Assembly (NCBI RefSeq): GCF_000381085.1 | Contig: NZ_KB905899.1 | Coordinates: forward strand, 1,488,001-1,552,000 | Direction: 5' to 3' | Source of the DNA: Thiomicrorhabdus arctica DSM 13458 | GTDB lineage: Bacteria > Pseudomonadota > Gammaproteobacteria > Thiomicrospirales > Thiomicrospiraceae | Length of the DNA: 64,000 bases | In this document: one piece after another, positions 1-64,000 of the stretch | Layout of the letters: each line of letters begins with the position of its first letter | Position numbering within the stretch: position 1 is the stretch's first letter | The notes under the pieces: model-generated | The model's database searches: none | Seen by the model: the letters and a program-made list of their open reading frames with translations, nothing else | What the model was told of the DNA's origin: nothing | Made by a program: the position numbers and the translations under genes

Positions 1-109
1 GAGCAAGATGGTTAGGGCGAGTCGTATCGGTATACATCCCAGGGCGTTTGCGCACTGGATCTAACCCGGTTAAGACTTCAATTTCTGAGGCATTGTAGTT
101 TTCACTCAC
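1..109 (-). CDS. parE: DNA topoisomerase IV subunit B, N-terminal fragment
   Basis: Only the first 36 codons are in the window; the gene runs off the left edge. The minus-strand translation begins VSENYNASEIEVLTG and continues into GLDPVRKRPGMYTDTTRPNHLA, the N-terminal ATPase lead-in shared by ParE and GyrB. The form GMYTDTTRPNHLA is typical of ParE, whereas GyrB usually has GMYIGDT. ParE with ParC decatenates daughter chromosomes in the cytoplasm. The start is a GTG at 107-109, supported by an AGGAG ribosome binding site at 118-122 with 8 bases between. It is divergent from pdxH. ParE over GyrB is a strong but not absolute call from so short a piece. Confidence 0.88.
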   Translation of the reverse strand, partial: MSENYNASEIEVLTGLDPVRKRPGMYTDTTRPNHLA

Positions 110-123
110 AGTGAAGACTCCTA

Positions 124-454
124 GTGATAAAATGAGACTATTAAACGAATTTTATTAACTGAGACCTTTGGACGAATCAGGGGCGAGAGAAAAATTAGAT
201 AAAATTTCAGTGATTAAGGCAGAAAACGTAGTTAATAGCGAGCTATTGACAAGTTTTTAAACGCAAAGCAGTGATATTTTAGCCATTTTAATACCCTCAA
301 GGGGTACCTCGTCCGTTTATGATCTCGTGCAAAAGTTTCTAAACTAAGGCAAACCTTTTAACGGGACCAAGGCTGTAGGATCTGAATCTTACCCAAGTTT
401 AAGACTCAAACGGTTGCTCCGTCCAAAGATTTCCTGGAATCATATCATATTATT
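124..454. other. Non-coding gap between divergent parE and pdxH
   Basis: No reading frame or RNA family is recognised in these 331 bases. Two inverted 9-mers, CTTTGGACG at 166-174 and CGTCCAAAG at 420-428, could close a large structured transcript, and a small hairpin lies at 292-306. Both may be chance. Promoters for parE and pdxH must lie here, but no convincing -35/-10 pair was seen. Confidence 0.5.
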
Positions 455-1102
455 ATGCCAAATCGAGATTACCATCAAGAGCGCCGTGAGTATCAGTATT
501 CAGGCCTAAGCAGAGAGCAATTACAAGCGTCTCCTTTTAGCCAATTCACCCAATGGATGGATGAAGCCATGCAAGCGACGGTTAAAGATCCAACGGCTAT
601 GTCAGTGGCCACAGTAGACGCCAACGGGCAACCTCACAGCCGTATTGTTCTACTCAAAGAGTTCAATCACAATGGCTTCGTTTTCTACACGCATTATGAA
701 AGCGATAAAGGTCAACAAATTATCGACAATCCTAAAGCCGCGTTGTTGTTCTTTTGGCCTGAACTGGATCGACAAATTCGTATCGAAGGTGTCTTAAGCA
801 AAACGTCTTTAACGGAGTCTGAAACTTACTTCCACACTCGACCTAAGGATAGCCAATTAGCCGCCTATACTTCATCACAGAGTCATGAAGTGACCAGTCG
901 TCTTGCACTGGAAATGGCTTTTGCCGAGAATGCTGAACGCTTTGCCAATAGTAAAGTGCCGCATCCCACCCATTGGGGAGGTTATCGTTTAACGGCGCAT
1001 AAATTTGAATTTTGGCAAGGCCGACCGAATCGGCTACATGACCGTTTTAGCTATAGCCTAGAGACAGAAGACTCCTGGCATACGGCTCGTTTATCTCCTT
1101 AA
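455..1102 (+). CDS. pdxH: Pyridoxamine 5'-phosphate oxidase
   Basis: PdxH oxidises pyridoxine or pyridoxamine 5'-phosphate to pyridoxal 5'-phosphate with FMN and oxygen, the last step of vitamin B6 synthesis and salvage, in the cytoplasm. The 215 residues match the family length (about 218 in E. coli). The FMN-binding split barrel shows SRIVLLKEF near residue 65, GFVFYTHYESDKG near 75-90, and the C-terminal signature FWQGRPNRLHDRFSY near 185-200. The chosen ATG gives the usual N-terminus RREY...GL, although no strong Shine-Dalgarno sequence precedes it. ung follows after 14 bases, so the two are probably cotranscribed. Confidence 0.96.
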   Translation: MPNRDYHQERREYQYSGLSREQLQASPFSQFTQWMDEAMQATVKDPTAMSVATVDANGQPHSRIVLLKEFNHNGFVFYTHYESDKGQQIIDNPKAALLFFWPELDRQIRIEGVLSKTSLTESETYFHTRPKDSQLAAYTSSQSHEVTSRLALEMAFAENAERFANSKVPHPTHWGGYRLTAHKFEFWQGRPNRLHDRFSYSLETEDSWHTARLSP

Positions 1103-1116
1103 AGCGTGGGTACTCT

Positions 1117-1791
1117 ATGAATTTACCCAATGAATGGCAGTCGGTTTTAGAAAACGAACTGCAACAGCCCTATATGCAAAGCTTGCAACAATTTCTAACC
1201 GTGCAACAGCAACAAGGCAAAATAATTTTACCGCCAGAAAATTGTTGGTTTAATGCTTTACAGAGCACCGCCCTCAAAGATATTAAAGTGGTGATTTTAG
1301 GCCAAGACCCTTATCCAACTATGGGGCATGCGCACGGCTTATGTTTTTCAGTACTGCCAGAGGTCAACCCTCTGCCCAAATCTTTACTGAATATCAATAA
1401 AGAGTTACTCACCGATATTCAGGTCGACAATCGCCATACCGGGTTTTTACAACCTTGGGCGCAACAAGGTGTCTTACTCCTCAATGCGGTATTAACCGTT
1501 GAAGCGGGTCAAGCCAACGCTCATCAAAACAAGGGGTGGGAAAGGTTTACCGATGCCATCATTCAAGCGGTTAATACTCAGCGCAAGCATTGTGTGTTTA
1601 TTTTGTGGGGCGCGTATGCCCAGAAAAAAGGCAAAATCATAGACCGTAATCGGCATTTAGTCATTGAAAGCCCGCACCCCTCACCGCTTTCCGCATATCG
1701 TGGTTTTTTTGGCAGTCGGCCTTTTTCGCAAACCAATGCCTATCTTATGACACACTCAAAAGCACCCATTGATTGGCAACTTCCTCGCTAA
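1117..1791 (+). CDS. ung: Uracil-DNA glycosylase, family 1
   Basis: Ung removes uracil from DNA to begin base excision repair. The water-activating loop GQDPYP is at 62-67 with catalytic Asp64. The minor-groove loop HPSPLS begins at His187, matching the E. coli numbering, and LLLNAVLTVE is at 120-129. At 224 residues it is full length for the family (229 in E. coli). It follows pdxH closely and probably shares its transcript. The ribosome binding site is weak. Confidence 0.97.
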   Translation: MNLPNEWQSVLENELQQPYMQSLQQFLTVQQQQGKIILPPENCWFNALQSTALKDIKVVILGQDPYPTMGHAHGLCFSVLPEVNPLPKSLLNINKELLTDIQVDNRHTGFLQPWAQQGVLLLNAVLTVEAGQANAHQNKGWERFTDAIIQAVNTQRKHCVFILWGAYAQKKGKIIDRNRHLVIESPHPSPLSAYRGFFGSRPFSQTNAYLMTHSKAPIDWQLPR

Positions 1792-1984
1792 TTTAGCGGT
1801 GCGTCTCATATTCACTTCCCTAGTTTTGGTTCTACGCACAAGTTACTGTTATCAAGACATATCAAATTCGTTTATGGACACATGGAAAACTTGAGCGACT
1901 AAAAGCATAAGAATGATAGCGACACCCCCTTTATTATCGTATGATGCGGCTAATAAATTAATGTTATCGCGAGGTAAACAGGAA

Positions 1985-3745
1985 ATGGTTTCACTGAAAA
2001 CGGTTTGGAGCAAAACCAAAATTACGACCTTAAGCTACTTGCTATTAATCATGATGGTTTTTGCGGGGGTATTCTTCGTTTCCGCCTTTATGCTGGTTGA
2101 ATCAAACACACAAACACTGCTCGATGAATGGCAAACCATGCAAGCGTTGGTAGAGACGAGCCAAGCACAGCAATTTCACTCTCTAATCGTAGCAACCAAC
2201 CAACTTATTGAGATATTTATTGTCGCCGTGGTGATTGCCGTTCTACTGTTTATAACCCTGATGTATTTTACCCTCATTGGTAAAATCGCCCGACCACTAC
2301 AATCCATGCAAAATGGAATTGAAGAGATCACCCATAGTAATGATTTTTCCAAAACCTTAAATGCCTTACACTCTGATGAAGTGGGCAGTGTAATCAATAG
2401 TTTTAACAAGCTGACAGGTAATTTAAAAAGCGTCTTTGATGAAACGAATGCCAAGCTAAGCTTAGTCGCCAATGGCGAGTTTAACCAAAAAATAGAGATT
2501 GATGTCCACGGTGATTTAGCGGATTTTAGAGATAATGTGAACTCTTCAATTGAGAGTGTTTCCATTACCATGGCCTCTCTGGACGCCACTATGCAAGCAC
2601 TGGCTGCTGGAGATTTCTCAGCGCGAATGGACCAACGTGTGCGAGGAGATCTTAAATCGACCGTCGACAATGCCATGCAGAGTATGGATGACATTATTGA
2701 TGACATTAACGTGGTCATGGAAGATGTTACTAACTGCAGTTTCGACCGCAGGGTCACTGTCTCGGCCTCTGGTCGCTTTAATGATCTAAAGCGCTATATC
2801 AATGGTGCGCTTGAATCCTTAGAGACAGGCTTAGGCGCGATTAACATCGCCATTGAACATCTCTCTAACCAAAATTTACAGCATCAAATCAGCGGTGATT
2901 TTCTAGGGGAAATGAACCTACTGAAAAACCAACTAAACGGCACTTCTAGCCAACTCAATCAAACCATGCAAACCGTGATTAATACTGCAATGCAGGTGAC
3001 GAATGGAATAGAAGAAATCTCTGCTGGGAATGCCTCATTGTCACAACGCACGCAACAACAAGCCGCGTCCATTGAACAGACGGCTTCAGCGATGGAAGAG
3101 ATGACGGCTGCAATTCAAGAAACGGCACAAAATGCGAAGGATGCAAATCAGTTAAGCGAAGAAACTCAAGCCATTGCGCAAGAAGGCGCTCAGGTCATGG
3201 AAAAAACCGTCAGCTCCATGCAGGATATTCAAAACTCCAGTTTGCGAATCAGTGAAATCGTCAGCATGATTGACAGCATCGCTTTCCAAACCAACTTGCT
3301 GGCTTTAAACGCTGCGGTAGAAGCGGCTCGAGCCGGTGAACAGGGACGTGGTTTTGCCGTGGTGGCTGCTGAAGTACGCAACCTTGCCCAAAAATCAGCC
3401 GACTCGGCCAAGCAGATTAGAGATTTGATTGATGTCGTGGTGACTCAAGTCAACCACGGTTCCGATCAATTGAACCGTACCAATGAAACGTTTGAAAAAA
3501 TTCACTTGAGTGTTCAAACCGTCAATGAGATTGTTGGCAGTATCTCGCACAGTACTATAGAACAATCCCAAGGTATTCAGCAGATGAACCAAAACATTTC
3601 TGAACTTGATCAAGGCATTCAACAGAACACCCTACTGGTCGAGCAGACCAGTGTTCAATCCGTTAAGTTGTTGGAACTGTCGCAAACGTTACAATGTGAA
3701 GTGGGGCTTTTCAAAGTCACTGACCGTAAACAACTGTCAAGCTGA
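1985..3745 (+). CDS. Methyl-accepting chemotaxis protein with stacked HAMP domains
   Basis: This is a membrane chemoreceptor of about 586 residues. Two membrane segments (about 14-37 and 74-96) enclose only some 35 periplasmic residues, so there is no room for a normal periplasmic ligand domain. A canonical HAMP after TM2 is followed by further HAMP-like repeats (each with a G-x-F or G-D-F/L element) to about residue 320. The conserved signalling hairpin is at about 432-468 ([20 protein letters not shown], then GRGFAVVA). No CheR/CheB-docking pentapeptide is seen at the C-terminus. The frame is open from an ATG at 1913, but GAGG lies about 10 bases before the ATG at 1985 and none precedes 1913, so 1985 is preferred. 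It converges on the stator-like operon 31 bases away. The signal sensed is unknown. Confidence 0.9.
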
Positions 3746-3776
3746 TCCACTCTAACACCATCAACAAACATGCAAT

Positions 3777-4460
3777 TTACTCACCCAAGTGCTCTTGAAA
3801 ACGGGCGCTAATCAAAACCTCAACCCGTCTATTTAGATCTTTGCCTGCTGAACCTTCATTGGAAGCCATTGGCTGAAACTCACCATAACCCGAAACTGAA
3901 AATAGACTGGCAGGCAATGCACTGGCACTAAAGAGCTCCTGCATCACCGCTTGCGCTCGCAAAGTACTTAAAAACCAATTGTTGCGCAGTGAAGATCTTG
4001 GATCAATTGAATCATTATCCGTATGACCTTCAACCGTGACTTCTGCTAACCACTCATACCCTTCAGCTTTTGCTTGTTGAATAACCTCTATACTCTCTGC
4101 ATCCTGCTCAATCTCCAGTATCGGAATCTTCGGTAATAATTGACCAATCACTCGAAGCTCTGAGGAAAGTTGCTCAGAGGGCACAAAACCACCACTCTGA
4201 AAGGCATTCGCATGATTAATGGTAAGCAATATACCGTTGGCATTACGGGTCGCCTTCACGACCGTCAAATGTTTATGTTTAATTTCATTCTGCAAGAAGA
4301 CATACGACTCTGTCACCTGATTATCGACCCAAACCTGAATTTTTGAAACCTCACTTTTATTAATAACTATCATCATAATAAAAAAGGTAATCAGTAAGGT
4401 CATAACGTCCCCAAAAGCCAATAGCCAGGCACTTTTTGCTCTCTCAGCGGCGACATTCAT
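3777..4460 (-). CDS. MotB-like stator protein with proton-carrying Asp
   Basis: A 227-residue inner-membrane protein: a short cytoplasmic start, one membrane helix (about 12-33) and a C-terminal OmpA/MotB peptidoglycan-binding domain. The helix reads WLLAFGDVMTLLITFF; Asp18 aligns with the essential proton-carrying Asp of MotB (Asp32 in E. coli). The OmpA domain has VEGHTD and the closing NRRVEV motif. The start ATG overlaps the stop of the upstream paralogue by four bases, so translation is probably coupled. It is the last gene of motA-like/motB-like/motB-like. It is probably a stator B subunit; the machine it drives is unknown, because no flagellar gene is in the window. Confidence 0.85.
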   Translation of the reverse strand: MNVAAERAKSAWLLAFGDVMTLLITFFIMMIVINKSEVSKIQVWVDNQVTESYVFLQNEIKHKHLTVVKATRNANGILLTINHANAFQSGGFVPSEQLSSELRVIGQLLPKIPILEIEQDAESIEVIQQAKAEGYEWLAEVTVEGHTDNDSIDPRSSLRNNWFLSTLRAQAVMQELFSASALPASLFSVSGYGEFQPMASNEGSAGKDLNRRVEVLISARFQEHLGE

Positions 4461-5293
4461 AACAGGCTTTCGCCTGACATAGTTTCTGAATGATGTTTGG
4501 CGGTGGTAATGGATGCCGTTTTCTTAGAAGGTTTTGCCTTAACTTGCGGCAGTAGATAGATTTCGACCCGTCGATTCTCAGCGGCTGTAGTATCTTCACT
4601 CAGATGATGAAAACTCCCATAACCGGACATCGCAAATTGTGATTCGGCAATACCGGTATATAACCTCAACAGTTTCATCATGGCATAGGCTCTATAGGTG
4701 CTGAGCTCAACATTATTTTTAAAGAGGGCTGTTGGTGCCAAAGGCTGAGAGTCAGTATGACCTTCAACCCGAATCAATAACGACACATTCATCCCTACAC
4801 CTTCAATGCCTTTCACTAGCTTCTGATGTCTTTGGGTAAAGGTGTCTAGTGATAGGCTTTGCAGTAATCCAGATAACTTCCTAATATAGGGTAGATAAAG
4901 CGGATTGACCTGCGCTCGGGCGGATGTAAACAGAGACTGATTCGGGATCGTTTGTGGATTTATGGTCAGACGCACACCATTGCTCAATGTATTTTCCACC
5001 GTTAACCAACCCAAACCCTGTTGTTGAGTTTGGTAGATTGTCTCTTGATAAAGCTGGTTAACTAATTTTTGATAATTGCGTTTGGGTGTCGAACTTTCCA
5101 GCTCAACTTGGGTGATGATTAGGATAAAAAATGCCAACAGTGAGGTAAATAGGCCTATATAGGTTAACAACCAAATACGGGAGGCTTTAATGTGTTTGAT
5201 TTGAAGTGCTTCAGAATTGACCAGGCCTGGTGACTTTGAAAAGTCCCCTTTTCCAGTTGACTTATTTAACACAGAGAGCAGTAGGAACGACAT
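4457..5293 (-). CDS. MotB/OmpA-like paralogue lacking the proton-carrying Asp
   Basis: A 278-residue protein with about 38 cytoplasmic residues, one membrane helix (about 40-61) and an OmpA-like C-terminal domain with VEGHTD and NRRVEIY. Its helix WLLTYIGLFTSLLAFF aligns without gaps to that of the neighbouring MotB-like protein, but Gly47 stands where that protein has Asp18. On family knowledge such a helix should not carry protons. The start ATG has a clear GGAG eight bases upstream. It sits between the MotA-like gene (17-base gap) and the other MotB-like gene (4-base overlap). It may form a mixed B dimer, anchor the complex to peptidoglycan, or be a structural partner. Confidence 0.8.
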   Translation of the reverse strand: MSFLLLSVLNKSTGKGDFSKSPGLVNSEALQIKHIKASRIWLLTYIGLFTSLLAFFILIITQVELESSTPKRNYQKLVNQLYQETIYQTQQQGLGWLTVENTLSNGVRLTINPQTIPNQSLFTSARAQVNPLYLPYIRKLSGLLQSLSLDTFTQRHQKLVKGIEGVGMNVSLLIRVEGHTDSQPLAPTALFKNNVELSTYRAYAMMKLLRLYTGIAESQFAMSGYGSFHHLSEDTTAAENRRVEIYLLPQVKAKPSKKTASITTAKHHSETMSGESLL

Positions 5294-5310
5294 ATTAAGA
5301 GCTCCTTAAA

Positions 5311-6135
5311 TTATCGAAGAGACTCTAGTTTGAGTTTGGTTTTCTTATTCACATAGGCCATTAATTGCTCTTTCATCAATAGGGTGGATTCTGATTTTTT
5401 AAGAGCAAGCACTCCATGAATAATAATTTCATTACGTAGTACTTCAGCCTCAGACAACACTTTCAACTTACCGGCAATCGGCATAAATAAAAAGGTGGAA
5501 AACAGCACACCATAAAAAGTCGTCACCAAAGCCAGACCCATACCGTTTAAAAGACTGCCTAACATATCTTGAGAAGCACCATTATCGTAAGGCGAACTCG
5601 CCCCAGCCACCTGTGTTGTCATCATGATAATCAAGCCCATCACCGTCCCCATCATGCCAAATGCAGGTGCGTAAGAAGCCATATTACTATAGACCTCTTG
5701 GCAACTTAGGTGACGTAAGCGCATGTTAATAACGCGATTCTCTAAACTTTGCTTGAGGACATCTCTATCCTGATAAGAGAGCATCTCAGTGAGTGAAAAT
5801 CTAAAAAAATTATCTTCAATTGAATCAATTTCGTTTTCAATCCCAAGTAAACCTTTTTGTTTAGAAAGATGACTAAGACGAACCAAGGTTTCAATGATAT
5901 CACTATGGGTGGCGGGTTCCGAAGTGAATACTTTTGAGAAACCTCTGAAAATACAGCCGACCTGGTTAAGTGGGTAATTGATAAAAATAGCGGCAAACGT
6001 CCCCCCCAACACTAATGCCAATCCTTGCCAGTTCAAAAATGCACTGATAAATTGACCCTGCTGATAGTCGATCATGCTCAATATTAGAATGACGGAACCT
6101 ATAATCAATCCCAGGATGGTGGCAAGTTTACTCAT
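5311..6135 (-). CDS. MotA/TolQ/ExbB-family stator channel protein
   Basis: A 274-residue inner-membrane protein with four predicted membrane segments (about 4-22, 32-52, 150-175 and 195-218) and a large cytoplasmic loop between the second and third, the MotA/PomA topology. The third segment has the MotA signature APAFGMMGTVMGLI, and the fourth ends with the conserved Pro in FLFMPIAGKL. AGGAAA precedes the ATG. It is the first gene of an operon with two MotB-like genes. MotA and MotB form an ion-driven rotary stator, so this is an ion-channel subunit. Whether it serves a flagellum or another machine is not shown. Confidence 0.88.
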   Translation of the reverse strand: MSKLATILGLIIGSVILILSMIDYQQGQFISAFLNWQGLALVLGGTFAAIFINYPLNQVGCIFRGFSKVFTSEPATHSDIIETLVRLSHLSKQKGLLGIENEIDSIEDNFFRFSLTEMLSYQDRDVLKQSLENRVINMRLRHLSCQEVYSNMASYAPAFGMMGTVMGLIIMMTTQVAGASSPYDNGASQDMLGSLLNGMGLALVTTFYGVLFSTFLFMPIAGKLKVLSEAEVLRNEIIIHGVLALKKSESTLLMKEQLMAYVNKKTKLKLESLR

Positions 6136-6159
6136 TTGTTTCCTAGTTAATTAGTCTCC

Positions 6160-6879
6160 TCACCCGTTTTTATGCTCTAAGTGAGTAACTAACCAATTTT
6201 CTATCTTCTGATTGACTTCTGATGCCGACATTTCTGCCACGTCTAAAGGCGGATTAATATAAACCTGTACGACACCAGGACGTTTTATAAAACTGTTTTT
6301 CGGCCAAAACTCTCCGGCATTATGCGTCACGACATAAACAGGCGCTTTGGCTTTGATGGCTAACATAGCACCACCAATGTTAATTTTGCCTAACTTTCCA
6401 GGTGGCATACGCGTGCCTTCTGGAAAAAGCACCACCCAATCACCTCGGACCAATCGTTCTGTCCCTTCCGTCACCAGTTGGTTCAAGGCTTTTCGGCCCG
6501 CTCCACGATCAATTGCAATTGGGTTTAATAACGCCATACCCCAACCAAAAAAAGGAATCTTGAGTAATTCTCTTTTTAGCACATAGGCTTGTATAGGGAA
6601 TATCTCCTGAAAAGCCAGGGTCTCCCAAGCTGATTCATGTCTAGCAAGGATTAAGCCAGCTCGTTCAGGGTTAATGTATTCCTTTCCATGTACCACATAA
6701 GACACGCCACATGTCCAGCGTAACCAAAGCAGACAAAAACGGGCCCAATAATGCATGAATTGATAGCGAGCTTTAAAGGAAAAGGGTCTGGTTAACTGAC
6801 CCAAGACCGAAAATAAAATTAATGTGATACCCTGCCCCAAAGCGAAAAGAACCGAACGTAAGAACCAAATAAATTTCAT
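6160..6879 (-). CDS. plsC: 1-acyl-sn-glycerol-3-phosphate acyltransferase
   Basis: PlsC acylates lysophosphatidic acid to phosphatidic acid at the inner membrane. The 239-residue protein has a hydrophobic N-terminus, the catalytic block RHESAWE (His-x4-Glu, an accepted variant of HX4D) near residue 80, and the second block FPEGTRMPPG near 153. Its ATG overlaps the gmhB stop by four bases. The gene order glyQ-glyS-gmhB-plsC is conserved in many Gammaproteobacteria, so this is probably the housekeeping copy or a close paralogue of it. Confidence 0.9.
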   Translation of the reverse strand: MKFIWFLRSVLFALGQGITLILFSVLGQLTRPFSFKARYQFMHYWARFCLLWLRWTCGVSYVVHGKEYINPERAGLILARHESAWETLAFQEIFPIQAYVLKRELLKIPFFGWGMALLNPIAIDRGAGRKALNQLVTEGTERLVRGDWVVLFPEGTRMPPGKLGKINIGGAMLAIKAKAPVYVVTHNAGEFWPKNSFIKRPGVVQVYINPPLDVAEMSASEVNQKIENWLVTHLEHKNG

Positions 6880-7409
6880 TTTAAAAGCGCCTCCACAACG
6901 GCTTGTAAGTTTTCATAGACTGCGACATTATCCAAAATAGCATCCTGGCTTGCCAAAGTACGTTGACCTTTGCCACTCTTGACTAAAATAGGCCGCATCT
7001 GTTTCGCGAGTGCTACCTTTACGTCTGCCAGTGTATCACCGACCAAAATACACCCCATAAGCGACAGATCAAACCGTTGCTCAATTGCGGTCAACATACC
7101 CGTACCGGGTTTACGTGAGGGCGAGTTATCCTTTGTAAGATAAGGAGAGTAGCTGATCCAGTCTACACCCGAACCGCCGACTAGATTTTGTAACTTTTGA
7201 TGCATTTCACTGAGGATTTGCCGTGAATAATAGCCACGCTGAATGCCTGACTGGTTGGTGGCAATCGCCACTAGCCAACCGGCGGCCTTCAAACGTTGAA
7301 TCGCTTCAATACTGCCGGCTACCGGCAACCACTCATCGGCCGATTTAATGTAAGCATCGGAGTCTTCATTAATCACTCCATCACGATCCAATACAATAAT
7401 ATTTTGCAT
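6876..7409 (-). CDS. gmhB: D-glycero-beta-D-manno-heptose 1,7-bisphosphate 7-phosphatase, zinc ligands absent
   Basis: GmhB is a HAD-family phosphatase of ADP-heptose synthesis for lipopolysaccharide. From the ATG at 7407-7409 it has 177 residues. The frame extends upstream to a TTG, but the ATG gives the normal start MQNIIVLDRDGVIN with the nucleophile motif DRDGV. ATNQSGI, KPGTGM and GDTLADV mark the other HAD motifs. The zinc loop of typical GmhB proteins (Cys-x-His ... Cys-x-Cys before RKP) reads SPYLTKDNSPSRKP here, with no Cys or His. Gene order with glyQS and plsC supports the assignment. The missing zinc site is the one oddity. Confidence 0.87.
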   Translation of the reverse strand: MQNIIVLDRDGVINEDSDAYIKSADEWLPVAGSIEAIQRLKAAGWLVAIATNQSGIQRGYYSRQILSEMHQKLQNLVGGSGVDWISYSPYLTKDNSPSRKPGTGMLTAIEQRFDLSLMGCILVGDTLADVKVALAKQMRPILVKSGKGQRTLASQDAILDNVAVYENLQAVVEALLK

Positions 7410-7431
7410 GCTTTCTATCTCACATATACAC

Positions 7432-7455
7432 AAATTCCCGCAACGGCGGGAATTT
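7432..7455 (-). terminator. Inverted repeat downstream of glyS, possible terminator
   Basis: Perfect 10-base arms AAATTCCCGC and GCGGGAATTT flank a 4-base loop. It lies 33 bases past the glyS stop, just before gmhB. The stem ends in TTT but no longer T-run follows, so it may act as a weak terminator or mRNA end-stabiliser rather than a full stop. Confidence 0.5.
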
Positions 7456-7488
7456 GTCGTCTAAAACTATCCACTCTTCAACAGACAG

Positions 7489-9561
7489 TTATAACCTAGA
7501 CACATCTGCAACCTGTAAAAACAACTGATAAATTTGGTTCAATAAGGCCAAACGATTCTGACGAACGTCAAGATTATCAGACATAACCATCACATCATCA
7601 AAGAAGCTATCTACTGCTTCTCGAATCGTGGCTAGCTCAGCAATCGCAGCCGTGTAATCACGTCCAGCGATCTGCACACTGACGGTCTCACGCAAAGCAT
7701 CTAATGCAGTCCATAACACTTTTTCAGCGTCGACTTCAAACAAATCAACATTTACCGCATCCGGCAAGCTGCCCTCAACCTTTTTCAAAATATTACTGAT
7801 ACGTTTATTGGCTGCACTTAAGCTTGCAGCTGAATCCATTTGACTGAACTGCTTAACCGCTTCAATCCGTTTCGAGAAATCAATGGGATGTGCAGGACGA
7901 CAAACTCGAACCGCTTCAAACTGCTCCGCACTGATGCCTTTGTCCGCATAATAGGCGCGTAAACGACCCATAATAAAATCATAAATTTCATCGACTAAAG
8001 ACTCGGTAATGGTAACCGATTCATGCAAACCTAGGCTTAGCTTAATCAGTAGACGTAAATCTAAGTCGAGCTGCTTTTCAATCATAATACGTAACAAGCC
8101 TAAAGCCGCACGACGCAAAGCAAACGGATCTTTATCACCCGTCGGGACTTGACCAATACCGAAGATTCCAGTGATGGTATCCAGTTTATCTGCAATCGCT
8201 AATGCTTGCGCCACGGCAGATCTTGGTAAATCATCTCCTGCAAAACGCGGTTGATATTGTGCATCAATCGCCTCTGCGACAGCAGCGTCCTCGCCTTGCT
8301 CTGTGGCATAATAACGTCCCATCACTCCCTGAAGGTCAGGAAACTCATCGACCATATTACTCATTAAATCGCACTTTGATAAACGCGCAGCACGCTCGCA
8401 AATTTCAGGTTTAACCCCTAAAGGCTTTCCGATTTTGACCGTTAAGGCTTCCAAACGCTCTACCTTGTCAAACAAAGTGCCTAGCTGCTTTTGGAACACA
8501 ACTGTTTTCAATCTTGGTAAGAAATCATCTAATGGATTTTTACGATCTTGATCCCAGAAAAACTTCGCATCGGCAAGACGTGGACGGATAACACGCTCGT
8601 TACCAGATTTAACGGATGCCGGGTTGATGCTTTCAATATTGCTGACGGTAATAAACTTCGCCATTAACTGATTGTCACTGTCCAACATATGAAAATACTT
8701 TTGGTGGCCAGCCATCGCTGAAATCAACGCTTCAGAAGGTACAGTTAAAAAAGTTTCATCAAAATCACCGGCAATGGCATTTGGCCATTCATTTAACGCA
8801 CTAACTTCTTCAAGCAATTCGGGATCAATCACCGCTCGGCCACCCGCTTGCTCTGCCACAGCGATAACTTGTTGACGTACCCTTTCAGTCCGCTCTGCGA
8901 AATCAGCCATAACATACCCTTTTGACATTAAGGTTTGAGCATACTCGGACGGATGTTCAATCACTAATTCAACCGGAGCATGGAATCGATGTCCTTTGGT
9001 CGTGTTTGAGGATTGATGGCCTAAAATGGTTGCTGGCACCACATTTCGGCCCAATAACATCAAGACCCAATGCACAGGTCGGACAAATTCTATCTCCGAA
9101 CTTCCCCAACGCATCCGTTTTGGAATCGGTAACTTCGCTAAGGATTGGTTGACGATTTCAGGCAATAAAGCTTCAGCAGTCTGACCTTTTAGTGCAAGGT
9201 TATAGGCCATCCAAGTACCTTTATCGGTTTCGATCTCAATTAACTCTTCTACCGTTGCACCACAGCCACGCGCAAAGCCTTGCAATGCTTTAGTCGCATG
9301 ACCATCGGCATCAAACCCAGCTTTTTTGGCAGGTCCTTTACGTTCTACAATTTTATCCTGTTGTACCGTTTGCAAATCTTCAATAAAGACCGCTAAACGA
9401 CGTGGTGCGGCATACACTTTGACTTCACCATAGGTTAATTCAGCGTCAACCAGGCCTGCTTCAATACCGGATGCAAATGCTTCACTTAATTTTTTGAGGG
9501 CTTTCGGCGGTAACTCTTCGGTTCCAATTTCAACCAAAAATGCTTCTGTATTCGTTGTCAT
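7489..9561 (-). CDS. glyS: Glycyl-tRNA synthetase beta subunit
   Basis: This is the beta subunit of the bacterial alpha2beta2 glycyl-tRNA synthetase, which binds tRNA-Gly. The 690 residues match E. coli GlyS (689). The N-terminus reads FLVEIGTEELPPKAL, typical of GlyS; RMRWG near 155 and GDKDPFALRRAALGLLRI near 490-510 are family blocks, with a C-terminal anticodon-binding region. Its ATG overlaps the glyQ stop (TAATG), which indicates translational coupling for equal subunit production. Confidence 0.97.
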   Translation of the reverse strand: MTTNTEAFLVEIGTEELPPKALKKLSEAFASGIEAGLVDAELTYGEVKVYAAPRRLAVFIEDLQTVQQDKIVERKGPAKKAGFDADGHATKALQGFARGCGATVEELIEIETDKGTWMAYNLALKGQTAEALLPEIVNQSLAKLPIPKRMRWGSSEIEFVRPVHWVLMLLGRNVVPATILGHQSSNTTKGHRFHAPVELVIEHPSEYAQTLMSKGYVMADFAERTERVRQQVIAVAEQAGGRAVIDPELLEEVSALNEWPNAIAGDFDETFLTVPSEALISAMAGHQKYFHMLDSDNQLMAKFITVSNIESINPASVKSGNERVIRPRLADAKFFWDQDRKNPLDDFLPRLKTVVFQKQLGTLFDKVERLEALTVKIGKPLGVKPEICERAARLSKCDLMSNMVDEFPDLQGVMGRYYATEQGEDAAVAEAIDAQYQPRFAGDDLPRSAVAQALAIADKLDTITGIFGIGQVPTGDKDPFALRRAALGLLRIMIEKQLDLDLRLLIKLSLGLHESVTITESLVDEIYDFIMGRLRAYYADKGISAEQFEAVRVCRPAHPIDFSKRIEAVKQFSQMDSAASLSAANKRISNILKKVEGSLPDAVNVDLFEVDAEKVLWTALDALRETVSVQIAGRDYTAAIAELATIREAVDSFFDDVMVMSDNLDVRQNRLALLNQIYQLFLQVADVSRL

Positions 9562-10502
9562 TATTTCGCCCCCTTTTTAGAGTGTTCATTAACCAGTTTT
9601 TTGACCAAAGGGAAACCAAGCGCTTCACGGCCCTCATAATAGGCTGTGGCAATTTTCTTCGCCATGGTTCTAACACGACCAATGTAACGCGCTCGTTCTG
9701 TCACGCTGATGGCGTGGCGCGCATCCAACATATTGAAAGCATGCGAGGCTTTCAAGACTTGTTCATAAGCAGGCAATGGCAATTTATCTTCGACTAACTT
9801 GCCAAAAATTTGCTCACACTCATCAAAGGTTCTGAATAAAATGGCCGTGTCGGCTTTTTCAAAATTATAAGTCGACATTTCAACTTCGTTTTGATGAAAA
9901 ACATCGCCATAGGTCACTTTACCTTCCGGGCCATTGACCCAGGTTAAGTCATACACACTTTCAACCCCTTGGAGGTACATGGCGATACGTTCCAGACCAT
10001 AGGTAATTTCGCCGGTAACCGGTCGACACTCTAACCCGCCGACTTGTTGAAAATAGGTGAACTGCGTCACTTCCATGCCGTTCATCCATACTTCCCAACC
10101 TAGCCCCCAAGCGCCTAGGGTTGGAGACTCCCAGTTATCTTCAACAAAACGAATATCATGCTCAAGCGGATTGACACCCATCGCTTTCAAAGACTCGAGG
10201 TATAACTCTTGGATATTGTCTGGCGACGGCTTAAGCATCACTTGAAACTGGTAGTAGTGCTGTAAACGGTTAGGGTTTTCTCCATAACGACCATCAGTTG
10301 GGCGACGACAAGGCTGCACATAGGCTGCTCTCCAAGGCTCTGGACCAATGGATTTTAGGAAAGTTGAAGGATGAAATGTACCTGCACCCATTTCATTATC
10401 ATAGGGTTGCATCACCACACAACCTTGCTCTGCCCAAAATGCTTGTAGGGTTTGAATCAACCCCTGAAATGTACGAATATCTGTTGCTGCTTTTGCCGAC
10501 AC
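9561..10502 (-). CDS. glyQ: Glycyl-tRNA synthetase alpha subunit
   Basis: This is the catalytic class II subunit that activates glycine with ATP and charges tRNA-Gly with GlyS. The 313 residues compare with 303 in E. coli. Family blocks are [19 protein letters not shown] near 10-30, [13 protein letters not shown] near 38-50, and [20 protein letters not shown]. The start is a GTG at 10500-10502 (GTG TCG GCA AAA) with AGAGG about eight bases upstream. It is the first gene of a minus-strand run through plsC. Confidence 0.97.
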
Positions 10503-10627
10503 GGTCCGAACCTCTTAGCCTTATCATTAGCCCAATTAAACCAAAGCCTGCTACGTTTAGAATAAAAACACTTCTAAATTTGAGACCCGAGAGTAATGGA
10601 TGTAAAATCTGTTACAAAATACCGACA

Positions 10628-10633
10628 ATTATA
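10628..10633 (-). promoter_or_regulatory. Candidate -10 element for glyQS
   Basis: A perfect TATAAT on the minus strand lies about 125 bases before the glyQ start. The -35 region about 16 bases upstream (TTAAAA) is poor, so this is only a candidate. Confidence 0.4.
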
Positions 10634-10695
10634 CCGTATTTTATTGTGATTTTAAGAGAGTTACTTAGCTCAAATAGAAGAAAGAAGACCGCATA

Positions 10696-10953
10696 ATGAA
10701 TCAAAATGACTCACAACTTATCGCTCATCACATCGTCGATGCTAGAGGCCTAAAATGCCCTATGCCTGTGATTAAACTGCAACAACAGGTTCGCCAAAGT
10801 CTGCCAGGTGAATTAATATCAATTGAGTGTACGGATCCCGGGGCTGAAAAAGATATCTCAAGCTGGACACGCGTCAACAAGCACACATTAGTTCATGTCA
10901 TTACTACTGACGACGGCTGCCGAATATTCATTAAAATTAAACCCAAAGCATAG
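10696..10953 (+). CDS. TusA-family sulfur carrier protein
   Basis: A small (85-residue) cytoplasmic protein of the TusA/SirA family, which carries persulfide sulfur on one Cys. The motif ARGLKCPMPVIKL gives the conserved CPxP at residues 21-24 with Cys21 as the sulfur acceptor. Family roles are tRNA 2-thiouridine synthesis or, in sulfur oxidisers, delivery of sulfane sulfur to oxidation enzymes. No rhodanese-dsrE partner is adjacent, so the specific role is not decided. It lies between divergent glyQ and the M23 peptidase gene. Confidence 0.88.
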   Translation: MNQNDSQLIAHHIVDARGLKCPMPVIKLQQQVRQSLPGELISIECTDPGAEKDISSWTRVNKHTLVHVITTDDGCRIFIKIKPKA

Positions 10954-11150
10954 AGACTTAGCAGACTTTCTAACCGATTATTATCTATTCTCAATGACAA
11001 AACTACCCCTATACTTATGTATACTTATGGCTTTCATTCAAAGTGTATCATTCGCCTTTTTGAATCTATTTTTGAGTATAATGAAAATAATTATGGACCA
11101 CCAAAACGTTCTAACCCCCGTAAAACTAAACAAAAAACTGACATAGACTC

Positions 11151-12431
11151 ATGAGACACTGGCCAAACCAAAAACTTCTTCAGCTTACTGTTACAGCGAC
11201 ACTTCTACTGGCAATATTCAACTGCAAGGCTGATGTCCTTTCTGAGCGGACTATCTTGCCTCTTCCAAAGCTTCCGGCACACTCTTTCTCTGGCTCCGTT
11301 TCTGAGATTGAAAAAACGCCACAATGGCAAGAGCATAAAATAATGATCCGTAAAAACGAGTCATTAAGTACGGCCCTGGGCAGTTTGAATATTTCACCGG
11401 CGACAACCTATGAAATTGGTCGTTTACAAAACAGTAATCTACTGACCAATCTTAATGTGGGTGATGAATTAGAAATTTGGGTCGATAAAGATCAAAATTT
11501 ACAAAAGATTCTTTATCCAAAATCACAACTCACAACTTATGAACTGGTTAAAACGTCAACAGGTTACCAGATTCAAGAAAATAAAGCCCAAGTCGAGATT
11601 CGGACTGAAACGGCCTACGGCACAATCAATGGTTCTTTTTATATTGCCGCGCAAAATGCGGGTTTAAGCGCGCGCAGCATTATGAACCTAGCCGATTTAT
11701 TTGCATGGGACATTGATTTTGCCCGAGAGTTACGTGATGGCGATGTCTTTAAAGTTATCTATGAAGCGAAGTATCTTGGTAATAAATATATTGGAGATGG
11801 TGACATTTTAGCCGCCCAAATTATCACAGAGAACGGCAACAATGCACATAATGCGTTTATCATGCGGGATAATAAAAACGTCATAGGTTACTACGACGAA
11901 AAAGGTAAAAACCTTAAAAAGGCTTTTTTACGTAGCCCAGTTGATTATGTCCGCATTACCTCCAAATTTACGCCAAGGCGTTTTCACCCTATTCTTAAAA
12001 AATGGCGCTCACACCGGGGCGTCGATTATGGTGGGCCGATTGGCACACCCATCCACGTCACAGGCAGTGGCAAAATCATTTATGAAGGTTGGGGGCCCGG
12101 TTACGGACGACACATTAAGGTTCAGCATGCTGGAAAATACATGACCCTTTATGGCCACCTTTCCAAGTATGGAAAATTCAAAAAAGGCAGTTATGTTTCA
12201 CAAGGACAAACGATCGGATACATGGGTATGTCAGGCCTGGCGACAGGCCCACATTTACATTATGAGTTCCGCATTCACGGCAAACATGTTGACCCTCTAA
12301 AGGTGAAGTTCCCCGCAGCAGGGCCCATTGATAAAAAATACCGTGTCGCATTTAAAAAGCGGTCACATTTATTGCTTTCACAACTTGACCGCTTAGACAG
12401 CAGCACCTATTTAGCACGGAACTTTGAATAA
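11151..12431 (+). CDS. mepM: M23-family murein DD-endopeptidase, MepM-like
   Basis: A 426-residue exported peptidoglycan hydrolase. A hydrophobic N-terminal segment (about 11-25) looks like a signal anchor. A LysM/OapA-like region follows, then a middle domain, then the M23 (LytM) domain near 265-385. That domain has the zinc motifs HRGVDYG (His-x3-Asp) and GPHLHYEF (His-x-His). Full motifs suggest an active endopeptidase that cuts cross-links during wall growth. The anmK start codon follows the stop directly (TAAATG), so wall cleavage and anhydro-muropeptide recycling are co-expressed. The exact E. coli counterpart is inferred from domain order. Confidence 0.88.
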   Translation: MRHWPNQKLLQLTVTATLLLAIFNCKADVLSERTILPLPKLPAHSFSGSVSEIEKTPQWQEHKIMIRKNESLSTALGSLNISPATTYEIGRLQNSNLLTNLNVGDELEIWVDKDQNLQKILYPKSQLTTYELVKTSTGYQIQENKAQVEIRTETAYGTINGSFYIAAQNAGLSARSIMNLADLFAWDIDFARELRDGDVFKVIYEAKYLGNKYIGDGDILAAQIITENGNNAHNAFIMRDNKNVIGYYDEKGKNLKKAFLRSPVDYVRITSKFTPRRFHPILKKWRSHRGVDYGGPIGTPIHVTGSGKIIYEGWGPGYGRHIKVQHAGKYMTLYGHLSKYGKFKKGSYVSQGQTIGYMGMSGLATGPHLHYEFRIHGKHVDPLKVKFPAAGPIDKKYRVAFKKRSHLLLSQLDRLDSSTYLARNFE

Positions 12432-13583
12432 ATGCCTGCATCAAGCCTATATATCGGCCTCATGTCTGGGACCAGTGCCGATGGTGTAGATGCCGCCTTA
12501 GTGGAGTTCAAGTCCGATAAAATTCAATTAATCGATTTTATCAGCCCCTCTCTACCAAAAGCACTAAAAAAATCACTGCTAGCGCTGAATGATTCACCCC
12601 ACCTCTCTCTCGAGCAGTTCAGCCAACTCTCCTTTGACATTGCCTTACAATTTTCACAAGCGGCACAGATGCTCATGACAAAGAATCGTTTGCAAGCAAG
12701 CGATATCCATGCAATTGGTAGTCATGGACAAACTATTTACCATGCGCCTCACATTCCCATGAGTGTACAAATAGGTCATCCGGCGTTTGTAGCCAAAACT
12801 ACCGGCATACAGACTGTTGCGGATTTTAGAGTGGATGATATGGCTTTAGGAGGTCAAGGTGCACCTTTTGCACCGGCCTTTCATCAGGTTTTGTTTACAG
12901 ATGACCAGGCCTGTTTTGTGGTTAACATTGGCGGCATTGCTAACATAAGCTTTTTACCTGGCAACCGCACTCCTAATCAGCCACCTCTTGGTTATGATAC
13001 CGGACCGGGTAATGCGCTGATGGATGACATTTGTCAGCAGTTCTTTGACAAGGCTTTTGATGAAAATGGCGAGTTGGCAAAACAAGGTAAAGTCGACAGT
13101 GAACTATTAACCCTCTTGCTTTCTCACCCCTATTTTTTGAAGACTCACCCTAAAAGTACTGGTAGAGAAACCTTCAATGAAAGTTGGCTTGAAGAAACAG
13201 TACACCAGCATGAACAAAACTTAGGTACAACCATTGTTAAACAAACTCTATTAAGCACCTTATGTGAGCTGACAGCCCACAGCATTGCGATGGAAATTAA
13301 AAAAGTAACAATGGAACATCTTCCAATTGAATCCACTTTAAAAATACCTGTTTGGATTGTCGGTGGTGGAGCGCAGAATCAACACTTAATTTCACGATTA
13401 CAAAACCAGCTGCCTCACTACCATGTACAAAGCTCTGCAGCCAAGCAAATCGACCCTAATGCCATCGAAGCCATGATGTGTGCTTGGTTAGCTCAACAAC
13501 GAATGGCTTTAAATACCATCCCCTTGTCTGCTGTTACAGGGGCAAAACGAGATGCTGTTCTCGGCGGACTCTGGTTACCCTAG
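12432..13583 (+). CDS. anmK: Anhydro-N-acetylmuramic acid kinase
   Basis: AnmK phosphorylates and opens 1,6-anhydro-MurNAc to MurNAc-6-phosphate in cell-wall recycling, in the cytoplasm. Signatures are YIGLMSGTSADGVDAALVEF at the N-terminus (phosphate-binding), GSHGQTIYH near 95, TVADFRVDDMALGGQGAP near 130-150, NIGGIAN and YDTGPGNALMD. The length is 383 residues (369 in E. coli). It begins directly after the M23 peptidase stop and ends at a strong terminator. Confidence 0.96.
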   Translation: MPASSLYIGLMSGTSADGVDAALVEFKSDKIQLIDFISPSLPKALKKSLLALNDSPHLSLEQFSQLSFDIALQFSQAAQMLMTKNRLQASDIHAIGSHGQTIYHAPHIPMSVQIGHPAFVAKTTGIQTVADFRVDDMALGGQGAPFAPAFHQVLFTDDQACFVVNIGGIANISFLPGNRTPNQPPLGYDTGPGNALMDDICQQFFDKAFDENGELAKQGKVDSELLTLLLSHPYFLKTHPKSTGRETFNESWLEETVHQHEQNLGTTIVKQTLLSTLCELTAHSIAMEIKKVTMEHLPIESTLKIPVWIVGGGAQNQHLISRLQNQLPHYHVQSSAAKQIDPNAIEAMMCAWLAQQRMALNTIPLSAVTGAKRDAVLGGLWLP

Positions 13584-13684
13584 GGCGTATTATTTTTGTC
13601 TGCGCTTAATTGCATAGGACAAGCAACGCAACCTCCTAAATACCAAGCCAGATGTAATCCCATTAGAGTGTAATTAAAGCTATA

Positions 13685-13722
13685 AAAAAAGCCCTATTGG
13701 ATAGTATCCAGTAGGGCTTTTT
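13685..13722. terminator. Bidirectional terminator between anmK and gltA
   Basis: A stem of AGCCCTATTGGATA against TATCCAGTAGGGCT with one G-T pair, flanked by A-run and T-run, sits between convergent anmK and gltA. It should end transcription from both sides. Confidence 0.9.
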
Positions 13723-13746
13723 AAGGTTTAAAACGGTGCTTAACGC

Positions 13747-14928
13747 TTATTTAGTTTTTTTAGGGTCTTTCCGAGCGCCCCTCAATTCAACAGGCAAATA
13801 ACAAAGATCACCTGAACCTGAATAGATTTGAGTCGGTCTAAAAATCTTATTGTTTTGCAACTGCTCGCGCCAGTGGGCCATCCAACCTGCCGAACGTGCT
13901 ACTGCAAAGATAGGTGTAAAAATTCCTACATCGAACCCCATCTCTTTGTATAAAATCCCGGAATAAAAATCGACATTTGGGTAAACCCCTTTATGGCCTA
14001 ATAACTCCTCACAAACCTTTTCAACCTCTAATGCGGTTTGAAAAGCCATGCTTAACTTATCAGACTTACCTTCCAATAGGCTAGAAGAAAGCTTCTGTAA
14101 AATAGAAGCGCGAGGGTCTTTTGTTTTATATTCACGATGCCCCATACCCCAGATCACTCTATTTTTAGCCAAACGATCTTCTATATAGGCACGAGCATTT
14201 TCTGGTGCACCGATTTCTTCAAGCATCTCAATCACTTTTTGATTAGCTCCACCGTGTAGTGGTCCTGATAAAGAAGCGATTGCCGAAGAGATGACTGAAC
14301 ACGGATTTGCCAGAGTAGAACCTGTCACCATGGTCGTGAAGGTAGAGGCATTGATGGTGTGTTCTGCATGCAAGATAAAAATGGCATCTAACAGGCGTGC
14401 CCAATCCTTATCGGGCTCTTCCCCTGTCACCATATACAAAAAGTTTTCAGCGTAGTTCAAATCTTTGCGAGGTGGAATCGGGTCATACCCATTGCGCATA
14501 TGCTCCCACATGGCGACGAGAGTTCCCATATGCGCAATAATTTTCACGGTCACCGAGTTGATATAGTCTTGGTTCTCCGTAGCCCCTTTCATATACTCAG
14601 TACTAGGATAAAAACTCGCCAAACTGGCCACCACGACTTGCAACATATGCATAGGGTGGGTCGTGGGTGGTAAATTCTTCATAATCTCGCGTATATTATA
14701 TTTGACACGACGATTATTCCTGAGCTCTGTATCAAAGTTAGCCAGCTCTTCAGCCGTTGGTAACTCTCCAAATAGCAGTAGCAAAGTGGTTTCTTCAAAA
14801 GAAGAATGCTCAGCCAACTCTTGAATATCGTAACCACGATACGTCAAGATTCCTTTCTGCCCATCGATAAAAGAAATCTTTGATTCCGTTGCCGGAACGC
14901 CTGCTAAGCCTGGAATATATTGCATCAT
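13747..14928 (-). CDS. gltA: Citrate synthase
   Basis: It condenses oxaloacetate and acetyl-CoA to citrate. The catalytic triad region is visible: GPLHGGANQKV near 225 (first His), GMGHREYK near 265 (second His) and NVDFYSG near 320 (Asp). At 393 residues it is shorter than the hexameric E. coli enzyme (427) and lacks its N-terminal extension. It resembles the dimeric, NADH-insensitive type. In an autotroph it would serve biosynthesis in a branched cycle, which is inference. The first ATG of MMQYIPGL has no evident Shine-Dalgarno. Confidence 0.93.
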   Translation of the reverse strand: MMQYIPGLAGVPATESKISFIDGQKGILTYRGYDIQELAEHSSFEETTLLLLFGELPTAEELANFDTELRNNRRVKYNIREIMKNLPPTTHPMHMLQVVVASLASFYPSTEYMKGATENQDYINSVTVKIIAHMGTLVAMWEHMRNGYDPIPPRKDLNYAENFLYMVTGEEPDKDWARLLDAIFILHAEHTINASTFTTMVTGSTLANPCSVISSAIASLSGPLHGGANQKVIEMLEEIGAPENARAYIEDRLAKNRVIWGMGHREYKTKDPRASILQKLSSSLLEGKSDKLSMAFQTALEVEKVCEELLGHKGVYPNVDFYSGILYKEMGFDVGIFTPIFAVARSAGWMAHWREQLQNNKIFRPTQIYSGSGDLCYLPVELRGARKDPKKTK

Positions 14929-14967
14929 ATGAAGATCTGAACCATGAGTGGAATGAGTATTTAGCGA

Positions 14968-15309
14968 TTAGACACTGAAAGAAGAACCGCAACCACAAGT
15001 GGTCGTCGCATTTGGGTTTTCAATGACAAAGCGTGCGCCCTGCAGGTCTTCAAGATAATCTATCTTAGAACCGACCAAGTACTGAAAACTCATGGAATCT
15101 ACTAGCAGCGTCACCGTATCTTTAGTCACAACGGTATCATCATCATTCAATGTTTCATCAAATGTAAAACCGTATGAAAAGCCAGAGCAACCCCCACCGG
15201 AGATATACACTCGCAATTTTAACTCTGGATTTTGTTCATCTTCAATCAAGCCGCGCACTTTTACCGCAGCAGCTTCTGTAAAATCTAGTGGTGTTGGAAT
15301 TTCTGACAT
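14968..15309 (-). CDS. erpA: Iron-sulfur cluster insertion protein
   Basis: An A-type carrier that delivers Fe-S clusters to apo-enzymes. The 113-residue frame from ATG 15307-15309 (AAGGA upstream) begins [15 protein letters not shown] and contains the three cluster Cys residues: GGGCSGF near 48, and CGCG near 105-108 in TTCGCGSSF. The sequence follows ErpA rather than IscA. The frame is open 33 bases further up but that start is less plausible. It lies between gltA and argC on the same strand. Confidence 0.94.
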
Positions 15310-15467
15310 CTCGTATTCCTTTTTATTTTCTACCCTGTCCAAGCCTTTACAGGCTTATTAACCAGAGTATTAGTTGACCAAATAAATATTATAACAAAAA
15401 ACGGCCAATATCTCCTGTCTGAATACATTCAGGCAACAAGTTCGCGTAAAGAAAATATTCATTACTC

Positions 15468-16517
15468 TTAAGGCAGTAGTGCAACTTGGTTCAAGCCTGC
15501 GGTTTCTGGCAGATTAAACATAATGTTCATATTTTGAATGGCTTGTCCAGCCGCCCCTTTCACAAGATTATCGATAACTGAAGTGATCACCACTATATTG
15601 CCGCCAGGGGGACAATAAATTGCCATACGACACATATTGGATCCTTTAACCATTCGGGTTTCAGGTAAGCTACCGGCTGGCATGACATCGACAAAAGGCT
15701 CATTTTCATAAGCGGCTTCATACAGAGCTTGTAACTCTGCTTGGGTTTTATCTATTTTGAGCGTCGCATAGATCGTTGATTCCATTCCTCGGACCATTGG
15801 GAGTAAATGCGGTACGAAGGTTAAGCCAACTTCCTGACCTGTTAACAGTGACATTTTTTCTTGCATCTCAGGCAAATGTCGATGACCATTGACACCATAG
15901 GCCTTAAAACTTTCACTCATTTCGGCACCCAACATCGCCACACTTGCACCTTTTCCGGCTCCACTCACACCAGACTTACCATCTGCGATGATTGAATCAA
16001 CCTTAACCAGATCCGCCTTTAATAAAGGTAAAATACCTAATAGAATACTGGTTGGATAACACCCTGGATTAGCGATCACTTTAGCGTGTTTTATTTTTTC
16101 ACGATAGTACTCTGGCAAACCATAGACCGCTTCAGCCATTAGGGCCTCACTTGCAGGTTCAATCCCGTACCACTTCTGCCATACTGCCAAATCTTCTATT
16201 CGAAAGTCAGCGGCCAAATCAATCACTTTAACGCCCGCCTCGATCAATTCAAATGCCATGCTTGTTGCCACTCCGTGCGGCGTTGCAAAAAAGACAAGAT
16301 CACAGTTTTTTAACTTTTCAATATCAGGGACGGAGAATTGCAAACGATAGATGCCACGCAAATTTGGATACATATCTGCAACAGCCACACCCTGTTCACT
16401 ACGAGAAGTAATCATCGTCACTTCCGCAAAAGGGTGGTTAGCAAGGGATCTTAATAATTCGACACCGGTGTAACCCGTACCGCCAACGATCCCAACTTGA
16501 ACTTTCTGGTTTGTCAT
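15468..16517 (-). CDS. argC: N-acetyl-gamma-glutamyl-phosphate reductase
   Basis: The third step of arginine synthesis, NADPH-dependent reduction to the semialdehyde. From ATG 16515-16517 it has 349 residues and starts with the Rossmann motif [16 protein letters not shown]. The catalytic Cys is in [11 protein letters not shown] near 150, and HLPEM and LPMVRGM are later family blocks. GAGGAA lies about 11 bases before this ATG. The frame is open 28 codons further up but that extension is not conserved-looking. The protein is the long type 1 form. Confidence 0.95.
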
Positions 16518-17071
16518 GTGTCTATAATTCCTCAAAAGGGTCATCATAATTACTGGATTTAAAGCAATACTGTCACAAGGCCTATCGACGCTTGCAATCA
16601 CTTAATGGATTCTCTATTTTAGTTAAAATCCACTTGAAAATTTTCGATAAAGCACTGGTTTGATTGATTAAGCACCCAAATCAAATTCTTTGTTTTTTGC
16701 ACTCAGCCAAGGCTTGTTGGCGATCAACCTCACCAGAAATCGAGATGAGCAGGAAAATAAATCAATCACATAATTTTGACAAATACTTTGAAAAATTAAT
16801 GGGCAACACTCCCCTCCAGATCTTTAGATTATACTCTTTAGGTTCATTATTTTCATCAAATCAGGTTCAATAAAACTTTTTGATTTGGCATAAGAACATT
16901 TTTTGATGCTGTTCCATAATGATGAATTAATGGACACCTGAAACATAATCTAAATGCTGAATAGAGCGGCTTTAGCTCTATTAATACACCGATAGAATAA
17001 ACTTACTATCCATACTTTATTTAAGGTGATAGGATATTTAATTCATTACTATCTCTAGGGTAAAAGGCATC
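16518..17071. other. Non-coding gap between argC and the EAL-domain gene
   Basis: These 554 A+T-rich bases lie between divergent genes. A 69-codon frame at 16664-16873 has no recognisable motif or ribosome binding site and is left out. No convincing operator, ARG box or RNA gene was found. Confidence 0.5.
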
Positions 17072-19840
17072 GTGTCACTCTTTCATAGATTTAAGACTAA
17101 ACTGAGTTATAAGCTTCATATCCCAATTATTTTTGTCTTTATTCTTGGATTGGTAACCGTCACGCTGAATGCAGTACACTCGATTCAGAAACTCACCCAG
17201 GAAAAGCATTTAGAAGTTCAAGACACCTATCAACACTACGCCAAAAAAGCATTGCAAACACAATACCAAATAGCACTTACCAACGTCATTGCCATCGCCA
17301 ACAACAGTGAAATACAACAAGCTCTTTTTGAAAAAGACCGTCCTACTGCACAAATCCTATTGAATAAACTTCTTGAGCAATACACCGCCTATACGGATTT
17401 TCATAATATAAAAATCCATCTTCATACCCTTGATCTTCATAGTTTTTTACGCAGCTGGCGTCCAGACAATAATGGAGATGATCTTAGCCCCTTCCGTTAT
17501 TCCCTTCATCAGCTGCAAAAAACCCAGAAACCATTCGCGACCATTGAACTAGGCCGCGCGGGGATTTTGTTGCGTGGTCTATCCCCCATTAAATACCAAG
17601 GAAAAATCATTGGTTCGGTAGAATTCATCCAAAGCTTTGACAGCATCATCGGTGAACTCAAACATGAGCACCAATTAAAGTCTCTTGTATTGAGTCCCTA
17701 TGACAAAACGATCAATTACTTCAATAGCCCTATCATGGTGGGAAGCCAGTACGTTCTATTAAATGGCAATCTAAACACTAACCAGAAAATAATTCAGTCT
17801 TTAACCGATAAAGATTTTGGTGTACTAGAAAATAAAAAGCCAATCACTAAAGCGGGACTATACCTCACAGGTATCCCACTAGTTGACTTTAGCAATAAAC
17901 GCATTGGTTGGTTTTTAGTCGCGGACTCTTTAGCAAATGTCGATAATATTATTGACCATGCCCAACAGGCATTACTCTTTCAAATCATAATCATGTTGAT
18001 TATCGATTTATTAATTATCCTGCTTCTTGTATGGATATTACATAAATCAATTGTTCAGCCCATATCCAAACTCTCTACACATATTGCTAACTTAAACACG
18101 GTTATTGATGATTTAGACAAATTAAAACAGGCGGACTCTTTCAAAAACCATCGCGAAGATGAAATTGGCACCATCTCTAAAGCTCTGGATCGTTTTATCA
18201 AACACATCAATCACCTACTTCAAAATTTACAAAAGTCTAACAAAATCAATACCGAGTATTTGAAAGCGGTCGATGCCGGTAGCATTGTTTCCAAAGCTAC
18301 CCCCACGGGTATCATCACTTACGTTAACCAAGCCCTATGTGATGCAACCGGCTACTCTGAAACAGAGTTGATTGGCCAACCACATAACATGCTTAGACAC
18401 CCTAGCACACCGAAATCAACCTTTAGGGAGCTATGGCGAACCATTACACATGGCAATATCTGGCATGGTTTATTCAAAAATAAACGCAAGGATGGCTCCT
18501 CTTTCTATGCCAACATCACAGTGGCCCCCATCATGGATGAAAATGGCAATATCATAGAATATTTAGCCTTAAGAGATGATGTTACAGAACTGGTAATGAG
18601 TCAGAAAAAACTGCGTAAAGCTTTCAGTACCGACACCCTGACCAGTTTGGGTAACCGTTTCAAATTGATGGATGACTTTACCCCCTTAGAGAAAGCCTAC
18701 TTAGCCATTATTGATATTCGTTCATTTAAAGAGATTAATGACTTTTATGGTTATGAACTGGGTGACAAAGTCATTGTCGAACTCGGTAATTGCATCTTTG
18801 ATTACTTTGAAGAAAAAGGCTATGAGGTTTATCGCTTACAAGGCGATGAATTTGCCGTCCTCGCCAATGGTGCATTAATAACGGAAGAAGATTTTATCGA
18901 AAAAGTTAAAAATCTGCCTACTCTCCTAGACAGCAACCCTTTCACTATTGATGACTATACCCCTGAAATTGACTTGACCCTTGGAATCTCTACCAATATT
19001 AAGGATTTATTTACCGAGGCAGACATTGCCCATAATACCGCAAAAAAACTTAATAAAAACTTCCTGAAATATTCCAAAAGACTAAAAACCAGTGATGAGT
19101 ATAAAAACAACTTATTATGGACTGGCCATGTCAAAAAGGCCTTAGCGCAAGGACGTATTCTCAGTTACTATCAACCCATCGTCAATAATGTTTCACGAAA
19201 GGTCGAGAAATATGAAGCGCTTGTTAGAATGGCGACAGAAGGCAAAAAAGATAAAATAATTTCGCCTTTCTTCTTTTTAGAAATTTCCAAAAAGGCTCGA
19301 CTCTACAGCAAAATAACCGAGACCATGATTGAAAATAGTTTTCGGTATTTTGCAAATCGCAGCGAACAGATATCTATTAACCTCACCGCTGACGACATCG
19401 TCAATGATGAGGTGGTTGAATACCTCATTCTAATGTTAGATAAATACAATATTGGAGAACGCGTAGTCCTTGAAATTGTTGAATCTGAAGGTATTCAGAA
19501 TTTTGAAGAGGTTGAACATTTCATACGTAGGCTCAAAGAGAAGGGCTGTAAAATTGCCGTGGATGACTTTGGTACTGGGTACTCTAACTTTGAGTTTTTA
19601 CTTAAACTTAAACCCGATTTTTTAAAGATTGATGGCAGCATGATTAAGAATATTCACCTAGATCCTCATGTTTATAATGTCGTGGAAATTATTGTCGCCT
19701 TTGCAAAAAAGAATGGTATTAAAACCATTGCTGAATTTGTCAGTGAAGAGGTGATCTTCGATATTGTGACGGATCTTGGCATTGATTACTCACAAGGGTA
19801 TTATTTTGGAGAACCCAAAGCCAGTGCTCTTCCTGCTTAG
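17072..19840 (+). CDS. Cache-HAMP-PAS-GGDEF-EAL signalling protein, likely c-di-GMP phosphodiesterase
   Basis: A 922-residue inner-membrane protein starting at GTG. Order: TM1 (about 16-36), a large periplasmic cache-like sensor (about 37-298), TM2 (about 300-323), HAMP (to about 375), PAS (about 395-510, with TGIITYVNQALCDATGY), GGDEF domain (about 518-670) and EAL domain (about 690-915). The GGDEF signature is degenerate (RLQGDEF), so cyclase activity is doubtful. The EAL domain keeps YEALVR, EIVESE, DDFGTGYSN, KIDGSMIKN and QGYYFGEP. On family knowledge it should hydrolyse c-di-GMP, with the GGDEF part possibly a GTP sensor. It stands alone; the ligand is unknown. Confidence 0.9.
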   Translation: MSLFHRFKTKLSYKLHIPIIFVFILGLVTVTLNAVHSIQKLTQEKHLEVQDTYQHYAKKALQTQYQIALTNVIAIANNSEIQQALFEKDRPTAQILLNKLLEQYTAYTDFHNIKIHLHTLDLHSFLRSWRPDNNGDDLSPFRYSLHQLQKTQKPFATIELGRAGILLRGLSPIKYQGKIIGSVEFIQSFDSIIGELKHEHQLKSLVLSPYDKTINYFNSPIMVGSQYVLLNGNLNTNQKIIQSLTDKDFGVLENKKPITKAGLYLTGIPLVDFSNKRIGWFLVADSLANVDNIIDHAQQALLFQIIIMLIIDLLIILLLVWILHKSIVQPISKLSTHIANLNTVIDDLDKLKQADSFKNHREDEIGTISKALDRFIKHINHLLQNLQKSNKINTEYLKAVDAGSIVSKATPTGIITYVNQALCDATGYSETELIGQPHNMLRHPSTPKSTFRELWRTITHGNIWHGLFKNKRKDGSSFYANITVAPIMDENGNIIEYLALRDDVTELVMSQKKLRKAFSTDTLTSLGNRFKLMDDFTPLEKAYLAIIDIRSFKEINDFYGYELGDKVIVELGNCIFDYFEEKGYEVYRLQGDEFAVLANGALITEEDFIEKVKNLPTLLDSNPFTIDDYTPEIDLTLGISTNIKDLFTEADIAHNTAKKLNKNFLKYSKRLKTSDEYKNNLLWTGHVKKALAQGRILSYYQPIVNNVSRKVEKYEALVRMATEGKKDKIISPFFFLEISKKARLYSKITETMIENSFRYFANRSEQISINLTADDIVNDEVVEYLILMLDKYNIGERVVLEIVESEGIQNFEEVEHFIRRLKEKGCKIAVDDFGTGYSNFEFLLKLKPDFLKIDGSMIKNIHLDPHVYNVVEIIVAFAKKNGIKTIAEFVSEEVIFDIVTDLGIDYSQGYYFGEPKASALPA

Positions 19841-19846
19841 GCTTAT

Positions 19847-20578
19847 TCAGAGCGACCATTCCTCAGCTAATGCTTTCGCCAAGAATTGATCTCGTGTTGT
19901 CAGGCTAGATTCCGACACCCATAACGGTGCATGCGAAATCCGCCAAACCGGTCGGTTTTTCATAATCGATGTGAAATATTCTGCATCAAGATGCTGCTCT
20001 AACCATCTCTTTAAATAACGATAAATGGACTGCTCAAACCAATGTTTATCGACATGTGCAAACTGCCTGACGAAAGGAAACAGGGCTATATCTGTCATAC
20101 TGATATTCTTAGCATTTAGTGCCAACAGCTTACTCACTGAAAAGCTGTGTGCCAGCAACTCTTCGAGTGTTTGTAAAAAGTCCTCTCCTCTTAATCGATA
20201 AGTTTCCGGTAACTCATCAGGAAAACGTTCCGCGTATTTGTAATGATCTAAATGTGTCTTGAACTCATTATCGCAAAGATCAATCAAAGAGGTCATTTCA
20301 GCAAAGGCTTTCTCCTTCTCCGACGGTAGCCAGTTCAACTTATCACTTTGCGACAAAGCCCAAAGCATAATGTCACAGCTCTCATCAATTACCTGGCCAT
20401 CCGGCAAAATCAAGACCGGTACAGTGCCTTTCGGTGAAGCAGCTAACATCTCAACTGGTTTGTCCCAAAAAACAATCTCACGCTGCTCTACTTGCACACC
20501 TGAAGCCATAATCGCCATCCGTGCACGCATGGCATAAGGGCAACGCCGATAAGAGTACAAAATGGGAAAATTGACCAT
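19847..20578 (-). CDS. Glutathione S-transferase family protein
   Basis: A 243-residue cytoplasmic protein with an N-terminal thioredoxin-fold GST domain (about 5-80) and a helical C-terminal domain (about 90-230). RRCPYAMRARMA carries Cys13 in the position of the catalytic Cys of omega/lambda-like GSTs, and GTVPVL supplies the conserved cis-Pro. DESCDIMLW matches the glutathione-binding ES/SxxI element. The substrate cannot be told. It is convergent with the EAL-domain gene (6-base gap). Confidence 0.82.
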   Translation of the reverse strand: MVNFPILYSYRRCPYAMRARMAIMASGVQVEQREIVFWDKPVEMLAASPKGTVPVLILPDGQVIDESCDIMLWALSQSDKLNWLPSEKEKAFAEMTSLIDLCDNEFKTHLDHYKYAERFPDELPETYRLRGEDFLQTLEELLAHSFSVSKLLALNAKNISMTDIALFPFVRQFAHVDKHWFEQSIYRYLKRWLEQHLDAEYFTSIMKNRPVWRISHAPLWVSESSLTTRDQFLAKALAEEWSL

Positions 20579-20610
20579 AAATCACTCCAAATAAGATTAA
20601 ATATCAAAGA

Positions 20611-20646
20611 CCATACAAAGTGACCCGGCCGGGTCACTTTGTATGG
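20611..20646. repeat. 36-bp perfect palindrome between the GST gene and groEL terminator
   Basis: The two 18-base halves are exact reverse complements with no loop; the centre CCCGGCCGGG lies at 20624-20633. Its inner 16 bases fit TGACC(A/C)GGCC(T/G)GGTCA, the palindrome found elsewhere in the window. It begins 32 bases upstream of the GST start codon, so it could be an operator for that gene. There is no T-run to make it a classical terminator. Confidence 0.75.
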
Positions 20647-20695
20647 ACTCTAAAGACAACATTATAAAACGATATAAATCAAAAGCACCATTCAC

Positions 20696-20722
20696 AAAAA
20701 AGCCCGCATTAAGCGGGCTTTC
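20696..20722 (-). terminator. Terminator of the groESL operon
   Basis: Stem AGCCCGC/GCGGGCT extended by A-T pairs, loop of 5, followed on the minus strand by a run of Ts. It is about 165 bases past the groEL stop. Confidence 0.88.
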
Positions 20723-20741
20723 AAAAAATAAGCGCTAAGCA

Positions 20742-20884
20742 AATTTTTGGGTTGAGAGGTTCAGTATTGCGTTAGCTTCAAGGCGAGAATTTGAACCGAA
20801 GCGCAGTGTGCTACTGGCACATGAGCATCGGAAGCAAATTCTCAACGCAGAAGATCGCGTGAAAATGAGCCTCTCAATCAAAAA

Positions 20885-20886
<2 letters not shown>
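20742..20886 (-). repeat. Long imperfect hairpin in the groEL 3' untranslated region
   Basis: Arms of about 70 bases pair across nearly the whole 145 bases between the groEL stop and the terminator. Matching blocks include AATTTTTG and TTGAGAGG at the outer ends, GAGAATTTG with CAAATTCTC in the middle, and CCGA-x-GC-x-CA with its complement near the tip. The outer end touches the groEL stop codon. It could be a structured 3' UTR that protects the mRNA or a decayed MITE-like element. No transposase is nearby. Confidence 0.65.
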
Positions 20887-22528
<1,642 letters not shown>

Positions 22529-22603
22529 TTAAATTCTTGAAAATTCTATTAATAACCACTCTACCAGCCCAGATCAGTAATGGGTGCAGAGTACTTTTGT
22601 TAT

Positions 22604-22894
22604 TTAATCGATAATTGCGATGATGTCATCTTCACGCAAAATAGTTAAAGTTTCACCTTTATCATCTTTAGTCTCTTGACCTTGATACTGGGCAAACATT
22701 ACCTTATCACCGGTTTTTACCGTCATAGGAATAATAGTACCTGCATCCGATGCCTTGCCTGGACCAACAGCAAGTACTTCACCTAAATTCTGCTTCTCTT
22801 GAGCTGAACCTGGTAAAAGAATCCCACCAGCAGATTCTTTTTCTTCTTCAACGCGGCGAATAACAACACGGTCATGTAATGGCTTGATGTTCAT
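22604..22894 (-). CDS. groES: Co-chaperonin GroES, 10 kDa subunit
   Basis: The 96-residue lid of GroEL. It has the N-terminal signature MNIKPLHDRVVIRR and the mobile loop ESAGGILLPGSAQEK near 20-35, plus DKVMFAQYQG near 64. It is the first gene of groESL, 87 bases before groEL, with an AGGAG-like ribosome binding site. Confidence 0.99.
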   Translation of the reverse strand: MNIKPLHDRVVIRRVEEEKESAGGILLPGSAQEKQNLGEVLAVGPGKASDAGTIIPMTVKTGDKVMFAQYQGQETKDDKGETLTILREDDIIAIID

Positions 22895-22992
22895 AGGTAT
22901 CTCCTAAAGTTTAAATAATATGGGGGTTCAAGGTTGTTTCGATGACAGCCGAAACAGTATTTTTTAAGACTAAATCAATTAGACAAATGAAT

Positions 22993-23019
22993 TTAGCACT
23001 CTATCCTTGAGAGTGCTAA
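22993..23019 (-). promoter_or_regulatory. CIRCE operator upstream of groES
   Basis: A perfect 9-9-9 element: TTAGCACTC, nine bases, GAGTGCTAA. CIRCE is the binding site of the heat-shock repressor HrcA. It lies immediately after the -10 of the groES promoter, so bound HrcA would block initiation. hrcA itself is not in the window. Confidence 0.97.
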
Positions 23020-23021
23020 TT

Positions 23022-23049
23022 ATTTTAGTCATCTAGGGCTGTCTGTCAA
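23022..23049 (-). promoter_or_regulatory. Sigma-70-type promoter of groESL
   Basis: Minus-strand -35 TTGACA (23044-23049), 16-base spacer and -10 TAAAAT (23022-23027), directly upstream of the CIRCE operator. Confidence 0.8.
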
Positions 23050-23104
23050 CTAAATATGGGGAGTTGTTGAAATGAATTCAAGAGTGTAAGAAAAAAATAG
23101 GGAA

Positions 23105-23120
23105 TGATCAGGCCTGGTTA
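23105..23120. repeat. Copy of the TGACCAGGCCTGGTCA palindrome (imperfect)
   Basis: TGATCAGGCCTGGTTA lies between the proB stop and the groESL promoter. It differs from the perfect 16-bp palindrome at two positions. Confidence 0.55.
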
Positions 23121-23185
23121 TTAGGAATATAGGGTTGTACACCGAGCATAAAGCAAAGTATTTACGATCAACGTAAAGAGCTCAC

Positions 23186-24310
23186 TTAATCGGTCAAAAC
23201 CAGATTATCACGATGAATAAGTGATTCAGCGTCTATATACCCTAAAATAGATTCAATTTGACTACTTGGTTTACCCAGTAATTTTGCAGATTCATTCGCC
23301 GCGTAGTTGATCAATCCACGCCCCACTTCCTGGCCGGATTCGTCATAGCAAATGACCATCTCGCCCCGCTGAAACAAACCACACTGAGACTTGACTCCGA
23401 TTGGCAATAAACTTTTACCAGAGGAACGAACCATCTCTACTGCACCACTGTCCAGAACCAACGTACCCTTGACTTGCAAGTGGCCCGCTAGCCATTGTTG
23501 ACGAGCTGTTAAAGGTTCTAAATCCGGAATCAATAAGGTTCCAAATGGTTCCCCTTGAAACAACTTAGACAAGATATCGGGCTCCCGCCCAGACGCAATC
23601 AAAGTAGCCGTTCCAGAACGGGCTGCACGTTTAGCCGCCATGACCTTGGTATACATCCCCCCTTTTCCTAGAGACCCTCCCTCTGGACTTGCCATCGCTT
23701 CAATATCTTTGCGACTCACTTGTGCTTCTGTAATAAGCTGGGCATTAGGGTTTTCTCGAGGGTTATCATTATACAAACCATCCTGGTCTGTCAAAATAAC
23801 CATCACATCAGCGGAGATTAAATTCGCAGTCAATGCCCCCAAGGTATCATTGTCACCAAAACAAATCTCATCTGTCACTACCGCGTCATTTTCATTAATG
23901 ATCGGTACAACGCCATATTCTAAAAGGGTTTCAATAGTATTTTTGACATTTAAGTAACGCTTTCGATTAGACAAATCATCATGCGTCATTAAAATTTGAG
24001 CAGACTGAATATCAAATTCAGCAAATAAGGATTCGTAGGCTTGAATCAAACCCATCTGACCTACCGACGCGGCGGCCTGTAGTTCATTTAAAGCAGAAGG
24101 ACGAGAGGTCCAACCTAAGCGTTTCATGCCTTCAGCAATCGAACCTGAAGAGACTAAAACAACCTCAACACCCTGCTTTTTAAGGAAGACCATTTGGGCA
24201 ACCCAGTGCGCCAGCGCCGTTTTATTTAAGCCTTGACCATCATCCGTCAATAAGGCACTGCCGATTTTGATGACCCAACGTTTTGTATTTTTTAACTCTT
24301 CACGATTCAT
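23186..24310 (-). CDS. proB: Glutamate 5-kinase
   Basis: The first step of proline synthesis, ATP-dependent phosphorylation of glutamate. The 374-residue protein has an amino-acid kinase domain (VIKIGSALL near 14, [11 protein letters not shown] near 50, NENDAV near 140, LTDQDGLY near 175, GGMYTK near 220) and a C-terminal PUA domain (about 280-355), the usual bacterial layout. It is last in rplU-rpmA-obgE-proB. Confidence 0.97.
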
Positions 24311-24372
24311 TTTGTAACCAAACGCGTTAAATATAGAACTTAAAATTTAAATTCATAATTTCAATAAAATCT

Positions 24373-25461
<1,089 letters not shown>

Positions 25462-25579
25462 TCAATTAACGCCTCACCGCTTTTTAATAAACGCTGAGCG
25501 ACTTATTTTATCAAAACCTTGCCAAGCAAGTGACTATACCCATTAATAATGAACGTTAGTCTGTTTTTTATCTACAAAC

Positions 25580-25609
25580 AAAAACGCCCCGTCAATGCGG
25601 GGCGTTTTT
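25580..25609 (-). terminator. Terminator after rpmA
   Basis: Stem AAAACGCCCCG/CGGGGCGTTTT with a 6-base loop; the minus strand ends in Ts. It lies 20 bases past the rpmA stop and should end most rplU-rpmA transcripts before obgE. Confidence 0.92.
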
Positions 25610-25628
25610 AGATAAGTTGAAACTGAAA

Positions 25629-25886
25629 TTATTCAGAAACAATCGTTACGTATGTACGTAATGGCTTACCTTTATAAACAAACGCAACCGCGCCGTCTGC
25701 TTTAGCGAATAAGGTATCATCCTTACCGCGACCAACGTTTACACCTGGGTGAAACTTAGTCCCACGCTGACGAACGATAATGCTTCCTGCAGAAACTTGC
25801 TCACCACCGAATGCTTTAACGCCAAGGCGTTTGGCATTGGAGTCGCGACCGTTTTTAGTACTACCTGCTGCTTTCTTATGAGCCAT
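25629..25886 (-). CDS. rpmA: 50S ribosomal protein L27
   Basis: An 85-residue ribosomal protein at the peptidyl-transferase centre. The N-terminus [16 protein letters not shown] is canonical, so there is no cleavable extension of the Firmicute type, and [15 protein letters not shown] follows near 31-45. It is 69 bases downstream of rplU. Confidence 0.99.
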
Positions 25887-25955
25887 GGTATAGTCCTTTA
25901 ATTAACAGCGTTGCCCCCTACTAAGAAGCAACCCCTGTTTCGATTCAATTATTAT

Positions 25956-26270
25956 TTAAGCTGAAATCTTACCGATTTTTACTTCAGTATAATTCTGGCG
26001 GTGGCCTTGCTTAGTTTTAGATCGGTTCTTACGACGACGGAACTTGATGATGGTTACTTTCTTACCACGACCGTTTGATTCAACAGTAGCTGCAATTTTT
26101 GCACCTTCAACAAAAGGCGAGCCGATTTTAATATCCGCACCTTCACCAATCATCAATACTTCGTCAAATTCAACTGTATCACCAGCTTCTGCATTTAAAG
26201 ATTCAATGCGTAGAGTTTGACCTTCACGAACTCGATATTGCTTACCACCGGTTTTAATTACTGCATACAT
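25956..26270 (-). CDS. rplU: 50S ribosomal protein L21
   Basis: A 104-residue 23S-binding protein (103 in E. coli). It has [14 protein letters not shown] at the start and [13 protein letters not shown] near 70-82, with KQGHRQ as the C-terminal signature. It is the first gene after a strong promoter at 26332-26360. Confidence 0.99.
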
Positions 26271-26623
26271 GAAACTTCTCCCGGATTTTAATAAATTCTG
26301 TTATACAGTCGCAGATTACGACAAAGCCGGGATTATATAGACTTTTTAATACTAGGTCAAAACAAATTAACTCTTTTTTAGAAAAAACCCTACTCTGTTT
26401 AATATAGAGTCGATAGAAAGTTCACATTGACAAAATATTTAAGCCTAACAGATTGATAATTATACCCTATTCAAACAACCCATATCAGCTATCACAACAG
26501 AGTTGAATAGAATCAATAGATGCAATTTTATACTGTTGCCATGCAAACACTGGCGTCCTTCTGCTATTCATACTAAAATAGCGGCTTTCACACTTTTGAT
26601 ATAAATAAACAGCCTTGAAACCC
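26271..26623. other. Divergent promoter region of rplU and ispB
   Basis: These 353 bases hold the rplU promoter. The rest is A+T-rich without a recognised gene. No clear promoter for ispB was found. Confidence 0.6.
26332..26360 (-). promoter_or_regulatory. Promoter of rplU-rpmA
   Basis: Minus-strand -35 TTGACC (26355-26360), 17-base spacer, -10 TATAAT (26332-26337): near-consensus sigma-70. A GC-rich discriminator (CCCGGC) follows, as in growth-rate-controlled promoters. Confidence 0.88.
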
Positions 26624-27589
26624 ATGACTCTTACCGACATCAACACGCTCATTCAGAATGACATTGAAGCCGTCAATCAACTTATCATTGACCGCTTATC
26701 ATCTGATGTTGTTTTGATTAACCAAATTGGCCACTATATTATTAATAGCGGGGGCAAACGATTGCGCCCTTTATTAGTCTTATTGTCGGCACGTGCATGT
26801 GGCTACCAGGGCACAGACCACCACTTAATGGCGGCCGTCATTGAATTCATCCATACCTCAACCTTGCTCCATGATGATGTCGTAGATGAATCCGATACCC
26901 GTCGAGGCAATAAAACAGCCAATGAAGTATGGGGCAATGCCGCCAGCGTTCTTGTGGGAGATTTCTTATACTCCCGTTCATTTGAAATGATGATTGAACC
27001 TGGTCAGATTCGAATCATGCAAGTGATGTCTGAAGCGACTAACGTGATTGCTGAAGGGGAAGTTCTACAACTGCTTAACTGCCATGATGCCGATACCAGT
27101 CAAGAACGTTATATGGAAGTCATTCATCGTAAAACAGCCAAGCTATTTGAAGCCGCGACTCAGATGGGGCCAATTTTAGCCAACAAACCCGAACTAGAAT
27201 CGGCTTTTATCGCCTACGGTCGTCACTTAGGTGCGGCTTTCCAGCTTATTGATGATGTATTGGATTACACTGCAAATGAGATTGAACTGGGTAAAAATAT
27301 CGGTGATGATCTAGCAGAAGGCAAGCCAACGCTGCCATTAATCTATAGCCTTGAGAAAGGGACAGATAACGAAAAATCTATTATTCGTCGCGCCATTGAA
27401 AGTGAAGGAATAGCACTACTCGCAGAAGTAACTGAGATTATTAAAAACTCGGGCGCGATTGATTACACCAAGAAGATTGCGTTAAATGAAGTTAAACTTG
27501 CTAAAAAAGCTTTATCGCCTTTAGCTGACAGTGATTTTAAAAGCGCTCTTAACGCCTTGGCCGACCTCGCAGTCAATCGCTCAAACTAA
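26624..27589 (+). CDS. ispB: Polyprenyl (octaprenyl) diphosphate synthase
   Basis: It elongates farnesyl diphosphate with isopentenyl units to make the quinone side chain. The 321 residues match E. coli IspB (323). The two Asp-rich motifs are DDVVDESD near 84 and DDVLDY near 212, with GGKRLRP near 46. ATG 26624 is preferred over the in-frame TTG at 26615. Divergence from rplU-rpmA is the conserved arrangement. Product chain length is inferred from context. Confidence 0.92.
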   Translation: MTLTDINTLIQNDIEAVNQLIIDRLSSDVVLINQIGHYIINSGGKRLRPLLVLLSARACGYQGTDHHLMAAVIEFIHTSTLLHDDVVDESDTRRGNKTANEVWGNAASVLVGDFLYSRSFEMMIEPGQIRIMQVMSEATNVIAEGEVLQLLNCHDADTSQERYMEVIHRKTAKLFEAATQMGPILANKPELESAFIAYGRHLGAAFQLIDDVLDYTANEIELGKNIGDDLAEGKPTLPLIYSLEKGTDNEKSIIRRAIESEGIALLAEVTEIIKNSGAIDYTKKIALNEVKLAKKALSPLADSDFKSALNALADLAVNRSN

Positions 27590-27677
27590 GCCGATAACAA
27601 TTGATACTCAGACGCAGCATGGCTAAAAACCTAATAATGGTCTTGCCAATTACTGCGGCTAAATTGCCTAAACCATT

Positions 27678-28292
27678 TTAACGTGAATAGACACCTCTTG
27701 ATTTTTTCTGATTGAATTTTTCTAAAGCACGTTGTAGCTCTTCAGCCTCTTTCTGAGCAATTTGTTCCTCAATCTGACGCTTTAGCTCTTCCTGCTCCTG
27801 AGCAACAACGCGCTTATACAACTCTAAATTATTCAACTTAGTTTTATCCCAATCAATACGACGCATTAACCAACGAACCATAAAACGCACCACATGACAT
27901 TGATCACGACTAACGTAAATACGCTCAGACTTTACTCTTAAACCATGCACTCGTTCGACAATAATTAACTGTTCTTCTGAATCAGGACGTACTCTAATAA
28001 AACCAATATTATCCTCATCAAAACTTGTGCTGTAATAAACTCGCACAACTTTGTCCATACTAAAAATGGCTTTCGCCAAAATTGTCGATTCATGCTTGCC
28101 ATTCAAACCCACGGTATGAATAAATATATTCTGAGTCATGATCTGTCTAAAGAAGCCTTCAACCTCTTCAAACGGAATATCTTTATGTAATGATGAGACT
28201 TCAGAAATTCCCGACTTTATCTGTTCGGAACGCCTTTCTAGATGCTTGAAGAAATACTTCACTGCGGGTGCTAAAGTTTTATCATTTTTCAT
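27678..28292 (-). CDS. Hypothetical protein with charged coiled-coil tail
   Basis: No family is recognised. From ATG 28290-28292 the protein has 204 residues, with AGAGG upstream lying inside a short inverted repeat (28300-28318). There is no signal peptide or membrane segment. The first two-thirds look like a folded alpha/beta domain (IFIHTVGLNGKHEST, VVRVYYSTSF, IGFIRVRPDSEEQLIIVERV). The last 55 residues are rich in Glu, Gln and Lys (QEQEELKRQIEEQIAQKEAE) and should form a coiled coil ending in a basic tail. It stands alone between ispB (convergent) and a DUF302 gene. It is likely cytoplasmic; the function is unknown. Confidence 0.7.
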   Translation of the reverse strand: MKNDKTLAPAVKYFFKHLERRSEQIKSGISEVSSLHKDIPFEEVEGFFRQIMTQNIFIHTVGLNGKHESTILAKAIFSMDKVVRVYYSTSFDEDNIGFIRVRPDSEEQLIIVERVHGLRVKSERIYVSRDQCHVVRFMVRWLMRRIDWDKTKLNNLELYKRVVAQEQEELKRQIEEQIAQKEAEELQRALEKFNQKKSRGVYSR

Positions 28293-28656
28293 TTTGTGAA
28301 TACCTCTAAATAAGGTATCGACCAAATGTCTTAAACATTAAGGCTATTTGATAAAAATTAGGAGAGAAATTTTGGGTGAATCGATTATTGATGATTAAAG
28401 ACTAACAGAGTGGCATAACAAGCAGGCCTGAAACATGTTAAGTGTCACTCTCAGCCTGTTATGTATAAAGCTGTCTACACAATGTTATTACTGCTAATCA
28501 TCACTCTCTGACCCACTAAAGTTCAGCGCGACAATCATGGGTGAGAGCAATATCGCAACAGAGTTAAAGAGCTGATAGCTAGGTTTATCACCTCTTTTCT
28601 TGCATGTTTTTTGATTGACTGACCTACCATTGAATTAGGCACAGTGAGCTAAGACT
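28293..28656. other. Gap between the hypothetical gene and the DUF302 gene
   Basis: These 364 bases contain a loose inverted repeat (CATAACA near 28413 and TGTTATG near 28457) flanking a GCAGGCCTG word. No T-run makes it a terminator. No gene was recognised. Confidence 0.45.
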
Positions 28657-29040
28657 TTATTTCGCTTCATCAATCATTTGGATTGTTTCTTGTTCAACGT
28701 CGTTCGCGATCTTAGTTAATGAGTCATCACTTGATAAAAGAGCCAATACTTTTGCGGGCTCGATCATGCCAATATAGGTTTGATCATTTTCCGTAAAAAC
28801 CGAAATACGGCAAGGTAAAGCCATATTCAAACGCATATCAATGGCTAAAACCTCTGCCGCTTTAACAGGATTACACACTTCAAATACTTTACATTCTTCT
28901 TTAAATTCAATACCTTTGCTGCGCAAAGTTGCACCCAAATCATGAATATGCAACACACCAAAACTATGGCTTTTTACCGCAACGTCTAAATCGGCAACAG
29001 CTTGCTCAAATGACTTTTTACTTTCTACTTGATAATACAT
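28657..29040 (-). CDS. DUF302-family protein
   Basis: A 127-residue protein resembling the DUF302 family. It has no signal peptide. YQVESKKSFEQAVADLDVAVKSHSFGVLHIHDL and CKVFEVCNPVKAAEVLAIDMRLNMALPCRISVF are typical blocks in two segments. DUF302 genes often accompany sulfur or redox genes in sulfur bacteria, and this one is on the same strand as the YeeE/YedE permease upstream. A terminator lies between them, so cotranscription is uncertain. Molecular role unknown. Confidence 0.72.
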   Translation of the reverse strand: MYYQVESKKSFEQAVADLDVAVKSHSFGVLHIHDLGATLRSKGIEFKEECKVFEVCNPVKAAEVLAIDMRLNMALPCRISVFTENDQTYIGMIEPAKVLALLSSDDSLTKIANDVEQETIQMIDEAK

Positions 29041-29150
29041 CGTTCTTTATCCCTTTATTTTATAAAACTCCAAACACCAATCATACTCCGTGAAAATTAA
29101 GTTATCAAACTGATCTGGCCTACTAAAACATGGCACGACTAATTCAGGCA

Positions 29151-29177
29151 ATAAAAAAAGGCGTTTTAGACGCCCTT
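29151..29177 (-). terminator. Terminator after the YeeE/YedE gene
   Basis: Stem GGCGT/ACGCC extended by A-T pairs, with a T-run on the minus strand, about 37 bases past the permease stop. Confidence 0.82.
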
Positions 29178-29213
29178 TCAGTAAATCAACTTCAGAAAAC
29201 CATGCAAAACCTA

Positions 29214-30311
29214 TTAAAATCGAGCCTCTAGTTTTATCCCCACAAATGCACCTAAAGCAATGCTAAATAGAGCTAAAAATGAGCCTAATGCCAAGGTCGA
29301 AACCCCTGTCAGACCATGGCCCACTGAACAACCCATTGCTAATACACTGCCGACTCCGACCAGTACTGCACCTAATATACTTAGCAAAACATCTTTGCGC
29401 GAAAAAAAGCCAAGTTCCGTCTTGAACTCTTTGCGTATCACACTGGATAGAAATGCTCCTAATGGGAGACCAATCACCGCAACGACACCAAAAGTGATTA
29501 CCGACAAGCTACTAGGATTGAAAACCGCATAGACGGTATCAGCCATTGGAGCGGCAAAGCTATAAGATTGTGTGCCAAGCCCTAATGGCGGCACCTCCAT
29601 AAACTCTGCTTCTGCAATCAAGGTCTGGCCCGTTTCCGCGCCCGTGAGATAAAAACCTGCCGTAATGGCTAAACCGATGATTAAAGCACTTAATAGATAT
29701 CTCGGTTTACGGAATTGTGGATTTTTCAGAGCAAAATATAAAATTGGTAAGGAGATGATGAGCGCAATAGCTAATCGAGTGCTTTCTATATCACTTGAAC
29801 GATTAGAATTCAAAAATAGTGACCCTAAATCTTGACTCGTCGCGGCACTAAAGTTGACTGAAAAAGGCATTACTATCGGCATAAAGAGATCAGCATACAC
29901 CGAGGTCTTGGTCATGACATAGGCCGTTAATGCCATCACCAATACCAATAATATGGCCTTGAGACTACCCTGACCGACTCTCACTAGATTTCTCATTCCA
30001 CATCCCATAGATAAAACCATGCCGAATCCAAAAATAAATCCTCCAAGAATATAACGCCCATAAGCAAACTCCTCAGCTCTATAGTTGGGCTTCGTCCCCG
30101 TCAAATCGACCCATTGAAAAAACTCAATCAAGGTCACACCCATCATAGCGACGGCAATCGCCACTAAATAGGTCCATAATCGATGTGCCCCCTGATTTGA
30201 CATCACCTCTCTCAGTCCGCCTACTGGACAAAATTGACTGATTTGTGCCACCGCTCCAAAAACCATCGACAACACAAGCACTAACAATAAATACTGCACC
30301 AAAACATCCAT
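29214..30311 (-). CDS. YeeE/YedE-family sulfur-compound permease
   Basis: A 365-residue inner-membrane protein with about nine or ten predicted helices. Two internal repeats each carry the conserved Cys block of YeeE/YedE (TsuA-type) transporters: MGCGMRNLVRVGQGS near 100-115 and MGCSVGHGLTGVS near 325-338, plus QFCPVGGLRE near 27. In TsuA such Cys residues pass thiosulfate across the membrane. The MFS gene ends 20 bases upstream, so the two form one transcript. Substrate (thiosulfate or another sulfur anion) is inferred. Confidence 0.85.
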   Translation of the reverse strand: MDVLVQYLLLVLVLSMVFGAVAQISQFCPVGGLREVMSNQGAHRLWTYLVAIAVAMMGVTLIEFFQWVDLTGTKPNYRAEEFAYGRYILGGFIFGFGMVLSMGCGMRNLVRVGQGSLKAILLVLVMALTAYVMTKTSVYADLFMPIVMPFSVNFSAATSQDLGSLFLNSNRSSDIESTRLAIALIISLPILYFALKNPQFRKPRYLLSALIIGLAITAGFYLTGAETGQTLIAEAEFMEVPPLGLGTQSYSFAAPMADTVYAVFNPSSLSVITFGVVAVIGLPLGAFLSSVIRKEFKTELGFFSRKDVLLSILGAVLVGVGSVLAMGCSVGHGLTGVSTLALGSFLALFSIALGAFVGIKLEARF

Positions 30312-30331
30312 TTACCTCTCCTTTAAATTAT

Positions 30332-31621
30332 TTATGATTTTTTGGGCAGAATCATCTGCACCCACAAGCCCGACAATAACATCGCCGCACCGACAAACCA
30401 GAAAGGGGAAACTAAGTCCTGAGACCACTGCGCCATAAGTCCCATTAACAAAGCGCCAAACGCATAGCCCGAATCTCGCCAAAAACGATAAATCCCGATT
30501 AAACTTGCTCGGTGTTTGGCAGGAGCAAAATCGCCCACTGCCGCCCCCAAGTTTGGGTAAAGCATTGCCATACCTAGACCAATAAAAGCCGCCTCTAAAC
30601 TCCATAAATAAACCTCATTGCTCAATGGAATCGCTAGCACCCCCAAACCACAAAACCACATTCCCCAGACGATTAAACCTTTACGACCAATCTTATCCGA
30701 TAGAGGTCCGGTCACTAACTGACTTGCACCCCAGACCACACCGTAAATCGCAATAATGGCACCCGCCTCAATCAGCGTTAGACCCTGTTGTAAGAAATAG
30801 ATCGGTAAAAACACCCAAATAATCGCATCAGTGAACTTCTCAACCAGGCCTGCCTGATTAAGAGCAACCAAATTTCTATCGTCTATACTTGCGGTTTTAA
30901 ATAATTGAGCAAGACTCTGATGTTCACTGGTTTGACCTGCTGCAAGAGCCTTTTGATGGTGTAACTCTGCCCACGGTAACGTCTCTATAATAGTAAATTT
31001 AGCCAATAATAATCCGGAGAGAATGACAACTAAACTGAAGATGAATAAGCCCTCTTTTGCCCCCAATAAATCGACTAAATAAGCTGTCACTAGCCCTGCT
31101 ACACCTACTGCTGCATAACCTGAAAATTCATTTACACCATTCACAAACCCTTTTTGCGTTGACTTAGCCAAATCCAACTTACTGTTTAACGCCATTGACC
31201 AACACAGACCTTGGTTAAAGCCTAAAAGAATTGTCGCAAAAATAATCCAATTCCAACTTTGCGCATAGAGCAATATAAAAGGCACTGGCAAAGCGACTAA
31301 CCAACCCCAGAGCAATACCGTCTTTCTGCCATAATTCTCACTCAGTTTGCCTGCAAACAGATTCATAACGGCTTTGACAACTCCGAAGACTACTACAAAG
31401 GATGCCAGTAAAAAAAATGCTTGATCAGCCAATCCAAACTCAGTTTCTGCCAGGCCAGGTACCACAACTCTTGTCATTCCAATCGTCAGGCCCACGAGGA
31501 AAATTTGAATCAAATGTAAACTAAATTGGTGTTTATTAGCTGATATTCCATGTTTGATATCGGTTTCAAGTGTATTGAACGCATGCGTTACTGGTTCTAT
31601 ATTTTTTTTATCTTCAGACAT
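30332..31621 (-). CDS. MFS transporter of the sulfur cluster
   Basis: A 429-residue major facilitator with about 12 helices in two halves. The inter-helix motif GKLSENYGRKTVLLWGW near 93 and its counterpart GPLSDKIGRKGLIVWG near 304 are clear, and a long central loop lies at about 215-245. It starts the minus-strand transcript with the YeeE/YedE permease. It faces the persulfide-dioxygenase-like gene across a 137-base control region. The substrate is unknown; context suggests a sulfur compound. Confidence 0.85.
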   Translation of the reverse strand: MSEDKKNIEPVTHAFNTLETDIKHGISANKHQFSLHLIQIFLVGLTIGMTRVVVPGLAETEFGLADQAFFLLASFVVVFGVVKAVMNLFAGKLSENYGRKTVLLWGWLVALPVPFILLYAQSWNWIIFATILLGFNQGLCWSMALNSKLDLAKSTQKGFVNGVNEFSGYAAVGVAGLVTAYLVDLLGAKEGLFIFSLVVILSGLLLAKFTIIETLPWAELHHQKALAAGQTSEHQSLAQLFKTASIDDRNLVALNQAGLVEKFTDAIIWVFLPIYFLQQGLTLIEAGAIIAIYGVVWGASQLVTGPLSDKIGRKGLIVWGMWFCGLGVLAIPLSNEVYLWSLEAAFIGLGMAMLYPNLGAAVGDFAPAKHRASLIGIYRFWRDSGYAFGALLMGLMAQWSQDLVSPFWFVGAAMLLSGLWVQMILPKKS

Positions 31622-31677
31622 ATCCCTTCTCTCTTCAAAAATACTTGTTGCATTGTAGCAGGGATTATTTTAACATT

Positions 31678-31695
31678 CAATCAAACAATTGATTG
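31678..31695. promoter_or_regulatory. Candidate operator in the divergent sulfur-gene promoter region
   Basis: An inverted repeat CAATCAA-ACAA-TTGATTG lies midway between the divergent MFS and MBL-hydrolase genes. The nested dyad AACAAT-TG-ATTGTT shares it. The adjacent ArsR-rhodanese regulator is the obvious candidate to bind, since ArsR proteins use AT-rich dyads of this size. Binding is inference. Confidence 0.6.
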
Positions 31696-31758
31696 TTTTA
31701 TATTTACATTAACGCAATCATTACTCGCTAGACCAATACCATTACACTGGAGAAACAT

Positions 31759-32490
31759 ATGTTTTTAATTCAGAGAGAAGTCCCATCAGATCCATCCTCT
31801 ATTGCTTACTTCATGGGATGTGCTGGACAAGGAAAAAGTATCGCCATTGATGTGCATAAAGAAGACGTAGAGTGGTTTATAGAACAAGCGGCTCAAAAAG
31901 GGGTCAATATAGACTATGTCATCGATACGCATATTCACGCCGATCACTTTTCTGGTGCCATGGAACTTGCAAAACGCACCGGTGCAAGCTATATGCTTCA
32001 TGAATCATCCACCCCAAACTTTCCATTCACCCCTCTCAAAGACGGTCACAAATTTACCGCGGGTAATGTGGGCGTTGAAGTCTTTCACACTCCAGGACAT
32101 ACCATGGATTCTATTTGTCTATTAGTGACCGATTTTTCACGCGGACCTTTACCTTGGTTTTTAATTTCTCAACACACTCTGTTTGTCGGAAGTGTAGGTC
32201 GACCAGACTTAAGAGGCCATGAAAGAAAAATGGCAGGGCATTTATATGATTCAATTCATAGCAAAATTCTGACACTGCCTGATCACATTGAAATACTACC
32301 CGGGGCTAAAGCGGGAAGCGTGTGTGGTGTAGGACTTTCTGCAAAACCCAGCTCTACCATCGGTTACGAAAAGGCCAACAACGCCTCTCTGAAGTTAACA
32401 AAAGAGGCTTTTATTGAAAAAATTCTAGAGGAATTACCGCCCTTTCCAGACAAAATGGATGAAATCATTAACGCAAATATCACTGGATAA
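31759..32490 (+). CDS. Metallo-beta-lactamase-fold hydrolase, persulfide dioxygenase/glyoxalase II-like
   Basis: A 243-residue cytoplasmic protein. The metal-binding motif THIHADHF gives His58, His60, Asp62 and His63; FHTPGHTMDS and VGSVGRPDLRG follow. The last block resembles the GDxLF/GRxD region of ETHE1/Blh persulfide dioxygenases, which oxidise glutathione persulfide to sulfite. It is followed by an ArsR-rhodanese gene, as in known persulfide-responsive operons. The substrate is inferred from context; glyoxalase II activity is the main alternative. GGAG lies upstream of the ATG. Confidence 0.82.
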   Translation: MFLIQREVPSDPSSIAYFMGCAGQGKSIAIDVHKEDVEWFIEQAAQKGVNIDYVIDTHIHADHFSGAMELAKRTGASYMLHESSTPNFPFTPLKDGHKFTAGNVGVEVFHTPGHTMDSICLLVTDFSRGPLPWFLISQHTLFVGSVGRPDLRGHERKMAGHLYDSIHSKILTLPDHIEILPGAKAGSVCGVGLSAKPSSTIGYEKANNASLKLTKEAFIEKILEELPPFPDKMDEIINANITG

Positions 32491-32549
32491 ATTGAAATTG
32501 GCAAGCCCATGACATATCATTCAATTACTTAATTGAGTAAGGAAAGATA

Positions 32550-33215
32550 ATGTCTGAAATCAAAAAGCAACTTTTTGAACAGCTTGCACTCATCACGCAA
32601 AGTTTAGCTTCGCCACAAAGAATCGAGTTACTCGACTACCTGGCACAGGCTGAACGTAGCGTGGATGAGCTCAGCCAGCTAACCAGTCTAAGCACTGCAA
32701 ACACATCAAGACACTTACAAATCCTAAAGCAAAATGGCCTGGTTTTAATGAGAAAACAGGGTAAAAGCCGACTCTACAAAATTGCCGGTGATGACGTCAT
32801 TCAACTGATTAGTTGCTTGAGAAGAACGGCTGAAAATCATTTAGCGGAAGTAACCCGCCTAAAACAAAATATCCTACCGAGCTATATCGATAAAGAGGCT
32901 ATTTCCAGTAAAGAATTGCTCTCTAAAATGAATACTTGTGCGATTTTGCTACTGGATGTTAGACCCCTTAAAGAGTTTGAGCAGGGTCACATCAAGGGCG
33001 CGGTCAACATTTCGCCTGAATCAATCGAACAAAAAATAAACGATATACCACATGACAAAACGGTTGTTGCCTACTGCAGAGGCCCCTATTGCGCATACTC
33101 ATACCAAATGGTAGAGGCTTTACGTCAAAGAGGGCTTAAAGCACTTAGATTAGAAGAGGGTTTTCCCGAGTGGAAAGCGGCAGGATTACCTTTTGAGATA
33201 AACCAGGTGGTTTAA
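32550..33215 (+). CDS. ArsR-family regulator fused to a rhodanese domain
   Basis: A 221-residue DNA-binding protein. The ArsR winged helix-turn-helix occupies about 5-95 (LASPQRIELLDYL, STANTSRHLQILKQNGLV). A rhodanese domain follows at about 118-215 (LLLDVRPLKEFEQGHIKGA, EEGFPEWKAAG) with the active loop YCRGPYCAYS, whose first Cys (about 175) should carry persulfide. The fusion suggests a repressor whose binding depends on persulfide at the rhodanese Cys. It is the second gene after the MBL hydrolase. AAGGA precedes the ATG. Confidence 0.9.
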   Translation: MSEIKKQLFEQLALITQSLASPQRIELLDYLAQAERSVDELSQLTSLSTANTSRHLQILKQNGLVLMRKQGKSRLYKIAGDDVIQLISCLRRTAENHLAEVTRLKQNILPSYIDKEAISSKELLSKMNTCAILLLDVRPLKEFEQGHIKGAVNISPESIEQKINDIPHDKTVVAYCRGPYCAYSYQMVEALRQRGLKALRLEEGFPEWKAAGLPFEINQVV

Positions 33216-33238
33216 TGCAAAGTAACAGGAGCATATAA

Positions 33239-33856
33239 TTGAAGATTAGACAAAGTGGTATGCCTGATATGGAGTATTGGAACAATTTCTTTGATGCGCC
33301 TCGCATCATTGAAAAACTTTTTACCAACACCCCTCCTGGCAACACCATTGAATTTGGCTGTGGTTACGGAACCTTTACCATGCCTGCCAGCTTACATACT
33401 CAGAAAACCTTATATGCATTCGATATCGAACCTTCAGCAATAAACTCAGTAACCGAATTGGCACACCAACAGCACATTTTCAATATTAAACTACAGCAAC
33501 AAGATTTTATTCAACATGGTACTGGATTAACAGACGAATCTGCCACACACGTTATGATCTATAACCTGCTCCATCTTGAAAACCCAGGTGGACTTTTAAA
33601 ACAAGCTTATCAACTGTTAAAACCCAACGGAGTTTTATCCATAATGCACTGGAGAAGTGATATTGAAACGCCAAGGGGCCCTTCTTTAGAGATTAGACCG
33701 ACACCAGAGCAATCTAAGAAATGGCTAGAGTCGACTGGATTCCATTCAATACAAAAAATTGATATTGAGGTCTATGCCCCTTATCACTTTAGTTATATTG
33801 CAATAAAAGGCTGCAACAACCAGGTTAAAAGGGCTTTAAACTCTAAGAATATATAG
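33239..33856 (+). CDS. Class I SAM-dependent methyltransferase
   Basis: A 205-residue cytoplasmic protein with the SAM-binding motif I EFGCGYGTFT near residue 38, YAFDIEPSAIN near 60 (motif II) and LKPNGVLSIMHW near 130. The start is a TTG at 33239 supported by AGGAG about eight bases upstream; the next ATG (33260) has none. It follows the ArsR-rhodanese gene by 23 bases and is probably in the same operon. The methyl acceptor is unknown; thiol or sulfide methylation would fit the context but is not shown. Confidence 0.8.
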   Translation: MKIRQSGMPDMEYWNNFFDAPRIIEKLFTNTPPGNTIEFGCGYGTFTMPASLHTQKTLYAFDIEPSAINSVTELAHQQHIFNIKLQQQDFIQHGTGLTDESATHVMIYNLLHLENPGGLLKQAYQLLKPNGVLSIMHWRSDIETPRGPSLEIRPTPEQSKKWLESTGFHSIQKIDIEVYAPYHFSYIAIKGCNNQVKRALNSKNI

Positions 33857-33993
33857 TAGATCTACATGACCCAATTATTGTTCATATCAAGAAAGTTAAC
33901 CATTTATGCTATCCAACTTTAAAGACTGAAAATTTATATGATAAACATAAATTGTGTATTTTTTGTCAATTCTATGGGTGTCAACCCCTAATA

Positions 33994-34437
33994 CTAAAGT
34001 CTAGGTCCGCCGCGACGATTTTTTACACGAGTAAGTAAAGTTTTACAATCCACATCGATAATATGTTCACGTGAAAATAAATGTTCACGTGAAAAACGAT
34101 CTAACGCTTCCGTATCATTCGTTAACGTATGAATATGAAGACTTTTCATATCACTCATAATATATAGACTTACTACTTCAGGACACTCCGCTAATTCATG
34201 CGCAATGGCCTCAATTCCTTGCGGGGCAACTTTTACATCAAGAAAAGCTGACAAAGACTTACCAAGTTTGTCAGGGTTTATAACGGCTGTAAATTGCTCA
34301 ATCATACCTTCATCAACTAGTTTGTGTACACGCTGCCTAACATAAGCACGAGAGACTCCAATCTCTCGTGCTATATCCGCAAATGAAGCACGTCCATTTT
34401 TTATCAATAAATTAATGATATGTGTATCGGTATTCAT
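33994..34437 (-). CDS. Lrp/AsnC-family transcriptional regulator
   Basis: From ATG 34435-34437 (AGGGGGGT upstream) it has 147 residues: an AsnC-type helix-turn-helix at about 5-50 (ASFADIAREIGVSRAYVRQR) and an RAM/AsnC ligand domain at about 65-140. The frame is open 23 codons further up without a ribosome binding site. It is divergent from the porin-TRAP operon and is the likely local regulator of it. The effector, often an amino acid in this family, is unknown. A perfect TTGTATACAA dyad at 34507-34516 could be its site. Confidence 0.87.
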   Translation of the reverse strand: MNTDTHIINLLIKNGRASFADIAREIGVSRAYVRQRVHKLVDEGMIEQFTAVINPDKLGKSLSAFLDVKVAPQGIEAIAHELAECPEVVSLYIMSDMKSLHIHTLTNDTEALDRFSREHLFSREHIIDVDCKTLLTRVKNRRGGPRL

Positions 34438-34506
34438 TTTTAACCCCCCTTGCCTTTTAGAGTTGCTCCAATTTGGTGCGTGAATAAAACAGGTTATTTG
34501 TGTCAA

Positions 34507-34516
34507 TTGTATACAA
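34507..34516. promoter_or_regulatory. Dyad TTGTATACAA, possible Lrp-type operator
   Basis: A perfect 10-base palindrome 70 bases upstream of the Lrp-family gene start. Too short to be more than a candidate. Confidence 0.3.
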
Positions 34517-34726
34517 GATAGCTAAATTGTAGTGTTAATCGAAAGCAATTAAGAACAAGTGGACGTAATCCATATACAAACGAGCCCTAAACCATGCTTA
34601 TTGTAAACAAAGGTTCTTGATAAAGACATTATTTTATGGTGCATATTAGAAAATTTTAATTTAAAACTTAGGCCTTAAAACTCATTAAACACAATATTAT
34701 CAAGTAGTTACTGCTAATATAAATCT

Positions 34727-34743
34727 TTGGCACACCTCCTGCT
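34727..34743 (+). promoter_or_regulatory. Sigma-54 (RpoN) promoter of the porin-TRAP operon
   Basis: The -24 element TTGGCAC and -12 element CTGCT match the RpoN consensus, with exactly ten bases between the invariant GG (34729-34730) and GC (34741-34742). Transcription would start near 34754, giving a 5' leader of about 44 bases with TAGGAG before the porin ATG. Sigma-54 promoters need an enhancer-binding activator, which is not in the window. Confidence 0.82.
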
Positions 34744-34797
34744 AATTGGGTATCTGATAGTTTACAAATGATATGTATATTAATTAGGAGATAAAGA

Positions 34798-35910
34798 ATG
34801 AAGTCTAAAAATCAAAACCGAGCGCTTGGATTACTTGCCTGCGCTCTGACTGGTGGAGCACTGCTTTCAGCAACGCCAATTGCAAATGCTGGCGTGACAC
34901 TTAATATCGATGACGATCGATGGATAAAAATTGGCGCAGGCCTTAGAACAAGTATTACATCCACGGATGCTAAGGATGCTAGTGGCGCTACAATCGCACC
35001 AGATATGGCCGTTAACAATATGCGCTTTTATCTAACAGCTCAAGCTATGAAAGGGATTCAGTTCACCTTTAATACTGAAAAAGATGCTAATGATAATATA
35101 AAGATGTTAGACGCTGCAGCAAAGTTCCATATCAGTGATGCTTTGAATATCTGGGCTGGTCGAGTTTTGATTCCCACCGACAGGGCTAACTTAGACGGGC
35201 CATTCTACCAAGCGTCCTTTGATTTCCCTTCCGTACGAAAGTATCCATCCATTAATGCCGGCAGAGATGACGGTGTCATCTTTTGGGGTCTAGCCAATGA
35301 TAAAAAAGTTAAGTACTACTTTGGTGCTACTCAAGGTCGGTCTGATGCGGGAGGTCCGAATGATTCTGGTAGCTTGCTTTATTCCGGTCGCCTTGCATTG
35401 AATCTATGGGATGCCGAGTCTGGTTACTTTAATCGCAGCACCTATCATGGAACAAAAGATATCCTTTCCTTCGGTATTGGTGGAGCTTACCAAAAGAATG
35501 GTGCAGGAACCGATATTGCGAACCAAGGAGATTTTACAGCCTGGAATGCTGACTTCTTACTAGAGAAGAAACTTGCAACGGGTGGTGTCGGTACGCTGGA
35601 AGGTGCTTATTACTCTTATGACCTTAATGGCGTGACTGACGTTTCCCTTAAAGCAGGAAACTCTTATTTGGTATTGGCTTCTTACCTATTCCCAACAAAA
35701 GTCGGAATTGGGCAATTTCAGCCTTATGCGCGTGTACAGCAGTTTGATTATGACGCAGTTGGTTCTGGAACCATGGATAAAACTGAGCTAGGCATGAATT
35801 ATGTCATCTCTAGTCATAATGCGCTTCTTTCAGCAGTCGTTACCAATACAGATACCGCGGGTTCCCCTTCTGTCAGCACATTTAAGTTAGGCACTCAGAT
35901 TCAATTCTAA
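34798..35910 (+). CDS. Outer-membrane porin
   Basis: A 370-residue protein with a signal peptide (basic start, hydrophobic ALGLLACALTGGALLSA, cleavage after ANA near residue 31). Alternating beta-strand patterns run throughout, and it ends in Phe (LGTQIQF), the signal for outer-membrane barrel assembly. It resembles phosphate-selective/general porins only in layout; no precise family was recognised. It is the first gene after the sigma-54 promoter and 34 bases before the TRAP binding protein, so it probably admits the same substrate to the periplasm. Confidence 0.85.
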   Translation: MKSKNQNRALGLLACALTGGALLSATPIANAGVTLNIDDDRWIKIGAGLRTSITSTDAKDASGATIAPDMAVNNMRFYLTAQAMKGIQFTFNTEKDANDNIKMLDAAAKFHISDALNIWAGRVLIPTDRANLDGPFYQASFDFPSVRKYPSINAGRDDGVIFWGLANDKKVKYYFGATQGRSDAGGPNDSGSLLYSGRLALNLWDAESGYFNRSTYHGTKDILSFGIGGAYQKNGAGTDIANQGDFTAWNADFLLEKKLATGGVGTLEGAYYSYDLNGVTDVSLKAGNSYLVLASYLFPTKVGIGQFQPYARVQQFDYDAVGSGTMDKTELGMNYVISSHNALLSAVVTNTDTAGSPSVSTFKLGTQIQF

Positions 35911-35944
35911 TCAAAATTAAACCAATTTATTTAGGAGTTATAAG

Positions 35945-37048
35945 ATGGATATTAAAAGAAGAAATTTTCTAAAAACTGGACTTGCTGGATTAGCTGCTGC
36001 AGGAGCCGTAACTACTGCAGTCATTCCTTCTGTTGCTAACGCAAGTTCACCCAAAACATTTCGTTGGAAAATGACGAATGCTTATCCTGCAGGAGCACCT
36101 TTTTATTCAAAAGGCCCTGGAAGCGCAAGTTATTTTTGTAAGCGTATAGAAGAGCTATCTGCCGGACGCTTGCGCATTAAACACTATGCTGCTGGTGAGT
36201 TAATTCCAGCAATGGAAGGGTTTGATGCGGTTTCCAAGGGAACCATTGAAATGAACTGGGCGAACTCATACTATTGGGCTGGTAAAACATTTGCAGCACA
36301 ATATTTTACAGCCGTTCCTTTTGGAATGAATTTCCAGGGGACCAATGCCTGGCTACAAGAAGGTGGTGGACAAGAACTTTGGGATGAGGTCTACAAGCCC
36401 TTCAATGTCATGGGATTAGCCGCTGGTAATACAGGTGTCCAAATGACAGGTTGGTTCAATAAGGAGATCAACTCTGTTGAAGACCTAAAAGGACTGCGTA
36501 TGAGAATACCAGGCTTAGCAGGGAAAGTTTATGAACAGCTAGGCGTCAGTGTCAAACTACTTCCTGGTGGCGAAATTTTCCCTGCTTTAGAGCGTGGCGT
36601 TATTGATGCAGCCGAATTTGTTGGACCTTATCAAGATCGTCGCATAGGACTACAAAAAGCGGCTAAATACTACTACACCACAGGGTGGTCAGAGCCAAGC
36701 AATACTACCGAATGTTTAATTAATAAAGACGCTTGGGCGACTTTACCTAAAGACCTACAGGCTATTGTTCAAACGGTTGCCGCTGAGTGTAATCTAATGG
36801 GACTTATGTGGTCAGAAGGAAATAATTCTGAAGCTTTGGATGATTTAATTAAAAACCAAGGTGTTGAAGTACGTACCCTGCCCGACTCCGTCATTGCTAA
36901 ACTAAAAGAAACAACCTTTAAAACTTTTGAAACTTATACAGGGAAAGACCCTTTAGTCAAAAAAGTTCATGAAAGTTATTTCGCATTTAAAGCCAAACAT
37001 GATGCATGGCAAGCACGTAGTGAAGCTATTGTAATGACTAAGCTTTAA
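35945..37048 (+). CDS. dctP: TRAP transporter substrate-binding protein, DctP/TakP type, Tat-exported
   Basis: A 367-residue periplasmic receptor. The leader has a twin-arginine-like start (KRRNFLKTG) and an Ala-rich hydrophobic stretch, with cleavage near ANA at about residue 33. LKGLRMRIPGLAG near 183 holds the family's ligand-binding Arg. VIDAAEFVGPYQD near 220 resembles the metal- and ligand-binding region of the alpha-keto acid receptor TakP. A carboxylate or sulfonate ligand is likely; the exact one is not told by sequence. AGGAG precedes the ATG, and dctQ follows after seven bases. Confidence 0.9.
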   Translation: MDIKRRNFLKTGLAGLAAAGAVTTAVIPSVANASSPKTFRWKMTNAYPAGAPFYSKGPGSASYFCKRIEELSAGRLRIKHYAAGELIPAMEGFDAVSKGTIEMNWANSYYWAGKTFAAQYFTAVPFGMNFQGTNAWLQEGGGQELWDEVYKPFNVMGLAAGNTGVQMTGWFNKEINSVEDLKGLRMRIPGLAGKVYEQLGVSVKLLPGGEIFPALERGVIDAAEFVGPYQDRRIGLQKAAKYYYTTGWSEPSNTTECLINKDAWATLPKDLQAIVQTVAAECNLMGLMWSEGNNSEALDDLIKNQGVEVRTLPDSVIAKLKETTFKTFETYTGKDPLVKKVHESYFAFKAKHDAWQARSEAIVMTKL

Positions 37049-37055
37049 TCAAAAA

Positions 37056-37562
37056 ATGTCATTAGTCACTATATCTCAAAAGCTGGATGCATTCATTGAA
37101 AGCATCGGCCGCTTAAGCGCTTGGTTAATTTTAGCATTAGTTCTCTTGGTTGCTGGTAATGTACTTGCCAGAAACTTCTTCCATGTGAGCTCTGTGGGTT
37201 TACAAGAGCTTGAATGGCACCTACTTGCAGCTATCGCTATTCTTGGGTCTATATACACCTTGCAACAAGGTGAGCACGTTCGTGTAGACCTTTTTTATCA
37301 CACATACTCTCTTAGAGTTAAACGTTGGATGGATATATTAATTCCGGCATTAATTATTTTGCCATTTGCGATTTTTATGATCTACCTAACTACAGATTAT
37401 GCTTTGCAATCATATGGTATGAATGAGGTTTCACCTGATCCTGGCGGCTTACCTTACCGATACCTAGTCAAGGCATTGCTACCTGCCGGCTTCATACTAA
37501 TTGGCCTTCAAGGCTTTGCTCATCTTTTGAAAGCTTTAACACACACTGAACAAGAGTCCTAA
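37056..37562 (+). CDS. dctQ: TRAP transporter small permease subunit
   Basis: A 168-residue membrane protein with four helices, matching DctQ. LQELEWHLLAAIAILGSIYTLQQGEHVRVDLF near 50-80 is the family's conserved block. It pairs with the large DctM subunit in a sodium-driven TRAP transporter. It lies 7 bases after dctP and 3 bases before dctM. Confidence 0.92.
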   Translation: MSLVTISQKLDAFIESIGRLSAWLILALVLLVAGNVLARNFFHVSSVGLQELEWHLLAAIAILGSIYTLQQGEHVRVDLFYHTYSLRVKRWMDILIPALIILPFAIFMIYLTTDYALQSYGMNEVSPDPGGLPYRYLVKALLPAGFILIGLQGFAHLLKALTHTEQES

Positions 37563-37565
37563 CCT

Positions 37566-38891
37566 ATGGAACCTCAATCACTGGCCATTTTAATGGTCAT
37601 TACACTTTTTGCCCTCATCCTAGCAGGCGTTCCCGTTGCGTTTTCAATTGTCGCAGCAGGCGTAGGTTTTGGATTAATGGGAATGGGATTTGATTTATTC
37701 CACCTTATCCCCGCTCGTATTTTTGGAGTCATTACGAACTACACCCTTCTTGCAGTTCCCCTATTTGTTTTCATGGGCGTAATGCTAGAAAAATCCCGGC
37801 TTGCTGAAAAAATGCTCGATGTAATGGGGCACTTAGCTGGAAGAATACCTGGAGGCATGGCCATTTCCATTATTGTTGTTGGTGTGCTGATGGGCGCATC
37901 TACTGGAATTGTTGGCGCAACGGTTGTTACTTTAAGCATGATTGCCCTGCCGACGCTGTTACGCCGCAATTACAGCCACTCTGTTGCTTGCGGCACAATT
38001 TGCGCTTCTGGGACGCTGGGGCAGATTTTACCGCCTAGCTTAGTGCTTATACTGCTTGCCGATATTACTGGTGAAGCCATCGGTCCACTTTTTGCGGCCG
38101 CTTTGATTCCAGGCCTACTGCTCGCGACACTGTATGTTTTATATATTCTTTATCTCGCTTGGAAGTCACCAGAAAAGGTTCCTCCTATTGATTTGGAAGA
38201 AAGACAAAGCTATTCACGTAAGGATTTATGGATTCAATTCTTCAAGTCTGTTGCGCCTCCATTTATTTTGATTTTTGCAGTTTTAGGTTCAATTCTTGGA
38301 GGCGTCGCAGCTCCAACCGAAGCTGCATCTATGGGAGCTCTAGGAGCCTTGTTACTTGTCTTTTTAAGTAAAAGATTGAGTTTGGACGTACTGAAAGGCA
38401 CCTTGCGTGAAACGTTAAAAATAACAGGCATGATTATGTTTGTTCTCATCGCCGCCCAGATATTTGGATTGAGTTTTAGAGGGCTTGATGGGGATTATTT
38501 AATAGAGGATCTCTTTTCAATCATTCCTGGCGGTGAATGGGGTGCAATATTCTTTATGATGTTGCTTCTGCTTGTTCTAGGGTTTTTCTTAGAATGGATA
38601 GAGATTTCTTATATTGTATTACCTTTGGTATTACCTATATTTCATGCCTTAGGTGTTGATATGGTCTGGCTTGCCATATTAGTAGCGCTTAATTTACAGA
38701 CTTCATTTTTAACACCGCCCTTTGGTTGGTCATTGTTTTTCCTCAAAGGGGTTGCTCCTCCTGAAATAAAGACGATAGAAATTTATAAGGGGGTTCTTCC
38801 ATTTATTGGAATGCAAGTCAGCGTTATTGGTTTGGTTATGCTTTTCCCTGAAATAGCACTATGGCTACCTAAAGCCATTGGTTGGAGTTAA
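37566..38891 (+). CDS. dctM: TRAP transporter large permease subunit
   Basis: A 441-residue membrane protein with about 12 helices, the transport channel of the TRAP system. Family blocks include VPLFVFMGVMLEKS near 60-73, GASTGIVGATVVTLSMIALP near 110-128, GTLGQILPPSLVLIL near 147-160 and LTPPFGWSLFFLKGV near 380-394. It follows dctQ by 3 bases, and the next gene starts one base after its stop. Confidence 0.94.
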   Translation: MEPQSLAILMVITLFALILAGVPVAFSIVAAGVGFGLMGMGFDLFHLIPARIFGVITNYTLLAVPLFVFMGVMLEKSRLAEKMLDVMGHLAGRIPGGMAISIIVVGVLMGASTGIVGATVVTLSMIALPTLLRRNYSHSVACGTICASGTLGQILPPSLVLILLADITGEAIGPLFAAALIPGLLLATLYVLYILYLAWKSPEKVPPIDLEERQSYSRKDLWIQFFKSVAPPFILIFAVLGSILGGVAAPTEAASMGALGALLLVFLSKRLSLDVLKGTLRETLKITGMIMFVLIAAQIFGLSFRGLDGDYLIEDLFSIIPGGEWGAIFFMMLLLLVLGFFLEWIEISYIVLPLVLPIFHALGVDMVWLAILVALNLQTSFLTPPFGWSLFFLKGVAPPEIKTIEIYKGVLPFIGMQVSVIGLVMLFPEIALWLPKAIGWS

Positions 38892-38892
38892 T

Positions 38893-40488
38893 ATGAAACA
38901 TTTTCCGGAAACACAAATTGCAGAAAATGGCATGGTGGTGGCTCCGCACCACTCTGCCGCGGATGCAGGATTAGATATTTTAAAGTCGGGTGGTAATGCG
39001 ATTGAAGCAGCTATCGCCACAGCAGCATCACTTTCCATTCACTATCCTCATATGACAGGAATTGGTGGCGATGCTTTCTGGCTTATTTATGACCCAGAAG
39101 AAGGGGTCAGTTTTATTGAAGCCTCAGGGTATTCAGGCTCTAAAGTAAAGTCTGAACTCTATTCTGAGGTGCATGAAATCCCATTTAGAGGAAAGCTCGC
39201 AGCAAATACTGTTGCAGGTGCAGTTTCAGCTTGGTCTTTAGCATTTCAAAAAAGTCAGGACGAATGGCTAGGAAGCATGAATGCTTCTGAGCTGATGTCT
39301 GAGGCTGTTTCCGCAGCTAATAATGGCATTACAGTTACCCCTTCGTTAGCCGAAACATTAAAAGACAAAGCCAGTGAACTTCAATTGGATCCCTTTTTTG
39401 CCGACGTTTACTACCCTAAAGGAAATGTACCCAAGACTGGAGAATCATTAACTCAAACAGCATTGGGAAATACGTTAAAAAATATAGGCTATAAAGGGTT
39501 CGATGATTTTTACAGAGGACAGTTATCAGAAGACATTGCGCATGACTTTGCTCACCGCCAAGGTTTTTTAACTCATGAAGACCTTAAAAGTCATCATGCA
39601 ACATGGCAACCCTATCTTGAGTTGGAAACCTCGCATGCAAAATTATTTAATGCTTCAGCACCTACTCAAGGCGTGGCTTCGTTGATGATTTTAGGGTTAT
39701 TCGATCGGTGGACGGAGAAATTACCCGATATAGACTCTGCTGACTATGTGCACTTACTGGTAGAAGCTACCAAGATTGCATTTTCACACCGAAACCGCAT
39801 GGATACCTCTGCAACACCTGAAGAACTTCAAGCCTGGTTAGAACCAGAGTATTTGGACCAATTAAGTAAACAAATCGATTTGGATAAAGCGATACCTTGG
39901 GGAGAGCAGACCTCTCCAGGTGATACCACTTGGTTTGGCGTTATTGATTCTAAAGGGCGAGTAGTGAGTGCTATACAGAGTATTTACCATGAATTTGGAA
40001 GTGGATTAATGCTCCCTAAAACAGGTATTGTTTGGCAAAATAGAGGCTGTAGTTTTTCGCTAGATCCTACTAATATTCGTGCATTAGCACCTCATAAAAA
40101 ACCCTTCCATACGCTAAATCCTGCAATCGCTTTATTTAAGGATGGTCGTGTTATGGCCTATGGAACAATGGGGGGGGATGGACAGCCTCAGACACAAGCT
40201 GCTGTTTTTTCCCGCTATGCTTACTATGACGAAGATTTACAAACGGCTATAAATAAACCCCGGTGGCTCCTAGGTCGAACCTGGGGTAATTCTTCCGAGA
40301 GTTTAAAGTTGGAATCCCGTTTTCCTGATAACTACCACTCTCTTCTTCGCGAAAAAGGGCATGATTTTGAATGGTTATCCCCTTTAGATTCTGCCGTAGG
40401 TCATGCAGGTGCATTAGTACGCCACACCACATCAACAATAGAAGGGGCTTATGACCCTCGAAGTGATGGCAAGGCCTCTGGATTTTAA
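38893..40488 (+). CDS. Gamma-glutamyltransferase-family Ntn hydrolase, cytoplasmic
   Basis: A 531-residue member of the gamma-glutamyltranspeptidase superfamily, which transfers or hydrolyses gamma-glutamyl or related amide groups and matures by self-cleavage at a Thr. GDTTWFGVIDSKGRVVS near 343-359 holds the expected nucleophile Thr. HYPHMTGIGGDAFW near 50 is the N-terminal block, and the last residues resemble a GGT end (AYDPRSDGKASG). There is no signal peptide, unlike classical periplasmic GGT, so it acts in the cytoplasm like YwrD-type members. ATG 38893 (GGAG upstream) is preferred over TTG 38878. The position in a TRAP operon suggests it acts on the imported compound. Confidence 0.87.
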   Translation: MKHFPETQIAENGMVVAPHHSAADAGLDILKSGGNAIEAAIATAASLSIHYPHMTGIGGDAFWLIYDPEEGVSFIEASGYSGSKVKSELYSEVHEIPFRGKLAANTVAGAVSAWSLAFQKSQDEWLGSMNASELMSEAVSAANNGITVTPSLAETLKDKASELQLDPFFADVYYPKGNVPKTGESLTQTALGNTLKNIGYKGFDDFYRGQLSEDIAHDFAHRQGFLTHEDLKSHHATWQPYLELETSHAKLFNASAPTQGVASLMILGLFDRWTEKLPDIDSADYVHLLVEATKIAFSHRNRMDTSATPEELQAWLEPEYLDQLSKQIDLDKAIPWGEQTSPGDTTWFGVIDSKGRVVSAIQSIYHEFGSGLMLPKTGIVWQNRGCSFSLDPTNIRALAPHKKPFHTLNPAIALFKDGRVMAYGTMGGDGQPQTQAAVFSRYAYYDEDLQTAINKPRWLLGRTWGNSSESLKLESRFPDNYHSLLREKGHDFEWLSPLDSAVGHAGALVRHTTSTIEGAYDPRSDGKASGF

Positions 40489-40499
40489 GGATAAAAATA

Positions 40500-41306
40500 A
40501 TGAATGAACTACTAATTTTACTACCAATTTTATTAATTAGCGGCATGATTGCTGGGCTATTAGCTGGGCTATTAGGTGTAGGCGGGGGCATTGTGATTGT
40601 CCCAATGCTCTATCATATTTTTATTTATCTGAATATTGATATATCTATTGCAATGCCATTGGCCATAGGAACTTCACTATCCACCATTGTCGTCACATCG
40701 GTTATGTCCGTTAGAGCCCATCATAAAAAAGGCGGTATTGATTGGGGCTTAGTAAGGGTTTGGTTGCCATTTGTAATAGTAGGGGTGTTTATAGGAGCCT
40801 TTTCCGCCAACTTTATTGATGGCATAACCTTGAAGGTTATGTTTGGAATTTTGCTTTTAGTGATCTCTCTTCATATGATAATAAGCACGAGAATGAGTTT
40901 AGTTATAGCTAAACAGCTTCCGAGCCCTCCTGGACAACCTATTTTTGCGACTTTTCTAGGGTCATTTTCTTCAATCTTAGGGATTGGCGGAGGAACATTA
41001 ATGGTTCCCTTATTAACACTGTTTTCTTACCCAATACATAAAGCAGTCAGTACTGCATCTGTATTTGGTTTAGTCATCAGTATTCCTGCAACAATCGGAT
41101 ATATTCTTATTGGCTGGGATGTACCGAACTTGCCTACAGGGTCAACAGGCTATGTTAACTGGCTTGGTTTTATAGCTTTAGTACCAATGACAATGATTTT
41201 CGCACCTATAGGGGTTAAGCTAGCATATCGCCTTAATGTTACACAGCTAAAAACAGCCTTTGCAATTTTTCTAGCACTTGTTGGAATTAAGATGCTTTTA
41301 GTGTGA
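40500..41306 (+). CDS. TauE/SafE-family permease
   Basis: A 268-residue inner-membrane protein with about eight helices. Two repeats carry the family's Gly-rich signatures GLLGVGGGIVIVPML near 24-38 and LGIGGGTLMVPLL near 160-172. The family is linked to export of sulfite or sulfoacetate and related anions, though some members import. It is last in the porin-TRAP-GGT operon (11-base gap) and precedes a terminator. Export of a breakdown product is inferred. Confidence 0.88.
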   Translation: MNELLILLPILLISGMIAGLLAGLLGVGGGIVIVPMLYHIFIYLNIDISIAMPLAIGTSLSTIVVTSVMSVRAHHKKGGIDWGLVRVWLPFVIVGVFIGAFSANFIDGITLKVMFGILLLVISLHMIISTRMSLVIAKQLPSPPGQPIFATFLGSFSSILGIGGGTLMVPLLTLFSYPIHKAVSTASVFGLVISIPATIGYILIGWDVPNLPTGSTGYVNWLGFIALVPMTMIFAPIGVKLAYRLNVTQLKTAFAIFLALVGIKMLLV

Positions 41307-41319
41307 GTTGTTAGTGCCT

Positions 41320-41347
41320 GCCTTAGATAATTCAACTTATCTAAGGC
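41320..41347. repeat. Inverted repeat after the TauE/SafE gene
   Basis: Perfect 11-base arms GCCTTAGATAA and TTATCTAAGGC with a 6-base loop, 13 bases past the stop codon and just before the terminator. No T-run follows; it may protect the mRNA 3' end. Confidence 0.65.
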
Positions 41348-41350
41348 ATA

Positions 41351-41377
41351 AAAAACCCGCTCTATTAGCGGGTTTTA
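41351..41377. terminator. Bidirectional terminator between the TauE/SafE gene and ssb
   Basis: Stem AAAACCCGCT/AGCGGGTTTT with a 5-base loop between convergent genes, flanked by A and T runs. Confidence 0.92.
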
Positions 41378-41407
41378 GGACTCTTAACAATAAAAGATTT
41401 ATGTCAT

Positions 41408-41995
41408 TTAGAATGGTACATCGTCATCGTCAAAATCATTCGGTGCATAAGCTGGTGCTCTTTGTGGTTGCTGACCACCTTGGTAAGCTTGCCCAGCATT
41501 CGGATTTTGACCCTGTGGCTGTTGCTGTGGACGTCCTTGCTGACCACCCATTGGCGCAGCGCCTTGCTGACCCATTGGATTACCTTGTGGTGCTTGACTG
41601 AATCCACCTTGACTTTGGTCAAATGAAGTATCCCCACCCTGTCGCTGACCACCGCCACCAAGCATCTGCATCTGACCGTCAAAACCACTGATAACGACTT
41701 CTGTCGTGTAACGATCCTGGCCATTCTTATCTTGCCACTTACGCGTCTGCAATTTACCTTCTAAGTAAACCTGAGAACCTTTTTTAAGGTACTGCCCTGC
41801 AATCTCTGCAATCTTGCCAAACATAGAGACTCGGTGCCATTCTGTTTTTTGTTGCTTCTGACCGGTGCTCTTGTCATTCCACTCGTCACTCGTGGCCACA
41901 CTTAGATTTGCAATGGCATTGCCATTGGCTGCATATTTCACTTCTGGATCAGCACCCAAAGTTCCAACAATAATTACTTTGTTCACACCGCGCAT
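41408..41995 (-). CDS. ssb: Single-stranded DNA-binding protein
   Basis: A 195-residue SSB. The OB-fold occupies about 1-110 ([44 protein letters not shown]). A long disordered Gln/Gly/Pro-rich linker follows, and the acidic partner-binding tail ends in DDDDVPF. The tail recruits replication and repair proteins. AAGGAA lies before the ATG. Confidence 0.98.
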
Positions 41996-42298
41996 ACAAT
42001 AACTTCCTTTTAATTTCCACTATTACAAAGCCTTAGAGGCTTATAAAGCTCTGCAAATCCTCTGTTTAATTAGCCTAATACAGCCCAATAACAGTCGCAA
42101 TACAACTCTTTTTTCAATCTAGATAGTTTAACCTAACCCGCTTTCAAAGTGCACCCTAGTTGCCCCTTTACCTACAGATTTAATCTCAAAATTAACATAA
42201 ACTGACTTTGAGGCTTATCCCGTGGAGTAATAAACTCGTTCTAGACAGCAATATTACGGTTAAAATCGAATGTAATACATTAAGCATTGAGAAGCGCC
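41996..42298. other. Divergent gap between ssb and the AMP-phosphorylase-like gene
   Basis: These 303 bases hold no recognised gene. No LexA-type CTGT-N8-ACAG box was found upstream of ssb; the nearest pair, in CTGT...ACAG around 42060, is spaced 14 bases. Confidence 0.5.
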
Positions 42299-43813
42299 AT
42301 GGACACTCTTAAATTACGCAGAATCGCGATTGATACCTATAAAGAGAACGTTGCTTACCTGCACCGGGATTGTGAAATCTATCAAACTCAAGGGTTTCAG
42401 GCGCTCAATAAAATTGAGATTTATGTCAATGGTAATTTACATCCCGTGGTCGCCGTTTTAAACGTGGTAGATGATAAAAAAATCACCAACATTGATGAGC
42501 TTGGATTAAGTGAACAGGTTTTCCAACAACTTAACCTACCCGAAGGCACTCCGGTTAAAGTCAGGCATGCCGAGCAACCTAAATCACTCTCTTATGTTCA
42601 CCGAAAAATTTCTGGGGATCGCCTGGAATATACTGAGTACTTAGAAATAATTCAGGATATTAATGCCAATCGCTATTCCAAAATTGAAATCACCGCCTAC
42701 TTAGTTGGCTGTGCCGAATCGGAGATGGACCGAGATGAAGTACTGTATTTGACGCGTGCCATGGTGGATACGGGTGAGCGCATAGATTGGCAAGAACCGA
42801 TGATTGCGGACAAACACTGCATCGGTGGCATTCCTGGTAACCGTACGAGTATGTTAATCATGCCCATCATTGCCGCTTATGGCATGTTAATACCCAAAAC
42901 CTCTAGTCGAGCAATCACCTCGCCGGCTGGCTCTGCTGATACGATGGAGGTGTTAGCAAACGTAGAATTAGAAATAAAAACGCTGCAAAAAATTGTTCAA
43001 CAACACGGCGGCTGCTTGGCTTGGGGTGGCACAGCAAAACTGGCACCTGTGGATGATATTTTAATCGCAGTAGAGCGTCCACTGTCGATGGACTCTCCCG
43101 GACAAATGGTCGCATCAATTCTCTCTAAAAAAGTGGCGGCTGGCGTCACCCATCTTATTATCGACATCCCAGTTGGCCCTACGGCAAAGGTACACAGTTA
43201 TGCCAAGGCAATGAAACTCCGTAAATTATTTGAGTATGTAGGCGACAACCTGGGACTGACGTTGGAGGTGCTCATCACGGATGGCAAGCAGCCGATTGGT
43301 TCAGGGGTTGGCCCAATGTTAGAGGCTCGAGATGTCATGCGAGTCTTAGAAAATGACCCGCTCGCCTCTCAGCATTTACGCGAGAAAGCACTTCAATTGG
43401 CCGGGCACATTATTGAATTTGATATCAAAGTGCGGGCCGGTCAAGGCTATAACATTGCACGGGACATATTGGACTCTGGCCAAGCTTTAGAAAAGTTTAA
43501 TGCCATCATTGATGCTCAGGGTAGAAACCCCAACCCTTTGAGATTAGCGAAGCTTAGTTATGACGTGGTTGCACCTATTCATGGATCCGTAAGCAGTATC
43601 AATAATTTTGTCATCGCGCACATTGCGCGCTTAGCTGGCGCACCAATCGATCAGGCCGCGGGAGTGGATATTCATAAAAAACTCGGGCAAACGGTCAAAA
43701 AAGGCGATCCGCTTTTTACTATCTACGCAGACTTTGCGGCTGACTTTCACTTTGCTAAGGAAGCGGCTATTCAGGATAGTGGCTTTGAGATTGAAGTCCA
43801 AAAAGTTAACTAG
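42299..43813 (+). CDS. AMP phosphorylase-family enzyme (thymidine phosphorylase superfamily)
   Basis: A 504-residue cytoplasmic enzyme. The phosphate-binding signature reads [14 protein letters not shown], as in archaeal-type AMP/nucleoside-monophosphate phosphorylases, not KHSTGGVGDK of ordinary thymidine phosphorylase. [18 protein letters not shown] and [21 protein letters not shown] are further family blocks. A distinct N-terminal domain of about 85 residues is also typical of the AMP type. The expected reaction is AMP + phosphate to adenine + ribose 1,5-bisphosphate. ATG 42299 is preferred over TTG 42287. It ends eight bases from convergent phnN, whose product uses ribose 1,5-bisphosphate. 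Confidence 0.85.
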
Positions 43814-43821
43814 CAAGAAGA

Positions 43822-44421
43822 TTACTGTTGAAAAACAGTCACCAATTGTTGTCCCGCTATCGTTAAGTCTCCATCATTGCTGACGGTCGTTAAATTCGGA
43901 TGACTTAGCTGAGAAAATTCAGAAGCGCGTAACAAACGCTCTTGAATTTGCTCGGCGCTTTCTCGGCCACGTTGTTCTAGCCGAGTTTTTAATTTATCTA
44001 ATGCAACAGTAATTAAGACCGGTCGAAGTTGAGGCAACCGCAATGTCGCCTCGGGCAAATAGCCTCTGGAACCATTCATGACGACATTCAAGCCTCTATC
44101 TAACCAGTCTTGCACTTCCTGACCGATACCATAATGCAGACCGTGACTCTGCCAATCAAATAGAAAACAACCGTATTGCAGACGGCTTAAAAACTCGGCT
44201 TCACTTAGTCTGACATGGTTTTCACCGTTTAACTCGACAGGACGTGTAATGTAACGATGAGCAAACACGACAGGAGCAGAACTTAAGAAAGGACGTACAT
44301 AATTTAACAGACTGTCTTTACCTACCCCGGAAGCGCCAATTACATAATAAAGATGGCCTGTAGCAGGCTCAACCTCTTGATCTAACTGACCAGGCCTGGT
44401 CGATTTTATGTACGTCTTCAT
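43822..44421 (-). CDS. phnN: Ribose 1,5-bisphosphokinase
   Basis: A 199-residue kinase that phosphorylates ribose 1,5-bisphosphate to PRPP with ATP. The P-loop is GASGVGKDS near 30-38, with the guanylate-kinase-like fold (RYITRPV near 56, GSRGYLPEA near 117). No phosphonate (C-P lyase) genes are adjacent, so the usual context is missing. The neighbouring AMP-phosphorylase-family gene would supply the substrate. AGGAG precedes the ATG. Codons near the start hold a perfect copy of the TGACCAGGCCTGGTC palindrome. Confidence 0.88.
   Translation of the reverse strand: MKTYIKSTRPGQLDQEVEPATGHLYYVIGASGVGKDSLLNYVRPFLSSAPVVFAHRYITRPVELNGENHVRLSEAEFLSRLQYGCFLFDWQSHGLHYGIGQEVQDWLDRGLNVVMNGSRGYLPEATLRLPQLRPVLITVALDKLKTRLEQRGRESAEQIQERLLRASEFSQLSHPNLTTVSNDGDLTIAGQQLVTVFQQ
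44388..44401. repeat. Perfect GACCAGGCCTGGTC palindrome inside phnN
   Basis: The 14-base palindrome lies in the first codons of phnN, encoding Thr-Arg-Pro-Gly-Gln. It belongs to the repeat family also found at 20620, 46916 and 49852. Confidence 0.7.
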
Positions 44422-44469
44422 ATAGATAGGCTCCTGAACAGGGCATAAATAGATTGCGTATTGATCCGT

Positions 44470-45891
44470 TTATATTGGTATATGCACTAGATTGACAGGT
44501 TCGCTTGACTGACTCTGCTCAATGTAATCAATTAGCCCTGCTTCGTTAATCACGCTACGATCAATTTTAAAAAATGCACGCTTTTCATCCAACAACACAA
44601 CGGCCTCATAGACACCTTCATAAGCGAGCAACTTTTGCTCAATATCAGCGACATCCTCAATATGGATATCCCCCAGAGGTACTGAAGCAATACTCAGAGG
44701 CAGAGGATTATCCATGCTCATAGCAGCGATCAACCAGATGCCGCTAATGACGGCGGTAAAAACGAAAACCCCGACATAGCCATCATATTGGTAAAAATAG
44801 CCCCCGAATAAACCACCCACGGCGGCACCTAAGAACTGACTAGTAGAGTAGACTCCACTTGCGGTGCCTTTTTTATCCGCAGGTGACAACTTAACCACGA
44901 GTGAGGGTAATGAAGCTTCTAGTAAATTAAACGCGGTAAAGAATACTAACAATAATGCAAACAATGACCAAAAATTAGGATCAATGGTGGCGAATCCAAT
45001 TTGCGACAGCATAAGCACTCCCACAGCACCGACAAATATCTGTTTCATACGACCTTTACTTTCGGCTTGAATAATAAGTGGCACCATTAAAGCAAATGAC
45101 AACAACATAACGGGCAGATAAATGTGCCAGTGACTTAGGATGTCTAGCCCGGCATTATCTCTTAGGCTTAATGGTAAAGCGACAAACATGGCCGTCAACA
45201 AGGCGTGTAAAATAAAGACACCCAAATTCAAACGTAATAACTGGGTGTTTTTTAAGATCGCTCTGAACTGTTTTGGATCCGCTTGTGCTTCTCGCTGAAA
45301 TTCTTGATGCTTAATATCCGGCATCACCCACCAGACTAAAATCATACCAAAAATGGCCAGCCCTGCAATGGCCCAGAAAATTCCGCGCACCCCAAACCAG
45401 TTCGCTAAGACAGGTCCCGCAACCAAGGAAAGAGTAAAAGAAAGCCCTATTGTCATACCGACAATTGACATGGCACGTAGTCTAAATTGTTCAGTGACTA
45501 AATCACCAACAGAGGCCATCAATACTGCGGCCACTGCACCCATACCTTGAATCGCTCGACCCAGAATCATCACCTCAATCGAGTCGGCTAATGCGCAGAC
45601 GATCGACCCGACCATAAACACCAGCATCCCGGTAATAATAAGGGGTTTACGACCATACTTATCTGACAACATGCCATATGGAATTTGTAAAAAGGCCTGA
45701 GTTAAGCCATAAATTCCCATGGCAATTCCGATTTGCATACCGGTTACATTTACAAATTCGCCTTCTGCAAACAGAGCAAATACCGGAAAAATCATAAACA
45801 ATCCCAACATTCGAGTTGAGAAAATTCCAGCGATGGAGAATGCGGCGCGGCGCTCTACCGGACTCATGGCATTGGGTTGGGGAATTGGCAT
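44470..45891 (-). CDS. yajR: MFS transporter with C-terminal YAM-like domain, YajR type
   Basis: A 473-residue inner-membrane protein with 12 helices. The signature GMLSDKYGRKPLIITGM is near 72-88, and a second-half helix pair is near 345-365. A soluble C-terminal domain follows (about 400-473), consistent with a beta-alpha-beta-beta-alpha-beta YAM domain as in E. coli YajR. The substrate is unknown in this family; drug/proton antiport is suggested. It lies 48 bases upstream of phnN on the same strand. Confidence 0.85.
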   Translation of the reverse strand: MPIPQPNAMSPVERRAAFSIAGIFSTRMLGLFMIFPVFALFAEGEFVNVTGMQIGIAMGIYGLTQAFLQIPYGMLSDKYGRKPLIITGMLVFMVGSIVCALADSIEVMILGRAIQGMGAVAAVLMASVGDLVTEQFRLRAMSIVGMTIGLSFTLSLVAGPVLANWFGVRGIFWAIAGLAIFGMILVWWVMPDIKHQEFQREAQADPKQFRAILKNTQLLRLNLGVFILHALLTAMFVALPLSLRDNAGLDILSHWHIYLPVMLLSFALMVPLIIQAESKGRMKQIFVGAVGVLMLSQIGFATIDPNFWSLFALLLVFFTAFNLLEASLPSLVVKLSPADKKGTASGVYSTSQFLGAAVGGLFGGYFYQYDGYVGVFVFTAVISGIWLIAAMSMDNPLPLSIASVPLGDIHIEDVADIEQKLLAYEGVYEAVVLLDEKRAFFKIDRSVINEAGLIDYIEQSQSSEPVNLVHIPI

Positions 45892-46091
45892 GCTTGGGCT
45901 TCCTTGGTTGTAGATGATATTTGCAGATAAATTGACTTGAGAATACCTGCGACAAATTATAACACCGCTGGAAATGCACCGAGTTATAATCGAAGTCTGA
46001 TTCTATGGCGTTTTGAATCACGCTTATTTTTATTTTACTGCCTTATACCGCCTATACAAACGTTAAGGCTCCTTAATTAATGGAGAGACAG

Positions 46092-46841
46092 ATGTTTAAT
46101 CGATTACTGCACACGATGCGCCGTAATAGCAAACGGCTATTACTGGTATTAACCCTTAGTATAACGAGCTTACTTAGTCCTTCGGCAATCGCTCAAGCAG
46201 CCACAAACCACAACAATGAAATTCAGAGTAATCAGGTTCACTTTTCTATCTCTGAAAGCCAAAATATTCCTAACGATCAGCTCACCATTATCTTTAACCA
46301 TGTCGCTCAAGGGAACTCCGCACAAATAGTGGCTGATGAGATTAATGTAAAGATGCAAGATGCCCTTATTGTCCTCAATCAATATCCTGATGTTAATCAT
46401 CAAACGTCGCAATATCATATTCGTCCCGCCTATAATAAACAACAGATCATCACCCATTGGACTGGATCGCAGAACCTCACAATTACACTTGAGAATAAAC
46501 CAGAACTGATTAAAGTGCTCACAGATCTACAGCCTTATCTCACTTACCAGTCCATGCAATTCGGAGTCTCTACCCAGCTCAAAACAGACATCACTCAGAA
46601 GTTGACGATGAAAGCGATCCAAACCTTTCAAAAACAATCTGCCATGATTGCCCAAGGCTTTCATGCACCAGACTACCGTATTCTGGAAACGCGTATTAAC
46701 ACACCCTACAACCCGCCAATAATGCATAGTTACGCCCCTAATCGAATGTTAACGACGGAAGGAATGGCTCCTCCAGCAGTGTCTTCGGGAGAAAGTACGC
46801 TTCGAGTAGACATTTCAGGCGTTTTGCAGCTATCGCCGTAA
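46092..46841 (+). CDS. SIMPL (DUF541)-like periplasmic protein
   Basis: From ATG 46092 (GGAGAG just upstream) it has 249 residues; an in-frame ATG lies at 46080. It begins with a signal peptide (basic MFNRLLHTMRRNSKR, then hydrophobic LLLVLTLSITSLLS, Ala-x-Ala near 36). The mature part resembles the SIMPL/DUF541 fold (VHFSISESQNIPND, VKMQDALIVLNQYPDVN, TWTGSQNLTITL-type blocks). Function is not known. It is alone between divergent yajR and uvrA. Confidence 0.72.
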   Translation: MFNRLLHTMRRNSKRLLLVLTLSITSLLSPSAIAQAATNHNNEIQSNQVHFSISESQNIPNDQLTIIFNHVAQGNSAQIVADEINVKMQDALIVLNQYPDVNHQTSQYHIRPAYNKQQIITHWTGSQNLTITLENKPELIKVLTDLQPYLTYQSMQFGVSTQLKTDITQKLTMKAIQTFQKQSAMIAQGFHAPDYRILETRINTPYNPPIMHSYAPNRMLTTEGMAPPAVSSGESTLRVDISGVLQLSP

Positions 46842-46915
46842 GGGCCTGGAACCCGTTACGGGTTTCATGGTAGCTTTTACCTTTATTGAAGTACTCTTTA
46901 TAAGGTATCTTCATT

Positions 46916-46931
46916 TGACCAGGCCTGGTCA
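46916..46931. repeat. Perfect TGACCAGGCCTGGTCA palindrome upstream of uvrA
   Basis: A 16-bp perfect palindrome between the SIMPL-like gene and uvrA, about 60 bases before the uvrA -10 element. Confidence 0.75.
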
Positions 46932-46990
46932 TTTAATTACCGTTCGTTCACCAGACTTAAGTCACTTTATGTAAATTAAGGTAATCTTGT

Positions 46991-46996
46991 TATAAT
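46991..46996 (+). promoter_or_regulatory. Candidate -10 element of uvrA
   Basis: A perfect TATAAT 30 bases upstream of the uvrA ATG. The -35 at the right distance is weak. No LexA box was seen around it. Confidence 0.45.
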
Positions 46997-47026
46997 ACTC
47001 AATTAACTCAAAATTGACGGACAGGC

Positions 47027-49849
47027 ATGCTCGAAGAAATCATTATTGAAGGGGCGCGTACCCACAATTTAAAAAATATCGATGTCACATTACCGCGTGA
47101 TAAACTGATCGTTATTACTGGCTTATCGGGCTCAGGGAAATCTTCTCTTGCCTTTGATACCATCTATGCGGAAGGTCAACGTCGTTATGTTGAATCCCTT
47201 TCAGCCTACGCACGTCAATTTTTATCGATTATGGAAAAACCTGATGTAGATCATATAGAAGGTCTCTCGCCAGCGATCTCCATAGAACAAAAGTCTACCT
47301 CGCATAATCCACGTTCAACCGTCGGTACCGTTACAGAAATTTATGACTATTTACGTCTGCTGTACGCCCGTGTTGGTACACCGCGCTGCCCTACTCACGG
47401 TTGTGATTTAGAAGCACAAACCGTCAGTCAGATGGTTGACCATACATTGAACTTGCCTGAAGGTACCAAGTGTTTATTGATTGCACCGATTGTGCGTAGC
47501 AAAAAAGGTGAACACGTTCATCTATTGGAAGGACTCCAAGCACAAGGCTTTATTCGCGCACGGATTGATGGTGAAATTATCGATTTAGACGGCAAAATTC
47601 AGCTGGACAAAAATAAAAAACATAACATTGATGTCATTGTTGATCGCTTTAAAGTCAGAGATGACATGAAACAGCGACTGGCGGAATCTTTTGAGACAGC
47701 GCTTAAGCTAGCAGATGGGATCGCTCAAGTGTTACCCATGGACGACGAGGATGATTTTGCTCTGCTGTTTTCAGAGAAATTCTCCTGCCCGCACTGTGGT
47801 TACAGCGTGCCTGAATTAGAGCCACGTATTTTCTCTTTCAATAATCCACATGGTGCTTGTTCAACGTGTGATGGTTTAGGGGTTAAAGATACGTTTCAAG
47901 CAGAACGCGTCATTACCCACCCTGAACTCAGTTTAGCAGGCGGTGCCATTCGTGGCTGGGATCGTCGCCATAAATACTATTACGACATACTTAAAGCCGT
48001 TGCGGACTTCTATGCCTTCGACATTGAAACCCCTTGGGAAGAACTGGATGAAACACATCAACAGATCATCCTCTTTGGCTCGGGTGGGAAAAAAATTCCT
48101 TTACCCCATGGCCGATACAGTGATACTCGTCGTTTCGAAGGGGTGCTTCCAAATATGGAACGTCGCTTTACTGAAACTGAAAGCAAAACCGTACGTGATG
48201 AACTTGAAAAATATCGTGTTTCGCAACCCTGTGAAAGTTGCCACGGCACACGCTTAAACGAAATTGCGCGTAACGTCTTTGTCAACGATCAAAACTTACC
48301 CTCCATCACCGAGCGTCCGGTGGGTGAGTTGCACCAAATATTCAGTGAACTCACACTAGAAGGTGCTAAGGGCCAAGTTGCTAGTAAAATTGTCAAAGAG
48401 GTCTTTCAGCGCCTTACCTTTTTAGTCAATGTAGGATTGAACTACCTTGCGCTCAATCGAGGTGCAAATACTCTTTCCGGTGGTGAAGCACAGCGTATTC
48501 GTTTGGCCAGCCAAATTGGTGCAGGCTTAGTGGGTGTCATGTATGTTTTAGATGAACCTTCGATAGGCCTTCATCAACGTGACAATGACCGCCTGCTTTC
48601 AACTTTATTCCATTTGCGCGATATCGGCAATACCGTTATCGTCGTTGAACACGATGAAGATGCCATCCGCGCAGCAGATTATGTTTTAGACATAGGACCG
48701 GGTGCCGGGATACATGGTGGCCGAATTATGTCACAAGGCACACCAGAATTTGTCGCCAACGATCCGAACTCTTTAACTGGTCAGTATTTGAGTGGAGTAC
48801 GTAAAATAGCCATTCCAGAAACACGTTTAGCGCCACAGGAAGACAAGTGGCTCACGATTGAAGGTGCAAGCGGTAATAACCTTCAGGATGTTGAACTATC
48901 TATTCCCGCAGGTCTATTAACCTGCATCACCGGCGTTTCTGGTTCGGGTAAATCTACACTGATCAACGGTACACTTTCAAAACTTGCCGCCAATATGCTC
49001 AACAAAGCGATGCAGACTCCAGCACCTTATACCGCTGTGCGAGGCATGGAGAATTTTGATAAATCGGTTAACATCGACCAAAGTGCCATTGGTCGTACGC
49101 CGCGCTCCAATCCGGCGACTTATACCGGGTTATTCACACCCATTCGAGAACTGCTTTCAGCAACTCCCGAATCCCGTGCACGCGGCTATACACCCGGGCG
49201 ATTCAGCTTTAATGTCAAGGGTGGACGCTGCGAAGCTTGTCAAGGTGATGGCGTAATCAGAGTTGAAATGCATTTTTTACCAGACGTTTACGTACCTTGC
49301 GATGTCTGTAAGGGCGCTCGCTATAATCGTGAGACGCTACAGGTTCAATACAAAGGCAAGAACATCCATCAAATACTCGACATGACTATCGAAGACGCCC
49401 GCGCCTTTTTTGAAGTCATTCCGGTGATTGCACGTAAGCTGCAAATGCTTATGGAAGTTGGCTTGGGATATATCAAACTTGGACAGAGTGCAACCACACT
49501 CTCTGGTGGTGAAGCCCAAAGAGTTAAACTGGCGAAAGAACTCTCTAAACGCGACACCGGAAATACACTTTATATCCTCGATGAACCAACGACAGGATTA
49601 CACTTCCATGATATTGAATTACTCTTAAAAGTGATTCGTCATTTGCGCGATCAAGGCAATACCATTGTAATTATCGAGCACAATTTAGATGTGATTAAAA
49701 CCGCCGACTGGGTCATTGATTTAGGCCCTGAGGGTGGTTCTGGTGGTGGATTAATTGTTGCCACGGGTACGCCTGAAAAAATTGCACAGGCCGCGGAATC
49801 ATTTACCGGATTTTATCTTAAAAAACTGTTATTGCCAGCCGCTGTATAG
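47027..49849 (+). CDS. uvrA: Excinuclease ABC subunit A
   Basis: The DNA damage sensor of nucleotide excision repair. It has 940 residues, the same as E. coli. The two ABC ATPase units have Walker [10 protein letters not shown] near 31 and GVSGSGKST near 640, and ABC signatures LSGGEAQRI near 485 and LSGGEAQRV near 825. Zinc-finger Cys pairs are CPHCGY...CSTC near 252-280 and CEAC...CDVC near 735-765. All expected motifs are intact. The expected SOS box was not found upstream. Confidence 0.99.
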
Positions 49850-49851
49850 GA

Positions 49852-49867
49852 TGACCAGGCCTGATCA
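49852..49867. repeat. TGACCAGGCCTGATCA, near-perfect palindrome after uvrA
   Basis: It lies directly after the uvrA stop codon. One base differs from the perfect 16-bp palindrome. Confidence 0.6.
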
Positions 49868-49896
49868 CTCCATAAAATACCCTCGTGGGGTGATAC

Positions 49897-50733
49897 GTGG
49901 TTAACATCGCCCTCAAGGACTTCTTAGGTTACAAGCTAACCTTTCTACTGGTGATACTCTTTTGGATACCAGCCAGCAGCGCTAACGAGCAAATGAATGC
50001 TATTGAGTGGCAGTCTCCCAGCTACATACAAAAGGCATTCAATGAAATCGCCTTAAAAAACGAGTACCGAAAAACTCAGCAACGGATTATTAAGTGGCAG
50101 AAACCGATATTCTACAAATTTGTGTATCATAACCTCCCACAGAATCCTGTCATTGAAAGACTGTTCAATCGACACTTACAGCATTTACAACAAATCACAC
50201 AGCATCCCATTCAACTTATTTCGAACGAAAAACTGAGCTCTCACAGACAACAGAAACCGAACCTACATATTCATCTAACCAAAGATACAGACTACGGCCG
50301 AGTCATCCAGCAGGTGTCCAAGTCTAAAGTTAGAAATATAGAACGTGAAAGTCATTGTATGGGAAGCTTTACACTGAATGCTCAACATCAAATCGAACAA
50401 GCTGTAGTTATCATTCCAGTAGACCACGTTTATAGCCGAGGACTGCTCGTTACCTGTATTGTAGAAGAAACCACTCAAATAATGGGATTGCCAAATGACT
50501 CTGATTGGGTCAATCCAAGTATTGCAAATGATGCGAGTAGAATAGAGTTATTGACGGGATTGGATTATTTACTTCTAAAAATACTCTATGATTCAAAATT
50601 GCAGGCTGGGATGCGGCTTTCACAAAGTGAACCAATCATAAAAAACATCATAAATGAGTTCCAAAAAAAGGATCTTATTAAAAATGCACAACAACAGGTC
50701 AACAAACAGGGCCTATATCCGTTGTTAAATTAA
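49897..50733 (+). CDS. DUF2927-like exported protein
   Basis: A 278-residue protein starting at GTG, with a signal-like segment (LTFLLVILFWIPASSA, cleavage near 29). The mature part has CMGSFTLNAQHQIEQAVVIIP near 150-170 and the block CIVEETTQIMGLPNDSD near 188-204, as in DUF2927 proteins, which resemble metalloprotease-like folds. No full HExxH is seen. Function unknown. It follows uvrA by 47 bases and overlaps the end of convergent tcdA by four bases. Confidence 0.72.
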   Translation: MVNIALKDFLGYKLTFLLVILFWIPASSANEQMNAIEWQSPSYIQKAFNEIALKNEYRKTQQRIIKWQKPIFYKFVYHNLPQNPVIERLFNRHLQHLQQITQHPIQLISNEKLSSHRQQKPNLHIHLTKDTDYGRVIQQVSKSKVRNIERESHCMGSFTLNAQHQIEQAVVIIPVDHVYSRGLLVTCIVEETTQIMGLPNDSDWVNPSIANDASRIELLTGLDYLLLKILYDSKLQAGMRLSQSEPIIKNIINEFQKKDLIKNAQQQVNKQGLYPLLN

Positions 50734-51488
50734 GCGTTTTCTTGTCGTGAGTGAACTATCTCTGGCTTAGGTGCCGCTAGGATCTGAATCACTCTCCCTG
50801 CCAACATTAATCCAAAAATTCCCGGCATATAACTTGCCGTCCCATTGACAACACGACCACGTGATCCCTCTATCTCCTCCATTGGACCCGGCGCTTGTGG
50901 AAGTTCACTTGAAAAAACCGTAATGACACCTTTATGGATGCGTTGCTTCTTCAACCTCTGGCGCATATTTCTCGCCAAGGCACAGCCGTAGGTTTTAGAA
51001 ATATCCGCTAATTGAATCTTAGACGGATCAATCCTTCTTCCTGCCCCCATACTTGAAGCCACTGGGATTTTTTTTTGTACAGCCATAATCACTAAGGCGG
51101 CCTTGCAATTCAAGCTGTCTATTGCATCGACTACAAAGTCATAGGGCTTTGAAAGTACTCGTTCCATATCATCTGGCCGTATAAAATCTCGAGAGATAAT
51201 GACTTTACAGTCCGGATTAATATCGGCGATTCGTTTTGCCATGACTTCCGCCTTATTGAGTCCCATCGTAGAATCTAGGGCAATGATCTGCCTATTTTTA
51301 TTAGATAGGGAAACGCTATCATGGTCAATCAATGTGATACAACCAACTCCTGCCCGGGCCAATGCTTCGGCGACAAATCCCCCTACACCACCGACACCGG
51401 CCACCAATACATGAGCGGCCTGCAATTGTTGCAACCCTATTTCGGCAAAGACGAGTAAACTACGTTCGTATAATGGGTCATTAGTCAT
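50730..51488 (-). CDS. tcdA: tRNA threonylcarbamoyladenosine dehydratase
   Basis: An E1-like (ThiF/MoeB family) enzyme that cyclises t6A37 in tRNA to ct6A with ATP. From ATG 51486-51488 it has 252 residues. The nucleotide-binding loop is VAGVGGVGGFVAEALAR near 27-43, with DHDSVSLSNKNRQ near 53-65 and DAIDSLNCK near 118. The frame is open 15 codons further up, but the internal ATG gives the usual NDPLYERSLLVF start. The three-base gap to the tatD upstream (51536) region suggests coupled transcription. Confidence 0.9.
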   Translation of the reverse strand: MTNDPLYERSLLVFAEIGLQQLQAAHVLVAGVGGVGGFVAEALARAGVGCITLIDHDSVSLSNKNRQIIALDSTMGLNKAEVMAKRIADINPDCKVIISRDFIRPDDMERVLSKPYDFVVDAIDSLNCKAALVIMAVQKKIPVASSMGAGRRIDPSKIQLADISKTYGCALARNMRQRLKKQRIHKGVITVFSSELPQAPGPMEEIEGSRGRVVNGTASYMPGIFGLMLAGRVIQILAAPKPEIVHSRQENA

Positions 51489-51535
51489 ATTTATTCCGTG
51501 TGAAATTGAGTAAGCTCGATTTTGAGCTCTCATTA

Positions 51536-52303
51536 TTATGAAGAACTAAGTTGAAAGATCTGTTCAGCATTGTCATTAAGCGTCTTTAAAACATCGTCAA
51601 AAGAAAGACCGAGTAGTGTCGCCACCTGTTCAGCTACTCGAATGCTATCATGCAAATTAGATTTGGCCTGGCCTGGTAACTTTACATTAGGGTAATCCGT
51701 TTCTAAAACGAGGTGCTCAGTTCCAAAATACCGAACTAAAGCATGATATCGATGAGCATTCCCACGTAATAGCACGCCATTCACACCAATTTTAAAACCG
51801 CAATCGACATAATTTTGAGCCACTTCTAGACTACTGCCCAAACCATGAATGATACCCGTCATACTACGTTGACGCAGGCTCTGATAAAGTTCATTGTGTG
51901 CCTTAACAACATGTATCGAAATTGGTTTACTAAACTTTTCTGCTAAAGATAATTGGGCTTCAAGCACGTCCATTTGAAATAGCTTACTATGTTGGTAGGT
52001 GGCTGAAAAATCCAAGCCGATTTCACCTAAAGCAACAACACACTCAACATTCAATAGATCTTCAAGTGACTGAAGACTAGCACGACTCTGTGCCGTAACG
52101 TACCAGGGATGGATGCCTAAGCTAGCATGAATATTAGGATACAACAGTGATAATTTGAGTGTAGCAGACCAGTTGTCTGGACTGACTGACATGGCGATAA
52201 AATGGGGAGTTAAATGATCGTTTTGAAAAATAGACAGAGAGTCCAAAAAATCTACAGAAGATTCAAGAAGTGAATCTAAATGGCAATGTGTATCGATGAT
52301 CAT
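51536..52303 (-). CDS. TatD-family metal-dependent nuclease/hydrolase
   Basis: A cytoplasmic TIM-barrel hydrolase of about 255 residues. Metal motifs are DTHCHLD (His-x-His) at the start, GEIGLDF near 90, HVVKA near 125, HGLGSS near 148 and ETDYPNV near 200. Two ATGs six codons apart (52303 and 52321) are possible. The downstream one gives the family's usual start, while the upstream one abuts the rplQ terminator. TatD proteins have 3'-5' DNase/RNase activity; the substrate here is not shown. Confidence 0.88.
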   Translation of the reverse strand: MIIDTHCHLDSLLESSVDFLDSLSIFQNDHLTPHFIAMSVSPDNWSATLKLSLLYPNIHASLGIHPWYVTAQSRASLQSLEDLLNVECVVALGEIGLDFSATYQHSKLFQMDVLEAQLSLAEKFSKPISIHVVKAHNELYQSLRQRSMTGIIHGLGSSLEVAQNYVDCGFKIGVNGVLLRGNAHRYHALVRYFGTEHLVLETDYPNVKLPGQAKSNLHDSIRVAEQVATLLGLSFDDVLKTLNDNAEQIFQLSSS

Positions 52304-52323
52304 TAGATGAATTTTAGGCATAA

Positions 52324-52347
52324 AAAAACCGGTAAAAACCGGTTTTT
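52324..52347 (-). terminator. Terminator of the ribosomal protein superoperon
   Basis: Stem AAAAACCGG/CCGGTTTTT with a 6-base loop and a T-run on the minus strand, ten bases past the rplQ stop. It overlaps the leader of tatD, which must have some read-through or its own promoter. Confidence 0.92.
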
Positions 52348-52356
52348 AAATGCTGA

Positions 52357-52743
52357 TTAATCAGCAGCTTCTGTTGATTCAGCGATCGGACGATCAACTA
52401 ATTCAACAATAGCCATTGGTGCATTATCACCAGGACGGAAACCACATTTTAAAATGCGGATATATCCACCTGGACGAGTTTGGTAACGAGGACCAAGCTC
52501 AGAAAATAATTTTCCAACCATTGCTTTATCACCTAAACGTGCCATAGCAAGACGACGATTATGTACGCTGTCTACTTTAGCAAGTGTAATCATAGGTTCA
52601 GCAATTCCACGAAGTTCTTTCGCTTTAGCAACCGTTGTACGTATAACTTCGTGATCGATAAGCGAAGCAGACATGTTTTTAAACATTGCCTTACGGTGTG
52701 AACTATTGCGATTTAACTTACGACCTGTTTTACCATGACGCAT
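52357..52743 (-). CDS. rplQ: 50S ribosomal protein L17
   Basis: 128 residues (127 in E. coli). It starts [20 protein letters not shown], the L17 signature, with [17 protein letters not shown] near 42-58. It is the last gene of the alpha operon, 15 bases after rpoA. Confidence 0.99.
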
Positions 52744-52758
52744 GATAGCTTCCTTATT

Positions 52759-53742
52759 TTATGCTGACTCTTTACTAACCAAACTTGCTGGCGGCCAGTT
52801 CTCTAATTTAGTCCCTAAGCTCAAACCTCTTTGCGCAAGAACATCTTTGATCTCTTGCAGAGATTTTTTACCTAAGTTAGGTGTTTTAAGTAAGTGAGGC
52901 TCTGCTCTCTGTACTAAATCACCAATATAATAGATTTGTTCTGCTTTCAGACAGTTAGCTGAACGAACAGTCAATTCTAAATCATCAACAGGTTGTAAGA
53001 AGATAGGATCAAACTCATTATCTTCTTCCTCTGGCGCTACAACTTCCTTATGCTTAAGATCAACAAAAGCATTCAGTTGATAATGTAGAACCGTTGCTGC
53101 CTGCTTAATGGCATCTTCAGGATCTAAAGTACCGTCAGTGACAATATCGATAATCAACTTATCTAGGTCTGAACGTTGCTCAACACGTGCATTCTGAACT
53201 TCATAACTTACTGTATGAATCGGGCTGAAACTAGCGTCTAAACGTAAAACACCGATTCCAGAATCCTCTTCAGTTCTTACCGCAGGTTGATAACCCATTC
53301 CTGAACGTACAGTTAAAGTCATATTCAACTCTGCACCTTCAGCAACATGTGCAATGACATGTTCTGGGTTAGCAATCTCAACATCGTGGTTTAAGACGAT
53401 ATCTGAAGCTCGAACGATCGCAGGACCCTTCTTGCTTAACGTTAATTCTGCATGGTCTGTTGCATTAAGTTTTACAGCCACTTCTTTCAGGTTTAAAAGA
53501 ATTTCAAGCACATCTTCTCTTACACCTTCAATAGAAGAATATTCGTGTAAAACACCTTCAATTCTTGCTTGTACTATAGCCCCACCAGGCATAGAAGATA
53601 ATAAAATACGACGAAGTGCATTTCCTAGTGTGTGTCCAAAACCACGTTCAAGTGGCTCTAACGTAACACGACTATGAAATTCGCTTTTTCTTTTAATATC
53701 AACCAAACGAGGCGTCAACAACTGTTCTAACATCTCTTGCAT
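52759..53742 (-). CDS. rpoA: RNA polymerase alpha subunit
   Basis: 327 residues (329 in E. coli). The N-terminal assembly domain has [20 protein letters not shown] near 28-47. The C-terminal domain (about 250-327) that contacts UP elements and activators has [20 protein letters not shown] and [18 protein letters not shown] precedes the ATG. It sits in the standard place between rpsD and rplQ. Confidence 0.99.
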
Positions 53743-53766
53743 TCGAGGGTATCTCCGTATCAGGTT

Positions 53767-54387
53767 TTACTTAGAGTAAAGCTCAACGATTAGGTTTTCT
53801 GAAATATCAGAAGAAAGATCTGTACGATCAGGAAGATTTTTAAATGTTCCTTCAAATGCAGTCTTATTCACTTCAACCCAACTAACCGTACCAGCTTGAG
53901 CATTTAAATCTAATGCAGAAGCAATACGCGTTTGATTACGTGATTTCTCTCTAATAGCAACAACATCACCAGCACCCACTTCATAAGAAGGGATATTAAC
54001 TGATTGACCGTTTACTAAAATTGATTTATGTGATACCAACTGGCGTGCTTCAGCACGAGTCGATGCAAAGCCCATACGATATACAACATTATCTAGACGG
54101 CTTTCAAGAATTTGCAACAAGTTAACACCTGTTGAACCTCTACGACGATCTGCTTCTTTGTAATAAAGACGGAACTTTTTTTCTAATACGCCGTACATAC
54201 GACGAACTTTTTGTTTTTCACGAAGCTGTAAGCCGTATTCGGTTACTTTCTTTCGTCCTGTACCATGTTGTCCAGGTAACTGATCAATTTTACATTTTGA
54301 TTCGATGCTACGAACACCGCTTTTCAAAAATAAGTCAGTACCTTCACGACGGGCAAGTTTACACTTTGGACCAATATATCTAGCCAT
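53767..54387 (-). CDS. rpsD: 30S ribosomal protein S4
   Basis: 206 residues, equal to E. coli. It has [16 protein letters not shown] at the start and the S4 RNA-binding domain near 95-155 ([27 protein letters not shown]). In E. coli S4 binds the rpsM leader and represses the alpha operon; whether the hairpin at 55202-55233 serves this here is not known. Confidence 0.99.
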
Positions 54388-54401
54388 GATTACCTCAAAT
54401 A

Positions 54402-54797
54402 TTAAACGCGACGTTTCTTAGGTGGACGGCAACCATTATGCGGAATTGGAGTTACATCAGCAATTGATGTAATTTTGAATCCTGCACCATTTAAGCCACG
54501 AACAGCAGAGTCACGGCCAGGTCCAGGACCTTTAACCATAACATCTAAGTTCTTAACACCAAAATCGTGGGCCATTTGGCCACAACGTTCTGCAGCGACC
54601 TGCGCAGCAAAAGGCGTACTTTTACGTGAACCACGGAAACCGCTCCCACCTGAAGTAGCCCAGCACAGTGCATTACCCTGACGGTCTGTGATAGTCACAA
54701 TTGTGTTGTTAAAACTAGCATGGACATGTGCTACTGCATCTGTCACAACCTGTTTTACTTTCTTCTTAACACGCGAATTTGCTTTTGCTTTAGCCAT
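54402..54797 (-). CDS. rpsK: 30S ribosomal protein S11
   Basis: 131 residues from ATG 54795-54797 (129 in E. coli). The frame is open five codons further up. [21 protein letters not shown] near 27-47 and the C-terminal [18 protein letters not shown] are the S11 signatures; the HNG is a known isoaspartate site. Confidence 0.98.
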
Positions 54798-54819
54798 AAT
54801 CTTCTCTCGCAATTATGCG

Positions 54820-55176
54820 TTATCTCTTAATAGGTCTTACAGGACCTTTACGAGTACGTGCATTAGTTTTTGTACGTTGTCCACGCATAGGTAGACTACG
54901 ACGATGACGAATTCCGCGGTAACAACCCATGTCCATTAATCGCTTAATGTTCATAGATACTTCACGACGAAGATCACCTTCAATTTTAAATTTTGTCACT
55001 TCTGAACGAAGTGCTTCTAACTGAACTTCACTTAGTTCTCGAACTTTCGTAGATGAGTCCAATCCAACAGAAGCACAAATTGCTTTTGCTGTAGTTGAAC
55101 CAATCCCGTAGATCGAAGTCAAACCGATAACAATATGCTTGTTAACTGGAATGTTTACACCGGCAATACGTGCCAT
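54820..55176 (-). CDS. rpsM: 30S ribosomal protein S13
   Basis: 118 residues, equal to E. coli. It has [14 protein letters not shown] at the start and [24 protein letters not shown] near 90-113. It is the first gene of the alpha operon. The usual rpmJ upstream is missing. Confidence 0.99.
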
Positions 55177-55201
55177 AGTGCGCTCCCTTTAAATCCATCT
55201 A

Positions 55202-55233
55202 CTGAAAAACAGAGTATTATACTTGTTTTTCAG
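55202..55233 (-). promoter_or_regulatory. Hairpin in the secY-rpsM gap with an embedded TATAAT
   Basis: Arms CTGAAAAACA and TGTTTTTCAG pair perfectly around a 12-base centre that is itself partly self-complementary. The minus-strand centre contains TATAAT (55216-55221), a possible -10 for the alpha operon with a weak -35. It could be a promoter, an attenuator or an S4 target. Gene-free gap of 86 bases. Confidence 0.5.
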
Positions 55234-55262
55234 ACTAAATACTAGAGTGACAACCAAATTGG

Positions 55263-56573
55263 TTATCGACTCTTGCGTTTTGATTTTTTCATCATGCCTG
55301 CATACTGTGTCGACTGCATTTGGGCTTGCACTGAAGTCATAAAATCCATAACAACAATAACAATGATCAGTAGTGATGTTCCGCCAAAATAGAACGGGAC
55401 ATTCCAGTAAAGAATTAAGAACTCAGGTAACAAACAAACCGCTGTAATATAAATCGCACCCGCTAAGGTTAAACGACCCATAATACCGTCAATATGACGT
55501 GCAGTTTGAGCACCCGGTCTAATTCCTGGTAAATAGGCACCTGACTTTCTTAAGTTGTCTGCCGTTTCCTTCGGATTGAAAACAATCGCTGTATAAAAGA
55601 AACAAAAGAAAATAATCGCAATTGCGTAAAGCAAAACATAAAGAGGCTGTCCTGGGGACATTGTCGTTGCAATATCCTTTAACCAACCCATACCTTCAGC
55701 AGCACCGAACCAACCACCAAGAGTAGCTGGAAACAAGATGATACTAGAGGCAAAGATAGGAGGAATAACCCCAGCCATGTTTAACTTTAATGGTAAGTGA
55801 GACTCTTGACCGCCGTAATGTCTATTACTACGCGATTTCTGCGCATAATGGACTGGAATACGACGTTGCCCGCGTTCTACAAAGACAACGAAAGCAATCA
55901 CAGCAAAGATAAGTGCAAGTAAAACAAACACTGTTATTGCGTGAAGAGCACCTGTATTCACTTGCTCGAACGTACCACCCAAAGCAGATGGTAATCCAGC
56001 AACAATCCCCGCAAAGATAATCAGTGAAATACCGTTACCTATGCCTCGCTCGGTGATTTGCTCACCAAGCCACATTAAGAAGATTGTTCCACCAACAAGC
56101 GTCACAACTGCAGTCAATCTAAAGAGTAGACCAGGGTCCACTACAACAGACATACCATTAATATTTTGAGATTCTAAAGCAATTGCGACACCCAACGCCT
56201 GGAACGTTGCCAAAACAACGGTACCATAACGCGTGTATTGAGTGATTTTGCGGCGACCCTGCTCTCCATCCTTCTTTAATTGTTCTAAAGAAGGCGATAC
56301 CACGGTTAATAACTGCATAATAATAGAGGCAGATATATAAGGCATAATACCTAATGCAAAGATAGATAAACGCTCAAGAGCACCACCCGAAAACATGTTA
56401 AACATGTCTAGGATCGTACCCTTTTGCTGTTCAAACATCGCAGCTAATGCAATTGGGTCAATAGACGGTACAGGTATATGTGTACCTAGTCTAAAGACGA
56501 CGATCGCCCCAAGAACAAATAAAATCTTGTTCTTTAAATCACTCATACCTGAAGTTGCGTTAGAACTATTCAT
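55263..56573 (-). CDS. secY: Preprotein translocase subunit SecY
   Basis: The central channel of the Sec translocon, 436 residues with ten helices (443 in E. coli). [10 protein letters not shown] near 33, [16 protein letters not shown] near 180, and the cytoplasmic loop [15 protein letters not shown] near 235 are family blocks. It is the last gene of the spc operon here, starting one base after the rplO stop. Confidence 0.99.
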
Positions 56574-56574
56574 A

Positions 56575-57009
56575 TTAAGCTTCTACAGCACCACCGGCAG
56601 CTTCGATTGCCGCTTTGGCACCCGCAGTTGCTTTAATACCAGACAACTTGATTGCTTTGGTAATTTCACCAGAACAAACAACTTTAACAACTTTGATTTT
56701 ATCACCGATAATATCAGCTGCTTTTAAAGCTGCAATGTCAATGACATCCGCTTCAATTTTTGCTAATAAATCAAGACGAATCTCAGTTGCATATGCAGCT
56801 TTTCTTGATCTGAAGCCAACCTTAGGAAGTCTTCTTTGAAGAGGCATCTGCCCACCTTCAAAGCCGATTCTAGGCATACCACCAGAACGAGATTTCTGAC
56901 CTTTATGACCACGTCCACCCATCTTACCCCAGCCAGAACCCTGACCGCGTGCGACGCGCTTTCTTTCAGATTTAGAACCTTCTGCTGGTTTTAGAGTATT
57001 AAGTTGCAT
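56575..57009 (-). CDS. rplO: 50S ribosomal protein L15
   Basis: 144 residues, equal to E. coli. It has [22 protein letters not shown], the Gly/Arg-rich [12 protein letters not shown] near 31-42, and the C-terminal L15 domain. It is one base after rpmD. Confidence 0.99.
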
Positions 57010-57010
57010 A

Positions 57011-57199
57011 CTATGCTTCCTCTACTTTTAGCAAATAGTGAACCTTATTGATCATTCCACGATTTTCTGGAGTATCAATAACGCTAACTGTTTGGTGCAT
57101 CCTTCTTAGACCAAGCCCAGACACACATGCTCTGTGATTTGGTAAACGACCAATGGTGCTTTTTACCAACGTCACTGTGACATATTTTTTATCTGACAT
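57011..57199 (-). CDS. rpmD: 50S ribosomal protein L30
   Basis: 62 residues from ATG 57197-57199 (59 in E. coli). The frame also allows GTG at 57206-57208 inside the rpsE end; ATG is preferred because GGTGA precedes it. Signatures: [23 protein letters not shown], then RMHQTV. It begins just after the rpsE stop. Confidence 0.97.
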
Positions 57200-57200
57200 A

Positions 57201-57704
57201 TTACTCACCTAAAATTTGACCGACTGTTTTACCGCGTTTAGCTGCAATATGCTCAGGACTGGAAATACTAACTAAAGCATTCACAGTTGAACGTACAACG
57301 TTTACAGGGCGTGTTGTGCCGATACATTTTGAAAGTACGTTTTTAACACCTGCAGCTTCTAACACTGCACGCATAGCACCACCAGCAATAACACCAGTAC
57401 CTTCTGACGCAGGGAGCATAACAATGTTAACAGCCCCTTGTTTGAAGTTAATTGGGTATTGGATAGTTCCATCATTAAGATGGATATCTTTCATGTTACG
57501 ACGAGCTTTTTCCATGGCTTTCTTGATCGCAATAGGAACTTCGCTAGCTTTTCCGCTACCAAATCCTACCTGACCTTCACCATCACCAACGACTGCTAGT
57601 GCTGAAAAACTAAATACACGTCCACCTTTTACAACCTTGGCAACACGACGAATGTCTACTAACTTTTCAATCATTCCATCGTCTTGTAATTCACGTGAAG
57701 ACAT
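57201..57704 (-). CDS. rpsE: 30S ribosomal protein S5
   Basis: 167 residues, equal to E. coli. [34 protein letters not shown] near 23-56 is the S5 dsRBD-like signature. Mutations in this fold affect fidelity and spectinomycin response in E. coli. AAGGA precedes the ATG. Confidence 0.99.
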
Positions 57705-57718
57705 ATTTTATCCTTCCT

Positions 57719-58072
57719 TTAAAATTCAAGACCGTTTGCACGGGCTGAGTCTGCTAATTCTTGGATACGGCCGTGGTATTTAAACCCTGAACGATCAAAA
57801 GCAACAGCTGTTACACCAGCTGCTTTTGCTTTTTCAGCGATTGATTTACCAACAGCTTTAGCAGCATCTTTGTTACCAGTGTTGCTGATTTCTTTCTTAA
57901 CGTCCGCTTGAACGGTAGAGCATGCAGCAATAACTTCGGTACCATTAGCTGAAATCAGCTGAGCATATATGTGCTGAGATGTACGATGTACGCACAATCT
58001 TGGCACTTGTAGCTCAAATATTTTGGCACGAGTTTTCTTAGCTCTACGAAGACGGGCTGTTTTCTTATTCAT
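57719..58072 (-). CDS. rplR: 50S ribosomal protein L18
   Basis: 117 residues, equal to E. coli. It binds 5S r[18 protein letters not shown] near 26-40 and [21 protein letters not shown] near 93-113 are the family blocks. Confidence 0.99.
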
Positions 58073-58086
58073 ATCAACTTCCAGCT

Positions 58087-58620
58087 TTATTTCTTCTTAG
58101 CTTCTTTACGTAAAATACGCTCATCAGCATACTTAACACCTTTGCCTTTGTAAGGCTCAGGTGGACGGTATGCACGAATCTCAGCAGCAACTTGTCCAAC
58201 AACTTGCTTGTCCGCGCCTTTTACAACGATTTCTGTTTGTGACGGAGTCTCAATAGTGATGCCGGCCGGTATAGCATGCTTTACCGGGTGTGAAAAACCA
58301 AGAGTCAAGTCTAAAACATTACCCTCAGCTTTTGCACGATAACCAACACCAACCAACTGTAATTTCTTCTCAAAACCATCTGTAACACCAACAACCATAC
58401 TGTTAATGATTGAGCGAGCTGTTCCAGCTTGCGCCCAACCGTTTGCAGCACCATCAACTGGTGTACAAAATACTTGACCGTCTTCAGACTTAAACGCAAC
58501 TGCCGCATTGAACTTTTTAGTCAATGAAGCCTTAGCGCCTTTTACCGTTACTTCAGTACCGTCAAATGTAACCTGTACACTTGAAGGGACTACAACAGCA
58601 GCTTTTGCAATTCTAGACAT
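58087..58620 (-). CDS. rplF: 50S ribosomal protein L6
   Basis: 177 residues, equal to E. coli. It has two L6 repeats. [25 protein letters not shown] near 88-112 and the C-terminal [14 protein letters not shown] are signatures. Confidence 0.99.
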
Positions 58621-58630
58621 AATAGATTCC

Positions 58631-59032
58631 TTATGCTACGTAGCAAATAACTTCGCCACCAACACCCGCTTGGCGAGCGTCACGGTCAGTCATAATACCC
58701 TTAGACGTTGAAATTACAGCGATACCAAGACCACCAATTACATTAGGTAACTCGTCTTTGTTTTTATAAACACGTAAACCTGGACGGCTAACACGCTTAA
58801 TCATATCAATGACAGGGTTCCCATCAAAATACTTTAGGTCTACTGATAACTCAGCTTTCCCTTTCCCTTCATCTTCTTTAATACTGAATGTTGAAATATA
58901 ACCTTCTGCAGTCAAAACTTTAGCTAATGCTACTTTAAGTTTTGAAGAAGGCATATTTACTTTCGCGTGACCGGCCATTTGGCCGTTACGAATTCGTGTC
59001 AACATATCAGCAACTGGATCAGACATACTCAT
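58631..59032 (-). CDS. rpsH: 30S ribosomal protein S8
   Basis: 133 residues (130 in E. coli). It starts [18 protein letters not shown] with AGGA nine bases upstream. [30 protein letters not shown] is the C-terminal signature. In E. coli S8 represses the spc operon at rplE. Confidence 0.99.
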
Positions 59033-59044
59033 AGATAATTATCC

Positions 59045-59350
59045 TTACCAACTAGCTTTTCTTAAACCAGGCACATCACCTTGCATTGCTAATTCTCTTA
59101 GCATGTTACGTGATAAACCAAACTTTTTATAAACACCGTGAGGGCGTCCAGTCATACGACAACGATTACGTTGACGAACTGGAGAAGCATTACGAGGAAG
59201 AGCTGCTAGCTTTTCCATTGCTTCCATACGCTCTTCAAAACTAAGTGCCATGTCTACTGATGCTGTTTTTAACGCATCACGTTTAGTAGCAAACTTTGCT
59301 ACTATCTTTGCACGCTTCTTTTCACGTTCAATCATTGATTGCTTAGCCAT
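59045..59350 (-). CDS. rpsN: 30S ribosomal protein S14
   Basis: 101 residues, the long zinc-free form: there is no CxxC pair. [23 protein letters not shown] near 60-82 is the signature. Confidence 0.99.
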
Positions 59351-59360
59351 CAGTGAACCC

Positions 59361-59900
59361 CTATTTCGTGAATGGAAAATTAAAGGCTTCTAAAAGAGCT
59401 TTCGCCTCATCATTCGTATTTGCAGTCGTGACAAAGTTAATATCCATACCGCGGATCTTGTCAATCTTATCAAATTCGATTTCAGGGAAAATAATTTGCT
59501 CTTTAATACCTAGGTTGTAGTTTCCACGACCATCAAATGCTTTCGGGTTAACACCACGAAAATCTCTTACACGAGGCAATGAGATATTGATTAAACGATC
59601 TAGGAACTCATACATCTTGGCACCACGTAAAGTCACTTTGCAACCTAACGGATAACCATCACGAACTTTAAAACTAGCGACAGACTTACGTGCCAATGTT
59701 TTAACTGCTTTCTGACCTGAAATTGCTTCCATATCAGAGACTGCGTGATCTAGGACCTTCTTATCACCAATTGCTTCACCAACACCCATATTGATTGTAA
59801 TCTTAATCAATTTAGGCGCCTGCATTGGAGACTTGTAACCAAATTGCTCTACTAACTTAGCAACAACCTGATCTTGATATACTTTCTGTAAACTTGCCAT
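59361..59900 (-). CDS. rplE: 50S ribosomal protein L5
   Basis: 179 residues, equal to E. coli. It binds 5S r[21 protein letters not shown] near 31-48 and [30 protein letters not shown] near 112-141 are the family blocks. Confidence 0.99.
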
Positions 59901-59913
59901 TTTCTACCCTATA

Positions 59914-60228
59914 TTAAGCGTCGATCGCTTTACCAGTAGATTTAAAAAAGCGGATTTTAGAATCCCCTTCAACTTTAATACCGACTTTGCCAGCTTTATT
60001 AGTTTCAGGATTTACCAAAGCCACATTTGAGGCATCGATAGGCATTTCTTTTGAAAGAATCCCACCCTGAGCACCCGTCTGAGGGTTACCCTTAGTGTGT
60101 TTCTTAACTAAGTTAATACCATCAACTAGAACCTTACCGTTAGTCTGAACAGAAGAAATAGAACCTCTTTTCCCCTTGTCCTTACCAGTAATTACGATAA
60201 CTTCATCACCTTTCTTTAAACGATTCAT
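59914..60228 (-). CDS. rplX: 50S ribosomal protein L24
   Basis: 104 residues, equal to E. coli. The KOW motif GDEVIVITGKDKGKRG is near 7-22. It is an early assembly protein of the large subunit. Confidence 0.99.
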   Translation of the reverse strand: MNRLKKGDEVIVITGKDKGKRGSISSVQTNGKVLVDGINLVKKHTKGNPQTGAQGGILSKEMPIDASNVALVNPETNKAGKVGIKVEGDSKIRFFKSTGKAIDA

Positions 60229-60238
60229 ACCTTCTTCC

Positions 60239-60607
60239 TTATAGTACTTCAGGAGCTAATGAAACAATTTTCATAAATTTTTCATTACGCAGCTCGCGAG
60301 TTACAGGTCCGAAGATACGTGTTCCAACTGGCTCTAATTTTGCATTAAGCATAACGGCAGCATTGCCATCAAACTTAATCAAAGAACCGTCAGGACGTCT
60401 AACACCTTTAGCAGTACGAACCACTACAGCATTATAGACATCACCTTTCTTCACTTTTCCGCGAGGTGCTGCTTCTTTAACACTCACTTTAATAACGTCA
60501 CCAACACTAGCGTAACGACGTTTTGATCCGCCTAACACTTTAATGCATTGGACGCGTCGTGCTCCGCTGTTATCAGCAACATCAAGCACTGTTTGCATCT
60601 GAATCAT
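60239..60607 (-). CDS. rplN: 50S ribosomal protein L14
   Basis: 122 residues (123 in E. coli). It has [27 protein letters not shown] at the start, the L14 signature. It is the first gene of the spc part. A 151-base gap with promoter and hairpin signals separates it from rpsQ. Confidence 0.99.
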
Positions 60608-60654
60608 GGTGGTACTCCATCCATAAAAAATAAAAATTACTTACAGCACAAAAA

Positions 60655-60706
60655 CCACTTAAAAGAGTAGTCCCTGAAAATAAATCAGGCTGACTCTTTA
60701 GAGTGG
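60655..60706 (-). terminator. Terminator- or attenuator-like hairpin between rpsQ and rplN
   Basis: Arms of 14 bases, CCACTCTAAAGAGT and ACTCTTTTAAGTGG on the minus strand, pair with about two mismatches. An inner CCTGA/TCAGG stem sits inside, and TTTTT follows. It lies downstream of the TATAAT at 60724-60729, so it could end S10 transcripts, attenuate spc transcripts, or both. Confidence 0.65.
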
Positions 60707-60723
60707 CTTTATTCATTTCGGGA

Positions 60724-60729
60724 ATTATA
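60724..60729 (-). promoter_or_regulatory. Candidate -10 of the spc operon promoter
   Basis: A perfect minus-strand TATAAT about 115 bases before rplN, in the place where E. coli has its spc promoter. The -35 is not obvious. Confidence 0.45.
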
Positions 60730-60758
60730 ACAGAACAATCCCCGGAATGCTATAAAAG

Positions 60759-61022
60759 TTAAATCTTAGCTTTACTATCAATACTTACTAATGTCCAAGA
60801 CTTGTTTTTTGACAAAGGTCTACATTCCTGAATGGTGACTGTATCGCCAACACCACAAATGTTTTCAGCATCATGTGCCATAACTTTAGTAGATTTTCTA
60901 ATAAATTTTTTGTACTTAGCATGCTTTACATAGCGCGAAGTATTAACAACGATAGAATCTTGCATACCATTGCTAGCAACAACACCTTGCATTGTACGGG
61001 CTTTCTTTTCTTGACCAGTCAT
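60759..61022 (-). CDS. rpsQ: 30S ribosomal protein S17
   Basis: 87 residues (84 in E. coli). It has [18 protein letters not shown] and [18 protein letters not shown], the S17 signature. It is the last gene of the S10 part. Confidence 0.99.
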
Positions 61023-61024
61023 CT

Positions 61025-61216
61025 TTATACACTCACTTTTTGACGAATGATGGTTTTAACTCTAGCAATTGAACGACGAACTTTTTTCAATTGAGAAGAG
61101 TTAGATAACTGACCAGTAGCATTTTGCATTCTTAAATTGAATTGCTCTTTTAACAAATTAAGCAATTCTGTTCTTAGCTCATCAACTGGCTTTTCATTTA
61201 ATTCTTTAGCAGTCAT
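61025..61216 (-). CDS. rpmC: 50S ribosomal protein L29
   Basis: 63 residues, equal to E. coli. It is a helical hairpin protein near the peptide exit. [20 protein letters not shown] near 18-37 and [15 protein letters not shown] are signatures. It starts directly after the rplP stop. Confidence 0.99.
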
Positions 61217-61630
61217 TTACATCACCGTTTTCGTTACAACTTGTGTTTTAAAAGGTAGCTTAGCTGCAGCAAGCGCAAACGCTTCTTTAGCAAGCTTCTC
61301 ATCAACACCCTGAATCTCGTATAAAACACGACCAGGCTGAATCTGAGCTACCCAATATTCAACACTTCCCTTACCCTTACCCATACGAACCTCAAGAGGT
61401 TTGTTAGTAATCGGCTTATCCGGGAATACTCGAATCCAAATTTTTGCACCACGTTTTACGTGACGAGTCATAACACGACGACCAGCTTCGATCTGTCGTG
61501 AAGTCATTCTTCCGCGCTCTAAGGCTTTAAGACCGAAATCACCGAAGCTAACTTTGTTTCCGACTTGCGCCAAACCACGGTTACGTCCTTTGTGTACTTT
61601 TCTGAATTTAGTACGTTTAGGCATTAACAT
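61217..61630 (-). CDS. rplP: 50S ribosomal protein L16
   Basis: 137 residues (136 in E. coli). It starts [19 protein letters not shown] with AAGGA nine bases upstream. [31 protein letters not shown] near 41-71 is the family core. Confidence 0.99.
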
Positions 61631-61644
61631 AGTTAGTTATCCTT

Positions 61645-62325
61645 TTAGTTACGGCCTTTCTTGCCCTTAGATGGTGCATTATCAGTTAACGACAATTTAC
61701 CAAGTTTCTCACCTTTGAAGATCCATACTTTTACGCCAATTTTACCGTAAGTAGTATTTGCTTCGAAAGCTGAATAATCGATGTCCGCACGGAAAGTATG
61801 AAGAGGTACTCGACCTTCTCTATACCACTCACCACGTGCAATATCAGTTCCATTTAAACGACCTGAAACGGCAACCTTAATCCCTTCAGCACCTAGACGC
61901 ATTGCATTACCTACTGCACGCTTCATAGCACGTCGGAACTGGATACGCTTCTCAAGTTGCTGAGCAATACCTTCTGCAACAAGCTTAGCGTCCAATTCTG
62001 GTGTTTTAATTTCTTCAATATTAAGACTAACTTGCATGCCTGTCATTTTTGACAAAGACTGCTTTAGCTTTTCAATATCTTCACCTTTCTTACCAATAAC
62101 AACACCTGGACGGGCAGTATGGATCGTTACACGAACTCCATTTGCTACACGCTCAATGTGAATCTTACTAATAGAAGCATGACCAAGCTTGCTATGTAAC
62201 TCTTTACGGATTTCAACATCACTGACAAGAAAATCAGAAAAGTTCTTACTATCCGCATACCAACGTGCATTCCAATCTTTACTAATACCAAGACGAATAC
62301 CAATAGGATGTACTTTTTGACCCAT
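61645..62325 (-). CDS. rpsC: 30S ribosomal protein S3
   Basis: 226 residues (233 in E. coli). It starts [14 protein letters not shown]. The KH domain has [15 protein letters not shown] near 75-89, and [25 protein letters not shown] is near 115-139. Confidence 0.99.
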
Positions 62326-62336
62326 TCTGATTCTCC

Positions 62337-62669
62337 TTACTTTTCGCCAACTGTAACAGTAATGTGACTGATACGTTTTAAAATACGGTTACCGCGACCC
62401 TTAGCACGAGCGCGCATACGCTTCATGATCGGACCTGCATCAACAAATGCTGCTGTAACTACCAATTCATCAATATCAGCGCCTTCATTATTCTCGGCGT
62501 TGGCGATGGCTGAATTTAAAACCGCTTTAATTAGATCCGCTGCTTTTTTGTCGCTGAACGACAGAATGTTAACAGCAGTTTCAATATCTTTACCACGGAT
62601 CTGATCAACTACTAAGCGCGCTTTCTGAGGAGAAATACGGGCAAACTTATGTGTTGCACTAACTTGCAT
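62337..62669 (-). CDS. rplV: 50S ribosomal protein L22
   Basis: 110 residues, equal to E. coli. It lines the exit tunnel, and the tunnel loop [20 protein letters not shown] is near 85-104. [18 protein letters not shown] is near 10-27. Confidence 0.99.
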
Positions 62670-62681
62670 ATTAATCTCCTA

Positions 62682-62957
62682 CTATCGCTTAGATTTCTTA
62701 TCCGCGGTATGACCACGGTAAGTACGAGTTAATGAAAACTCGCCAAGTTTATGACCAACCATGTTTTCAGATACGAAAACTGGAATGTGCTCTTTACCAT
62801 TGTGAACTGCGATTGTAAGACCAATCATGTCAGGAAGAATCATAGATCTTCTTGACCAAGTTTTAATGGGACGTTTATTACCAGATTCTTGCGCCTCGAT
62901 CACTTTCTTATACAAGTGATGATCAACAAAAGGTCCTTTTTTAACTGAACGTGGCAT
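62682..62957 (-). CDS. rpsS: 30S ribosomal protein S19
   Basis: 91 residues (92 in E. coli). It starts [45 protein letters not shown] near 58-83 is the signature. Confidence 0.99.
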
Positions 62958-62969
62958 CAGTGTCCTTCC

Positions 62970-63800
62970 TTATTTTTTGTTACGACGACGTACGATCATT
63001 CCATCAGTACGCTTATTGCTACGAGTCTTCTTACCTTTAGTAGGAACACCCCATGGAGTACATGGGTTACGACCACCAGAAGTACGACCTTCACCACCAC
63101 CGTGCGGGTGATCAACAGGGTTCATTGCCACACCACGAACGGTAGGACGAACACCACGCCAGCGCGAAGCACCAGCCTTACCTAGCTTACGAAGACTGTG
63201 TTCGGCGTTACCAACTTCACCGATAGTCGCCTTACACTCAGCAAGAATTTTACGCATTTCACCTGAACGAAGCTTAAGTAAAACGTAAGCTCCATCTTTA
63301 CCAGCAAGAGAAGCAGACACACCTGCACTACGTGCAATTTGAGCACCTTTTCCAGGACGCATCTCTACGTTATGGACAACAGTACCGACAGGGATATTTC
63401 TAAGCGGTAAACAGTTGCCAGGCTTAATAGAAACGTGATCACCTGTTTCAACAAGGTCACCAGCGGCTAGATGTCTAGGAGCAATGATATAAGACCACTC
63501 ACCATCAGCATGCTTAAGTAATGCAATATGCGCTGAACGGTTTGGATCATATTCAAGATGCTCAACCGTAGCAGGAACACCTACTTTGGTACGCTTGAAA
63601 TCAACCATACGGTAATGCTGTTTATGTCCACCACCGTGATGACGAACGGTGATACGACCGTTGTTATTACGACCACCAGACTTTGATTTCTTCTCTAGTA
63701 ACGCTGCGTGAGGCTTACCTTTATGCAATGTCGGTTCAATAATATGAACCATAAAACGACGACCTGGAGAAGTCGGTTTAGACTTTTTAATAATTGCCAT
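62970..63800 (-). CDS. rplB: 50S ribosomal protein L2
   Basis: 276 residues (273 in E. coli). It binds 23S rRNA at the peptidyl-transferase centre. [17 protein letters not shown] near 225-241 contains the conserved His. It starts [15 protein letters not shown]. Confidence 0.99.
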
Positions 63801-63811
63801 GTTGTAACTCC

Positions 63812-64000
63812 TTACTCAGCAGTCGAAAAATCGATTTCTTGGCCAGCTGCCAAACGCACGATCGCCTTACGGATACCATTACGTTGACCTTGACGACCTT
63901 TAAAGATTTTACGCTTACCTTTAATGTTGATCATGTTAACAGACTGAACCTTTACATCAAATAAAGACTCAACTGCCTGCTTAACTTCAGTTTTAGTTGC
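63812..64000 (-). CDS. rplW: 50S ribosomal protein L23, C-terminal fragment
   Basis: The last 62 codons of L23 enter from the right edge; the stop TAA is at 63812-63814. The visible translation has [18 protein letters not shown], then [10 protein letters not shown] and [15 protein letters not shown], matching the L23 C-terminus. It is 11 bases upstream of rplB in the S10 operon. Confidence 0.95.

Follow-up and report, generated by a model that had tools for sequence, protein, structure and literature searches.

Oxamate is a waste product of purine breakdown. The closest described counterpart of the enzyme analysed here is HpxW from the hpx purine/urate cluster of Klebsiella (PDB 5hft), which is of the same enzyme type. 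In Klebsiella (L070) and other Enterobacterales, hpxW is accompanied by PucG-, AllC- and AtzE-like genes, whereas the locus studied here combines the enzyme with a TRAP importer and a TauE permease. Oxamate is also the metabolite of the oxamic transcarbamylase branch (AllFGH) of allantoin fermentation in Escherichia coli. The excerpted account of this branch presents it as a dead-end product (PMC11326118), whereas it would be the substrate of the operon described below. Excerpts of PMC3781023 and PMC11326118 count oxamate among the dead-end metabolites of the E. coli network. Two described transporters provide further comparisons. The 2-oxo-acid TRAP transporter TakPQM, as far as it is covered by the excerpt of PMC1839085, has a receptor of solved structure whose grip residues are kept in the DctP of this locus, but five residues of the cavity wall differ. 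OxlT, which in other lineages is a neighbour of hpxW as TauE is in the present locus, belongs to the MFS rather than the TauE/SafE family.

The operon and its promoter

The window (the whole 64-kb stretch of DNA analysed) contains the following features of the locus:

33994..34437, minus strand: Lrp/AsnC-type regulator, divergent from the operon (Pfam HTH_AsnC-type and AsnC_trans_reg)
34465..34479, plus strand: GCTCCAATTTGGTGC, putative NtrC-like dyad (GCNCN7GTGC pattern)
34728..34743, plus strand: TGGCACACCTCCTGCT, predicted sigma-54-type -24/-12 promoter (pattern and conservation in lrp-flanked loci)
34798..35910, plus strand: outer-membrane porin, ExtI-like below cut-off (ORF call, ExtI-porin profile)
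35945..37048, plus strand: DctP, TRAP receptor of the TakP/keto-acid type with a Tat-like signal, proposed oxamate receptor (Pfam DctP, best solved chain 7ug8, TakP residues)
37056..37562, plus strand: DctQ, small TRAP permease subunit (Pfam DctQ)
37566..38891, plus strand: DctM, large TRAP permease subunit (Pfam DctM, TIGR00786)
38893..40488, plus strand: predicted HpxW-type oxamate amidohydrolase of the GGT superfamily, 531 residues (nearest solved relative, active-site residues)
40500..41306, plus strand: TauE/SafE-family permease, proposed oxalate exporter (Pfam TauE, HpxW linkage)

According to the ORF calls, six co-directional genes on the plus strand encode the porin, DctP, DctQ, DctM, the GGT-superfamily enzyme and TauE. 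They are separated by gaps of 34, 7, 3, 1 and 11 bases; the initial annotation gave these gaps in agreement with the ORF coordinates, but counted five genes. The Pfam scores are 196.5 bits for DctP, 80.7 for DctQ, 270.4 for DctM, 409.5 for G_glu_transpept and 179.1 for TauE (PF01925, cut-off 32.6), and DctM exceeds the cut-off of TIGR00786 (323.9 versus 268.45 bits). No Pfam family matches the porin, which reaches 106.5 with the ExtI-porin profile, versus a cut-off of 150. The enzyme gene was taken to start at the ATG at 38893, with an in-frame TTG at 38878, and an ATG start was also taken for the Lrp/AsnC gene, for which the ORF list holds an alternative upstream TTG at 34506.

The promoter TGGCACACCTCCTGCT has GG and GC separated by ten bases, as first described, and one mismatch to TGGCACN5TTGCW; the ATG of the porin is 54 bases downstream. 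Within the window, TGGCACN5TTGCW with up to two mismatches occurs at 40 sites against 36.6 expected, and TGGCAYN7GCW at 4 against 2.4 expected. The bare pattern is thus near chance, and the site derives its weight from conservation across loci. TGGCAYN7GCW, a pattern fixed only after most of its sites had been seen, is present in all seven lrp-flanked loci, at a distance of 64-105 bases from where the intergenic stretch ends, and in 2-8 of 1000 shuffles per stretch. The dyad GCTCCAATTTGGTGC, which we take to be NtrC-like, is not unusual by count in the window (4 observed, 4.6 expected). Its pattern GCNCN7GTGC was found in five of the seven lrp-flanked loci and is absent from two, and shuffles of GC-rich stretches often match it. 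L025 has neither the promoter nor the NtrC-like motif. The genome encodes RpoN (216.6 bits) and NtrC (654.5 bits, cut-off 558.6). Relatives of the Lrp protein occupy the same position in L014 (96% identity), L016 (91%), L189 (73%) and L191 (61%); one adjoins the L020 cluster (75%), and in L059, from the cultured Marinobacterium mangrovicola DSM 27697, another precedes dctP (196 bits with phmmer). We infer that NtrC controls the operon and that the Lrp protein has a role in its regulation. Strict NtrC-site patterns were not found at the P-II genes of L107 and L108. One stretch upstream of P-II genes appears by eye to contain GG-N10-GC and GGTGC half-sites, an observation that carries no weight as evidence.

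Gene order in relatives

The gene order, the conservation of which the initial annotation had proposed to check, is kept in relatives. The porin is retained in L014 and L016, and L025, L189 and L191 have no porin match and start with dctP. The arrangement of lrp, dctPQM, hpxW and tauE recurs in genomes of other gammaproteobacterial families (G144, G328), and dctPQM, hpxW and tauE were found without lrp in a Campylobacteraceae metagenome-assembled genome. A congener (G049) encodes an enzyme 77% identical to that of the window inside a urate/allantoin cluster, and the enzyme of G025 is 87% identical to this urate-cluster enzyme. Genomes of the same order with enzymes of 44-46% identity have the genes in the order amidase-hpxW-tauE-PucG-AllC in six of seven cases. 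In the window's own genome, a ureidoglycine-glyoxylate aminotransferase query gave one match of 37%, a PucG candidate.

Among further loci (the best 80 of 588, rich in Polynucleobacter and Enterobacterales), dctM lies directly upstream of hpxW in 21, neither dctM in that position nor a nearby PucG-like gene is present in 42, and TauE adjoins HpxW in only two, fractions that differ from natural frequencies because of the selection and the uneven taxa. One neighbour survey covered 84 loci minus L036, L065, L095, L103 and L121. In a quick 97-row tree with labels set by hand from the neighbourhood surveys, the minimum number of changes was 12 for TRAP linkage, 8 for purine context and 5 each for TauE and OxlT. 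The A. caldus sequence (L123), whose branch was very long in the first tree, was left out of the second. There is about an even chance that these genes constitute a dedicated oxamate-scavenging cassette, with an oxamate-specific TRAP transporter and a TauE-family oxalate exporter, that has been passed between Gammaproteobacteria and Campylobacterota. We found no earlier proposal of either transporter in the literature searched.

The HpxW-type enzyme and the TRAP receptor

The 5hft chains, from an entry entitled 'Crystal structure of HpxW', rank first among solved relatives of the window enzyme by sequence. The enzyme is 49% identical to HpxW of Klebsiella michiganensis (L070) and has the same residues at all nine active-site positions compared. 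The autoprocessing nucleophile is threonine in 92 of 92 aligned sequences and corresponds to Thr345 of the window enzyme (codon 39925-39927), in which no signal peptide was seen by eye. The assignment of the enzyme family to the HpxW type is well supported, and the protein labelled as a gamma-glutamyltransferase very probably hydrolyses oxamate.

The best solved chain for DctP is 7ug8. The roles of TakP residues in holding the carboxylate and the sodium ion were taken from the excerpt of PMC1839085. Tyr100, Gln156, Arg177, Glu214 and Glu240 of TakP are kept as Y110, Q166, R187, E224 and E250, which bears out the earlier description of a TakP-like receptor for a carboxylate, and Trp215, which acts through its backbone, corresponds to F225. 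The TakP cavity-wall residues F40, I47, V97, P243 and V245 are replaced by Y, Y, N, N and T, and a hydrophobic cavity that would take a 2-oxo acid's alkyl chain was not found. The window DctP therefore has a TakP-like grip, but its ligand is probably not that of TakP. Among 26 full-length HpxW-linked DctPs, 15 combine the ion- and carboxylate-binding residues with the five polar wall positions, and 11 have Phe in place of Tyr100, which is Tyr in the window; HpxW linkage also extends to a second DctP type (11 of 27) that does not have the polar wall pattern. Oxamate is a polar mimic of pyruvate, and a polar wall added to the TakP grip would suit it. Oxamate may thus be the ligand of DctP. A structure prediction of DctP (mean pLDDT 39.9, six rows) was set aside.

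The initial annotation had assigned a gamma-glutamyl substrate to the enzyme. That the operon encodes a cytoplasmic gamma-glutamyltransferase or gamma-glutamyl amidase, supplied with gamma-glutamyl compounds by the TRAP importer, is consistent with the G_glu_transpept score of 409.5 bits, with 330.7 bits for TIGR00066 and with the best whole-chain fold match of the structure model (pLDDT 75.2), the GGT precursor 2e0w (Z 40.2). However, the TIGR00066 score is below the cut-off of 357.85, as is that of Klebsiella HpxW (323.2), and the fold cannot separate HpxW from GGT, since whole GGT-type precursors outrank 5hft, which is itself split into two chains. The positions that we take to bind the gamma-glutamyl group in E. 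coli GGT (R114, N411, Q430, D433, S462 and S463) are all replaced in the window enzyme, by S, Y, R, S, H and T. A separate GGT-family protein of the same genome has R, N, E, D, S and S there and a signal-like N-terminus by eye. With HpxW as the nearest solved relative and relatives in urate/ureide clusters, a gamma-glutamyl substrate was rejected, and this reading is hardly credible. The TRAP-linked enzymes might instead cleave another small amide resembling a 2-oxo acid, such as a 2-oxo diacid amide, with export of the matching acid. The DctP pocket indicates a 2-oxo-acid-like ligand without naming it, and the 45-50% identity across branches of HpxW-type enzymes leaves room for a substrate shift. 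Nevertheless, the equality of the compared active-site positions with Klebsiella HpxW and the high identities to the urate-cluster enzyme of G049 make another amide quite improbable.

The TauE permease and the proposed pathway

TauE is linked to HpxW in L014-L016, L018-L025, L059, L121, L189 and L191, together with TRAP importers, an ABC transporter or ureide-degradation genes. An OxlT-type oxalate/formate antiporter lies beside hpxW in seven loci of other lineages. Because TauE accompanies HpxW in ureide clusters and OxlT does so elsewhere, the most plausible reading of TauE is that it exports oxalate, its putative cargo. This differs from the sulfur-anion export suggested at first. TauE might nonetheless have another role, sulfite or sulfonate export or a second import, with oxalate leaving by another route or being used: its Pfam family is named for sulfite/sulfonate export, and a ligand cannot be read from its sequence. 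A profile built from 14 HpxW-linked TauE proteins and run on 274 genomes of the class gave 50 matches at E <= 1e-70. Of the 30 loci listed, one was the window's own, and only two of the other 29 (G144, G328) had HpxW within about 1.5 kb, whereas 27 similarly scoring loci did not; G199, G317, G180 and G227, which complete the six best besides the window, have no HpxW in 14 kb. Similarity to TauE alone therefore does not predict linkage to HpxW, and an HpxW-specific TauE subfamily was rejected. In a TauE tree, 14 HpxW-linked proteins are separated from 12 unlinked ones (100/100), a split of little weight: the unlinked set is confined to the window's order, the filter gave no frame for 8 of the 20 unlinked loci, which were left out, and long branches were flagged. 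Against another role stand the persistence of TauE with HpxW beside such different partners, the OxlT-type antiporter, and the six-gene operon, in which no sulfur-metabolism gene was seen; such a role is unlikely. In searches of the window's genome for these two enzymes, no oxalyl-CoA decarboxylase scored above the cut-off and no oxalate decarboxylase was found.

A likely function of the operon is nitrogen-regulated oxamate scavenging, in which oxamate is imported, ammonia kept and oxalate exported. Low nitrogen would lead NtrC, acting on sigma-54 RNA polymerase, to turn on the operon; the Lrp-type protein is probably a co-regulator. Oxamate would cross the outer membrane through the porin. 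DctP would bind oxamate and a sodium ion in its TakP-type pocket with the polar wall, and DctQM would import it. In the cytoplasm, the HpxW-type Ntn hydrolase would convert oxamate to ammonia and oxalate; the ammonia would be retained, and TauE would carry oxalate outward. The gene identities, the HpxW-type signature, the linkage, the promoter and the TakP residues are seen in the sequence, and the role of the porin is one that we infer. In outline, the path first annotated, from outer-membrane entry through TRAP import and cytoplasmic amide cleavage to product export, is supported, as is the sigma-54-type character of the operon.

If oxamate scavenging is true, autotrophs may use the nitrogen of purine-derived waste left by allantoin fermenters such as E. 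coli and discard the carbon as oxalate. The operon would provide a consumer of oxamate and so might connect organisms by cross-feeding in the cycling of organic nitrogen. It would also give candidate substrates to two hard-to-predict groups of transporters, the TRAP receptor subtype with the polar wall and some TauE proteins. The reading corrects the common gamma-glutamyltransferase label of HpxW homologues. In 25 listed plasmid records of a homologue, the protein is named gamma-glutamyltransferase in 14 and 'putative gamma-glutamyltransferase YwrD' in one, is unnamed in nine, and is called oxamate amidohydrolase in one.

Assignment of the enzyme to the HpxW family

The closest solved relatives of the enzyme encoded in the operon are both chains of 5hft (264.8 and 240.9 bits), an entry entitled 'Crystal structure of HpxW'. 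In the same search of solved chains, 'cephalosporin acylase' reached 232.0 bits, against 157.9 bits for the E. coli GGT precursor. The HpxW protein of Klebsiella michiganensis (L070) matched only 5hft at the chosen threshold and shares 49% identity with the window enzyme. Klebsiella HpxW is described in a review as converting oxamate to oxalate and ammonium (PMC5270733). The residues of 92 HpxW-like sequences were compared with those of a second GGT-family protein of the host genome, the best solved match of which is E. coli GGT:

L002, 1447-3198 (G000:C1:38983-40386): second GGT-family protein of the host genome, with gamma-glutamyl-binding residues and a signal-like N-terminus

The compared positions are those of R114, N411, Q430, D433, S462, and S463 of E. 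coli GGT, which we take to bind the gamma-glutamyl group. They are occupied by R, N, E, D, S, and S in L002, and by S, Y, R, S, H, and T in the window enzyme and L070 alike. All 92 HpxW-like sequences contain Thr as the nucleophile, Tyr at the position of Asn411, Arg at that of Gln430, and Thr at that of Ser463. The other positions vary: Asp433 is replaced by S (82), A (8), or G (2), Ser462 by H (91) or T (1), and Arg114 by C (58), S (33), or A (1). The window enzyme is, with high confidence, HpxW-like and not a GGT. The gamma-glutamyl substrate proposed in the initial annotation is not supported, since HpxW is the best solved relative and the gamma-glutamyl positions match those of L070 and differ from those of L002.

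Organization and regulation of the operon

Searches for open reading frames and protein families showed a divergent Lrp/AsnC gene followed by a six-gene operon of porin, dctP, dctQ, dctM, the GGT-superfamily gene, and tauE. The gene set, the intergenic gaps, and the -24/-12 site had been described correctly before. The site, TGGCACACCTCCTGCT, ends 54 bases 5' of the porin ATG. The host genome (2.55 Mb, six contigs) encodes RpoN and an NtrC equivalog scoring over the cut-off. It also contains two RuBisCO large-chain matches over the cut-off, and we infer that the host is an autotroph. Elsewhere on the plus strand (31759-33856), another gene group encodes an MBL-fold protein resembling persulfide-dioxygenase-type hydrolases, a fusion of an ArsR-type regulator and rhodanese, and a SAM methyltransferase.

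The comparison covered seven loci, not all independent, with an Lrp gene beside the operon or the corresponding gene cluster (window, L014, L016, L020, L059, L189, and L191). All seven contain the pattern TGGCAYN7GCW 64-105 bases before the intergenic stretch ends; it occurred in 2-8 of 1000 dinucleotide shuffles per locus, although the pattern was fixed after most of the sites had been seen. Five of the loci contain the NtrC-like dyad GCNCN7GTGC, which L020 and L189 lack; its frequency per 1000 shuffles was 1-4 for the window, L014, and L016, 32 for L059, and 111 for L191. In L025, a locus from a Campylobacteraceae metagenome-assembled genome, a stretch of 350 bases lacked both patterns. Control by nitrogen would fit the chemistry; its promoter component is well supported, its NtrC component only moderately so.

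Genomic neighbourhoods of hpxW

An HpxW-like gene (E of 1e-60 or better) is present in 12 of the 62 genomes of the order, including that of the window. Four genomes encode close orthologues of the window enzyme (77-88%). G005 and G025 contain the complete set lrp|porin-dctPQM-hpxW-tauE and are the only cassette relatives with porin matches, and G046 contains dctPQM-hpxW-tauE on a contig that starts inside dctP. Within the 17 kb taken around hpxW in G049, neither TRAP genes nor tauE were found; the neighbours encode hydroxyisourate hydrolase, urate oxidase, allantoinase PuuE, and OHCU decarboxylase. Since the G049 enzyme is 77% identical to that of the window and 87% to that of G025, nearly the same enzyme is placed in a urate pathway in one genome and in a TRAP operon in its congener.

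In all of the remaining seven genomes of the order (HpxW 44-46%), tauE adjoins hpxW. Six have the order amidase-hpxW-tauE-PucG-AllC-RraA-like-deaminase; in one of these clusters, L021, the amidase, allantoate amidohydrolase, RraA-type protein, and 8-oxoguanine deaminase score over cut-offs, and a ureidoglycine-glyoxylate aminotransferase matches 3nnk with 637 bits. The seventh (L020, 3061-14340) combines hpxW-tauE with an ABC importer, a formamidase over the cut-off, a 75% identical Lrp, and genes for RidA-like (by eye), cytosine-permease-like (NCS1-type, below the cut-off), and short-chain dehydrogenase-like proteins. By eye, two ureide clusters (L018, 269-1138; L021, 156-2093) have a Tsx-like outer-membrane channel nearby, and the L021 cluster also a basic-membrane-protein-type ABC receptor, which points to an uptake of nucleosides or purines that does not involve TauE.

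The cassette also occurs in two genomes of other gammaproteobacterial families, as lrp|dctPQM-hpxW-tauE in G328 and lrp|dctPQM-tauE-hpxW in G144 (identities to the window: DctP 69-71%, DctM 65-73%, Lrp 61-73%, HpxW 46-51%, TauE 51-53%). Among the best 80 of 588 HpxW relatives in a wider survey of genome contigs, 21 have dctM on the strand of hpxW and at most 1.5 kb upstream of it, 17 have PucG-like genes nearby, and 42 show neither arrangement, one of which (L033) has a divergent dctPQM. Adjacent tauE was found in two of these 80: L059 (Marinobacterium mangrovicola; lrp-dctPQM-tauE-hpxW) and L025 (4466-14172; dctPQM-hpxW-tauE). The tauE of L039 is a weak match far from hpxW on the opposite strand. 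L025 HpxW is 72% identical to that of the window and falls in its clade (a group of six rows, support 100), with a binning error being possible. Around the L025 cassette lie a ureidoglycolate-lyase-like gene (over the cut-off in Pfam, below it in NCBIfam) and a ureD-like gene, together with urtC, urtD, and urtE, all three of which score over cut-offs; we interpret the locus as an organic-nitrogen island, possibly acquired by cross-phylum transfer. An Azospirillum plasmid carries adjacent tauE and hpxW followed by ABC transporter and xanthine-dehydrogenase-type genes, and an Acidithiobacillus caldus plasmid an AtzE-family amidohydrolase gene and hpxZ followed by a 42% relative.

Anaerobic E. 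coli supplied with 19.5 mM allantoin formed 17.7 mM oxamate in a study that calls oxamate a dead-end product (PMC11326118), and oxamate also counts as a dead-end metabolite in the E. coli network (PMC3781023). The titles and abstracts of the open-licence papers listed in literature searches yielded no description of an oxamate transporter or of the porin-dctPQM-hpxW-tauE operon, which combines known families in a new way.

Putative cargo of TauE and ligand of DctP

TauE adjoins HpxW in TRAP importer, ABC transporter, and ureide-enzyme contexts alike. In seven loci of other lineages (L028, L044, L050, L084, L085, L094, and the plasmid-borne L124), hpxW has an OxlT-type permease gene as its neighbour. 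Only in L044 do the two genes lie on opposite strands, and the four permeases tested (L124, L028, L044, and L094) score over the cut-off of TIGR04259 (oxalate/formate antiporter). Because of both linkages, export of oxalate is the best reading of TauE, and oxalate is probably its cargo. The assignment is based on linkage and not on a sequence signature, since most TauE proteins that score highly against the profile are not linked to HpxW (linked in 2 of 29 fetched loci). In the host genome, no oxalyl-CoA decarboxylase scored over the cut-off (best 199.3 versus 739.4 bits), and oxalate decarboxylase gave no match. The linkages point to oxalate in place of the sulfur anion considered previously, and the overall reading needs correcting from gamma-glutamyl and sulfur compounds to oxamate and oxalate.

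Oxamate shares its carboxylate and carbonyl with pyruvate, but carries an amide NH2 where pyruvate has a methyl group. The solved chain closest to the window DctP is the ketoacid-binding protein 7ug8, with TakP (2hzk) among the next. In the TakP structure, the contacts to the pyruvate carboxylate come from Arg177 and Tyr100, and those to a sodium ion from Gln156, Glu214, Glu240, and the backbone of Trp215; the cavity is hydrophobic, with a lining that includes F40, I47, V97, P243, and V245, and the authors of the structure expected polar ligands to bind poorly (PMC1839085). Arg177, Glu214, and Glu240 are invariant in 27 HpxW-linked DctPs, as is Gln156 in the 26 with a residue aligned there, whereas Phe takes the place of Tyr100 in 11 of 26. 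In contrast, the five wall residues are replaced by Y, Y, N, N, and T in the window DctP. Fourteen others share Y, Y, N at the first three positions, followed by N,T (seven) or T,S (seven), and the incomplete L015 DctP has N,T at the last two. The retained grip and polar wall would suit an oxamate receptor, and oxamate is a fairly likely ligand of DctP. The remaining 11 of the 27 have other wall residues (ten Polynucleobacter-like and one SAR116). A second DctP type, from Polynucleobacter and relatives (L038, L051, L055, L057, L060, L061, L064, L067, L072, and L083), retains the TakP grip with wall residues F, I, A, S, and Y, and may reflect a TRAP system that was recruited independently.
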